IMG/VR virus record: IMGVR_UViG_3300036820_000036 | Location: 1 to 41,717 of that record | Source of the DNA: a virus | Reading direction: 5' to 3' (one strand) | DNA: 41,717 nucleotides | Shown here: positions 1-41,717 of the stretch, piece by piece | Numbering within the stretch: position 1 is the stretch's first letter | How the letters are laid out: each line of letters opens with the position of its first letter | Notes under the pieces: generated by a model | What the model saw: only the letters and a program-made list of their open reading frames with translations | Databases searched by the model: none | Told to the model about the DNA's origin: nothing | Made by a program: the position numbers and the translations under genes

Positions 1-127
1 GGAGGACATAGAAATGGCGAGATATACGCTAAGCCTGGATCAAATGAGCTTCATTTAACAATAGTAGAGAAATATGTCAGGGAAGAGTCCGACCCTGAAG
101 TATATAGATTTGTTGGTCCTACCAATA
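1..127. repeat. Terminal direct repeat (circular overlap), left copy
   Basis: These 127 bases are identical to the last 127 bases of the window, and a reading frame runs unbroken across the join. The simplest reading is that the contig is a closed circle (or a circularly permuted phage genome) with the overlap left by the assembler. An overlap of 127 is a common assembler k-mer length, so it should not be taken as a biological terminal repeat without read evidence. Confidence 0.95.
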
Positions 128-159
128 TATTTGAAGCCACAGCGCCAATACAGTTTTAG
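1..159 (+). CDS. 3' part of junction-spanning small protein
   Basis: This is the last 52 codons of a gene that begins at 41,570 and crosses the circular join. The whole product is 59 residues, starting MEKITLIGG and ending IFEATAPIQF. It is small, mixed in charge, has no membrane segment or Cys pair, and I do not recognise its family. It belongs to the rightward early-type run: the preceding gene (41,460) overlaps its start by 19 bases and the next small frame starts at 187. A coding role is supported by the intact frame across the join and the tight packing. Confidence 0.6.
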   Translation, partial: GGHRNGEIYAKPGSNELHLTIVEKYVREESDPEVYRFVGPTNIFEATAPIQF

Positions 160-186
160 ATAAAAAATAATAGTGAGGAAAAATAA

Positions 187-303
187 ATGATAAATTATGC
201 ACTAATTCCAATTGCAGCTATATATCTTTATGTCGATGTAGAAGTAATAAGGATCAAGTTATTTCTACGCAAAAGGAGAGCTAATGAGCAAATACGAAAT
301 GAC
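187..303 (+). CDS. Small hydrophobic protein, 38 aa
   Basis: A 38-residue frame beginning MINYALIPIAAIYLYV, with a hydrophobic N-terminal stretch long enough for one short membrane segment, then a basic tail (LRKRRANEQ). Its initiation region, GTGAGGAAAAATAAATG, is repeated exactly before the 885 gene, which supports a real start. The frame overlaps the following gene by 20 bases, as is usual in this cluster. Function unknown; it could be a membrane-active host-takeover peptide, but that is a guess. Confidence 0.45.
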
Positions 304-484
304 TAGAACCTGTTGCTGTGGAGCTTCAATAACTGTTGGTGCAGAGTTTCATACTTATTGGGCTGGCCCTATAGGAGAATTTCTATCCGAACATAAACAT
401 TGCAAAAAGGTTATAGAGTTTACAAATCCAGTTACCTCAGCACCTGGAGCTAACACTACGATGTGGACTCAGCGTGGTAAATAA
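284..484 (+). CDS. Small Cys-rich protein, 66 aa
   Basis: A 66-residue protein starting MSKYEMTRTCCCGASIT. A good ribosome site (AAGGAG, 8 bases ahead) fixes the ATG. The CCCG cluster near residue 10 and a later HKHC segment give a possible single zinc site (C-x-C with H-x-H-C), typical of short phage zinc proteins. It overlaps its neighbours at both ends, consistent with a co-translated early operon. No specific function can be assigned. Confidence 0.7.
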   Translation: MSKYEMTRTCCCGASITVGAEFHTYWAGPIGEFLSEHKHCKKVIEFTNPVTSAPGANTTMWTQRGK

Positions 485-617
485 AGACTTAATCTCAAAA
501 GTATTTATTGAGTATTACGGTACAGGGTGGGAGAAAGAGTACCGTGAAAGAGTTGAAAAAGAATTAGAAACTCAAATAGGTTTTTACCTAGAATTGATTA
601 ATGGCGATGACAAATAA
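474..617 (+). CDS. Small charged protein, 47 aa (GTG start)
   Basis: A 47-codon frame from a GTG inside the end of the 284 gene to a stop inside the next gene. The product (VVNKDLISKVFIEYYG...) is rich in Glu and Lys and is predicted to be mostly helical. It fills what would otherwise be a gap of about 115 bases in a run where every gene overlaps the next. No clear ribosome site is seen, so translational coupling to the 284 gene would be needed. Unrecognised; could be non-coding. Confidence 0.4.
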   Translation: MVNKDLISKVFIEYYGTGWEKEYRERVEKELETQIGFYLELINGDDK

Positions 618-870
618 AACAGTAATACTTCTACAAAATGGCTATAGCTTTTGTGTTTCAGAGACATTAGACAGCATCGAAACAAAAATTGAGTTAGTTA
701 TGGCAGAGCCTTTGGCAACAGAGACAGAAGATGAGAAATTTAAAATGATTAACCCATTTGGTCAGCCTTTGATAAATACAATTTTTTGTATTAAAAATGA
801 TGATGAGGTACAAGAAGTAAAGGGATGTTTTAATCCTGCTCATGTGTCAGTTTTATATCAGCATGATTAA
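601..870 (+). CDS. Hypothetical protein, 89 aa
   Basis: An 89-residue frame starting MAMTNKTVILLQNGYSFCV; the second ATG at 607 is an equally possible start and neither has a strong ribosome site. The C-terminal half carries the phrase NDDEVQEVKGCF, a short acidic stretch that loosely resembles the HDEVQELFRA region of the 1,276 product, so the two may be distant relatives. No domain is recognised. It sits in the rightward mini-gene run and is followed after 14 bases by the 885 gene. Confidence 0.65.
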   Translation: MAMTNKTVILLQNGYSFCVSETLDSIETKIELVMAEPLATETEDEKFKMINPFGQPLINTIFCIKNDDEVQEVKGCFNPAHVSVLYQHD

Positions 871-884
871 GTGAGGAAAAATAA

Positions 885-1082
885 ATGGCTAATACAAAAC
901 CACTAAGAGAAATATTCCCTACCGCTAACGGACATAGATATGCTAAATGTCCTATATGCCTTAATCCAACTTCCAGAGATAATAACGGTGGACACACTTG
1001 TTATAACATTAATGGTCATAGAAATAAAGAGTTTTATAGAACATTCGGTAAGGGAGCAAAACCAGGGCCGGTAAACTTTTAA
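885..1082 (+). CDS. Small zinc-knuckle-like protein, 65 aa
   Basis: A 65-residue basic protein with a CPIC pair near residue 22 and a later G-G-H-T-C element, giving a plausible C-x2-C...H-x-C zinc-binding fold. The start is preceded by the same 17-base initiation block (GTGAGGAAAAATAAATG) found before the 187 gene. Basic residues at the C-terminus (GHRNKEFYRTFGKGAK) would suit nucleic acid binding. Function unknown; one of several short Cys-rich proteins in this early-type cluster. Confidence 0.7.
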   Translation: MANTKPLREIFPTANGHRYAKCPICLNPTSRDNNGGHTCYNINGHRNKEFYRTFGKGAKPGPVNF

Positions 1083-1094
1083 AGGAGTATAAGA

Positions 1095-1262
1095 ATGCTA
1101 GAACTATCAAAAGAAGAACAAGAATATTTAAATAAATTTCGTTCTGATAATGGTAAAGATATGAACCAAATGGGCTGGATTGAATATGGTTGGGATTTAA
1201 AATTAAGATTTGATTTGAATAAAGCAGACAAAAAGTTTAGAAGTGAACTACAAGCCGGTTAA
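1095..1262 (+). CDS. Hypothetical protein, 55 aa
   Basis: A 55-residue frame (MLELSKEEQEYLNKF...) with one of the best ribosome sites in the cluster, AAAGGAG ending 8 bases before the ATG, placed directly after the stop of the 885 gene. The product is charged and helical with a Trp-rich middle (GWIEYGWDLKLRF). No family recognised. The strong initiation signal and exact fit between neighbours argue that it is real despite its size. Confidence 0.65.
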   Translation: MLELSKEEQEYLNKFRSDNGKDMNQMGWIEYGWDLKLRFDLNKADKKFRSELQAG

Positions 1263-1275
1263 TAAGAAAGGTAAA

Positions 1276-1506
1276 ATGAAATTCTACTTAGTTGCGCCAC
1301 ATGATGAGGTACAAGAATTATTCAGAGCAATTGTTAGAGCAGAATCAGAGGATGAAGCCTGCGACATTGCCTATGAAGGTCCAGCAGATAATGACGATCA
1401 AGATTGCACTTATATTGAGCTACAAGGTAAGAGAAATGATTTAACTGCTATTGAGCTTACCTTAGATGACAAGGCCGCGATAGTTCTTCAGTATGAGATT
1501 AATTGA
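1276..1506 (+). CDS. Hypothetical acidic protein, 76 aa
   Basis: The frame is open from a GTG at 1,243, but the ATG at 1,276 is preferred because AGAAAGG lies 5 to 6 bases before it and the upstream part overlaps the 1,095 gene. The product starts MKFYLVAPHDEVQELFRAIV and is acidic with alternating hydrophobic residues, resembling a small alpha/beta fold in which ESEDEACDIA would be a helix. Family not recognised. Its stop TGA overlaps the next ATG (ATGA), a sign of translational coupling. Confidence 0.7.
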   Translation: MKFYLVAPHDEVQELFRAIVRAESEDEACDIAYEGPADNDDQDCTYIELQGKRNDLTAIELTLDDKAAIVLQYEIN

Positions 1507-1664
1507 TGAATAGCACACAAGAACTAAGAAATTCACAATGCGGTCATAAACAATCTTATCCTACAGAGAAAGAGATAGTGAGATGTGAAAGTGTTATTAC
1601 TAGACTCTGCGCCGAATGCAAAAAACCTTTATGGTGGGCAGCTATGGAATGGAGATTAGTGTGA
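1506..1664 (+). CDS. Small zinc-ribbon-like protein, 52 aa
   Basis: A 52-residue frame whose ATG overlaps the previous stop. It has a C-G-H element at residues 12 to 14, a Cys near 27 and a C-A-E-C pair near residues 35 to 38 followed by KKPLWW. That arrangement matches a compact zinc ribbon of the type used in protein or nucleic acid contacts. Its stop overlaps the GTG start of the next gene. Partners are unknown. Confidence 0.6.
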   Translation: MNSTQELRNSQCGHKQSYPTEKEIVRCESVITRLCAECKKPLWWAAMEWRLV

Positions 1665-2047
1665 GATTAATTGATATTACAGAAAAGTTAAAAGATGAAG
1701 ATGTTAATGTAGTATTTCTTTATCACGAGTTCTCTAGTCAAGCAGAGAGAATTGAATTTTGGATATGTTCTCAATGCTATCATGGATATGACTATTCTTT
1801 TAACTTAAATAGAAAGTTTATGTTGCATTGCCCTGAATGCGTATTGAAAGCTACTAGCAAAGAATTACTAGATAAATGCAGATTAGTACCCGCATGGGAC
1901 ACGCGAAAGCGCAGCCGGGGGAAATGCACCAAGGGCCGTCTAATTAATTTCTTATTCAACCGTGAGGCTTTCCCTACCCTGGCCGAGAATTGCCGGGAGA
2001 AATTAGCCAGCGAGCCCACAGCGGCAAAGGCGGGTGGTAGTCACTGA
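1661..2047 (+). CDS. Zinc-ribbon protein, 128 aa (GTG start)
   Basis: I place the start at GTG 1,661: it overlaps the upstream TGA in the usual GTGA coupling and GGAG lies 5 bases ahead. An earlier ATG at 1,616 would overlap the 1,506 gene by 49 bases. The product has C-S-Q-C and C-P-E-C pairs about 25 residues apart, a clear zinc ribbon, then a basic C-terminal region (RKRSRGKCTKGR). The last 150 bases are noticeably more GC-rich than the rest. It ends in a 7-base convergent overlap with the lysin gene. Confidence 0.7.
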   Translation: MRLIDITEKLKDEDVNVVFLYHEFSSQAERIEFWICSQCYHGYDYSFNLNRKFMLHCPECVLKATSKELLDKCRLVPAWDTRKRSRGKCTKGRLINFLFNREAFPTLAENCREKLASEPTAAKAGGSH

Positions 2048-2445
2048 CATTCCCATTGTCCCTTTTCGTGCCGACTCCACATCCACATAGCAGTTAGTGA
2101 ATTGTATCTAGCAGAGAATACGCTATGAAATCTATATGGGTTGTGATTTGCTTCCCAAGTAGAAGGATATAGGATTTGAAATAAACCATCGTCCCCGGCT
2201 CCGTTCTCTGCCGAAGGATTAAAGGTACTCTCACAACTTGCTACTTGTAAAGCATCTGGATAATATTGACCATAAGATTGTGAAGCAAAATAGATACAAT
2301 CTCTTACATCGTAATTAGAACATTTACTACTTGCTACTTTTATTGAACATTGATGATTACAACTTCTTGCTACTGAGTTACTAGGTACTAACCCAACTAT
2401 GAATAGTGAAACTAGAATTGTGAGACGTAGCTTGATTGCACACAC
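2041..2445 (-). CDS. Secreted transglycosylase-like lysin
   Basis: A 134-residue protein with an N-terminal hydrophobic segment (residues 8 to 22, TILVSLFIVGLV) followed by SNSVA, which looks like a Sec signal peptide. A lysozyme/Rpf-type transglycosylase fold follows: A-S-C-E-S-T-F-N-P with the likely catalytic Glu at residue 72, then DDGLFQI and a Tyr/Trp-rich end (ARYNSLTAMWMWSRH). The role would be peptidoglycan cleavage outside the membrane during lysis, without needing a holin for export. The start is a GTG with a poorly placed ribosome site, so the exact N-terminus is uncertain. It is the only lysin-like gene outside the tape measure and stands alone on this strand. Confidence 0.75.
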   Translation of the reverse strand: MCAIKLRLTILVSLFIVGLVPSNSVARSCNHQCSIKVASSKCSNYDVRDCIYFASQSYGQYYPDALQVASCESTFNPSAENGAGDDGLFQILYPSTWEANHNPYRFHSVFSARYNSLTAMWMWSRHEKGQWECQ

Positions 2446-2656
2446 CTTCCATGCGGTTCGGTAGTCCTATATGAGCTACCCCAATATTCACCGTAAACAG
2501 TTACCGGCAAATCATCTACTTGCGTAGGTAATAAAAGAGAATATCCAATGATTCATATAGAACCAATGTCTAGAACAAACTATGTGTGGATCAGCACAAT
2601 AGGGATCGAGCCTAGCTGGAGCCTCGCCGTAAGGCCATACAGGGCAGCCGCTCAAG

Positions 2657-2682
2657 AAAAAGCCGCAAATAGCGGGTTTTTT
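2657..2682. terminator. Terminator-like hairpin (bidirectional)
   Basis: An A-rich 5' arm, CCGC, a 5-base AAATA loop, GCGG, then six T residues. Read leftward it is also followed by a T-rich stretch. No complete gene ends just before it on either strand, so it may be an attenuator or an insulator ahead of the 2,794 gene rather than a gene-end terminator. Confidence 0.6.
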
Positions 2683-2689
2683 GTGCTGC

Positions 2690-2760
2690 TAGAGCCCTTG
2701 ACTCGGCTCTACGGCGTGCTACAAGCGCTATGCTTGTCAGGTGGGTTGACTCAGACCCAC
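2690..2760 (+). promoter_or_regulatory. Three successive inverted repeats in leader
   Basis: TAGAGCC/GGCTCTA (2,690 to 2,711, 8-base spacer), ACAAGC/GCTTGT (2,721 to 2,737, 5-base spacer) and GTGGGT/ACCCAC (2,741 to 2,760, 8-base spacer). The first and third spacers both contain TTGACTC or its start. They could be RNA hairpins of a regulatory leader or DNA operators for the XRE protein encoded at 3,350. A promoter with a good -10 was not found. Confidence 0.45.
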
Positions 2761-2793
2761 TCTCTAACTGACTCACTATATGGAGGTTATGTA

Positions 2794-3162
2794 ATGTCTA
2801 CTAAGAAGAATTGGATTAGCGTTGCCGAAGTAAGACGGGCAAGTAATCGCGCCAAGCATATGTTTTTTAATGCTCGGGTGATTTACAAGTATCAGCAGCG
2901 GATCAGTTCAAAACTGTATGGCGGTAAATACGTCGTCGTCAGCATGATCTTTCCCATTGATTATGAAAGGTTCGGCTCGGAAGCTGCGCGCCATTACAAC
3001 GTCTATCGAGTGAACGATAACGCAACCTTGAGTCTGATTGGCAGTGGCGACCTTCGCGCTATGTCCGGTCCCAATGGCGCGCGTGAGGCTCATCGGATGG
3101 CCGAAGAATTGGGCAACGGCACCAAAGGGGCGAAGAATGGCGGAAGGCTCGTCAACGCCTAA
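2794..3162 (+). CDS. Hypothetical protein, 122 aa
   Basis: The ATG at 2,794 is chosen for its strong ribosome site (GGAGG, 7 bases ahead). The product starts MSTKKNWISVAEVRRASNRA, is basic, and has a central beta-rich region (GGKYVVVSMIFPIDYERF) and a Gly-rich tail. No domain recognised. It is the first gene of a rightward cassette whose base composition is more GC-rich than the surrounding phage genes. Its stop overlaps the next start (TAATG). Confidence 0.7.
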   Translation: MSTKKNWISVAEVRRASNRAKHMFFNARVIYKYQQRISSKLYGGKYVVVSMIFPIDYERFGSEAARHYNVYRVNDNATLSLIGSGDLRAMSGPNGAREAHRMAEELGNGTKGAKNGGRLVNA

Positions 3163-3353
3163 TGCTCGTCTTTCTCTCTCTGGATGAATTGAAGCGGATC
3201 ATGCGCGCTGTAGAGGATGCGCTGATCGCCTATGACGCGCTAGGCGAAGAACCAGAGGGAGGAAGTCAGCGCCTACATGGTTCGCTTCTCACAATCAAAG
3301 CTGCAATAGCAATACGTGAAACAGGACAAGAAACAAGAATTGAAATACGATGA
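3162..3353 (+). CDS. Hypothetical helical protein, 63 aa
   Basis: A 63-residue frame coupled to both neighbours: its ATG overlaps the previous TAA, and its TGA overlaps the next ATG. The product (MLVFLSLDELKRIMRAVEDAL...) is predicted to be two amphipathic helices. The LSLDELKRIMRAVEDALIAY phrase resembles the short helical hairpins seen in small phage proteins of unknown function. No catalytic motif. Confidence 0.6.
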   Translation: MLVFLSLDELKRIMRAVEDALIAYDALGEEPEGGSQRLHGSLLTIKAAIAIRETGQETRIEIR

Positions 3354-3550
3354 GAATATTTATTGACAATCTGCTAAGACTACGCGCAGAGAAAGGAATT
3401 ACTCAGGAAGAACTAGGGTTGAAATGTGACATGGCTTCTTCCGAGATATCACGGTTTGAGTGTGGCAGGCGTGAACCTCGCCTACATACGATGGTGCGCC
3501 TAGCTCGCGGGCTTGAGGTCGAGCCTATGGAGTTACTACGAACGGACTAG
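3350..3550 (+). CDS. XRE/Cro-family DNA-binding regulator
   Basis: A 66-residue single-domain helix-turn-helix protein. The XRE core is plain: LRLRAEKGITQEELG, then the recognition helix region MASSEISRFECGRREPRLHTMVRLARGL. The length is that of a minimal Cro-like regulator, with no oligomerisation or cleavage domain. It lies in the middle of the 2,794 to 5,416 cassette and is a good candidate to bind the inverted repeats ahead of the cassette and autoregulate it, though that link is inference. Its start is coupled (ATGA) to the preceding gene. Confidence 0.85.
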   Translation: MRIFIDNLLRLRAEKGITQEELGLKCDMASSEISRFECGRREPRLHTMVRLARGLEVEPMELLRTD

Positions 3551-3625
3551 CAGAGGAAAGCCGCGCGTGCGCTCACGGATCGACGTGCGGCCTTGTTTCA
3601 CCCAGACAGAGAGAAAAACACAACC

Positions 3626-3832
3626 ATGAACCAAACAACTAACAACCGGCTACATAGAGCTACGAAAGCTCTAAAAGATGTCGAGCAAATGACAACAACT
3701 ATGCGAGCAAACCTAGACAGAGAGATAGCTATTGCTCGTGAATCAAACACGGTCGCAGAAATAGCTCTCGCTACTGGTCTTAGTAGGGAGACAGTTTACC
3801 AGTCAATCGATAGACACAAAAGGACACAATGA
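3626..3832 (+). CDS. Small helix-turn-helix protein, 68 aa
   Basis: The frame opens at a TTG at 3,593, but ATG 3,626 is preferred. The first two thirds is a charged helix (possible coiled coil). The last third, EIALATGLSRETVYQSIDRH, is a classic helix-turn-helix of the kind found in resolvases and in small actinophage proteins. It probably binds DNA as a dimer through the N-terminal helix. The stop overlaps the ATG of the lipoprotein gene (ATGA), so the two are probably made together. Confidence 0.7.
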   Translation: MNQTTNNRLHRATKALKDVEQMTTTMRANLDREIAIARESNTVAEIALATGLSRETVYQSIDRHKRTQ

Positions 3833-4131
3833 TGAGAACTATAATTATCGCACTGATCGCAGTTGTAGCTCTCGCGGTCGCAGGGTGCGGCGGCACGAGC
3901 ACAAAGGCAGCTTGCATTACTGGCAAGGGCTACACGTACTGTTCAAAGCCCGGCTGCATTACCAGCACGAGCACAAAGCGGGAACTATGCGGGACCGCTG
4001 CCGTTGACTATTGCACCGAAGCCAAGCCGGATTATCGCTATGCAATTCTCCATGCCAACGGTGAACTATTGAACAAGGTAGAAATAGCGCGTAAAGCCTG
4101 CGCGCTTGTAGGTGTAAACCTCAACTCGTAA
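3829..4131 (+). CDS. Phage-encoded lipoprotein, 100 aa
   Basis: A 100-residue protein with a textbook lipoprotein signal: MMRT, a hydrophobic run (IIIALIAVVALA) and the lipobox V-A-G-C with the acylated Cys near residue 20. The mature part has eight further Cys, including GYTYCSKPGC, and probably folds with disulfides on the outer face of the membrane. Phage lipoproteins of this size are known in some systems to block superinfection (for example Ltp of Streptococcus phage TP-J34). Sequence similarity to Ltp is not claimed. The ribosome site AAAGGA lies 5 bases ahead. Confidence 0.75.
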   Translation: MMRTIIIALIAVVALAVAGCGGTSTKAACITGKGYTYCSKPGCITSTSTKRELCGTAAVDYCTEAKPDYRYAILHANGELLNKVEIARKACALVGVNLNS

Positions 4132-4148
4132 CAAGAGGATCGATAAAA

Positions 4149-4949
4149 ATGAGCAAGATAAAAATATACATAGTTGCTTTCATCGCGGTTTTCTTTTTCT
4201 CGATAGGGGTTTTGCACACTGCCAGTTCTATTGCATCATCTTCATATATCCTCAAGCATGGGAATTGTGAGGCTAACTATTCTCGGAAAGTAGAGAAGAT
4301 CACTAAGCGAGTACACGGTCATAGGCGTAAGCTAAAAGTCGTTTACTGCACAAAGATCATTCCTAAGCACCTAGCCGTTGCTTCCCCTGTAGACGTTACC
4401 CCGACCGCTCTTTCGCCTTCTCCGGCCGCTGTAGCGCCGCCTAAGCCTGCGTTCAGGTTGCAAGCCACCACCACGACAATGACGATCAATTCAGAAACGT
4501 GCTCGTCGGGTGAGCGTCTTTTCCCAATTGGCACCGAGCACAAAGAAGTAATGGTGACTGACGAATATTGCACTTATTCAGTTACAAGTAACAATGAATC
4601 TCAATCTGGAATATCATACGGTGCAGAAATTTGGCTAGAAACGGGAATAGGATATCTGCACCAATATCTTGTACCTGGAGAATCGCTCCCGCACGAACAA
4701 ATCACGTTTACGGATGAACGCTATAGCTATGAATATGAAAACATTAAAAAATGGGGATGCTACGCAGCGCCTTCGGCAACACCAGTTTATCCCGAGCAAA
4801 ATATTGAATTTTATATTGAAACAACTAAATCAGATTGTGCAATACGATTCTTTGCTATAGGCTACGGCCCAGCCAATGAATCAGGTTGGCTATCGTCTAA
4901 GAGTCAATCAGAAGAAGTAGATGTACATTGTTACAAGAAACACCTGTAG
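4149..4949 (+). CDS. Membrane-anchored or secreted protein, 266 aa
   Basis: The N-terminus MSKIKIYIVAFIAVFFFSIGV is a signal peptide or uncleaved membrane anchor. A basic segment and a Pro/Ala-rich linker (about residues 75 to 105) lead to an extracellular domain of about 160 residues with spaced Cys and many Thr, Tyr and Glu, probably a beta-sandwich. Ribosome site AGAGGA. It follows the lipoprotein gene by 17 bases, so the two likely act together at the host surface; exclusion or adhesion roles are both conceivable. The 3' half is more AT-rich than the 5' half, hinting at a mosaic origin. Confidence 0.7.
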   Translation: MSKIKIYIVAFIAVFFFSIGVLHTASSIASSSYILKHGNCEANYSRKVEKITKRVHGHRRKLKVVYCTKIIPKHLAVASPVDVTPTALSPSPAAVAPPKPAFRLQATTTTMTINSETCSSGERLFPIGTEHKEVMVTDEYCTYSVTSNNESQSGISYGAEIWLETGIGYLHQYLVPGESLPHEQITFTDERYSYEYENIKKWGCYAAPSATPVYPEQNIEFYIETTKSDCAIRFFAIGYGPANESGWLSSKSQSEEVDVHCYKKHL

Positions 4950-4981
4950 AAGTTGCATGTAAAGGAAAGGTTGATATATAT

Positions 4982-5416
4982 ATGTCATCTAATCGATTCT
5001 GGCACGCTCTAGTGGAGCGTATGCGTGGACATCTAGAAACAAGGACTAGCGAACTTCGCTACTATCGCGCGAAAGCTGCCCTGGCCGAGCACCAGCTAAG
5101 CCGTTTGAGAGCGTCTGTGCCGTCCACTGCTACGCTCCCGAACGGGGTACGTGCCTCGGACCCGCTGGCGTTGATCCCTCCCTCACGGGCGGCGCTGGCG
5201 GGTCCGCTCTCTCTAGCTCGTGTGGAGGTCACTAACGCCATGCAAGCCCGAGAAGGCCGACGCCTAGCGGAGCTTGCGACAGAGGCCGGTAGCGGCCCTG
5301 TAGCGGCCCTCAGACACGCTCAGCTAGTCGCCATGCAGGAACGCCAGCGCGTGGCATGGTTGACCGACTACGCGGGCGAGCTTGAGCGAGAGCTAGAGAC
5401 ATTGCGGCACAACTGA
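4982..5416 (+). CDS. Helical hypothetical protein, 144 aa
   Basis: The frame is open from 4,928, but ATG 4,982 has a purine-rich ribosome site (AAAGGAAAGG) and avoids overlap with the 4,149 gene. The product is Ala-, Arg- and Glu-rich and almost entirely helical: ELRYYRAKAALAEHQLSRLR near the start and a second coiled-coil stretch near the end, with a Pro-containing hinge between. The coding DNA is strongly GC-rich compared with the late genes across the terminator. Family unknown; a scaffold or regulator-binding role is possible. Confidence 0.65.
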   Translation: MSSNRFWHALVERMRGHLETRTSELRYYRAKAALAEHQLSRLRASVPSTATLPNGVRASDPLALIPPSRAALAGPLSLARVEVTNAMQAREGRRLAELATEAGSGPVAALRHAQLVAMQERQRVAWLTDYAGELERELETLRHN

Positions 5417-5441
5417 GACAGACCCGCATAGCAGCGCAGAG

Positions 5442-5466
5442 AGCCCGCCATCGAGCGGGCTTTTCT
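5442..5466 (+). terminator. Intrinsic terminator of the GC-rich cassette
   Basis: AGCCCGC, a 6-base loop CATCGA, GCGGGCT, then TTTTCT. It lies 25 bases after the stop of the 4,982 gene and faces the end of the leftward late cluster, so it probably ends the rightward cassette. Confidence 0.85.
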
Positions 5467-5588
5467 GTGGGCTTATCTAAGGCGTTCTGAGCCCTTCGGA
5501 CCCTACAGAGCTAGGGTCGCCTGCCTTTGGCTCTCGCGTGGCGCTGAGCGCTCCCGTGCGCGGCGTGGCAGACATTACAGCGGGCGTG

Positions 5589-7814
5589 TTAGGACGGACT
5601 CCCTATGGCTACCTTCACAGTGCCCTGTTCATCTACCTCTATGTTATGTGTTGATTGTTTCACTACCGCGATGTTCGCCGCTGGCTTCTCTACCTCGATC
5701 ATCATAAGTGAATGAGCATCTACATCTACTCTGCGAGTTTCATATTGCTCTATGACTACAGGGATAGGAGTTAGAATTACAGTTGGCTTAGAGGGAGTTG
5801 CTTTTAGAGTAAATTTCCCTTCAATTAGCGCAGCTATCCTCTGTCTCAATCTAGCTGGCGCTGATAGAGAAAAGTTAGAACTAATCAATGATGAAAATCT
5901 TTGACCTATTTTCATAGGCGCTTGGATTGTCAAAGAGCCCTGTATAGATGAAGATAATTTCTGACCTATTTTTATAGGTGCTTGTAGAGATAAAGAGCTT
6001 TGTATAGTTGCCGCTAATCTCTGAGATGATCTGATATGCGCTTGTATTTCAAATGCGCTATTGATAATCGATGCCAATCTCTCAGAAGATTTTATAGGTG
6101 CAGTAATAGATAATTCAGATTTTATATTTGATGATAGTTTCTCCGCAGATTTAAGGGGAGCTACTATTGAGAATACAAATTCTAATGGAGCTTTTAATTT
6201 TACTTGACCAGCTTGACTAATAGGTGCAATTATAGTGAAAACAGAACTAATTACTGTAGATAATTTCTGTGATATTTTTATAGGCGCTTGTAATGTAAAG
6301 ACTGATTGTATCTCAGAAGATAATTTTTGGGCAGACTTTATTGGTGCCTGTATCGTAAAGACACTCTGAACAATCGAGGATAGCCTTTGTGACAATCTCA
6401 TTGGAGCAGAGATTGTAAATACCGAACTTACTTTAGAAGATAACCCTACCGTTGATCTAAGTTTGGCATTAATAGAAAATATAGAAGATACTGTAGAGAT
6501 TAATTTCTCCGCAGATTTTATAGGTGCAACTATATTTAGCTTGCCTTCTATCAAAGAAGACAATCTGGCAGATAGTCTCAGCGGTGCAGCAATAGTAAAG
6601 CTAGATTCTATTTTGCTAGCCATCCTCTGTGCAGACCGTATAGGAGCAGAGAGACTAAAGTTTGATTCTATTTTAGAGGCTAGTTTCTCTAATGATCTTA
6701 GCTTGGCAGAGAGATTAAATTCTGAGCTAACAGTAGAAGATAATTTGCTACTCAGTCTTATAGGAGCAATTAAAGTAAATTTAGATTCTATAGTCGATAC
6801 TAGATCAGTTATACCTTTACCTGTTAGCTGCCCGTATAGAGTGAATTTCCCTTCTATTGTAGATTTAATTCTCTCAAGTGAGCTAATAGGAGCAGAGATA
6901 GAGAATGTTGATCCAACTACAGATGATAATTTCTGGTTAGATTTAAGATTAGCTATTAAAGAAAAAGTAGAATCTATATTTGATCTTAATCTCTGTGACG
7001 AACGCACTACCGCTAACAGAGAAAAATTAGATTCTATTTTAGATGATAACTTCTGAGCAGAGCGTAATGGTGCAGAAATAGTAAATGACGATAATAGATT
7101 AGTAGCTAACCTAGATGAAGATTTTAATACAGCCGATAAAGAGAATACAGATTCTACAGTTGAGGATAATCTTTGCGACGACCTTAAAGGTGCCGACAAA
7201 GAAAATTCAGAAGCTATAGTGGACTGTAAAAATACTTCATTTTTAGATTCTCCTACCGAAGCAAGAGGGAAGGGTTTAAATAAATTACCAGGATGAAAAT
7301 ATACAGGACTGAAATCAGTTTGAACGGTATAAGGTCCAGATACTGCTGCTGTTCCTAAAGCTTTGAAGCTTGCAGGGCCATCAGTAGATTCAGAACCCCA
7401 CGAAACAGATTCTAGTTTTGTGTGACTTGCCGTAGTTGATTCTTTCTCGGCAGTCCCCCCAGACGCAGCTTTAGAGAAGTAATGAAAGTTACCTCCCAAC
7501 GGCACCATCGCTAGCCAATAAACGGTATTCTTTACTACCGATATATTTAATCCAGTTACAACTACCCAGGAGTTAGTAGCAGGAACACCTGTATGTGATC
7601 CTTCTCCTAATGCAGTGCCGGGAGTTCCTGAACTATCAGAATACACTCCCAGAACTAATGAAGTCATACCAGTATTAGCGACAGTGCTGGTATGTATCTG
7701 GATTTCTTCTATTTTACCTGTTTCTTTACAGGTATACTTAAATCCTTCGATTCTTCCCTGTGAACATCCATCGGCGAATGTTAATACTGCTTCTTCGCCA
7801 ATAAGTAGAGCCAT
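5589..7814 (-). CDS. Distal tail fibre-like protein with 24 x 20-residue repeats
   Basis: A 741-residue protein in three parts. Residues 1 to about 165 form a beta-sandwich-like domain (LGVYSDSSGTPGTALGEGS, then W-V-V-V-T and YWLAMVPLGG) that recurs in the 9,707 product. Residues about 190 to 675 are 24 tandem units of 20 residues (two of 22) with consensus LSSxIxSxFSIxAPIKSxQK, whose alternating hydrophobic pattern suggests a beta-solenoid or intertwined fibre shaft. The last 65 residues are a separate beta-rich tip. As the last gene of the late cluster, after the baseplate-type proteins, it is most likely a host-contact fibre. Ribosome site GGGAGGG. Confidence 0.75.
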   Translation of the reverse strand: MALLIGEEAVLTFADGCSQGRIEGFKYTCKETGKIEEIQIHTSTVANTGMTSLVLGVYSDSSGTPGTALGEGSHTGVPATNSWVVVTGLNISVVKNTVYWLAMVPLGGNFHYFSKAASGGTAEKESTTASHTKLESVSWGSESTDGPASFKALGTAAVSGPYTVQTDFSPVYFHPGNLFKPFPLASVGESKNEVFLQSTIASEFSLSAPLRSSQRLSSTVESVFSLSAVLKSSSRLATNLLSSFTISAPLRSAQKLSSKIESNFSLLAVVRSSQRLRSNIDSTFSLIANLKSNQKLSSVVGSTFSISAPISSLERIKSTIEGKFTLYGQLTGKGITDLVSTIESKFTLIAPIRLSSKLSSTVSSEFNLSAKLRSLEKLASKIESNFSLSAPIRSAQRMASKIESSFTIAAPLRLSARLSSLIEGKLNIVAPIKSAEKLISTVSSIFSINAKLRSTVGLSSKVSSVFTISAPMRLSQRLSSIVQSVFTIQAPIKSAQKLSSEIQSVFTLQAPIKISQKLSTVISSVFTIIAPISQAGQVKLKAPLEFVFSIVAPLKSAEKLSSNIKSELSITAPIKSSERLASIINSAFEIQAHIRSSQRLAATIQSSLSLQAPIKIGQKLSSSIQGSLTIQAPMKIGQRFSSLISSNFSLSAPARLRQRIAALIEGKFTLKATPSKPTVILTPIPVVIEQYETRRVDVDAHSLMMIEVEKPAANIAVVKQSTHNIEVDEQGTVKVAIGSPS

Positions 7815-7840
7815 AGTTACCCTCCCTACTTATCGGGAAA

Positions 7841-8410
7841 CTAATTAAGAAACTCTACTAAAAATTGATAGCAAGTAAGCGCGTTAGATTCTGATTCAGT
7901 TAGCCATTTAGCGCCAACAGTAAGAATCTTAGCTTCCTCAGTATTGATAGTAGCTTCTCCACCAGTTGATGTAATCTCTGGCATTAGAGTTGTGCTAGCG
8001 GATGCAGTAGTCAATGATACAGACTCTATTCCGGTAACGTTGCCTTGAGTAATAATCTTTCCAGATGGTCCTATAGACTGTACTATGGAGGTTGCCTCCA
8101 TACCCCATGATTGGTTAGTAACTCCTGATGGAGTTGTAACTTCAATGGTTTCTGCTAGCGCAGTACCAGCTACTCCACCATAGTATAAACCGAAAATCAA
8201 TTTAGGCGCAGATGTATTAGAATATATACCACAAGCAGTAAATCTAATTATCTTTCCAACTTCTAAATAATTAGCAGGTACTACAACAGCTCCTGTAGTA
8301 CCACCGGGAGAAACATCTGCAAGGGTAGTAGACTTTTTATATACAGCACCTTTTCCTATGCCGCTAATCTGCCCCGCATTGGCGCATTGAACAAATGTCT
8401 GGTTAGCCAT
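7841..8410 (-). CDS. Minor tail protein, 189 aa
   Basis: A Ser/Thr/Gly-rich, beta-strand-rich protein. The middle (FGLYYGGVAGTALAETIEV) echoes the GVYSDSSGTPGTALGEG signature in the 5,589 product and GIYEDSNGVPGKALDEG in the 9,707 product, so all three may carry versions of one jelly-roll module. There is no catalytic motif. Its place among distal tail genes suggests a structural or receptor-contact part of the tail tip. A weak ribosome site (GGTAGA) precedes the ATG. Confidence 0.65.
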   Translation of the reverse strand: MANQTFVQCANAGQISGIGKGAVYKKSTTLADVSPGGTTGAVVVPANYLEVGKIIRFTACGIYSNTSAPKLIFGLYYGGVAGTALAETIEVTTPSGVTNQSWGMEATSIVQSIGPSGKIITQGNVTGIESVSLTTASASTTLMPEITSTGGEATINTEEAKILTVGAKWLTESESNALTCYQFLVEFLN

Positions 8411-8425
8411 ATTATTCTACCGCCC

Positions 8426-8839
8426 TTACGAAAGCTGTAGTTTTAATTCGTTAGCGGCAAAGCTAACCGTAGTAAGATTAGTAACTTTCTTTTTTTCAGT
8501 AGTAAGGCCAATAGCTATTTGTTCCCCAGATGTTTCAGCAGTACATATTGCTACAGCTTCAACTTCATTTTCTCCACCAGTAGCTTCAGGGAATTTAATT
8601 TCTTCAGAGTTTTTAAGATAGCCAGGTTCAGATTCTGTACCTTCTACAAGTGTCCATTTAGCCGCTGCTACTTTAACTCTTTTGTAGCTTGTAAATGTTG
8701 CCTCAGTACCAGTAGTTGTACGAGTAGGAACAACTGTATAAAGAGCCACCCAAGTTTCTGTAGGAGCGGTAAGGTTTTCCGCTTTGAACAAGCATTTTAA
8801 AACCTTGTTCTCCCATTCTTTCTTTAATGTTGAAGCCAT
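8426..8839 (-). CDS. Small tail-tip protein, 137 aa
   Basis: The product starts MASTLKKEWENKVLKCLFKA and continues TWVALYTVVP...TGTEATF...YKRVKVAAAKW, ending in repeated beta strands. This order (N-terminal helix, then W-V-A-L-Y, then TGTE, then R-V) is shared with a widespread family of short distal tail proteins in actinophages, often annotated as minor tail or fibre proteins. Ribosome site AGGAGA. It lies between two other small distal tail genes, which fits a tail-tip complex. Confidence 0.65.
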   Translation of the reverse strand: MASTLKKEWENKVLKCLFKAENLTAPTETWVALYTVVPTRTTTGTEATFTSYKRVKVAAAKWTLVEGTESEPGYLKNSEEIKFPEATGGENEVEAVAICTAETSGEQIAIGLTTEKKKVTNLTTVSFAANELKLQLS

Positions 8840-8854
8840 TTTATTTTTCTCCTA

Positions 8855-9214
8855 TTATGGAAGTTCAAAGGTAATATGCCCATGAACAGGGAACACTATT
8901 TCTTCGCCACTTTTTAAGCTAGCATAGTAATGAATATTTTCATACCTAACGGGGGTAAGAGAAGTAGCAGTTAATTGACTCATTAGTTCTTCGGTTTCAG
9001 TATGAGTCATTGTTATTTCAATAATACCTTCGGTAGGTTTTGCTACCAAACCTTTTCCTTCTTCAAGAATCTTTATTCCTTCAATACTAAGTTTAGCTGT
9101 ATATCCTGAGAAAGAATATATTTCTGTAAGTTCCTTATTTTTAAATAACTGTATAGGTACTTGGAAAGTACCGCCTATATATCCAGTAATATTTTGTGGT
9201 CTAGGAATAAGCAT
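8855..9214 (-). CDS. Immunoglobulin-like tail protein, 119 aa
   Basis: A 119-residue all-beta protein: TGYIGGTFQVPIQLFKN, then TAKLSIEGIKILEEG, GIIEITMTHTETEELMSQL and a final VFPVHGHITFELP. This pattern matches the N-terminal domain found in baseplate upper or receptor-binding accessory proteins of siphoviruses. That assignment is by fold pattern only. The start is close behind the preceding gene with no ribosome site, so coupled translation is likely. Confidence 0.6.
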   Translation of the reverse strand: MLIPRPQNITGYIGGTFQVPIQLFKNKELTEIYSFSGYTAKLSIEGIKILEEGKGLVAKPTEGIIEITMTHTETEELMSQLTATSLTPVRYENIHYYASLKSGEEIVFPVHGHITFELP

Positions 9215-9217
9215 AAT

Positions 9218-9688
9218 TTAAAATTCGTAGGAAGCGCCGCTAGTAAAATTGTGTATGGCTCTTAAGATTTCGCCTTCGTGCATTACCAGAGTGCCCTTTT
9301 CATAATAGGTGAAGGGAGCCCATTCCGCCATCCCGCCGCCGATTGGCCCCCACGAATTAGCTTCGGTCCCAGGTTCTACGTTTTCACTTTGCTTTAAAGC
9401 AAGATAAGATACACCCAAACATTTAACAACCATTCCACTTGGATATAAATGATTTGTTGTCCATTCTTCTGTTGCATAACTTGATACAGGAACAGACTTA
9501 GGAGTTTTTCCTCCCTCTTCTACAACAAATTCTTCGTTAGTTTCCCACCAGCTAGCAGCTTGATTGGTTAAACTTTGAACTACTTTTTCAGGTAATTCGT
9601 ATACCTTCCCACTAATAGCAAGCAATCTTTCATTGTTAGGAAGATTAATTTCTGCTGGGGAATATGGTCCTTTATATTTTACTTTCAT
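9218..9688 (-). CDS. Tail protein with two carbohydrate-binding-like modules
   Basis: A 156-residue protein. The second half has two W-x-x-x-x-x-Y-x-x-G-x-x-V elements (EEWTTNHLYPSGMVVKCLG, and AEWAPFTYYEKGTLVMHEG), each followed by a Tyr- or Arg-containing strand. That is the signature of CBM5/12 (chitin-binding type 3) modules, which phages use to hold cell-surface glycans. The first 70 residues are unrelated to the modules. The start follows the GGATAATCA element by six bases with no Shine-Dalgarno sequence between. Confidence 0.65.
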   Translation of the reverse strand: MKVKYKGPYSPAEINLPNNERLLAISGKVYELPEKVVQSLTNQAASWWETNEEFVVEEGGKTPKSVPVSSYATEEWTTNHLYPSGMVVKCLGVSYLALKQSENVEPGTEANSWGPIGGGMAEWAPFTYYEKGTLVMHEGEILRAIHNFTSGASYEF

Positions 9689-9694
9689 CTTATC

Positions 9695-9703
9695 TGATTA
9701 TCC
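9695..9703 (-). promoter_or_regulatory. GGATAATCA junction element, copy 1
   Basis: Lies after the stop of the 9,707 gene and ends six bases before the ATG of the 9,218 gene, occupying the place of a ribosome site. Confidence 0.6.
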
Positions 9704-9706
9704 GCT

Positions 9707-11803
9707 CTAACTTATCCCTGATGCTACTGAAGCATTCTGTAGCTGAGCCTGAAGAGTTTCAATCAGATTAGGAGTAGTACCAAATTCAATAGTAGTTGTT
9801 ATTCCGTTCTCTCCCGCGCTGCACTCAACTCTATTGATCGAATAATCATTGTGTTCACCCCATACATCTTTAGATGGAGCATCTGGCACTCTAAATCTAT
9901 CTATACCAGAGCGTAGCATCCAAGCCGGTTTAACTCCTGATCCTCTAGCTTCATGTACTGGCATAGTAATAGTTGCAGTACCAGTTACATTAGCCTGTGA
10001 TTCTAAAAGTTCTAATTGTATTAAACCGAATGCTTCAGCAGCAGCCTTAGTGCTAGTTCCCATATTAATAACTATTTGTCTATTAATTTCCAAAGCGGCT
10101 AGATACTTATTTGATCTCTTTACTTCTACTGTTCCTTCTACTCCGCTAATTTCGGTATAAATAACTTTTGCAGAGTTATAAAGATTTTCAATGTTTTCTC
10201 TAATATCTAGAGTTTCACACTCGCTTCTCCAAGCCCAAGCAGTAAAAGTTCCAGGCTTAGGGTATGCACGAAAATCTAATCTAGGTTCTGGATAATAAGT
10301 CTGAGTAAGGTAATAGAGAGATTCCCAAACCCCCCAATGCCATCCTACGACTTTGGTCATTTCAGATACTATTTGTTCTGAAGGAACTGGAGAAAGATAA
10401 GATGAATGAGGTATTATATATGTAGGAACTTCTATAATTCCTAATCCAATTTCTTCTACCTTGCCTACAACAAATTCAACAATCTGAGATGGGAAAAATC
10501 CACCAGGGTCCGCACCTTGTTTAGTAAGTCCATGACGACCGTAGACGGATGGGTTATTCCAATATATCGCGTACTGTTTTCCGGCAGTTCCTCCAGCTTC
10601 ATTATATGTATAAACAAATCTAGCAATAGCCCTCGTATTCGTAGTCGCTAGTATATATTCTGGGGTTTCTCTTTCTCGCAGATTCCCAACGCCAATATCT
10701 CCCCCTCCACCAGTTTCAGTGTCAGAAAGATTCGCCTCCCAAGTCCATTGAGTAGTTGTTTTTCCAACGTTTATGCCTCTAGTCCAATTGAGATATACAG
10801 CACCAATAGGAACACCATTTGAATTATAAGTTGCCTCATTCCAAGGTAGACCACCAGCTACCCATGCGCCATTAACTGCCTGAATAAGTGCGGGTGTGGT
10901 GTTAGTAGGGCTAAGTCCGACTTCTGGTCCTGAAGGACTGAAGCCGGTTTCTATGGTGCTGATCTGTCGAGCCAAACTCATACTGCGCCAGCTAGTTAAC
11001 TCTCTATCTACGAATATTTCTGCAATAGAAGTCTCTTTTAGCTTAGACGCTTTGCCCTCGCACTGAATAAGAGTTTTAGCGCCCATTGACCTTTGTAATT
11101 CCTTAACCCTACCTTCCCAAGCTATTTTAGTTCCACAATCTAATCTAACTGGCATACCTCTAGTTATTTGAGGTAAATCTTTTGGGATAGGAAATGAGGC
11201 AGTCTCGAAACCACCAGGATCAACATTAGAGAAAGTAAAGTTTTCACTAAGAAGGTATGAATAATCTTCATTATTAATAGCTAACTTAAGAGGAAATTGT
11301 TCTCTAATGTTGGGTGCAATAAATACTAGGGGGGGTTCAGCTTCTCCAGTAGCGAGCGCGCTAAATGGTCCTATTGTTTCAGCATGAAAATTAGTAGTAG
11401 CTTCAAGAACGGCATATTTGCCAGTAGTAGTATAAGCATTTGGAGAAGCACCGTTGGAATATACAGTGTGCAAATTACCACCACGAGGAAGCCAAGCAAT
11501 CCAATACTTATAACCTTTAACTACTCTAGCTGTTAATTCAGATACAGATATCCATTGGGAAGTACCAGGAGCCAAAGCATAAGTTCCTTCATCTAAAGCC
11601 TTACCAGGAACACCGTTGGAATCTTCATATATTCCTACAATAATACTTTTAGCTGTACTAGCAGTGGCCCCTATATATAATTCTATATTTTCTACTGTTC
11701 CAGTTTCTAGAGCAGTATACTGTGATGCTTCAATTTCATTTTTGCCTATTGAGGTTTCATTAGTATAGATTGATTTTACACCTAATAAGACTATATTTGA
11801 CAT
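9707..11803 (-). CDS. Large distal tail (baseplate-type) protein, 698 aa
   Basis: I start it at ATG 11,803, which overlaps the preceding stop (TAATG), rather than six codons earlier. Residues 1 to about 150 are a beta-sandwich module like that of the 5,589 product (GIYEDSNGVPGKALDEG, YWIAWLPRGGN). The central region (MPVRLDCGTKIAWEGRVKEL) resembles the ring-forming domain of siphovirus tail-associated proteins, and the C-terminus (YSINRVECSAGENGITTTIE) is typical of such proteins. It probably forms the hub or tip below the distal tail protein. No protease or hydrolase motif was seen. Confidence 0.65.
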   Translation of the reverse strand: MSNIVLLGVKSIYTNETSIGKNEIEASQYTALETGTVENIELYIGATASTAKSIIVGIYEDSNGVPGKALDEGTYALAPGTSQWISVSELTARVVKGYKYWIAWLPRGGNLHTVYSNGASPNAYTTTGKYAVLEATTNFHAETIGPFSALATGEAEPPLVFIAPNIREQFPLKLAINNEDYSYLLSENFTFSNVDPGGFETASFPIPKDLPQITRGMPVRLDCGTKIAWEGRVKELQRSMGAKTLIQCEGKASKLKETSIAEIFVDRELTSWRSMSLARQISTIETGFSPSGPEVGLSPTNTTPALIQAVNGAWVAGGLPWNEATYNSNGVPIGAVYLNWTRGINVGKTTTQWTWEANLSDTETGGGGDIGVGNLRERETPEYILATTNTRAIARFVYTYNEAGGTAGKQYAIYWNNPSVYGRHGLTKQGADPGGFFPSQIVEFVVGKVEEIGLGIIEVPTYIIPHSSYLSPVPSEQIVSEMTKVVGWHWGVWESLYYLTQTYYPEPRLDFRAYPKPGTFTAWAWRSECETLDIRENIENLYNSAKVIYTEISGVEGTVEVKRSNKYLAALEINRQIVINMGTSTKAAAEAFGLIQLELLESQANVTGTATITMPVHEARGSGVKPAWMLRSGIDRFRVPDAPSKDVWGEHNDYSINRVECSAGENGITTTIEFGTTPNLIETLQAQLQNASVASGIS

Positions 11804-13167
11804 TAGAACATATACCTGCAACGCTCAAGAACATTTACATTTACAAGAGTTTTTTTATTCATTGACCCACCAACAATACCAGCGACAAGGAATGCAACAC
11901 TAATAGGTTCATTGCTTGCAGGCACAGGAGGAATTGCCCCGCGCGAATATCCAGTTAATTCAGAGATATTTGCAGTACCAGTAGAGGCTACACTCTTTTC
12001 AATACCAGATGCAGAAACTCCTAAGTTTCCACCGATATTAACTGTATTAGCTACACCATCAAAAGAGGCATAGTTTAGATTAGCTGAAGCTGCATAAGTA
12101 CCTGTATTTAGAAAGGTAGTAGTTTTATCCGGTAGCTGAATCATTCCACCAATATCAATAGCAGTAGAAGGACCAACAGTGACCGCATATCTTAATTGTA
12201 ATTTGTGTTTTTCTCCAGTGTTAAGATAAGAACTAGCTACATTGATAACCCCCAGATCATATAAACGCCATGCAGTTGTAGCAGCTATAGTTGCAGCTTC
12301 ACTAAAGAAACCTTGATATACGGTACGCAAACAAATTGGTGTAGCTCCAGCCGGGGTTCTTGCGGCAACTAATATTCTATTTTCTCCAACATATGAGTAT
12401 TTACTAGATGCTGTAGAAAATTCATATATTTCTGTTCCGCCACCAATACCTACCCAATGGGCATAAGTTCCACCAGGCGCATTAGCTTCAGTAGCAAATG
12501 AGCTTTGGAATTTTGCTCCAGATGCAGCCGGGATGAAAGGAATATATTCATTTGAAGGCAGCACAGACATTGCATAGCAAGCACTGGACGCTACACCTTC
12601 AGATACTAATTGGCCTTGCAACAGCGCCGGACCATCGCCGCGTATCGAGCCGCTAGCGGGAAAAACAATTACGGGGCTTGTTCCTACCCTTACTGTCGTC
12701 GCAACGCCTGAGACACCTACCGCGCGGGCTCCAGCGCGCGTGAAATAACCGAGTGGCTGCACGAACAGGCGCAATTTACCTACTAGCCAGTTCTGCGCAT
12801 TTTCCCAATAGTTTTCTTCTATATCTATTTGTCCAGAAATAATATCCCAAAATGTAGATTCAGATTCTCCGAAGTCCTGCCATTCAACTTGTGAGCCAGG
12901 AGTATTAATTAAAGTCCCTACTTCCTCTACTATTTCATTTACAGCTCTTTTAGATGCTGCATGTAAACGTAAAGGATATATTTGCTCCTTTTCTTTCAAA
13001 TCCTCAAGAGCAAGTACACCACCCACTTTCAATACAGAGTGAGCCATAACCTTATTAGAAAACTGAGGTCCAGCTACATCTAGACCTTCGCCTTTTTGAG
13101 TCATCACATATTCAGATAATTCATAGTTCCCATTAGGACTATATATCTTTAACTTAGTCAAGGCCAT
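11803..13167 (-). CDS. Distal tail protein candidate, 454 aa
   Basis: First gene after the tape measure, the usual place of the distal tail (Dit-like) protein. The N-terminal 130 residues (KLKIYSPNGNYELSEYVM, then WQDFGESESTFWDIISGQ) look like a tail-tube-continuing beta domain; the long C-terminal part is Ser/Ala/Thr-rich beta sandwich, which could bind carbohydrate. Bases 12,597 to 12,785 are sharply GC-rich compared with the rest of the gene. Start and stop abut their neighbours without a gap. Confidence 0.65.
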   Translation of the reverse strand: MALTKLKIYSPNGNYELSEYVMTQKGEGLDVAGPQFSNKVMAHSVLKVGGVLALEDLKEKEQIYPLRLHAASKRAVNEIVEEVGTLINTPGSQVEWQDFGESESTFWDIISGQIDIEENYWENAQNWLVGKLRLFVQPLGYFTRAGARAVGVSGVATTVRVGTSPVIVFPASGSIRGDGPALLQGQLVSEGVASSACYAMSVLPSNEYIPFIPAASGAKFQSSFATEANAPGGTYAHWVGIGGGTEIYEFSTASSKYSYVGENRILVAARTPAGATPICLRTVYQGFFSEAATIAATTAWRLYDLGVINVASSYLNTGEKHKLQLRYAVTVGPSTAIDIGGMIQLPDKTTTFLNTGTYAASANLNYASFDGVANTVNIGGNLGVSASGIEKSVASTGTANISELTGYSRGAIPPVPASNEPISVAFLVAGIVGGSMNKKTLVNVNVLERCRYMF

Positions 13168-16100
13168 TTATCTATACCCCGGTATGTTCCCAGTTCTACG
13201 AGATACTTGCTGAGAAATTATTTTAACATTATCTGGATGTGCAATTCTGCTATCTACTAAATCTATTAAGGCTCCTACAGCTCCGTGGAAATGATGTTGA
13301 ACATTAAGGCTTACATTCGGAGAGCTTGTAGATGTTAATGCTCCACCTTTAGGAACAACATACTCTCCCGAGTGGGCAAAGATAGGACCATCATTCAAGA
13401 CAGGTCCACCTTTTTCAAAGTGAGGAATACTAGCCTGAAAGTTTTTGATTGTAGAGAATTGCTCTTGAGATAGAATTAATGATTTACCGAGTTGTTCAAT
13501 CTCTTCCTTTTGAACTGTTTCTAAAGCTGTATTAGTTTCGGCACCAACTAGAGAAGGCGCAGGCTTAATATGGGCATTTTCATCTTCTGATCTTTGTGTA
13601 GCTAATTCAATGGCAAATCCAGGTATCGTAGAAGATTTGAGGGAAAATACTTCCCCATTCATTTTAGTTATACCTGATTCTAATGTATTCCTATATCTTT
13701 CATATTCACCATATTTACCACCTTTTCCTATAGATGTTTTCGATCCTGTAAGAACCGATAGACTTTCCTCTATAGGAGTCAACTCAAGATTGAGATCATT
13801 TTTTCTTAATGCAACTTTTGCTGCACCAGTACCAGATAGGGGTTTATCTAGAGATTTGATATAAGAAGCTATTTGTAATTTTTCATTTTTATATTGATTA
13901 ATCAAATTTCTATCTTGATCCCTACTCATCAATCCTTGCTCGCCTATTAAGTTTTCTTCTATAGCACGCTCTGATGTTTCAGCATCTGACTTTAATTGTT
14001 GCTGGTAGGTTTTATTCTCTGCATTGTGAACTTTTTCTTTTAGGCTACCAGTAGTTAATTTCTGAATTTGAGCTTTAATATTCTCATATCTTTTATACTC
14101 AGCTTTAGCATGTTTGAGAACTTGTGCCTGTCTTTTAGTATATTCTCTATATGCTTTGTGCCATTTTTTAACTTCGTCTTCCTCTACTTTCAATAGTTCT
14201 TCACTAGATTGAACTTGTTGAGAAATAGTATTTTCAACAGGTGGGTAAACAGAGGCGTATGGCTTTACTAATCCAGAACTAAATGCAGATACACCAGCGC
14301 CTTTCAGTAAAGCTACATCTGATGAAGTTAGCAAATGATTTTCTGGCAGTTCGCCAAAGTAATTAATTAATTCCTTTTGATAAGACAAATTAGAAGATTC
14401 ACCATTAGCTGTAATAGCATTCTGGTTTGTAAACAAAGCATGAGCTATAGGAGTAAAAGCGCTAAAGCTCTCATTAGGAGCAAGCGTTGGTGCAAGTTCT
14501 GTAATATTTTGTGGCAACAAGAAAGTATCGTTAGGCTCACCAACTATCTTTGAAAGAAGTGAGCGCAGAGCTTCTAGTTTTTTCTGTGTAGGTTCAAACG
14601 CTGTTATTCTTCCTACATTTTCTGTATCAGGAATTTTACCTATACCGTGAACAAGAGACTGTAAATCTTTTGCTTTCTGCCCAGCCTTTACTTTTGGTGT
14701 ATTAACTTTTCCTTTATTTACCTTTTGGGTAGAATGTGAATTAGGAATATAATGATTATATCCTCTAGCAGCATTAACTATCCCTCCTTGGTTGTACCAA
14801 CCGGCGCTAAGCTCGTGCGCCCAAGCTGCTGAAGGAGTTCCATATCTACCCTTAATATAATTCAATCCCCATTCAATCTGTTCTTTTGGATTAGTTCCAT
14901 ATGGATGTTCGCCGCTATCATCTTGGGGAATACCATAAGCAGGAGAGGATGGATTTTTAGCAAACTGATTCCATCCGCTCTCTCTCTGCCAGAGCTTTTG
15001 CAAGTAAGGCCATTGACTAGCGCTTATACCATCAGCTTCCATCATCTTTCTACCTAAAGATTCATTTTGTGAGTTTGAACCTCCACCGCTTATACCAGAG
15101 AATGAAGAAGAAGATAATTTATTATTAGCTGCTTCAATAACCTTCTTCAATGCAGCTTGAGCAATATTCTTCATTGCTCCACTTCCATTGATACCAGGAG
15201 AAGATAACTTTTCAATTACAGAGGAAAGTGAACCTGTTCCACTTCCTGTACCTCCTGGTAGACCAGAAGAGTTACCAAAAGGCACACCTATTAATTGAAC
15301 GTGGTTAGCCTCGGCAGAGTCCGGGGGATAGAAGGGACGATAAAGACCTACGGCTCTTAATTGACTCTCTGAAACACTGAGCATAGATGCAAGAGTCGGA
15401 GCACCTGCGCCGATATCCGCCGCCTTTCCTTCAGTATGAGGATCATTAGAAAATCCTCCTACAGCTACGGAGTGAGAAGGCGAACGATAACCAGATATTC
15501 CGTAAATAGTTTTTTTAATCTCAGCAGAAAGTTTCTTTAGGTCTGCAACTATTTTGGGCTCATATCCATAAGAGAAGTTTGTCCCAGGTTGAGGAACAAA
15601 TCCACCTGAAGCCATATGGTGAGGAGTATTAATTTTATTGAACATCCCAGGAATGCCGCCAACGTCTGCAAGGCGATGATTAAGGAAGTCCTGTTGATGT
15701 GAATTTAATACTGCAATTTGCTCACCTGGCGCAGCTAAAATTGGTACTCCACCAGCATTAAGAGGAATAGAATCTAATCCTCTTTCACCTTGCTTACCTA
15801 GTTGAATCAACCCGCCGCCAGCGTGTCCCTTTGCGCCAACCTTCTTTGTAGACACAACAGAGGAAGAACCCAGAGACTTTATCTCTACATTCAATTCCTT
15901 ATTAATACTTTCTATTCCATCCTTAACGGATGATTGAGCCGTCTTCAGAGATTCAGTAAATATCTTTGATACTGACTCTGCTAACTTACTATTATGCAAG
16001 CCATTAACAAATCCTTGGATTGTAAATTCACCGAGTATTTGCATTTCTTTTGAAGGTGAACCAATACCTAATACTTCTCCAACCGTATCAAGAGCGCCCT

Positions 16101-18873
16101 TGGCAACATGACCAATTGCCTTACCTACATCGCCTGGAGCGTCCTCAACTCCCTTTACAAGACCTTCAATTATATGCTTACCTAATTCCTCACCATCATG
16201 GAGAAATCCAGCAATAAATCCTTCGACTGCCTTTTCTACCTTGTCAAACTCAGAAGTAATTATATGTACTAGTGGCGCTCCGAATGCTTCCCATGCTGCA
16301 ACAAATGGAGCACTTGCATACTCAACTAAACCGACAACAGCATCTAGAGCACCCTTTCCAACTTCCTTGACACCTTCCCAGGCTTTGCTCCAGTTACCAG
16401 TTAATATCGACTCTGATACATCGAATAAACCAATTACAATATGCAGCGCTCCATCGACTATAGTCTCTAAACCATGTAGAGCATTATCAACATCGTCCTT
16501 AAGAAAACCACTTTTAATTATAATCTCATCTATTACATGTACAACCGTCTTTGCAACCGGCTCAGCCGCTTGACCAAATTCCTGAAATGCTTTTCCAGCC
16601 TTACCAGCATCCGTAGATAGATCATTTAAGAATACTCCTGCTGTTGACTCTAGTTGTTTGAAAGTTGGCTCTAATGGCTTAAAAGCATTCTCTATATCTT
16701 TCAAAGCTGAAGTAACAGTATTCTTTACCGCAGGTATCTTTAATAACATCGGAATACCTATTGCGGCTGCTGCTGCTGGAATGGCAACCTCTGGAGCAGC
16801 GAGGGCACCAATTCCTAAGCCCGCTCCCTCTACGGCCTCCGGCGCGGCTGCTGCGACCGCAGGTAAGGCTCTCTCTCCAATTGACTCGGCCTCTGGCGCT
16901 ACATCAGCGGCAACTGACTTAACACCAGCGGGGAGAATTACACCACCGGCTGAACGCTCCTCTGCGGCTGCTGTCTCTGCGTCTGCTGCTGAGGACTCAC
17001 CCTCGGCCGCTGCCTGCCCGCCTAAGCCTGAATACTTACCAGACTCCATAGTTACTACAATCGGATTAGCTATTGAACCTGGCGCAGCAAAACCTCTCAC
17101 GCCAGATATTCCCCCAACAGTTTTATCCTCAACCGTGCTTGCTGCACTGCTCACAATTGAAGATTTACCATGAGAGAATAATCCCGTTACTGCACCACCA
17201 GCCTTTAATAGATTGCCAGTGATTTTTAATACAGGACCAATGACTGCACCAAAAGCCAATACTGCAATCATTGAATCTTTTACAGGACCAGGAAGGCTAT
17301 CAAAACCTTTAGCTAGAGAATCTATATCTTGTATGAATTTATTGAAGATAGGTAGAGCTTGCATCTCTACATCACCAATAGTTACGCCGATTCCCTCTAG
17401 TGCAGCTTTTGAATGGTCAAGAAGGGATTGAGAGGAAGACTCCCATTTTCTTTCCCCTTCTTCCATTTTTTTAACAGACTGAAGATTATCTGGAATACGC
17501 TTATAACCTTCTTCAACTTTTTTCAAATTCTGGTATAGAGGAAGAAGGCCACCAGCACCAGACCTAGCACCACCACCAATAGCTATAAGTAAGTTTTTCT
17601 GTTCTATAGCTGAAAGATTAGAAGAATCAAGATGCTTCTTAAGGTCTTGTAGCATCACATTAAGACCATTGGGCTTAGTTAAATCTTCAGCAAGAGAGGA
17701 CTGCGTAAGCCCAATAGCTTCCATCCGTTCTTTAACTTCTTTAGATGGAGCATCTAATTTAATAAACATCTGCCGCAAACCCGTTGCGGCTTTTGTTGCA
17801 GGTATACCGGATGCTGTAAGAACATCCATCCCAACACCTGCATCTCTCAAACCAAGCCCAACAGACTTAGCGGTCGGGAGAATTGTTCCCAATACGCCTA
17901 CAAGTTCTTCCATGTGCAAATCGCCCGCGCCGACAATCTCATTAAGAGTTGCCATCTGGTCACGAGCAGATGAAGCAGGCAAGTTAAGCGCGTGGAGTGA
18001 ATTAGCTAATGCTTTTGCAGTAGAATCAAAGTTTGATCCACCAATGTTCGCGCCAATTGCTGCCTGTTTAATAACATTCATTGCCTCAGATGCAGGAATA
18101 CCAACAGAGGCAACGTGATATAAACCTTCAGCTAATTCATGCGGTGTTCTAGCTAATTCAGGTGCAGCGCGTTCGACCTCTTTATATAGCTTCTTAACAG
18201 ATGCTTCCGAATAACCGGCCTGAGTTTGCAGCGAAGTCATTGCTTGCTGAAATTTAACTCCTAGATATAAGCTGCCAGCACCGATAGCCAGAATCGGTAC
18301 AGATAAAGCAGATAACTTTGAACCTAACTCAGAAGTTTTCTTTCCTGAATCAGTTAACTTATCTGAAAAAGATTTAGTAGAATTTGATCCTCTTATATTC
18401 GCAGCGGCAACTACTCCCATAGCTGCATCTTGCGCTGCACCTATTTTTGCCGAAGATGCAACTGCTGAATCTGTAGCAGCTTTAACTGACGTAGCTTGTC
18501 TGTCTGAAGCTACTGCTACATCATCGGCAGTTGCATTTGCAGCCGCAGAGACTTTTTTATATGAATTTATTTGTGAATCAAATGCAGTATTAATAGACTC
18601 TGAACTAGAAACAATTGAATCTGTTTGTTTTCCTACAGAGGCTACTATACTGCTAGAATAAGAACCTACTGAATCTGCAACCTTCTTATGAGAAGCAGCT
18701 AAATCAGCATTTGAATCTATTATTTTCTTATTTAAATCAAGTGCTGTTTTAGCTACATTGCCAATCGTGTCCTCATATTTACGCAAAGAAGCAATGGCAC
18801 TATCAAGAGCCTTATCTAAATCGGCCGATGAACCATCAACTATTACTGATATAGTTCTTGCAGTAGCACCCAT
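13168..18873 (-). CDS. Tape measure protein with two wall-hydrolase domains
   Basis: 1,901 residues, setting tail length. Order: Ala/Ser-rich helical N-terminus (1 to about 190); tape-measure core (about 205 to 480, with FQQAMTSLQTQAGYSEAS and the GANIGGS region); hydrophobic stretches near 530 and 690 to 715; an M15-type peptidase domain (about 1,105 to 1,195: GYRSPSHS, H-T-E-G-K-A-A-D, then N-H-V-Q-L, giving the metal ligands); a transglycosylase-like domain (about 1,280 to 1,365: LWQRESGWN with the likely catalytic Glu, QIEWGLNYIKGRYG, GWYNQGG); and a C-terminal coiled coil. Both domains would open peptidoglycan during DNA entry. The transglycosylase type is common in actinobacterial phages. 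Confidence 0.92.
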   Translation of the reverse strand: MGATARTISVIVDGSSADLDKALDSAIASLRKYEDTIGNVAKTALDLNKKIIDSNADLAASHKKVADSVGSYSSSIVASVGKQTDSIVSSSESINTAFDSQINSYKKVSAAANATADDVAVASDRQATSVKAATDSAVASSAKIGAAQDAAMGVVAAANIRGSNSTKSFSDKLTDSGKKTSELGSKLSALSVPILAIGAGSLYLGVKFQQAMTSLQTQAGYSEASVKKLYKEVERAAPELARTPHELAEGLYHVASVGIPASEAMNVIKQAAIGANIGGSNFDSTAKALANSLHALNLPASSARDQMATLNEIVGAGDLHMEELVGVLGTILPTAKSVGLGLRDAGVGMDVLTASGIPATKAATGLRQMFIKLDAPSKEVKERMEAIGLTQSSLAEDLTKPNGLNVMLQDLKKHLDSSNLSAIEQKNLLIAIGGGARSGAGGLLPLYQNLKKVEEGYKRIPDNLQSVKKMEEGERKWESSSQSLLDHSKAALEGIGVTIGDVEMQALPIFNKFIQDIDSLAKGFDSLPGPVKDSMIAVLAFGAVIGPVLKITGNLLKAGGAVTGLFSHGKSSIVSSAASTVEDKTVGGISGVRGFAAPGSIANPIVVTMESGKYSGLGGQAAAEGESSAADAETAAAEERSAGGVILPAGVKSVAADVAPEAESIGERALPAVAAAAPEAVEGAGLGIGALAAPEVAIPAAAAAIGIPMLLKIPAVKNTVTSALKDIENAFKPLEPTFKQLESTAGVFLNDLSTDAGKAGKAFQEFGQAAEPVAKTVVHVIDEIIIKSGFLKDDVDNALHGLETIVDGALHIVIGLFDVSESILTGNWSKAWEGVKEVGKGALDAVVGLVEYASAPFVAAWEAFGAPLVHIITSEFDKVEKAVEGFIAGFLHDGEELGKHIIEGLVKGVEDAPGDVGKAIGHVAKGALDTVGEVLGIGSPSKEMQILGEFTIQGFVNGLHNSKLAESVSKIFTESLKTAQSSVKDGIESINKELNVEIKSLGSSSVVSTKKVGAKGHAGGGLIQLGKQGERGLDSIPLNAGGVPILAAPGEQIAVLNSHQQDFLNHRLADVGGIPGMFNKINTPHHMASGGFVPQPGTNFSYGYEPKIVADLKKLSAEIKKTIYGISGYRSPSHSVAVGGFSNDPHTEGKAADIGAGAPTLASMLSVSESQLRAVGLYRPFYPPDSAEANHVQLIGVPFGNSSGLPGGTGSGTGSLSSVIEKLSSPGINGSGAMKNIAQAALKKVIEAANNKLSSSSFSGISGGGSNSQNESLGRKMMEADGISASQWPYLQKLWQRESGWNQFAKNPSSPAYGIPQDDSGEHPYGTNPKEQIEWGLNYIKGRYGTPSAAWAHELSAGWYNQGGIVNAARGYNHYIPNSHSTQKVNKGKVNTPKVKAGQKAKDLQSLVHGIGKIPDTENVGRITAFEPTQKKLEALRSLLSKIVGEPNDTFLLPQNITELAPTLAPNESFSAFTPIAHALFTNQNAITANGESSNLSYQKELINYFGELPENHLLTSSDVALLKGAGVSAFSSGLVKPYASVYPPVENTISQQVQSSEELLKVEEDEVKKWHKAYREYTKRQAQVLKHAKAEYKRYENIKAQIQKLTTGSLKEKVHNAENKTYQQQLKSDAETSERAIEENLIGEQGLMSRDQDRNLINQYKNEKLQIASYIKSLDKPLSGTGAAKVALRKNDLNLELTPIEESLSVLTGSKTSIGKGGKYGEYERYRNTLESGITKMNGEVFSLKSSTIPGFAIELATQRSEDENAHIKPAPSLVGAETNTALETVQKEEIEQLGKSLILSQEQFSTIKNFQASIPHFEKGGPVLNDGPIFAHSGEYVVPKGGALTSTSSPNVSLNVQHHFHGAVGALIDLVDSRIAHPDNVKIISQQVSRRTGNIPGYR

Positions 18874-18876
18874 TAT

Positions 18877-19526
18877 TTATCTTCTTTGTTCTTCATCTCT
18901 TTCGCGTCTGGCATTGGCCCACCAAGAATCATTCTCTACACCAGCCCAGCTATCGGGGGAAGTGGTCTTAACCTCGTTTTGCTTATTCATTGCCTTAATA
19001 TAAGACTGAAACTCTTTCCAGCCCATTATCGGCTGCCCTTTATCTGCGCGCCTTTCCCGCCAGAAATTCGGACCCCACCCGTAATGTTTGCAGAGAATAG
19101 AAACTAAATAAGGAAACTCTATTGTGTCACTGGCTCTGGACTTGTTTCCGTATTCGAGTTCCCAGGGTCGAGGGTGACTTGAGTTAAAGGGGCCTGCTCT
19201 TTATTCTCCTCATCTTTATTTTCAAATAATTCAGGATTATAAATCCTTGCTACAAGCTGTAGTAACTGAGGAACAGTAAGAGGTAACTCTGTAATATCTG
19301 GGTGATTAATCTGGAATAACTCTAGGGCTTCATTATAAAGATACTCAACTATATCTTCATCTTTTTTATTCTCGTCGCTCTCTTCTTCACGTTTCTTTTG
19401 AACTTGCTTCATACGCAAATAGAAGGGAACGGGAATCTGTGCTGGTAATGTGTAAATCTTTCCGCCGAGCTGCACTTTTTTTGGATCACCTAAAAGGTCA
19501 TCTATGTTAATAATTTCGATTGACAT
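18877..19526 (-). CDS. Tail assembly chaperone, -1 frameshift extended form
   Basis: Predicted 216-residue product made when ribosomes slip back one base at the heptamer at 19,185 to 19,191. The downstream frame stays open from there to a TAA four bases before the tape measure start. It encodes DTIEFPYLVSILCKHYGWGP, with the Y-G-W near the N-terminal side that is common in lambda gpGT-type extensions, and has no start codon or ribosome site of its own. The long form would coat the tape measure and recruit tail tube subunits, as in lambda. Confidence 0.75.
19119..19526 (-). CDS. Tail assembly chaperone, short form, 135 aa
   Basis: Product starts MSIEIINIDDLLGDPKKVQL. The frame could begin five codons earlier at a GTG, but that GTG lies inside the GGATAATCA element that sits just before starts elsewhere, so ATG 19,526 is preferred. 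Acidic, with a helical core (PFYLRMKQVQKKREEESDEN) and a low-complexity C-terminus in which the frameshift site lies. Position directly ahead of the tape measure and the dual-frame arrangement identify it as the lambda gpG equivalent. Confidence 0.8.
   Translation of the reverse strand: MSIEIINIDDLLGDPKKVQLGGKIYTLPAQIPVPFYLRMKQVQKKREEESDENKKDEDIVEYLYNEALELFQINHPDITELPLTVPQLLQLVARIYNPELFENKDEENKEQAPLTQVTLDPGNSNTETSPEPVTQ
19185..19191 (-). other. Programmed -1 frameshift slippery site
   Basis: Reading leftward, the sequence is C CCT TTA in the chaperone frame, an exact X XXY YYZ heptamer (CCCTTTA). Slipping gives CCC TTT and enters the open frame that reaches 18,877. A short pairable stretch (TCGA...TCGA) follows, but no strong pseudoknot was evident. 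Confidence 0.7.
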
Positions 19527-19530
19527 ACAC

Positions 19531-19539
19531 TGATTATCC
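19531..19539 (-). promoter_or_regulatory. GGATAATCA junction element, copy 2
   Basis: Ends four bases before the preferred ATG of the tail chaperone. Preceded by GGGT and by the palindrome at 19,545 to 19,564, the same order as at copy 6. Confidence 0.6.
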
Positions 19540-19544
19540 ACCCA

Positions 19545-19564
19545 TTTTCAGAAATTTACGAAAA
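19545..19564. promoter_or_regulatory. GAAATTT palindrome, site 1
   Basis: Inverted repeat TTTTC..AAATTT..GAAAA with 16 of 20 positions symmetric. It lies in a 62-base gap between the 19,589 gene and the tail chaperone, next to a GGATAATCA element. Similar sequences occur at 26,999 and 39,344. Candidate operator or promoter part. Confidence 0.45.
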
Positions 19565-19588
19565 CGGGCCTCTGGTCAAACGGCGTGT

Positions 19589-19906
19589 CTACTTGGCTTC
19601 CAACTTGTATTCTCCCAAGGTCTGATTGCATTTCTGAGCAATAATAATCAGAGGTTGGAATGTTTGTTTAGCAGTTGGAAAACGAGAAATAATTTCATTT
19701 ACCTTATCCTCGTATTCGCAAAGTTCCTGTTTACTAGATACCCGTGTTTCTGTAATTCTAGAATTGCTATTTGTGTAATCTATAAGTAACCATACTATGC
19801 CAGCGCTTACGACCAGCAACAGAGAAAACAATATAATTGCTATTGCTAAATAATTCTGCGCTGCTCGTCTTGCGACGCCGCTAGTATTCGATTCGTCTTG
19901 TCCCAC
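19589..19906 (-). CDS. Membrane protein with periplasm-facing helix, 105 aa
   Basis: GTG start with AGGAG ten bases ahead. Residues about 20 to 42 (LAIAIILFSLLLVVSAGIVW) form one membrane segment, followed by a charged helical domain with two Cys. This N-in, single-span architecture resembles phage holin-type or spanin-like small membrane proteins, but no family is certain. It sits between the major tail gene and the chaperones, next to another one-span protein, so the pair may be a two-part holin system. Confidence 0.6.
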   Translation of the reverse strand: MGQDESNTSGVARRAAQNYLAIAIILFSLLLVVSAGIVWLLIDYTNSNSRITETRVSSKQELCEYEDKVNEIISRFPTAKQTFQPLIIIAQKCNQTLGEYKLEAK

Positions 19907-19932
19907 TTTAGTTATCTCCTAACTTAGTGGTT

Positions 19933-19941
19933 TGATTATCC
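19933..19941 (-). promoter_or_regulatory. GGATAATCA junction element, copy 3
   Basis: Contains the TAA stop of the 19,936 gene and lies 26 bases before the GTG of the 19,589 gene, which has its own ribosome site. Here the element is not at ribosome-site distance. Confidence 0.5.
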
Positions 19942-20262
19942 ATGAGCGAAATGTACTATAAACTCGATTATCGCTAACCCGACACCTATTATAGTTGCAG
20001 ACGCTCCTAGAGAAGCAATAAAGATTGTTTTTGTAGTAACAGATTTATCTTTATCATCTTTAGAAATATCATTTCTAATTTTAGTCTCAGTAGCCAGATT
20101 ATCTAATTTATCAGAAACTTTATCAAGTTTGTCTATTACTTTATCGAATCTACTATTATCTTGTTTCTCATGATCAGAGAAGCTAGATTTAAGATTCTCT
20201 AGATTAGCTTGCTCGCGGCCCTTACGTTCAGCCGCAATTAATTCTTGTTCACTGATTGACAT
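19936..20262 (-). CDS. XhlA-like coiled-coil membrane protein, 108 aa
   Basis: A long coiled coil (residues about 5 to 75; FDKVIDKLDKVSDKLDNLA shows the heptads) followed by one C-terminal membrane segment (FIASLGASATIIGVGLAIIEF). That layout matches the haemolysin XhlA family, membrane-associated proteins that assist holin and lysin in PBSX-type cassettes. No Shine-Dalgarno precedes the ATG. A 12-codon frame (20,249 to 20,287) overlaps its start and could couple translation. Confidence 0.65.
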   Translation of the reverse strand: MSISEQELIAAERKGREQANLENLKSSFSDHEKQDNSRFDKVIDKLDKVSDKLDNLATETKIRNDISKDDKDKSVTTKTIFIASLGASATIIGVGLAIIEFIVHFAHG

Positions 20263-20356
20263 ATTGGAGTCGCTTAGGTGATTGCATTTCTATTGTTCTC
20301 TCTCCTTGAATAATGTAATCACGCTTGCGCTCGCCTTAGCGTCAGTTTTTCCAAAT

Positions 20357-20388
20357 AAAAAGGCACCTAAATCAATAGATGCCTTTTT
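20357..20388 (-). terminator. Terminator after major tail protein gene
   Basis: AAAAAGGCA with TGCCTTTTT around a loop that can add three more pairs (CTA/TAG). Symmetric A and T tracts make it usable in both directions, but it lies 43 bases after the stop of the leftward major tail gene, so its role is probably to end or attenuate that transcript. Confidence 0.8.
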
Positions 20389-20430
20389 ACCATTACTTAT
20401 TTTGGGATATTACTTCATCCCTAATCTTGC

Positions 20431-21483
20431 TTAGGTAGACGGTTCTGTATACGCTTTGGTAGCGCCAGTAATTAAACCAGCCCAAACGGATTTAGTCGCA
20501 TTGGCAATCGTGAATGCGGTAAAGTCCATATACATTGTTTTACCATCTGGATCAAGTTTGTTAACTTTCGCATTACCGATAACAGTATACGGGCAGTTAA
20601 TAAAAGCACTGATTGACCCACCCTGCGACTGTTGACCAGAATAGAAGCCAAAAGCTCCAGTAGGAACAGTGATCGGAACCTGAGTACCACCGCCATAGTG
20701 AATCGCATTCCACGCTTCAGTATTCACATACTTGATAGTACCGTCAAGATTGAAGTCTACAGTATTCCAAACAATATCCTCACGGAATAGAGATAAAGTT
20801 CTAATAGCATCATCCAAGCCATTTTTAATACCTAATGACCATTTGGTGATTTGGTTAGAAGTTCCAACCCCGCCACCAGTAGATGCGCTCCACGACCAGA
20901 AAGCAGAACCACCAGGAACCATGAAAGGTTCGCCTGACTCACGAGTAATAGTCGCAGAAGCTCCAGCGCCTACAAGAACTTGAGGAGTACCGCCAGTGAT
21001 AAAGCTACCACTGATTTTCAAAGGATGTTCGTGTTCACCCTCTATTTTAACTTCAGACCAAACACCGTTAGTAACTTGTTCGACCTCTTCCGCCCATTGC
21101 TGTTTAAATGTCAAATAGGGAAGAGTTGCAGAACCAGAAGAAATAAAGTGATAATGCAAACCTTGAGAAGCGCCAGTAGTGGCAGCCGAGATTTGCGAGG
21201 GAACATCGGTCCCGAGAGAAGTAGTCAGAACTCGGCCCAAACCATCCGGCCACGCATATGTCATCATTGAACCATCTGCTGTAACTTGAGTTTTATAAAC
21301 TAACCCAAGTTCCTTGCCTGATCCACCGATTCTCTCATTAGAGGTTTTTGATTCAGTCTCGAAACCAGTTCCATTTAAATGTTTCGTGAAATAGAAAGTA
21401 GTACCTTCTACATCCTTTTTTTCCTGAACAGCCCAAGCAAAATAGTTGGTAATTTCAGAAGTTGAATGACCAGGAAGACTCAT
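20431..21483 (-). CDS. Major tail (tube) protein candidate, 350 aa
   Basis: A 350-residue beta-rich protein starting MSLPGHSTSEITNYFAWAV. It follows the tail terminator in gene order, precedes the chaperone and tape measure genes, and is followed by its own terminator, as expected for an abundant virion protein. A Gly/Ser/Thr-rich central part (PGGSAFWSWSASTGGGVGT) may be a surface-exposed Ig-like insertion. No direct motif proves the tube role; the assignment rests on order, size and composition. Its ATG overlaps the preceding TAA. Confidence 0.7.
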   Translation of the reverse strand: MSLPGHSTSEITNYFAWAVQEKKDVEGTTFYFTKHLNGTGFETESKTSNERIGGSGKELGLVYKTQVTADGSMMTYAWPDGLGRVLTTSLGTDVPSQISAATTGASQGLHYHFISSGSATLPYLTFKQQWAEEVEQVTNGVWSEVKIEGEHEHPLKISGSFITGGTPQVLVGAGASATITRESGEPFMVPGGSAFWSWSASTGGGVGTSNQITKWSLGIKNGLDDAIRTLSLFREDIVWNTVDFNLDGTIKYVNTEAWNAIHYGGGTQVPITVPTGAFGFYSGQQSQGGSISAFINCPYTVIGNAKVNKLDPDGKTMYMDFTAFTIANATKSVWAGLITGATKAYTEPST

Positions 21484-21731
21484 TATTTACTTTCTACTTT
21501 GGAAGTATCAGAATCAGATTTAGGTTCCTGCACTGGCGTAGGCGGGACGGGAGCGACAGGGACGGGGGGAATAGTAGTCACCTGTGCAGGCTCATCTAGG
21601 ATTTCCCAGTGGCCCGATTTTTCCGCTGAGACTCTAGGCGTCTCCATGATGTGACCGTAAGGGAATGTTATCCCTCCGATTTGAAAATCAAATGGCCCTA
21701 TCCAACGGGCTCTAACTAGTGTATCGCTCAT
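21483..21731 (-). CDS. Hypothetical protein with Pro/Val-rich tail, 82 aa
   Basis: A compact first half (ARWIGPFDFQIGGITFPYGH) followed by an extended Pro/Val/Thr-rich stretch (TTIPPVPVAPVPPTPV) and a charged end. Small proteins with this type of N-terminus are common between connector and tube genes in siphoviruses, though I cannot name the family. Good ribosome site AGGAG; a GGATAATCA element ends nine bases before the ATG. Confidence 0.65.
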   Translation of the reverse strand: MSDTLVRARWIGPFDFQIGGITFPYGHIMETPRVSAEKSGHWEILDEPAQVTTIPPVPVAPVPPTPVQEPKSDSDTSKVESK

Positions 21732-21740
21732 CTCACTCCT

Positions 21741-21749
21741 TGATTATCC
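21741..21749 (-). promoter_or_regulatory. GGATAATCA junction element, copy 4
   Basis: Lies after the stop of the 21,752 gene and nine bases before the ATG of the 21,483 gene. A Shine-Dalgarno (AGGAG) follows it directly, so here it cannot be a substitute ribosome site. Confidence 0.55.
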
Positions 21750-21751
21750 GC

Positions 21752-22312
21752 TCAGATTTCGTTTCTCGTGAACTCTACGTGTAAACCTGCCCACGAGGTA
21801 TATGAAGTTGGAGGTTCGCCTAAACTTTCAGGATCAGCCTCACCTAGTAATGGTCCCGGTTCGGTATTTTTAAAAGCTGTATACCAAACTCCAGCCTTTG
21901 TTTTTAATATCGATTGTTCTCCAAAAGCAGGTTTTTCTCTATCTCTCTGGATAGTTAATTGAACTGCTCTACGATATCTTCTGAGCATTCTATTAAGAGT
22001 ATAATGATCTGAGTTAGTAGCAATAATCATAATTGCTAAACCATTAATTCCTTCTAGCATAAACTCAGTATCTTTTTCATATCGAGTAGGAAACTCGCCA
22101 ACACCGAATATTGGCTGTCCACCCTCAAGAATAGATTTAATTGGAATGTAATGAACTATCTGCGCAGGCGCTTCTAATTCTAATCCATCTTCATATAACT
22201 TTTCAACTGTTTCAACTGCTTCAGGTAATTGTTCCTTAAGCATTTCAACTAAAGTATTTATAATTATTTCATTGCCTTCAAAGGCAGTTGTATTAAATGG
22301 AGTGATCGTCAC
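21752..22312 (-). CDS. Tail terminator candidate, 186 aa
   Basis: GTG start overlapping the preceding TGA (GTGA). The product (IIINTLVEMLKEQLPEAVET, then YTLNRMLRRYRRAVQLTIQ, and a C-terminal LHVEFTR strand) matches the alpha/beta layout of tail terminator or tail completion proteins that cap the tube. Its place between the gpG/S-like morphogenesis gene and the tail tube gene supports this. No sequence family can be named with certainty. Confidence 0.6.
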   Translation of the reverse strand: MTITPFNTTAFEGNEIIINTLVEMLKEQLPEAVETVEKLYEDGLELEAPAQIVHYIPIKSILEGGQPIFGVGEFPTRYEKDTEFMLEGINGLAIMIIATNSDHYTLNRMLRRYRRAVQLTIQRDREKPAFGEQSILKTKAGVWYTAFKNTEPGPLLGEADPESLGEPPTSYTSWAGLHVEFTRNEI

Positions 22313-22821
22313 AATCCGACTCTCTCAATCCAGCTATTAACCCATCCAACAAATATATCTTGCCATTCATCTATCAAAGATACAGGGGTAACTACAGGTG
22401 GCCTAGCAGGCATTGTATCTGTACCAGTTTGTTGATATCCTGCTACCTCACTTTGAGGACTATAAATCATTTTATTACCAATAACTTTTACAGATGCAGG
22501 ATCGAATAATTCTCTCCTCATCTTTCCAGATACAGTATATGTTTGCGGCCTAGTTAACCATTTCTCGCCTGTTCTAACTATTCCTACAAGCATCTTATCG
22601 CTGCCGTGCTGTATCTTCCAATCATCATACTTTTCAGATAATTCTTGATAAGGTTTTAAACCATATGCTCCATCTGATTCAATTTGTTTCTCTACTGCTG
22701 AAAGCATACTAAGACTAACCATAGACAATGGAGTGTTCATATCTCTTAATCCATCAGACAATTGTTCAAAAGCAACATAATCAACTGAACCATCTTGCTT
22801 TATTTCAACAGGAAATAACAA
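22309..22821 (-). CDS. Virion morphogenesis protein (Mu gpG / P2 gpS type)
   Basis: A 170-residue protein from a TTG start directly after the adaptor stop. It carries the family signs: a helical N-terminus, LKPYQELSEKYDDWK, VSGKMRRELF, and the MPARPPV element near the C-terminus that corresponds to the conserved P-x-R-P of tail completion proteins. It acts at the head-tail junction or in tail completion. Mu gpG-type assignment agrees with the Mu-like portal, MuF and protease in the same cluster. No ATG lies early enough to replace the TTG. Confidence 0.7.
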   Translation of the reverse strand: MLFPVEIKQDGSVDYVAFEQLSDGLRDMNTPLSMVSLSMLSAVEKQIESDGAYGLKPYQELSEKYDDWKIQHGSDKMLVGIVRTGEKWLTRPQTYTVSGKMRRELFDPASVKVIGNKMIYSPQSEVAGYQQTGTDTMPARPPVVTPVSLIDEWQDIFVGWVNSWIERVGL

Positions 22822-23256
22822 TTAAGATTCCATAAATCTACTGAAATAAGGTTCATTACCTTTAGCTGTAGTCGGAGGTCTGGATACACCAGGACCACGC
22901 GGCTTAGTTCTTTCAATTTCTTTTGGAATACCTAATATAACTTGTGCAGTTTCAAGCATTTTTAAACTTGCATTATAAGCTGCTCTAGCTTCTTTCTTGC
23001 TAGTGCTAGATGGCGCTGACTCCTCCATGAGAGCCCAAGCACCATTAGCATTAGCCGCAGTAAGAAATCTCCACGCAATACTAGCACCTTCAGTTGGAAT
23101 AGGTAAAGAATATCCCTTTTGTTCAAGAATACCATCTATTTCAGATTGTGATTGTTCTAAGAAATCAATTACATCTGGAACTGAAGGATTTGGATATACG
23201 CCTAATTTTCTAGACCTATTCCTAGCTTCTACGTTGGATACGGTTGCATAACCCAT
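22822..23256 (-). CDS. Head-tail adaptor protein, 144 aa
   Basis: A mainly helical 144-residue protein (VEARNRSRKLGVYPNPSVPD, DFLEQSQSEIDGILEQKGY, then two long helices) with the layout of HK97 gp6-like head completion proteins, which form a ring under the portal. It is the first structural gene after the glycosyltransferase cassette; related phages usually have it soon after the capsid gene. A GGATAATCA element ends six bases before the ATG. Confidence 0.7.
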   Translation of the reverse strand: MGYATVSNVEARNRSRKLGVYPNPSVPDVIDFLEQSQSEIDGILEQKGYSLPIPTEGASIAWRFLTAANANGAWALMEESAPSSTSKKEARAAYNASLKMLETAQVILGIPKEIERTKPRGPGVSRPPTTAKGNEPYFSRFMES

Positions 23257-23262
23257 ATCTAC

Positions 23263-23271
23263 TGATTATCC
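23263..23271 (-). promoter_or_regulatory. GGATAATCA junction element, copy 5
   Basis: Contains the TAA stop of the 23,266 gene and ends six bases before the ATG of the adaptor gene. No separate Shine-Dalgarno sequence is present. Confidence 0.6.
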
Positions 23272-24729
23272 CTGTTGAGTGGCTGCTATCGCTGGAGCCG
23301 CTTGGTAAATGGCTTCGATTATCTCCGAAGCACCTTCCCAACCCATCCCCTCCATGCCTTCCGGTCCTAATTGCTGCGCTAAAGATTGAGTATGAACATT
23401 TGTTAAACCATCTACTACGCCTTCAATAAATTTATCCTTCCACTCTTTTGTTGAAGGATCACCGTCTATCTTGCAACCTGTTTTAACATTCTCTGCCAAA
23501 GCTCCCCAATTGCCGCAGACTACACGACATCCCGCCGCCTGTGCCTCCATACAAGAGATACAAGAAGTCTCATCAAACTTTACTTGCCCTGGAGAATAAT
23601 AAGAAGGCAATACCCACACTAAACTACTTCTCATCAAATGAGCCAAACCTTTTTGACCCTTACCTTTTAGTATTTCAACTCCATCATGCTCTGAAAGTTT
23701 TTTAATCTTCTCACGATTCTTTGATAATTCAGGATTATGATTAGCAACAATATCATACCAAGGTCCATACAAATGTGTGAATGTAGCATCTGGAACTTGT
23801 TTCTTTATCTCAGGCCAGCATTCAAGAGCAATAGCTAATCCTCTATCTGGGCTAGACGTATATACAACTCTTTTCTCTCTATCAGGCTGTTCACCTTCAA
23901 AATAAGAAGGTACAATACCATTTCTAGCAGCTATTACTTTCCTAGAATCAATCCAAGGATATACTTCTAAAATATTTTGTTTATGCCACTCTGATACTCC
24001 GCATACATAATCAATACTTTTCATTCTCTCTTTATTGATACCCTCATTGCCAGCAGTATCCTCTAACCAAAGAATCTTAGTCTCTGCGTTAATAGGCATA
24101 TCAAACATAGTAGCATTTCTGAATGCCACTAAGCATTTACGATACTCGGTTGGATCAAAGTTTTTCCAACTCTTGAGAATTACATCTTTTACAGAACCCT
24201 CTTGATTAAAGTGACCATATAAAGTCACTATATGACCAGCTTTAGCTAATTCCTCTGCAAGTCTCCACGCCGCAGTCTCAGAACCTCCCAAACCTCTAGT
24301 AGTAATATCCATTGGGTGCCAAGGACCAATTGCATAACCAGTCCAAATTGCAATCTCTTGACCTTTACCCATTGGCTCGAACCATGCACTTACATATCCA
24401 TGATCGTCTATACCTAAATCTTCTAACTTGCCAAAGCGTCGCAAGAGGTCGGCAACGTCCACAGAACGCCACGCTCGGCGTCTCCCTGGCGTGCTGCTGC
24501 CTTTTACGCGGCCCTCTGGCACACTGACGTAGACTCGGCCTCCTGGCCTTTTAATTAAACGACAGACTGAATTAATTCTCTCACCTGGATCAGTCTTATT
24601 ATCTAGATCACCATGAATCATTCCTACATCATAGGGACCATTATCATCAGGTATTCTATGGTAAGTTGAATCAGGAAAATATTTTTCAACTAACTCTGAA
24701 GAAGCACCAGAGGGGTCTAAAATTCTCAT
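23266..24729 (-). CDS. GT-B glycosyltransferase with methyltransferase-like N-terminus
   Basis: 487 residues. Residues 1 to about 115 look like the C-terminal half of a class I methyltransferase (LIKRPGGRVYVSVPEG, then a strand-helix end) without the SAM-binding motif. Residues about 130 to 487 are a GT4-type GT-B enzyme: GLGGSETAAWRLAEELAKAG in the acceptor lobe, and FDETSCISCMEAQAAG (about 382 to 396) as the donor-binding E-x7-E. It transfers a sugar from a nucleotide donor to an unknown acceptor. ATG overlaps the stop of the preceding GT2 gene; ribosome site GAGGAG. A GC-rich patch lies at 24,430 to 24,550. Confidence 0.85.
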   Translation of the reverse strand: MRILDPSGASSELVEKYFPDSTYHRIPDDNGPYDVGMIHGDLDNKTDPGERINSVCRLIKRPGGRVYVSVPEGRVKGSSTPGRRRAWRSVDVADLLRRFGKLEDLGIDDHGYVSAWFEPMGKGQEIAIWTGYAIGPWHPMDITTRGLGGSETAAWRLAEELAKAGHIVTLYGHFNQEGSVKDVILKSWKNFDPTEYRKCLVAFRNATMFDMPINAETKILWLEDTAGNEGINKERMKSIDYVCGVSEWHKQNILEVYPWIDSRKVIAARNGIVPSYFEGEQPDREKRVVYTSSPDRGLAIALECWPEIKKQVPDATFTHLYGPWYDIVANHNPELSKNREKIKKLSEHDGVEILKGKGQKGLAHLMRSSLVWVLPSYYSPGQVKFDETSCISCMEAQAAGCRVVCGNWGALAENVKTGCKIDGDPSTKEWKDKFIEGVVDGLTNVHTQSLAQQLGPEGMEGMGWEGASEIIEAIYQAAPAIAATQQG

Positions 24730-26165
24730 ACTGCAATCTCCTCAATTAGTTGTTCTTTTTCCTGTTGTTTTAATTGGTTATCAAATTCCGTAAGACTCTT
24801 TATTAAGAATGTACTTCTAGGTTCATCCTCATATAGAGAGTGTAATTTGTATGGTTCGTTTAATGCTTTTTGAGTAAGCACCTTAGAAGCAATAACTGTT
24901 TCGTGATCCTGGCAAAAGAAAGGCACACACTGAAGTAGCATATGCGCTTTCTCAGGTTCATCATATTCTCTTAATAAGGTCGAACAATTAGCAAAAGTAA
25001 TTGCAGTCTGATCTCTTAATAATCTTCCTAGCCAATTGTTCAGATGTACCTGAATATCTAGAAAGTCAGGATTTTTTTCTACTACTTTCTGGGCAGACTT
25101 TACAGCATCTTCAAAATTACCTACTTGAGCCAGAGAAGAAGAAATAATTGTATAAGGCTTTAAATCATAATCCTCTGGATTAATGATAAGCATTGTATCG
25201 GGTTTACCTTTTTGAATTACTTGACTAGCAAACCCGGCAGACTTATCCCATTCTTCCTTTGCATAGGCAACCTCAGAAAGAGTTAAATAAGTATCAGGCC
25301 ACGAGGGACATTCCATAATCATAGGTAAGGAAACTTCTATAGCTTTATCATTTTCTCCCAAACCCATAAGAACCTGCGCATAGCGCCTAGCAATTTGGGC
25401 GCGCATATCTGGCGCTTGACCGGGGATAGTGAGGTATTGCTCGAAATACTCTGCACTCTCTTTTATTTTGTCCTGGTCTGGAACAACAGCCATCACACCT
25501 TCGGCGCGCTTTTCCCGCTTCATTGCGCCCATAAGCTCTGTACCTATATAACTTATAATTCTTCCATAATCAGGATGATCTGGGGAAATATCTTTTACCC
25601 AAGTCTTTAATATTTTCTCGTTACGACATTCCTTATTTGAAGGCATTAATCTATGTACCCAGCGAGCTTTACTAGGATCGGCTTCCACTAATGGTCCCGG
25701 TACTTGTTGGCACTCGTGGACTCTTCCCGCCCATTTCCCGCTGCTTTTTCTTACCAATCTCTCACGCTTTAATTGGCATGAAACGTTACCATTTGGCTGT
25801 ACTGCATAATCATATACACAAAAGAATTGATTAACTGTTAAATCAGTATCTTGGGCTAGTTTTCTTAAATAAGGAATACCAATTACATTATCATCTAGAT
25901 CAGCCCAAGCTAACCAATCTCCCGTAGCCAATGAATCTGCATAATTTCTAGCAGCAGAGAAATCATCGCACCACTCAAAAGTTCCAGTAACTAACTTATT
26001 CTTTTCTTTTTTGTCCTTAGCATATGCTTTTGCCGTATCTAAAGTATCATCAGAACTTCCAGTATCAACTAATACAACCTCATCAACATCGTCCCAAAAA
26101 GTATCGAAACAAGGTTTAATATTCTTTGCCTCATCTTTGGCGATGAGCACCATTGATATCTTCAT
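24726..26165 (-). CDS. GT2 glycosyltransferase with TPR-like C-terminus
   Basis: 479 residues. The N-terminal 200 residues are a GT-A family 2 enzyme: MKISMVLIAKDEAKNIKPC, VDEVVLVDTGSSDDTLDTA, and the metal-binding WADLDDNV. The rest is helical repeats resembling TPR (ARRYAQVLMGLGENDKAIEV, TLSEVAYAKEEWDKSA), a combination seen in SunS-like and SPBc2-type enzymes that modify proteins or surface polymers. The acceptor is unknown; virion proteins, host wall polymers or phage DNA are possible. Both ends are coupled by ATGA overlaps, so it is expressed with its neighbours. Confidence 0.88.
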   Translation of the reverse strand: MKISMVLIAKDEAKNIKPCFDTFWDDVDEVVLVDTGSSDDTLDTAKAYAKDKKEKNKLVTGTFEWCDDFSAARNYADSLATGDWLAWADLDDNVIGIPYLRKLAQDTDLTVNQFFCVYDYAVQPNGNVSCQLKRERLVRKSSGKWAGRVHECQQVPGPLVEADPSKARWVHRLMPSNKECRNEKILKTWVKDISPDHPDYGRIISYIGTELMGAMKREKRAEGVMAVVPDQDKIKESAEYFEQYLTIPGQAPDMRAQIARRYAQVLMGLGENDKAIEVSLPMIMECPSWPDTYLTLSEVAYAKEEWDKSAGFASQVIQKGKPDTMLIINPEDYDLKPYTIISSSLAQVGNFEDAVKSAQKVVEKNPDFLDIQVHLNNWLGRLLRDQTAITFANCSTLLREYDEPEKAHMLLQCVPFFCQDHETVIASKVLTQKALNEPYKLHSLYEDEPRSTFLIKSLTEFDNQLKQQEKEQLIEEIAV

Positions 26166-26398
26166 AGTTCACTTTCTTTATTAATCGTAATCGGGTACTC
26201 ATCAGGCCAGATTTGACCCACCATTAAACCTAAGCCAAGAGCTAGCTTAACTCTTACTCTGTGCTTAGGCAAATATCCACCCTCTATGTTTGATAGAGTT
26301 GATTTGGATATTTCAGTCTTTTTAGATACATCTTCGAGAGTCCAATTATTTTCCTCTCTCAGAACACGTAATGGATGATCTTCTCTTGAGGGTGACAT
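26162..26398 (-). CDS. XRE-family regulator inside late cluster, 78 aa
   Basis: A 78-residue protein with a full XRE helix-turn-helix: LREENNWTLEDVSKKTEIS, KSTLSNIEGGYLPKHRVR, then KLALGLGLMVGQIWPDE. It lies between the methyltransferase and GT2 genes and is coupled to the latter (ATGA). A DNA-binding regulator within a structural cluster is uncommon; the palindrome at 26,999, just upstream of this cassette, is a natural candidate target. Repression, activation or self-control are all open. Confidence 0.8.
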   Translation of the reverse strand: MSPSREDHPLRVLREENNWTLEDVSKKTEISKSTLSNIEGGYLPKHRVRVKLALGLGLMVGQIWPDEYPITINKESEL

Positions 26399-26401
26399 AA
26401 C

Positions 26402-26980
26402 TTATGATGCAGCATGGGCCAAGATACAAAAGCCTTTAATATTATCAAATCCCCACTCACCCTTAATTATCTCAGTAGGTATAAATCCAGTCTCAGATAA
26501 AATGTGATCTACAGTATCTCTAGTAGCAACTGTAGTGTGAAGATTATAACCTTCTTTGTTCCATTTCTTAAGCTCATCCTCTTCAGTAATTCTAGTATCT
26601 TCTGGAATAGTAATACAAACATTATCAGAAACTCTCTTTGACTCATTGAGAGCTTCAATCATTTGTGATACTGGAAAGTGCTCAAGTATCTCACCGAGAA
26701 TTACTAAATCAGCATATTTGTCTGGGAAGGGCCAAGGAAAATGTAAACAGTTAAAAATTCTATCTACAACATTCGGCCGGTTCATATATTTATCCCAGCC
26801 TTCAATATCACAATTAATTATTCTTTCACCAAATGAGGCTCTTAATTTACCTGGGTCTTCATTACATCCCATATTTAATACTCTTCCTGTGAATCTTTCT
26901 GCACAATCTCTCTGATAGACATACCTGAATCTACCATCTTCTTGATGTTGATCTTTATGTGTAGTAATTAAATCAGTCAT
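26402..26980 (-). CDS. Class I SAM-dependent methyltransferase, 192 aa
   Basis: Residues about 33 to 45 hold motif I (VLNMGCNEDPGKL), then the acidic motif II region (IINCDIEGW), and a central strand FPDKYADLVILGEILEHFP with the E-H-F that marks small-molecule or sugar methyltransferases. No DNA methylase N/D-P-P-Y/W is present, so a DNA target is unlikely. With two glycosyltransferases downstream, methylation of a sugar precursor or decorated acceptor is the best inference. A GGATAATCA element ends five bases before the ATG, and the unit follows two hairpins after the capsid gene. Confidence 0.85.
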   Translation of the reverse strand: MTDLITTHKDQHQEDGRFRYVYQRDCAERFTGRVLNMGCNEDPGKLRASFGERIINCDIEGWDKYMNRPNVVDRIFNCLHFPWPFPDKYADLVILGEILEHFPVSQMIEALNESKRVSDNVCITIPEDTRITEEDELKKWNKEGYNLHTTVATRDTVDHILSETGFIPTEIIKGEWGFDNIKGFCILAHAAS

Positions 26981-26985
26981 ATCAG

Positions 26986-26994
26986 TGATTATCC
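26986..26994 (-). promoter_or_regulatory. GGATAATCA junction element, copy 6
   Basis: Ends five bases before the methyltransferase ATG. Preceded by GGGT and by the palindrome at 26,999 to 27,017. No Shine-Dalgarno sequence between it and the ATG. Confidence 0.6.
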
Positions 26995-26998
26995 ACCC

Positions 26999-27017
26999 GT
27001 TCCGAAAATTTCAGAAC
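26999..27017. promoter_or_regulatory. GAAATTT palindrome, site 2
   Basis: GTTCCGAAA, one central base, TTTCAGAAC: nine-base arms with a single mismatch. It lies between the capsid terminators and the methyltransferase gene. Reading leftward, it closely matches the rightward sequence at 39,343 to 39,367, including the following CGGG. Candidate operator for an XRE protein or a phage promoter part. Confidence 0.55.
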
Positions 27018-27028
27018 GACTTTGGCAC

Positions 27029-27053
27029 AAAAAGAGCGGCCCGTAAGCCGCTC
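27029..27053 (-). terminator. Terminator after major capsid gene
   Basis: Reading leftward: GAGCGGC, six-base loop, GCCGCTC, then TTTTT. It lies 26 bases after the capsid stop. It probably separates abundant capsid transcripts from the downstream methyltransferase/glycosyltransferase unit. Confidence 0.85.
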
Positions 27054-27060
27054 TCTTGTT

Positions 27061-27080
27061 ACCCTCCTCGTCGTGAGGGT
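27061..27080 (-). other. Second hairpin at the capsid gene end
   Basis: ACCCTC and GAGGGT around an eight-base loop, overlapping the capsid stop codon by one base. It lacks a T-tract and may protect the 3' end of the capsid message or act as a pause ahead of the terminator at 27,029. Confidence 0.5.
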
Positions 27081-28138
27081 TATTCAATTTCGTAAATTTC
27101 AATACCTAATTCTGGAGCGACAACCTTCTCCGTAACATTTTCCCAAGCGCGAATGTTTTGGGCAGGCGGGTCTGGTTCAACCCACCTATCGACAACAGCG
27201 AAGTCTCCCGAACCATCCGGTTCTTGCTGAGTAATAGTGCCAGTTGCAATGCCGTTTCCTAGATCACTGGAAACGCTGCCTCTGAAGGAATAAACAGTAG
27301 TCGGATCACCCCAACCCGCAGAAGAGTTAATAAAGCAAACTCGACAATATCCCTTGCCCCAAATCTCTTCAGGATTAAAAGCAGCACCAATATTTGCCTT
27401 ATTTGCAAGCGCACCATCTGCAATCATTACCTTCAATCCAAAGAGATAAGGAGGAAGCGCCCTATCGCCTTTTTCCAAATACTCTGGACCCATAACATAG
27501 CGAATAAGTTCTTTAACTTCCTTGTTATTGGCAATATTTTCTGCGGTAGTTTGAGTAATAAGCAAAGCGTTAGGAGTTATACCAGTATGAGTACGAACTT
27601 CCTTCTTTGCCTTCTGCAAATCAGCCTGAATAGTTGCAGATTCTTCATTCCATTTAGCATGAGCCTGGAAACGACCTTCTCCAGCTTCTTCACCACCAGA
27701 AAGCTGACCGCCAGCCTCCACAGAACGGAGTTCTGTTGCAAGTCTAATCTCTTTCTGGACTGCCATATTAGACATAAGATTACGAACCTTTGAAAGTTCC
27801 AATCTAAGAGCAGCATTGCCCTGATTAATCTCCTCATTCGTCAGGCGAGTTTTAAGCCGGTAATTCTTAGTGCGATAAAATTCCTCACTGTACTTAATAT
27901 CAATCAACGGAGTTACTGCATCATCAGCAACGGCATTGTTTGACTGAGTATTACCGAAGAAAGAAGAGGGATCGAAAACAGGATACTGACCTATATGTTT
28001 TTCAACAGGTTGCATCGCCACAACTTCATTATAAATAAAGCCATGAGGAGTAAACTGTCTTGCAACATTCGACAGAACAGGATCAATAATCTGAAGGCCA
28101 GAGGGATCACCTGAACCTCTTGAGTAATTAATAGCCAT
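27080..28138 (-). CDS. Major capsid protein, 352 aa
   Basis: The product (MAINYSRGSGDPSGLQIIDP) has the length and order expected of an HK97-fold capsid protein: an N-terminal arm (SNVARQFTPHGFIYNEVVA), an E-loop-like TKNYRLKTRLTNEE region, a helical spine (LELSKVRNLMSNMAVQKEI) and a C-terminal beta domain. It follows the protease and a small decoration-like gene and precedes two hairpins. No separate cleavage site could be identified, though the upstream protease suggests maturation by proteolysis. Confidence 0.85.
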   Translation of the reverse strand: MAINYSRGSGDPSGLQIIDPVLSNVARQFTPHGFIYNEVVAMQPVEKHIGQYPVFDPSSFFGNTQSNNAVADDAVTPLIDIKYSEEFYRTKNYRLKTRLTNEEINQGNAALRLELSKVRNLMSNMAVQKEIRLATELRSVEAGGQLSGGEEAGEGRFQAHAKWNEESATIQADLQKAKKEVRTHTGITPNALLITQTTAENIANNKEVKELIRYVMGPEYLEKGDRALPPYLFGLKVMIADGALANKANIGAAFNPEEIWGKGYCRVCFINSSAGWGDPTTVYSFRGSVSSDLGNGIATGTITQQEPDGSGDFAVVDRWVEPDPPAQNIRAWENVTEKVVAPELGIEIYEIE

Positions 28139-28139
28139 T

Positions 28140-28586
28140 TTAGATCAATCCCGAAATCTGTTGAATTTTAAGGTAATATCCAAATTCGCCACCTGGATTT
28201 GCGTGCTCAACAGATTTACCGAGAGCCCAAACAGTAGTACCAGAGGCACCCTGAGTCGCTGCTAAACCAAGCTGGCAAATATTCGCACTTCCCGAAGCTC
28301 CAGCAGTCGCAGCCGCAGAAGCTACAACAACCCAAGTTCCAGCCCCAATAGTCGCAGCAGCAATGCCGCGAATAATATCAGGAGTATCACGAATATCTAC
28401 AGGTTCAATAGAGCCATAAGCAGAAGCTCTCGCAACACCTATAGGTTCTTCAGTCGCATTTACAGTATTAGTAACTACCCAAGGAGAAGCAGTAGATAAA
28501 GCAACTGCATTACCAGCCGCAATGGTAGTTGCACCTGTAAATAAAGGAAGTCCCGAAAGTCGTCTAGTTTCGTTGCCGTATGACAT
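28140..28586 (-). CDS. Capsid decoration or stabilising protein, 148 aa
   Basis: A Gly/Ala/Thr-rich beta protein (GLPLFTGATTIAAGNAVALS, EPIGVARASAYGSIEPVDI, then IGAGTWVVVASAAATAGA). This profile is shared by DUF2190-type and related head decoration proteins encoded next to Mu-like capsid genes. It would bind the capsid lattice from outside. It follows the protease stop by two bases and is separated from the capsid gene by one base, so it is likely produced in large amounts. Confidence 0.65.
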   Translation of the reverse strand: MSYGNETRRLSGLPLFTGATTIAAGNAVALSTASPWVVTNTVNATEEPIGVARASAYGSIEPVDIRDTPDIIRGIAAATIGAGTWVVVASAAATAGASGSANICQLGLAATQGASGTTVWALGKSVEHANPGGEFGYYLKIQQISGLI

Positions 28587-28588
28587 TT

Positions 28589-29974
28589 TTATGCACCTAC
28601 CAATTGAATGTTAGTGACGGCAGTAAGAGCTTTTTCGTAATCCACGCTTGGATTAAGTTTATTCTCTTCCATGTATTTCTGGACTTCTTGATGAAGTTCA
28701 TACCCCGGAGCATGTACGCCATCAGGTGCGAAGGGTTCATTTTTACTTGCACCTTTAGCAGTCGTGTTAAGAATAACAGGATTATCCTCAAGCATTTTCA
28801 GAGTTGACTCTTTATTGGTAGCATAAAACTCTTTATACTGATCTTTCTGAGCAGGAACAGCTTTACCTTTACCAACTGCTTGTTCAAAGGCAGTATCGAA
28901 ATGATTGTCCTCAAGTTCTTTTTTAGCTTCAGCGCCAGCAGTAGCATTTTCAAGTAATGCTTTTACATTAGCCTCATCTAAAAGAACCATACCCTGTGAT
29001 TTAGCAGTCTGCTCTAAAGTTTTAGTTACAGCAGGATCGACCACCGGAGCCGGTTTAGGCTTCGCAATCTCAATAGCCTCAAGGACTTTGAGAGTATCGA
29101 CATTCTCCGTCGAAGCAAGTTGCAGAATCACTTTCTGCGCTGCCTCGTCAGTGATGCCGAGTCCAGTAAGTGTGTCGCTTGTAATGTCCATCTGCCCTTG
29201 AGTATCCTCCAATTCTTTTCCTAGTATGGATTGTGCTTTGTTCTTGACCTTTGCTGCCTCCGCTGCCGTAATATTTCCTGCTTTTTCAGAATGCGGAAGT
29301 AGTCTCAGGGCAGCCCGAGCATGTTCTTTATCCCCTGGAGGAAGTGGGAACATATAAAGTTTTTTACCATCTATTGTTTTAATGATAGTGGCGTATTTTT
29401 TTCTATCTTCATCTGAGATATCTAAAGTGATAACTCCAGATTCATATAGCGCGTCTAATGAAATAACAGTCTCATTATCTTCTCTTAAAGTATCTATCAT
29501 GCTATCAGCAGAAGAAAGATTAACAGTTCCCATATTGAGCTTAGGTTTATTAGTTAAAGCGCCACCCTGGAAAACATTAGATACTATAGTTCCATCCTCT
29601 TTTTCATAAGGACCGTATGTAGGGGAATAGAATCTATATAATTTATCTTTTATAGCCGTTTCGCCTTTAGTAGTCCATTCCACTTTAGCTCTAGGAACTT
29701 CTTTATCATCTAAATATATATCATTAATCCAACCGTGCGCCTCTGTTTTACGAGCACCGCCAGTCTTGTTAGATGAGTGATCCTCATCAATTAAAGCTAT
29801 TCCGCCTGGCAACTCAGAAAGATTTTTCTTCCAAGTTTCTACATCATCTTTAGTTATGGAAAACTCTCCATATCTGGGGTCTTTAAAGTCTCCGAGTTTC
29901 GCAATCTGAAGATCAGAAGAAGATTCGCCCGGAGAATTAAGAATGAATGTAAATTTATCTTTTAATTTATCCAT
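28589..29974 (-). CDS. Prohead protease and scaffold (Mu gpI-like), 461 aa
   Basis: Residues 1 to about 160 match the Mu gpI-like protease family: FTFILNSPGESSSDLQIAKL, LGDFKDPRYGEFSITKDDVE, IALIDEDHSSNK (probable catalytic His) and YRFYSPTYGPYE. The rest is charged and helical, with a low-complexity acidic middle, the usual scaffold portion (Mu gpZ function) removed during maturation. An inserted segment (about 200 to 245) may be separate. Good ribosome site GGAGAA, preceded directly by a GGATAATCA element. Confidence 0.85.
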   Translation of the reverse strand: MDKLKDKFTFILNSPGESSSDLQIAKLGDFKDPRYGEFSITKDDVETWKKNLSELPGGIALIDEDHSSNKTGGARKTEAHGWINDIYLDDKEVPRAKVEWTTKGETAIKDKLYRFYSPTYGPYEKEDGTIVSNVFQGGALTNKPKLNMGTVNLSSADSMIDTLREDNETVISLDALYESGVITLDISDEDRKKYATIIKTIDGKKLYMFPLPPGDKEHARAALRLLPHSEKAGNITAAEAAKVKNKAQSILGKELEDTQGQMDITSDTLTGLGITDEAAQKVILQLASTENVDTLKVLEAIEIAKPKPAPVVDPAVTKTLEQTAKSQGMVLLDEANVKALLENATAGAEAKKELEDNHFDTAFEQAVGKGKAVPAQKDQYKEFYATNKESTLKMLEDNPVILNTTAKGASKNEPFAPDGVHAPGYELHQEVQKYMEENKLNPSVDYEKALTAVTNIQLVGA

Positions 29975-29980
29975 TTCTCC

Positions 29981-29989
29981 TGATTATCC
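29981..29989 (-). promoter_or_regulatory. GGATAATCA junction element, copy 7
   Basis: Lies one base after the portal stop and six bases before the protease ATG, with GGAGAA filling that gap. Confidence 0.55.
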
Positions 29990-29990
29990 T

Positions 29991-32411
29991 TTATGAGAAA
30001 GCCGGAGCTATCCCGCGTTCATTTGCAGTACCAGACAAAACCCATACAGTGACACATCTGCAATACCCGCCTCCGTTACATTCTGGGTTGGGTACTGTCA
30101 ATGCAGGGTCTTCAGGTTCTCTTTCTATGCCGTCATCGGCTGCCGAACAAGGATCACAAGTTGCTCCATCTAATATAGATGAATAAATACCTTTTACTTC
30201 AGGAATGTTTTCAATAGATTCTAAACCTTTTTGAGTATCATAAGATTCAGAACCTTTGCTTACTTCATGTACTTGTTCGGCTGTTCCTTTTTTTAATGCT
30301 AGAGCAGCTATTACCGCTATCGCTGCATCTTTTCTACCATCGTTAATAAGAGATGGCGCATTCATCTTTGCTTCTTTTTTGAGAGCGTTTGCAGCTATTA
30401 ATTCAGCTTTTCTTTGTAAAGATAATGGAGTATTATTTTCAGTTAGATTCTGTTGTTCAACTTCTCTAACTACTTCATTAGTTATATGCTGAGAAGCTAT
30501 CCTAGCGCGCTTCTTAGTTTTAATAATTCCTGCTCTATATTCTTTTTCTTTTTTCTGATCTTCTGAAAGTTCTTCATCATTATCTATTACAGGAGATTCA
30601 TTCCTAAGACTATGCTGCTTTTTAAACTCATCTAAAGAAGTCGCGTAACCTATATTGTATAGCCTTTCCATATCCGACGTAATCGACTTAGTTAAGTCTG
30701 CCGGGGGAAGTAGTTTCATATCGCGCCCAATTTGCGCCCGTGTAGCTGCCTGTATCGCTAGCTGCGTGGCAGCAGGCGCAGCGGCTTTAATCAGGTTTTC
30801 GCTAGCTCCGTCTAGGGCTTCCTTTAAACGGCCCTGTTCTATAAGTTCCTCATACCATTTAATTTCTTCCCCCAATGTTGGAGAATCAAGAGAAACATTT
30901 TTAGTTACTTTATTTTCGTCGCCTTCTTCTTGATAAGTACCAGGACTTACAGATTCTTTGGCAGGCGCTCCACCCTTTTTATTTTTATAAGGTTTATTTC
31001 CTTTATTGCCAATAGTTTCTGTTTCAACTTCATATTTAGAGGGAAGAATTAAAGTTTCTTGTTTTTCAGAAGTTTCAAGAGCAGTGGCGGGATCATGCGG
31101 CGGAAGGTTTGCTTTTTCTCTTAGATATCTTTCGAGCTTTTTATCTGGAGTAATAAGACCTTCTTTAGCAAGTTTAGATACATATTCTGCAATTTCAGAA
31201 ATAGAAGATTGATCTTTAATGCTCATCGTAAGGGATGGCGGACCTTCCAAACCTTTTATATTATGATAAGCAATCTTTTCAATTAATTCATCTAAAGGAT
31301 TTTTAACAGGAATAGCTAAACCTGCAACAGCAGTTAAAAATGGGTCCTCTTGAACATCGGCAGTTGCTCTAGCGCCGACATTATGATGCCCAAGCTCTAG
31401 GAAGTCAGCTAAAAACCCACTAGCTATATTCTGAGATTGTAATTCAATTGATTCCTTAACAGATTTCCCTGAAGATGAATCAAATTGAATAACATCTACT
31501 AGCCATCCAATGTTTTCATCTTTTACAGTTCCTGATTTGGGACCAGGCATCATTATATAAGAGACAGGATTAGTGTGAGCATTCGCTACAACAGTCTCAA
31601 CTTCCATTTTTGTCTCATCGTCTGCATTTTGCGCAGGGTAAATAATAGGAAAGCCGACTGCTTTTCTTTCCTCACCAACTGCATCGATTCTTTCAAACCT
31701 TGTCTTCATATACCAATGTATATAACAATGGCGTAAAAGAGAAGTGCCTATCCAGTTATTACCTTCAGGCTGCAATCTATAATGTATTAAAGAATTAGCA
31801 GGGATGAATACTTGGCCTTTTTGTGGAAGAAACTGCGTAACACCAGTCAAATAGCCAAATTCATCTTCAAAGAATTTCCAAATAGTTTTAGGAAGTCTAA
31901 GATCGAGCTTTCTAGGAACTACTACTTCTTTGCCTTTAAACTTTGCAGATGTCCATATTTCCTCGAAATCAATATATCCAGACCTCATAAGTAAAGGTCC
32001 AACTTCTTCTAAATGACCAAGAAAGTTTGGTTTCATAAAGTTCCATAAAGCCCATTTACATAAATCGGCTGCTTCTTTATCCTTGGTTGTAGCCTGATCC
32101 CCTCCCCAAGGTTGAATGCCCCAAGATGCAGTTTGTATAGGACTCCACGCTGCAAGCATATTTCTCTTTACATCTGCATCTGTTCTCCACATTTCATCAA
32201 AGACTTTTAATCCTTGAAGTCCTGTAAGAAGCGGATTTGTCTCATCCCAAGAGATGAAGCCACCCATAGAGACACGGCCAGATTCACCGCGCCGCTTTTG
32301 CTCTGGAGGCTCTGTGGCCGGATCAGGCGCAGGGGGAGTTCTACCCAAATCGCCTTCTAACTCGGGTGGAGTACCTGCGCCGCCGAAATATCCTTCGTTT
32401 TCAATTGGCAT
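29991..32411 (-). CDS. Portal protein (Mu gp29-like) fused to MuF domain, 806 aa
   Basis: Residues about 40 to 450 form a DUF935/Mu gp29-like portal: FDEMWRTDADVKRNMLAAWS, IQTASWGIQPWG, LIHYRLQPEGNNWIGTSLLR, and ASGFLADFLELGHHNVGARA. A helical linker leads to a MuF-type minor head domain at the C-terminus, with DGATCDPCSAADDG and a final Y-C-R-C-V-T-V that binds metal. In Mu these are separate genes (29 and 30); here they are one chain. The portal forms the DNA entry ring, and MuF may be carried inside the head. The ATG overlaps the upstream gene by 11 bases. Confidence 0.88.
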   Translation of the reverse strand: MPIENEGYFGGAGTPPELEGDLGRTPPAPDPATEPPEQKRRGESGRVSMGGFISWDETNPLLTGLQGLKVFDEMWRTDADVKRNMLAAWSPIQTASWGIQPWGGDQATTKDKEAADLCKWALWNFMKPNFLGHLEEVGPLLMRSGYIDFEEIWTSAKFKGKEVVVPRKLDLRLPKTIWKFFEDEFGYLTGVTQFLPQKGQVFIPANSLIHYRLQPEGNNWIGTSLLRHCYIHWYMKTRFERIDAVGEERKAVGFPIIYPAQNADDETKMEVETVVANAHTNPVSYIMMPGPKSGTVKDENIGWLVDVIQFDSSSGKSVKESIELQSQNIASGFLADFLELGHHNVGARATADVQEDPFLTAVAGLAIPVKNPLDELIEKIAYHNIKGLEGPPSLTMSIKDQSSISEIAEYVSKLAKEGLITPDKKLERYLREKANLPPHDPATALETSEKQETLILPSKYEVETETIGNKGNKPYKNKKGGAPAKESVSPGTYQEEGDENKVTKNVSLDSPTLGEEIKWYEELIEQGRLKEALDGASENLIKAAAPAATQLAIQAATRAQIGRDMKLLPPADLTKSITSDMERLYNIGYATSLDEFKKQHSLRNESPVIDNDEELSEDQKKEKEYRAGIIKTKKRARIASQHITNEVVREVEQQNLTENNTPLSLQRKAELIAANALKKEAKMNAPSLINDGRKDAAIAVIAALALKKGTAEQVHEVSKGSESYDTQKGLESIENIPEVKGIYSSILDGATCDPCSAADDGIEREPEDPALTVPNPECNGGGYCRCVTVWVLSGTANERGIAPAFS

Positions 32412-32619
32412 CTAAATAATTACCTTCAGGCCACACTTGTTCAAATTGATATTGAGTCATCTTCGGAGAAAATATGTGTTTGCAGGTTCTGCATATAATA
32501 ACTATATTCAAAAAACTTCTATATCTATCAACACTTTGTAAGAATGAATAGTCATACCCAGGATGAAATCTTTTATCTCTTGGACATTTAATTTCATTGC
32601 CCTGGATAAGACTATTCAT
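32401..32619 (-). CDS. Small zinc-ribbon-like protein, 72 aa
   Basis: A 72-residue protein with C-P-R-D near the start and C-R-T-C-K-H-I-F in the middle, consistent with a small zinc site. An aromatic stretch (FHPGYDYSFLQSVDRYRSFL) lies between. It ends inside the portal gene start. Encoded between the Pro-rich gene and the portal, it may act in head assembly, but no family is recognised. Confidence 0.6.
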   Translation of the reverse strand: MNSLIQGNEIKCPRDKRFHPGYDYSFLQSVDRYRSFLNIVIICRTCKHIFSPKMTQYQFEQVWPEGNYLDAN

Positions 32620-32624
32620 AGTGC

Positions 32625-33020
32625 TTAGGAAGTATAAACCTTAATGCCAACAATCTGAGAGATTGCAACTCTCACGGTATAAGAACTATTATGCTTTCTA
32701 CTGAAGAAAGAGTTATCAGGATCAGTATTCTCTATAGTAAGCCAAGAATGAGCATTAGATTCAAATTCTTCATTTACCTGCGTAGCATTAGTGCAGGGAA
32801 TCTCAAACCCACCATCTAAAAGAACCTCGCCTAGTGAAGGCTCTATTACCGGGGGAAGAGGTTCAGGCTCAACCGGCGCAATTTCCGCTGGAGATTCGAC
32901 AACCGGCGTAGGTTCGACCACAGGCGCAGGCGGCGCGGGAGTCGGTTCAATAACAGGAGAAGGAGTAACAGGAACTTCAACTGCTCCCGGTACTGTCGTG
33001 CTGCCCTCTTGAGTTGCCAT
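32625..33020 (-). CDS. Pro-rich protein with C-terminal globular domain, 131 aa
   Basis: The first half is an extended Pro/Val/Glu-rich stalk (PVTPSPVIEPTPAPPAPVVE and onward), and the second half (DGGFEIPCTNATQVNEEFES, then SYTVRVAISQIVGIKVYTS) is a small beta domain. The architecture suits a spacer holding a domain away from a surface, as in some capsid-associated proteins. AAGGGA lies ten bases ahead of the ATG. A tetrapeptide frame (ATG AAG GGA TAT TAG) sits just upstream. Confidence 0.6.
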   Translation of the reverse strand: MATQEGSTTVPGAVEVPVTPSPVIEPTPAPPAPVVEPTPVVESPAEIAPVEPEPLPPVIEPSLGEVLLDGGFEIPCTNATQVNEEFESNAHSWLTIENTDPDNSFFSRKHNSSYTVRVAISQIVGIKVYTS

Positions 33021-33054
33021 TTTTCTAATATCCCTTCATTTTGACGTTTGTAAC

Positions 33055-33063
33055 TGATTATCC
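33055..33063 (-). promoter_or_regulatory. GGATAATCA junction element, copy 8
   Basis: First copy in the late cluster by transcription order. It lies 34 bases before the ATG of the 32,625 gene and 15 bases before a tetrapeptide frame, so its spacing differs from most copies. Confidence 0.5.
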
Positions 33064-33114
33064 CTGCTGATGCAGACCCATAGCCTTTATAGAGGAAATC
33101 TCAAAATATATATT

Positions 33115-33270
33115 TTAGTTCATTGAAATAATATAATGCTCATAAATATCATAAAGAATGATTCCCCTATTAGGCCACTTATCCTCTAGGTCTGTCTCCC
33201 ACATAAGCTCCATGATAATACATACAATATCAATTGGATGCAGAAGATTGGGATTTATATAAACTTTCAT
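33115..33270 (-). CDS. Hypothetical protein, 51 aa
   Basis: A 51-residue frame (MKVYINPNLLHPIDIVCIIM...) that explains part of the 355-base gap between the terminase and the 32,625 gene. Only a weak ribosome site (AAAGA) is seen. The product is amphipathic, with an acidic middle (MWETDLEDKWPNRG) and a Tyr/Ile-rich end. The flanking bases (33,271 to 33,375) are AT-rich and hold a lone TTGACA (33,356 to 33,361, leftward) without a fitting -10. Confidence 0.45.
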   Translation of the reverse strand: MKVYINPNLLHPIDIVCIIMELMWETDLEDKWPNRGIILYDIYEHYIISMN

Positions 33271-33375
33271 TCAAAAATCTTTAATAGGAAAACTATAAAT
33301 ATAATATTAGATAATATGAATAGATAGGTAGGCCAATTCGGATATACAGAAAAAGTGTCAAGAATCAAACAATGA

Positions 33376-34878
33376 TTAAGCTCGCATAGTTAGAATAGAT
33401 GACATTATAGTATTCTGCTGTTTCTGTAACTTATTAACTTTCCCTGAATTATTATTAACTCTTACCAGTTGTGCAGCATATGAAAGGGTATCTGTTTTAT
33501 CATCATGGGCACCATTGGGGAAAGATATTAACTCCTCCTGAAAGTCTGAAACAAATGATTTACCTTTAGGGAAGAACAATCTATGAGCCTCGCACAATGA
33601 GACAGCTTTAAATGCACGGGACTCCTTTTCTTCCTGCGCTCCATGATTACGTTGCAACTTCAATACAGGGTAATTCTTTTCTTGCAATGTTTGATATGGA
33701 CCTAATCCATGTCCGAATGTCTCAATCCACATTTCTATACCATTTTGTTCATCATTGCACTTCATAATAAAGTCTGGGACTCTAGACAAAGAGTAATGCT
33801 GCCACTTTGAATCTATTAGTAATAGTTTGCCATCCTTAGTAGAACCCCATGTGGATACTACTGTAAAGTCTGCCGTCTCTTTTTCAGATGCAGCTACATC
33901 AATTGTTTGAAACTTTCTTAATGATAATATTGGAATAGTAATTGATTCATCATCTATTAATAAGATTGAATCTTGATCTAAATATTTCCAGTATCTAAAG
34001 TCATCTAGTTTAAATCTGTTGCCAGCCGGGGAAGATGGACGCTGTTGATAGAGAGCATTGAAGTAATACGGTCCTACCTGATCTGGGTCTTTTTTCTTCT
34101 CTAACTCATCTATGGTGAACATCTCTGGACATAGCGCCAATCCTGCTGCTGCTCTCAGCGCGTCCGGCTGCTCAGAAATTGCAGGGAGCCGTAATACGGT
34201 CCACGGGTCAGATGAATCATCAAACGATTGTAGACGGCCTGATAAATCGTCTTCGTGCCACCGTGCCATTACAAGGCAGACCCTCGCGCCAGATTCGAGC
34301 CGAGTGCCGATTGTGCTGTTCCACCATTCCCAAGTTTTATCTCTATATACCCTTGACTGTGCTTGTTCCGCTGACTTAACAGGGTCATCAATCAAAAGTA
34401 AGTCTGCACCTTTACCAGTTACAGAACCTCCAACACCAACAGATACCATAATACCTTCGTGATCCTGTATAAGCCATTCTCTAGCTGCATTTGGAGTTGA
34501 TCTTACTTGAATACCAAATATATCATTTCCATATTCTTCAGTTATTTCTTTTGCTTTTCTTCCCCATGACTCAGCGAAAGTTTGCTCATAAGATGCAAAT
34601 ATAATCTTATCGTCTGGATTACGACCTAACCACCAACTAGGAAAGTATTTAGAGATTAGCTCACTCTTTCCATGTCTGACAGGAATCTCTACAATAAGTT
34701 TAGATATTTCAGAGTAATATAGTTTTAGAAGATATTCATTAACTTCTAAAAGGTGATCGTAAGCAATCCACTTATTACCCGATACTACATGGGCAAAACC
34801 AGCCGGGCTAGATTGAGCTATTGCGAGTGCTTGCGAGTGTTGATCTGAGTAATTTTCTTGTGTCATCATCTTTTGCAT
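33376..34878 (-). CDS. terL: Terminase large subunit, 500 aa
   Basis: DNA-packaging motor and nuclease. The N-terminal ATPase has Walker A VEIPVRHGKSE (about 64 to 73), Walker B LLLIDDP (about 160 to 166) and CLVMARWHEDDLSGRL as motif III. The C-terminal RNase H-like nuclease shows QTIDVAASEKETADFTV (first Asp) and AHDDKTDTLSYA (last Asp). Length is normal for the family. The start overlaps the small subunit gene by 71 bases; ATG at 34,878 is one of several close Met codons (MQKMMTQ). A GC-rich patch lies at 34,130 to 34,330. Confidence 0.95.
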   Translation of the reverse strand: MQKMMTQENYSDQHSQALAIAQSSPAGFAHVVSGNKWIAYDHLLEVNEYLLKLYYSEISKLIVEIPVRHGKSELISKYFPSWWLGRNPDDKIIFASYEQTFAESWGRKAKEITEEYGNDIFGIQVRSTPNAAREWLIQDHEGIMVSVGVGGSVTGKGADLLLIDDPVKSAEQAQSRVYRDKTWEWWNSTIGTRLESGARVCLVMARWHEDDLSGRLQSFDDSSDPWTVLRLPAISEQPDALRAAAGLALCPEMFTIDELEKKKDPDQVGPYYFNALYQQRPSSPAGNRFKLDDFRYWKYLDQDSILLIDDESITIPILSLRKFQTIDVAASEKETADFTVVSTWGSTKDGKLLLIDSKWQHYSLSRVPDFIMKCNDEQNGIEMWIETFGHGLGPYQTLQEKNYPVLKLQRNHGAQEEKESRAFKAVSLCEAHRLFFPKGKSFVSDFQEELISFPNGAHDDKTDTLSYAAQLVRVNNNSGKVNKLQKQQNTIMSSILTMRA

Positions 34879-35542
34879 CTAGAATGATTGATAAGTTTTC
34901 AGTTTTAGAGTGAGACTCCATAGTAACTTTTGCTTTACCTATTGTTCTATCAAAGAGAAAGTTTATAACTTTTAATCTATGCTCACTGTCTGGAATATAC
35001 TCTAGATGTGCTGAAGCTCCATGACCAACAACTAAGGCTTTGTCTGCTTGTAATCCATCTTTTAATACATTCTCAATATCAGAATACTTCTCTCTTATGA
35101 TATCTTCAACTATTTGAATTTGTTTAGGCTTTGGAGGTCTTCCTGCATTTGGTTGTGCTCCACCAAAACTAACTAAACCACGTTCATTCTCATTAGCATG
35201 TGCTAAACAAAAGTCTGAATCTCTTAATGAAAAAGCTTGACATTGTTTACCATCTTCTTTTATTTTCTTACACCATCTAGGATGTGCTACATCTTTTGTG
35301 CTACACACATCGGGAACAGTCTCAGGGTCTAATACCTCTACTACTTGTACTATTACATCTTCACCACTTCCGGCCGATTTCTGCCGAGAATCAGGCGCAG
35401 AAGGAATCTGTTCTACATTCGTTTGTTCTACAGCTTCAGCTTTTTCCATGTCGATTTCTTCCCGTTCGATACGAGCTTCATTCGAGCAGGTAAAGCAGGG
35501 TATCTTCCTATTACTATGTATAGTGCATTTAGTCATTCTCAA
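34808..35542 (-). CDS. Terminase small subunit candidate, 244 aa
   Basis: A short N-terminal zinc site (CTIHSNRKIPCFTC), an acidic linker, then a second zinc element RWCKKIKEDGKQCQAF...DFCLAHA, a type seen in phage terminase small subunits and HNH-associated proteins. The C-terminal 110 residues (PNAGRPPKPKQIQIVEDIIR and a helical bundle ending KVINFLFDRTIGKAK) look like a TerS DNA-binding and oligomerisation region. It lies directly ahead of and overlaps the large subunit gene. Confidence 0.75.
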   Translation of the reverse strand: MRMTKCTIHSNRKIPCFTCSNEARIEREEIDMEKAEAVEQTNVEQIPSAPDSRQKSAGSGEDVIVQVVEVLDPETVPDVCSTKDVAHPRWCKKIKEDGKQCQAFSLRDSDFCLAHANENERGLVSFGGAQPNAGRPPKPKQIQIVEDIIREKYSDIENVLKDGLQADKALVVGHGASAHLEYIPDSEHRLKVINFLFDRTIGKAKVTMESHSKTENLSIILDAKDDDTRKLLRSTLASTRNSSI

Positions 35543-35564
35543 CTCGCGCGATTTCCTGCCGGAT

Positions 35565-35780
35565 TTATTTTCTTTTACCCTCTAAAACAATTTCTACATT
35601 GTTATTATCAATTTGAATAATACCATCATCTAAGTCAACTAATAAAGAAGTCTTTATTTCCCACCCATCATTGTTTCTAAGCATTGCATATTCATTAATA
35701 AAACTAGTAAGTCTAAACTCTCCAAAAAGCTCAATATCTTCTGTCGGATGCTCTAATGATCTAGCTAATTTGAATCTCAT
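35565..35780 (-). CDS. Hypothetical beta-rich protein, 71 aa
   Basis: A 71-residue protein (MRFKLARSLEHPTEDIELFG) of alternating strands and acidic turns, ending IIQIDNNNVEIVLEGKRK. The pattern suggests a small beta barrel. Its ATG overlaps the stop of the upstream gene (ATGA). No family is recognised; it lies just ahead of the small terminase gene. Confidence 0.6.
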   Translation of the reverse strand: MRFKLARSLEHPTEDIELFGEFRLTSFINEYAMLRNNDGWEIKTSLLVDLDDGIIQIDNNNVEIVLEGKRK

Positions 35781-36157
35781 TCATTATCATCTTTCTTAAT
35801 TTGATTATGAATATATTCTAAAGAATGTACTCTACGTTTGCTCCACCAATGCTTCTTTTTCTTTGAATATGGATGATGCTTTTTACAAAGTTTATGAATC
35901 TCTCCAGTATCAGGATCATGGAAATGGTGCGTTCCTATTCTAATACAGCCTGGACTGTGGCAATTTAGATGTTTTAAGACATATACTAAAACCCATATCT
36001 TTAAAGCAAATTCTCCAAAGCTAGAACTCCAAAAGTTATATGCCTTTGGATTTGTCCAGAACCATGAAAGATTTTCTAACCAAGTAGGCCAAGTTAATAT
36101 ATGAATAGTAGATAAGTTATCCAAATTCATTATGCCAGTAATTAGTAAAAATCTCAT
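35777..36157 (-). CDS. Membrane protein with Cys/His zinc tail, 126 aa
   Basis: Start uncertain between ATG 36,157 and ATG 36,130 (MNLDNLSTIH); neither has a clear ribosome site. An amphipathic aromatic region (NPKAYNFWSSSFGEFALKIW) leads into one probable membrane segment, followed by a zinc-binding tail: C-H-S-P-G-C, then H-H-F-H, then C-K-K-H-H-P. The order A-Y-N-F-W-S...C-H..G-C..I-G..H..C..H-H-P is one I know from actinobacteriophage membrane proteins of unknown function, which supports the host inference. Confidence 0.7.
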   Translation of the reverse strand: MRFLLITGIMNLDNLSTIHILTWPTWLENLSWFWTNPKAYNFWSSSFGEFALKIWVLVYVLKHLNCHSPGCIRIGTHHFHDPDTGEIHKLCKKHHPYSKKKKHWWSKRRVHSLEYIHNQIKKDDNE

Positions 36158-36293
36158 CTTGTTTTGCTTTATGCTTATCTGAATGATACTTTACTTCTTC
36201 ACACTGTCCAAATTCACCTAATGATTCACAACGTTCTTCATGCCAGTGTATATCAAAGGCTTCTCGCCAATGATCTTCGCTATCGTATTCCAC
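36117..36293 (-). CDS. Small acidic Cys/His protein, 58 aa (GTG start)
   Basis: A 58-residue frame filling the gap between the 35,777 and 36,325 genes. The GTG start is the first possible after an in-frame stop. The product is acidic with H-W-H, C, C, and H-S-D-K-H residues in order, a plausible zinc site. A ribosome-like AGAAGG lies 16 bases ahead, which is long. An ATG closer to it opens only seven codons. It overlaps the next gene by 41 bases. Confidence 0.5.
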   Translation of the reverse strand: MEYDSEDHWREAFDIHWHEERCESLGEFGQCEEVKYHSDKHKAKQDEIFTNYWHNEFG

Positions 36294-36324
36294 TATTAAA
36301 CATGATTACCTTCTATTCTTTCTG

Positions 36325-36510
36325 CTAGTCATCTCCATAAGTCCATTTACGATGTTGCTCTTTTTCTCCCTCAGAATAATTACAAGCATCATACTTATTT
36401 TTAATATATCTCATTGACCATTCAATTTGCTCTTTGGCAGAATAATCTCGTTTAGGATAGTATGTAGCAGTAGAAACAAATTGAAAACCAGGACCAAATG
36501 TTTTATTCAT
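36325..36510 (-). CDS. Free-standing piece of a transglycosylase-like fold, 61 aa
   Basis: The middle, AKEQIEWSMRYIKNKYDAC, closely matches NPKEQIEWGLNYIKGRYGTP in the tape measure transglycosylase domain. Only the C-terminal part of that fold is present; the segment with the catalytic Glu is missing. It is either a remnant of a lost lysin or a small protein reusing that segment for wall binding. ATG lies two bases after the stop of the 36,513 gene. Confidence 0.6.
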   Translation of the reverse strand: MNKTFGPGFQFVSTATYYPKRDYSAKEQIEWSMRYIKNKYDACNYSEGEKEQHRKWTYGDD

Positions 36511-36512
36511 TT

Positions 36513-36677
36513 CTATATCTCTTGTTCAATATCAGCTATTTCATTTATTAAAGTATCACGCTCATCAATAGTCACCTGAAGCTCTTTTTTCAAATCAGTT
36601 TTTTCTTTTACAAGTAACTTATTTTCTCTATGAAGTTCACTGATTTCACTTTCTAATGCGCGAGCTACATTACTCAT
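36513..36677 (-). CDS. Small coiled-coil protein, 54 aa
   Basis: A 54-residue frame whose ATG lies eight bases inside the end of the DUF3102-like gene. Nearly the whole product is a heptad coiled coil: ALESEISELHRENKLLVKEK, then DLKKELQVTIDERDTLINEI. The overlap at the start and the two-base gap at the end fit the operon. Likely an oligomerising partner of a neighbour; function unknown. Confidence 0.65.
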   Translation of the reverse strand: MSNVARALESEISELHRENKLLVKEKTDLKKELQVTIDERDTLINEIADIEQEI

Positions 36678-37626
36678 TGAAAGCACCTATATTTATTTTA
36701 GATTCAGGTTTAGCTAGTACCTCTGAAAGTTCCTGAAGCGAAGTAGAAACTTTTCTTGCATTCTGTGATGCTTCATTTAATGCAATAGAAGAAGAATAAT
36801 CATTAATCTCGCCACTCTCAACTTCAGACATAAGAGAATTGATTTCTTTTAGATGATCTAAAGTAGATACCCACTTTTTCTTATCAGAAGATGAAAAACC
36901 TTTGATATCCTCAGATACAGCAGTTGAATCTACAGGAGAACTATCACTATTATTTCTTGCTCCATCAAGAATATCTTTTGCAAAGTCTTCTAATTGAAGT
37001 TGCGTGGGAGTTTTGGATACCTCGCCGGAGGGAATCTCAGGTGTTACTACCTCTACTTCTTCTATCTCTTTCTCTATTACCGGGACTTCTACCGCCGAAG
37101 TTTGCGCCGTAGATTTATACTCGCCGGTTTCTAATAATTCCTTTGCTTGGCCCTCCGTCAAATCCTTCACGGGAATAACTGGAGGCTTGTCTAATTTGGC
37201 TAAGGGCTCAGTAGGGGAATCGGTCAGGTTGTCATTTCCCGTTAATTGTGAGGCGTCCTCTGTAGACGTGGCAGGCATCTCTAGCTCGTATTCCTTTGCC
37301 TCTGGCTCCCCGTTCTCCGTCAACTGAAGCACCGCGCCTATCGTGTCCAATTCCGTCACTCCTGACGGATTAGCCTCCCAGCGACGGAAAGCGCGGCGAT
37401 ATCTTTCAGACGTGCTTATAGAAGCATTAAAGTTATCTTCAAGCCAAGTAGTAAATTCTCCATGACCGATACTAACCTTTACTCTTTCTAAATACTCTCC
37501 ACATTTTACAGCATGTTCGACCATATCTTTTCCCGATATCATGGCCTGTTCATGCTCGTGATTTACTGCAACAATCAAACTTTGAATAGACATAATAGGA
37601 ACTCTTTGTATCTCTTCTTCACTCAT
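36670..37626 (-). CDS. DUF3102-like protein with long acidic tail, 318 aa
   Basis: The start is ATG 37,626; a TTG just upstream is not needed, and AAAGG precedes it. Residues about 15 to 80 (LIVAVNHEHEQAMISGKDMV, GEYLERVKVSIGHGEFTTWL, then SISTSERYRRAFRRW) match the helical DUF3102 domain found on phages and plasmids, probably DNA-associated. The remaining 230 residues are low-complexity and acidic, with a helical end. The domain occurs alone or with KilA-type partners in other phages. A GC-rich patch lies at 37,020 to 37,390. Confidence 0.65.
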   Translation of the reverse strand: MSEEEIQRVPIMSIQSLIVAVNHEHEQAMISGKDMVEHAVKCGEYLERVKVSIGHGEFTTWLEDNFNASISTSERYRRAFRRWEANPSGVTELDTIGAVLQLTENGEPEAKEYELEMPATSTEDASQLTGNDNLTDSPTEPLAKLDKPPVIPVKDLTEGQAKELLETGEYKSTAQTSAVEVPVIEKEIEEVEVVTPEIPSGEVSKTPTQLQLEDFAKDILDGARNNSDSSPVDSTAVSEDIKGFSSSDKKKWVSTLDHLKEINSLMSEVESGEINDYSSSIALNEASQNARKVSTSLQELSEVLAKPESKINIGAFNE

Positions 37627-37639
37627 CAATCTGGCCTTT

Positions 37640-38281
37640 CTAGCCTGTTTCCTGAAGTGCTATTGTAAGAAATCTCTCTGATCTAACTATCAAATCTTTT
37701 GATCTTTCGATATCTTTATTTCTTAAACCCAATATTTCTTTAATTTTATTATTAGTCTTAATTCCTTCACCTAATAATATTCCAACATTTGTGGCATTAT
37801 GTTTTTCCTCACTCCACAAAGAATCTAATGCAGATTCAAGATTAGTTTTTAGATCAGAATAATATGAATCTCTTACTTGCAGATGCTCGGATACTTCCAT
37901 ATCTTCTACAGATTCATTTTGTTCATTCACATAATCTAAACTTGTAATATTAGGTTCAATCCATTCTCTTTTATCATCTTTATCTTTTGTTAGCTTATGA
38001 CCTTCTAGCCTATGTAAAGCATCCTTTATCTTGTCGGGCAGATATCTAGCCGCATAACCACTGAATTTAGAAGTTTTAGGGTCCAAACCATTTTTCCCCG
38101 GCTCATACAATCTTCTCATATTGGAGAGAATTAAAAGACCTTGCTGAATTAATTCTTCTCTAGTATCATTTGACATCTCTCTCTTAGATAAATGTCTCTC
38201 AATTACTGCTGCTACAAAGGCTACTGGATCATTAATATCTAAGAAATAATTATCCTTTCCTATCAATTGATTTCCTTTCAT
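37640..38281 (-). CDS. Sigma-factor-like transcription protein, 213 aa
   Basis: Residues about 30 to 95 (REELIQQGLLILSNMRRLYE, then SKFSGYAARYLPDKIKDALH) follow the sigma-70 region 2 pattern: D/E-L-x-Q-x-G, an aromatic Y-E/D, F-S-G-Y-A and a basic helix. Residues about 165 to 205 (NNKIKEILGLRNKDIERSKD) could be a region 4 helix-turn-helix. The linker lacks region 3. It is the second gene of the late cluster and may direct host RNA polymerase to phage late promoters. The assignment is by motif only. Confidence 0.6.
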   Translation of the reverse strand: MKGNQLIGKDNYFLDINDPVAFVAAVIERHLSKREMSNDTREELIQQGLLILSNMRRLYEPGKNGLDPKTSKFSGYAARYLPDKIKDALHRLEGHKLTKDKDDKREWIEPNITSLDYVNEQNESVEDMEVSEHLQVRDSYYSDLKTNLESALDSLWSEEKHNATNVGILLGEGIKTNNKIKEILGLRNKDIERSKDLIVRSERFLTIALQETG

Positions 38282-38285
38282 AATA

Positions 38286-38537
38286 TTATCTATCTCTATT
38301 ACTAGAAACTTTCCATCTAGTTAAATCTTTACCTGGATGTTCTATATGCCCAAAACAATGTAATACTTTTAATTGAGTATAACAATCAGATAATGAAAAT
38401 CTTTTATTAGAAGTATTTACATATAGACCACTTGAATTATATATTTCTTGTGTAGTCATACAAGAACCTTTACTTCTAATCCAATCTAATAAGGGCATGA
38501 AATATTTCCAAGAATCTTTTTCTTGTTGTAAGTCCAT
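38286..38537 (-). CDS. Winged-helix-like protein, 83 aa
   Basis: First gene of the long leftward cluster. The product (LLDWIRSKGSCMTTQEIYNS, then RFSLSDCYTQLKVLHCFGHI, and RWKVS at the end) has the helix-helix-helix-wing layout of small winged-helix proteins, where QEIYNSSGLY to SLSDCYTQL would be the recognition part and the final strand the wing. It could bind DNA and act with the sigma-like product next to it. GAGG lies about 12 bases ahead of the ATG. Confidence 0.55.
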   Translation of the reverse strand: MDLQQEKDSWKYFMPLLDWIRSKGSCMTTQEIYNSSGLYVNTSNKRFSLSDCYTQLKVLHCFGHIEHPGKDLTRWKVSSNRDR

Positions 38538-38704
38538 TATAGAGAATTACCTCATTCTATGTGCTGAATTATTCTCAGCGCTCTTTTGGCCCTGAGACAG
38601 AGGAAACTCGTAGGTTGTAGGCACTACTGACCCTCTCATCGGCGCTACGGCTATCCGCTGATAAAGAAGTCTATCGGGTTGACAAGCCCCCGTGTGCGAT
38701 TTTC

Positions 38705-38756
38705 CAAAAAAAAATAGCCCACCCTTCCCGCCGCGCTAGAAACGAGAAGAATGGGC
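38705..38756 (-). terminator. Strong leftward intrinsic terminator
   Basis: Reading leftward, a stem of about 14 pairs (outer GCCCA/TGGGC, with several G-T pairs) around a GC-rich loop is followed by TATTTTTTTTTT. It ends the orphan leftward gene at 38,800 and insulates the late cluster that begins at 38,537. A second hairpin without a T-tract (GGGG/CCCC around AGTAATTA) lies at about 38,766 to 38,781. Confidence 0.85.
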
Positions 38757-38799
38757 CGTGTAGGAGGGGAGTAATTACCCCTACATTTTTAATTAAATA

Positions 38800-39186
38800 T
38801 CAAACGTTCTTATTCCGACCAGGATAATCAAAATTCTCTATCTCTGCAACAGATAGTTTTGTTATCGAAGTTATATGCTTTACTGATATATAATTTGTAA
38901 CTGTAAAACATCTATTCTTTTCTGATTTTGTTACCATTACAAAATCAATGAGCTTTGTTTGGCAATCCTCAATATGCTTTCTAACATTATCTATATTGTC
39001 GAAAATGATATACTTGATCTTGTCGCACCAAACAACTGTTACCTCATCTAATTCATTTCCATTGTCACCTAAAACTGGCTCTGTAGCTTTAGATAAATTC
39101 TTCCCAAGTATAGTATTTACTTTTTGTAAATCATCCTGTGATAAAGTATCAATTATATGTTCAAGCATAAGAATATCGGTAGCCAT
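38800..39186 (-). CDS. Hypothetical protein of the divergent region, 128 aa
   Basis: The only gene on its own leftward transcript between the control region and the terminator. ATG at 39,186 has AGAGGA nine bases ahead. The product (MATDILMLEHIIDTLSQDDL) has a helical first third and then alternating strands (VVWCDKIKYIIFDNIDNVR, DFVMVTKSEKNRCFTVTNY). No family is recognised. Its position opposite the early operon is that of repressors or other early control genes in many phages, but no helix-turn-helix is evident. Confidence 0.7.
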   Translation of the reverse strand: MATDILMLEHIIDTLSQDDLQKVNTILGKNLSKATEPVLGDNGNELDEVTVVWCDKIKYIIFDNIDNVRKHIEDCQTKLIDFVMVTKSEKNRCFTVTNYISVKHITSITKLSVAEIENFDYPGRNKNV

Positions 39187-39343
39187 TTTAATTTTCCTCT
39201 TTTATTTGTTTTTAGGAATAAACTTATTTTATTTAGCCTACCGACGACTACGCTCTTTATAACCAAGTAGTAGTTATCTAATATGAAATCGCCGGTAGGC
39301 CATCTTGGGCACTCGCCCACTCTACGAACGAGTATCCTGCTAT

Positions 39344-39358
39344 TCCGAAATTTTCGGA
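39344..39358. promoter_or_regulatory. GAAATTT palindrome, site 3 (perfect)
   Basis: TCCGAAA, central T, TTTCGGA: a perfect 7+1+7 inverted repeat. The surrounding rightward sequence matches site 2 (read leftward) well beyond the palindrome, including C-G-G-G immediately after. It lies 33 bases before the candidate early promoter. Candidate operator for the XRE protein at 39,700 or 26,162. Confidence 0.6.
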
Positions 39359-39390
39359 CCGGGGAGAAATTATATACCATCCGCGCCGGT

Positions 39391-39419
39391 TTGTGCTGAT
39401 ACTCATACTTGTATATAAA
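39391..39419 (+). promoter_or_regulatory. Candidate rightward early promoter
   Basis: TTGTGC, a 17-base spacer, then TATAAA: a good -10 and a partial -35 at the ideal spacing. It would drive the XRE gene at 39,700 and the rest of the early run with a long purine-rich leader. Confidence 0.45.
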
Positions 39420-39568
39420 CTTTAAAGAAAGAAGAAAAAAGAAAAGAACCAAAAGAAAATAGAAGAAAGAAACTACTATTATATATATAAAGAAAAGATC
39501 AAAAAGACTGTATCTAAAATGACTGCTAACGCGCCCGCGCGTAGGCGCGCGTGAGGGCAGCAGCAAAA

Positions 39569-39697
39569 ATGGCGGAGTATGATTCTTTTCTTTCCTTTCT
39601 TTTTAAAATACTTTCCCCGGTAAGTGAGCGTAGCGAACTTAAATTATTGCGCACCCGCGCGCGAGGATTGGAAATAAATGTTATCAGAGCGTATTAA
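39569..39697 (+). CDS. Possible small leader protein, 42 aa
   Basis: A 42-residue frame (MAEYDSFLSFLFKILSPVSE) that ends two bases before the ATG of the XRE gene. It has an amphipathic N-terminus and a basic C-terminus (LLRTRARGLEINVIRAY). The adjacent start could be coupled to it. Against it: only a weak ribosome site (GAGGG) and a repetitive pyrimidine tract in its coding sequence. Confidence 0.35.
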   Translation: MAEYDSFLSFLFKILSPVSERSELKLLRTRARGLEINVIRAY

Positions 39698-39699
39698 GA

Positions 39700-39918
39700 A
39701 TGATTGAATTTACAAATGTATATGAGATGAGAATGAATGAAGGTAAATCAATTTCGACATTAGCAAGAGATATTGGAGTATCGCAAAATGTTCTTGATAG
39801 ATTTGAAAGAAATGAAAGTCTCAGAGAGACTAGTTTGAAAAAAATTGCTGATTATTTTCAAGTAACAGTAATGGAACTTTTGATAAGTAAAAAGACTACA
39901 CCGAGAGATATATTCTAG
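39700..39918 (+). CDS. XRE/Cro-family regulator, 72 aa
   Basis: A minimal helix-turn-helix protein: YEMRMNEGKSISTLARDIG, then VSQNVLDRFERNESLRETS, then LKKIADYFQVTVMELL. All core positions of the XRE fold are present, with no extra domain. First clear gene of the rightward early operon, and followed directly (no gap) by a gene whose C-terminal domain is a related helix-turn-helix. Probably the main early switch or a Cro-type repressor acting on palindromes in the control region. Confidence 0.85.
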   Translation: MIEFTNVYEMRMNEGKSISTLARDIGVSQNVLDRFERNESLRETSLKKIADYFQVTVMELLISKKTTPRDIF

Positions 39919-40542
39919 ATGGGTGAAATATCTGAGGTAGTATTTGGTAATTGTAAAAGATGTAAAGCAAGATTCCAGTTTAAATCTAGAAATCAATTAT
40001 TTTGCACTATAGAATGTAAAGAACTTTATAAGGAAGAAAATAAAGTAAGTAGAATTGAAACTAAATTTTATCCGTGTAAGAGTTGTGGTACTGAGTTTAA
40101 AAAGGAAACTCTTGCAGATAGATCAAAAACTTATTGCGATGTATGTAGAGAGAAAAGAAAATATAGAAAACAAAAAGGAACATTAAAAGTATGTATAGAT
40201 TGCAATGAAGATTTTATAGTTACTGGAGGTAATCATAAGAGATGTACTAAATGTAGAGATATAAAAGAACCATGTAGAAACAAACAAACAAGAGTAAAAA
40301 GAAACTTTGAGAAATACATCAATCCTAAACAAGCTATTAAACCTCATATGGAAGTATATCAGGCTAGGATGACTTTAGGTTGGACTATCACAGAGCTTGC
40401 AGAAGAAGTAGGTATCTCAAAACAATCAATGAAAAAACATGAAAGAAGCGAGAAGATCAATCAATCTTCTAAAGATAAAATATCGAGCTTCTTTGGAGTA
40501 AGATACTATAAAATAAAGAATAAGGGTCTATTCAATCTTTAA
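39919..40542 (+). CDS. Multi-zinc-ribbon protein with XRE domain, 207 aa
   Basis: Starts at the base after the previous stop. Three or four Cys clusters lie in the first 130 residues: C-K-R-C / C-T-I-E-C, C-K-S-C / C-D-V-C, and C-I-D-C / C-T-K-C, i.e. three zinc ribbons. The last 70 residues form an XRE helix-turn-helix (MEVYQARMTLGWTITELAEE, then GISKQSMKKHERSEKI) resembling the upstream regulator, so it may have arisen by duplication. Such an arrangement suggests a DNA-bound adaptor. Very Lys/Arg-rich. Confidence 0.75.
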   Translation: MGEISEVVFGNCKRCKARFQFKSRNQLFCTIECKELYKEENKVSRIETKFYPCKSCGTEFKKETLADRSKTYCDVCREKRKYRKQKGTLKVCIDCNEDFIVTGGNHKRCTKCRDIKEPCRNKQTRVKRNFEKYINPKQAIKPHMEVYQARMTLGWTITELAEEVGISKQSMKKHERSEKINQSSKDKISSFFGVRYYKIKNKGLFNL

Positions 40543-40550
40543 AGAGAAAA

Positions 40551-40572
40551 GGCCCGATATTTCTATCGAGCC
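40551..40572 (+). terminator. Hairpin after the zinc-ribbon/XRE gene
   Basis: GG-C-CGATA and TATCG-GCC arms around a four-base loop with one mismatch, nine bases after the stop of the 39,919 gene. There is no T-tract in the rightward direction (an A-rich stretch precedes it, so it reads as T-rich leftward). It may be a weak or Rho-assisted terminator. Confidence 0.4.
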
Positions 40573-40702
40573 CAATCTCTAACAATGATGAGAGTCAAAG
40601 TATATATATCCTATTATGCCTACATATCTGAGTATCTTCTCATTTAATCTATAGCACTGCACAGGGCATACCCTAGAAACCTTGGTAATTTCGTCCGGGG
40701 TC

Positions 40703-40731
40703 TTGACAGAAATCCTTCCGTGGCCTAGTGT
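40703..40731 (+). promoter_or_regulatory. Strong promoter, probably giving a leaderless message
   Basis: TTGACA (40,703 to 40,708), a 17-base spacer, TAGTGT (40,726 to 40,731). Eight bases follow before the ATG at 40,740, so transcription would start at or within about two bases of the start codon. There is no ribosome site. Leaderless starts of this kind are common in Actinomycetota. Confidence 0.75.
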
Positions 40732-40739
40732 GTAGCGGC

Positions 40740-41063
40740 ATGGCTAGAAAAAGCAATAGGCGTTGGCAGGGCTTCGGCTCGCAGGCCACGCCTACAAAGA
40801 CCTTTGGTGCTGGGATGCCGATTGCCGATTCTCAAAAGAGAACGCTAACTAAACTTCGTAATAAAGCAGGAAGATTACTAGATGATATAAATAATATGAC
40901 AAGAGGAAAGGCATATGGAGAAATAAAAGAAATTGAATTATTACTAGGCCCTTCAAAGGGAGAATCAAAGAAACAAAGAAAACGTAGCAAAGCAGAAACA
41001 TCAATTAAAAAATCAGAAAGAAAAGCAGAAAAACATTTACAAATGAGAAGGGAAGAAGGATGA
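40740..41063 (+). CDS. Basic hypothetical protein, 107 aa
   Basis: ATG 40,740 is preferred over a GTG at 40,728 because that GTG overlaps the promoter -10. The product starts MARKSNRRWQGFGSQATPT and ends with a long Lys/Arg/Glu-rich helix (KKQRKRSKAETSIKKSERKA). High charge and basic ends suggest nucleic acid binding. No family is recognised. As the first gene behind a strong promoter it is probably expressed early and at high level. Confidence 0.75.
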   Translation: MARKSNRRWQGFGSQATPTKTFGAGMPIADSQKRTLTKLRNKAGRLLDDINNMTRGKAYGEIKEIELLLGPSKGESKKQRKRSKAETSIKKSERKAEKHLQMRREEG

Positions 41064-41064
41064 G

Positions 41065-41460
41065 ATGAAAAAGAATTATGAAAAACCTAAAAATGCTAAG
41101 ACACAATCAGGTCGAATTATCGCGGCATTAAAACATTATGGAGAGTCAGGAATTACTCTTCTCGCTTTTCAGGCTCCTAATGTTTGTGACAATGGTAAGC
41201 CTATTATCCGTATGCAAACAAGAATACATGAGCTAAGAGCAGAAGGTTGGAATATAGTGAATGTAAGTCGCAAGGAGAATAGACCTAAAAGAAACTGTTG
41301 TGATGTTTATGTATTGCGAGACGGAGAATATGCGCGCGGAGGAATTGTAAATATCACAACTCCTATTCAGTTCCATCATTCAGAGACACTAGTTACTAAA
41401 GGTGCCTATGAAGAGACAATGAAATCAACTAGATCAAAAATTAATGCAGGTGCATTCTAG
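41065..41460 (+). CDS. Winged-helix protein (HTH_39-like), 131 aa
   Basis: ATG one base after the preceding TGA, with GAAGGA ahead. Residues about 12 to 65 (QSGRIIAALKHYGESGITLL, then RMQTRIHELRAEGWNIVNV) follow the helix-turn-helix domain 39 pattern: a first helix R-I-x-x-x-L, and R-I-x-E-L-R-A-E-G-W as the recognition helix and wing. The rest is a beta and disordered tail. These domains occur in phage regulators and replication-associated proteins; here the target is unknown. Confidence 0.75.
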   Translation: MKKNYEKPKNAKTQSGRIIAALKHYGESGITLLAFQAPNVCDNGKPIIRMQTRIHELRAEGWNIVNVSRKENRPKRNCCDVYVLRDGEYARGGIVNITTPIQFHHSETLVTKGAYEETMKSTRSKINAGAF

Positions 41461-41588
41461 TGAAATGCTCATATGGAAAGGTAGATAAACAAGCTAATCT
41501 GGTTTTTCATTGTACTAAGAATAGTAATCATAAAGGTAAACATAAATTCTCCGATAAAGGAATAAGGCTATGGAAAAAATTACCTTAA
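41460..41588 (+). CDS. Small zinc protein, 42 aa (GTG start)
   Basis: GTG overlapping the last base of the previous stop. The product (VKCSYGKVDKQANLVFHCTK, then HKGKHKF) has C-x(14)-H-C and H-x-x-H elements, matching the tiny Cys/His proteins with a final H-x-G-x-H seen in many phages. It is followed in overlap by the junction-spanning gene. Function unknown. Confidence 0.55.
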   Translation: MKCSYGKVDKQANLVFHCTKNSNHKGKHKFSDKGIRLWKKLP

Positions 41589-41717
41589 TTGGAGGACATA
41601 GAAATGGCGAGATATACGCTAAGCCTGGATCAAATGAGCTTCATTTAACAATAGTAGAGAAATATGTCAGGGAAGAGTCCGACCCTGAAGTATATAGATT
41701 TGTTGGTCCTACCAATA
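41570..41717 (+). CDS. 5' part of junction-spanning small protein
   Basis: Start ATG at 41,570, preceded by ATAAGG. The frame runs to the window end and continues from position 1 to the stop at 159, giving 59 residues after the 127-base overlap is removed. It overlaps the previous gene by 19 bases. See the entry at 1 for the protein description. Confidence 0.6.
   Translation, partial: MEKITLIGGHRNGEIYAKPGSNELHLTIVEKYVREESDPEVYRFVGPTN
41591..41717. repeat. Terminal direct repeat (circular overlap), right copy
   Basis: Exact copy of positions 1 to 127. Removing one copy gives a circle of about 41,590 bp and restores a single 59-residue gene whose start is at 41,570 and whose stop is at 159. 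Confidence 0.95.

Follow-up and report, generated by a model that had tools for sequence, protein, structure and literature searches.

The window, the whole 41.7-kb stretch of an IMG/VR virus record (GC content 39.8%), carries on its minus strand a standard tailed-phage module with a terminase, a Mu-type portal, a head maturation protease and a major head protein, and the same module continues with a tape measure protein containing M15 peptidase and transglycosylase stretches and then with smaller tail genes. The last gene of the tail module (5589–7814, minus strand) has an ATG start and a GGGAGG ribosome-binding site and encodes a protein of 741 residues. Its place at the end of the module bears out an earlier note on this DNA, in which it was taken for a terminal tail protein. 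The protein consists of an N-terminal region (residues 1–195; 7230–7814), an array of 24 units of a 20-residue repeat (residues 196–680; 5775–7229) and a short C-terminus of 61 residues (5592–5774), a candidate tip or cap that matches no family. An open reading frame on the opposite strand (6463–7056, plus strand) is a mirror of the repeat and was discounted. Elsewhere in the window, two adjacent glycosyltransferase genes (23266–26165, minus strand) lie inside the structural block, between the head and tail genes, and a 156-residue protein of the tail module (9218–9688, minus strand) gives a Pfam match above the cut-off to the carbohydrate-binding family CBM_5_12.

Residues 3–156 of the repeat protein match the start of a second tail protein, encoded by an open reading frame of 704 residues (9707–11821, minus strand), with 36% identity and an E-value of 5.9e-27; the two thus share an N-terminal domain of about 155 residues. 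The 704-residue protein is itself without a family match and is possibly a tail hub protein. That a single domain occurs on both of these tail proteins suggests that they dock at one site or bind one ligand. The open reading frame at 7841–8410 is not a further copy of this domain.

A recount of the array agreed with the earlier note, which had reported 24 units with the consensus LSSxIxSxFSIxAPIKSxQK, 22 of them of 20 residues and two of 22, and had placed them at 5800–7250, close to the measured limits of about 5775–7229. Units 1–12 start at residues 196, 216, 236, 256, 276, 296, 316, 338, 358, 378, 398 and 418, and units 13–24 at 438, 458, 478, 498, 518, 540, 560, 580, 600, 620, 640 and 660. 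The two longer units are unit 7 (residues 316–337; 6804–6869, minus strand; IKSTIEGKFTLYGQLTGKGITD) and unit 17 (residues 518–539; 6198–6263, minus strand), while in unit 24 the first half alone is conserved (IAALIEGKFTLKA). At a lag of 20 residues, self-similarity reaches 1.78 BLOSUM62 per residue, and it did not exceed −0.19 in 500 shuffles. Positions 1, 5, 9, 11, 13 and 15 of the unit are hydrophobic in essentially all units, positions 3 and 7 are small, and lysine or arginine occupies positions 16 and 20 in about nine of ten units; this odd/even alternation is unbroken along the whole array. Proline is found at position 14 (16 of 22 units), a 10-residue half-repeat within the unit is weak (p 0.03), and the array as a whole contains about 23% serine and has a net charge of +38.

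The mean pairwise identity of the units is 44% at the amino acid level, and their identity by codon position is 0.53, 0.65 and 0.40 for the first, second and third position, respectively. Since the third position is the least conserved and pN among the units (0.42) is lower than pS (0.67, near saturation), the protein is what was kept. TRF detected just 2.3 copies in the array DNA, so the nucleotide copies have diverged, the exception being units 21 and 22 with 75% nucleotide identity. Both divergence of the nucleotide copies and constraint at the protein level had been proposed from the sequence, and both are confirmed by these values. There is no clear fall of unit identity with distance along the array and hence, units 21 and 22 excepted, little sign of recent expansion.

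No name for the 20-residue repeat was found in Pfam, PHROGs, NCBIfam or the PDB. Its earlier placement outside the named families therefore holds for the libraries searched, but the repeat is not unique, as its template is also present in annotated phage minor tail proteins. Weak Pfam matches to Baculo_p26 and VEG lie within the repeats and were put down to composition artefacts; PHROG 9748 (E 1.6e-4) is without function and spans two units only, and an Axy04 'tail fiber' match aligned to a 10-residue array with a different unit. The Pfam Curlin repeat (curli-type) gave no match in the window protein. The comparison with the adenovirus-type triple β-spiral shaft was based solely on Pfam and PDB searches, which gave no match up to E 1 and E 10, respectively. 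The triple-stranded β-helix of T4 gp5 is built on an 8-residue VxGxxxxx repeat (PMC4576200), to which the window array does not conform: its period is 20, and self-similarity is −0.70 at lag 8 but +1.78 at lag 20. Searches for close relatives of the phage gave none in INPHARED, whether the query was its DNA or the repeat protein, and none in IMG/VR, where the 741-, 704- and 454-residue proteins and an alignment of the shared N-terminal domain were used, and a scan of the genome collection for the repeat returned chance frames only.

In IMG/VR, the degenerate DNA pattern FxIxAP, taken twice, gave mostly low-complexity or wrong-frame matches. One true relative, L074 (IMGVR_UViG_3300024520_000732), with an open reading frame of 986 residues and 26 units, was obtained there with a degenerate DNA pattern that spans two successive units. 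In hmmsearch with a profile of the window units it was detected with E 2e-27, compared with E values of at least 3.8 for all 1,200 shuffled sequences; L074 had been preselected by the pattern, yet a dozen stretches spread over its array contribute to the profile score. Used as a query against annotated phages, L074 in turn led to gp27 of Microbacterium phage Magritte and to two Mycobacterium abscessus prophage tail proteins. The units of these relatives were framed by their own GxG motif, and the position-specific profile of the window was then tested against them by shifts and by parity-keeping permutations. The template L1-[SA]3-[IV]5-[FY]9-[ILV]11-A13-[LIF]15 was found in register, with shift 0 the best in all six sets, and permutation p values were below 2e-4 for L074 and L079, 0.0006 for L139, 0.003 for L136, 0.004 for L080 and 0.04 for L081, the last being marginal by itself. 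There is a small chance that the likeness arose by convergence on an alternating template. When IMG/VR was finally scanned for the GxG form of the template, 12 stretches were obtained, all 12 of them in open reading frames with 20-residue repeats. L136 has, around 9901–10096, an open reading frame in which a propeller-looking region is followed by perfect copies of LSSSVGLLYSLMGELRGEGS, and the contig ends near the array.

Similar words also occur outside this set. L044 encodes a 509-residue protein with repeats of about 23 residues (TPxxVVATFxIxAPTLVAG) and a weak match to the minor tail protein PHROG 8501; its V.ATF.I.APT words resemble those of the window, but the period is 23 residues and it was kept out of the family. 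Two further candidates, from the scan of the genome collection, were rejected, as the stretch in L104 is antisense to a long open reading frame and that in L103, at a contig end, is also antisense to one.

L074 resembles the window protein in the 20-residue template and its register, in occasional units of 22–23 residues and in its place among tail genes (units GRGALSSTIPAVFTVTANLT), but differs in its GxG turn, its weak charge and its N- and C-terminal domains, which are unmatched to those of the window protein. Synteny is not claimed, because the phrog_240-like neighbours of the two do not align to each other. The minor tail proteins of mycobacteriophages and prophages (prophiFSQJ01-1 gp72 and prophiGD43A-5 gp100; PHROGs 416, 356 and 346) likewise have a central 20-residue array with the template, and among the annotated tail genes of mycobacteriophages that of the repeat protein comes last, before lysin A; they differ in Ala-rich units, the GxG turn, a C-terminal Gly_rich_2 domain (PF21722) and a weaker match (p 0.004–0.04). 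PHROG 416 and PF21722, both matched by L080 and L081, gave no match in the window protein. Magritte gp27 has units such as LSSNLETTVEISAPLSGDGS, with words nearly identical to those of the window, but differs in its fusion to a GDPD-like phosphodiesterase, in a strongly acidic array and in the location of its gene among head-tail genes. The outer charge per unit ranges from +1.6 in the window to −2.2 in Magritte with the core template kept, which indicates that the surface is free to change. The proposal that copy number varies among relatives holds for the mycobacteriophage proteins, with 7 units in prophiGD43A-5 gp100, 11 in prophiFSQJ01-1 gp72 and variation among further homologues; no close relative of the window phage was found. 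Most units of the window array have the turn S17-x-Q19 (SxQ followed by lysine or arginine), and the LTGKG turn of the relatives is found in unit 7 only; L139 units such as LAATVSQQYSLSPAFSGSGS are intermediate between the window form and the GxG form. The G17-x-G19 turn is common in the relatives and not known to be essential. Since it is absent from most of its units, the window array was filed as a variant rather than a plain member; the 20-residue repeat of which it is a new form is widespread in phage tails and apparently undescribed.

Prediction by AF2 from the single sequence of the whole protein gave a mean pLDDT of 45, with strands in the array and pLDDT up to 80 at its middle. With alignment A5, whose six rows were taken from the window and L074 and are almost all in register, a 10-unit fragment gave a regular solenoid-like stack with one unit per coil (pLDDT 76, pTM 0.73), assessed via secondary structure and confidence values. 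Strands lie at about positions 1–5, 8–11 and 15 of each unit; where two short strands and a turn had been proposed earlier, each 20-residue coil of the model has two or three short strands. Foldseek searches of the PDB and BFVD gave no match with E < 0.05, and the hits, none of them significant, were mostly β-helices. The predicted coil architecture is common to pectate lyases, SufB/D, autotransporter passengers and ice-binding proteins, but the array has no significant structural or sequence match to known β-solenoid proteins. The earlier proposal of a β-solenoid is thus in line with the AF2 stack but meets a serious caveat, as AF2 over-predicts β-solenoids and may be confident but wrong for repeats, 20-residue units included (PMC11795689). 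The worst cases are perfect repeats, unlike the diverged repeats of the window, and natural families for which several methods agreed had diverged repeats (PMC11795689). The inward positions 3, 7, 17 and 19 hold serine and glutamine, unusual for a solenoid core. Because of this known bias (PMC11795689), the β-solenoid with one unit per coil is rated as the most likely fold of the array, not as a demonstrated one.

It is probable that the array forms a rigid β shaft in a distal tail appendage. The repeat itself, its position, the template common to the relatives and the N-terminal domain common to the neighbouring tail protein are observed, whereas the solenoid is a prediction and the shaft role, the docking and the surface contact are inferred. 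The N-terminal domain would dock the appendage to the tail tip or bind the cell surface, the 24 repeats would build a stiff shaft of about 11–12 nm, if 24 coils are stacked at 4.8 Å, and the C-terminal 61 residues may cap it. L1, I5, F9, I11, A13 and I15 would be packed inside, with the variable, lysine- and arginine-rich even positions outside. The unit belongs to a family of 20-residue repeats seen again in the tail proteins of unrelated phages. The regular period with its inside/outside alternation argues for a β shaft, and a charge of +1.6 to −2.2 per unit over a constant core template is as expected for a structural rod. A shaft is also favoured by the annotated relatives, which are minor tail proteins, encoded last before the lysis genes and variable in array length.

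Phage fibres are mostly trimers, and the repeats could instead form an intertwined trimeric β shaft of the triple β-spiral or triple-stranded β-helix type, each unit giving a strand, a proline-containing turn (AP) and a strand. The alternation without a parity break, the frequent proline at position 14 and the weak half-repeat are all compatible with this arrangement, which is nevertheless somewhat unlikely: no fibre-shaft family was matched in Pfam or the PDB, the monomer model of AF2 is already self-consistent, and the 20-residue period differs from the 8-residue one of T4 gp5 (PMC4576200). A basic, mostly disordered tether or surface-binding tail rich in serine would account for the serine content, the net charge and the low single-sequence pLDDT, and the solenoid bias of AF2 (PMC11795689) points the same way. 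It is quite improbable, however, given that the hydrophobic positions are strictly kept in essentially every unit and that the template is kept across unrelated phages, a constraint which a tether would not need.

With the β shaft preferred, the earlier interpretation is right in outline as to shaft and tail appendage, but the repeat does not stand alone, being one version of an apparently unnamed repeat that recurs in phage tails. The template is found in tail proteins with quite different ends and may thus serve phages generally as a rod-building part of their adhesion devices, one named in no family library and for which a solved structure was not found. More tentatively, it could represent an undescribed modular family of fibre shafts, swapped between phages and joined to N- and C-terminal domains that are unrelated, which in the window would be GxG-free, strongly basic and folded as a single-chain solenoid of a type so far without a solved structure. 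If the array is a solenoid and copy number sets its length, such arrays would make it easy to relate shaft length to infection.

Two other repeats were encountered. L075 has an open reading frame (3206–4865) with 20-residue repeats of the NAVTSIPEGFNPQVGGxFYM type, unrelated to the window repeat. In Alkalicoccobacillus porphyridii P16 (L093, L092, L102, L110 and L114), a 20-bp minisatellite, CTCTTTCCCGATATCCGCCG, occurs in up to about 25 copies at several genome sites and is open in several frames on both strands.
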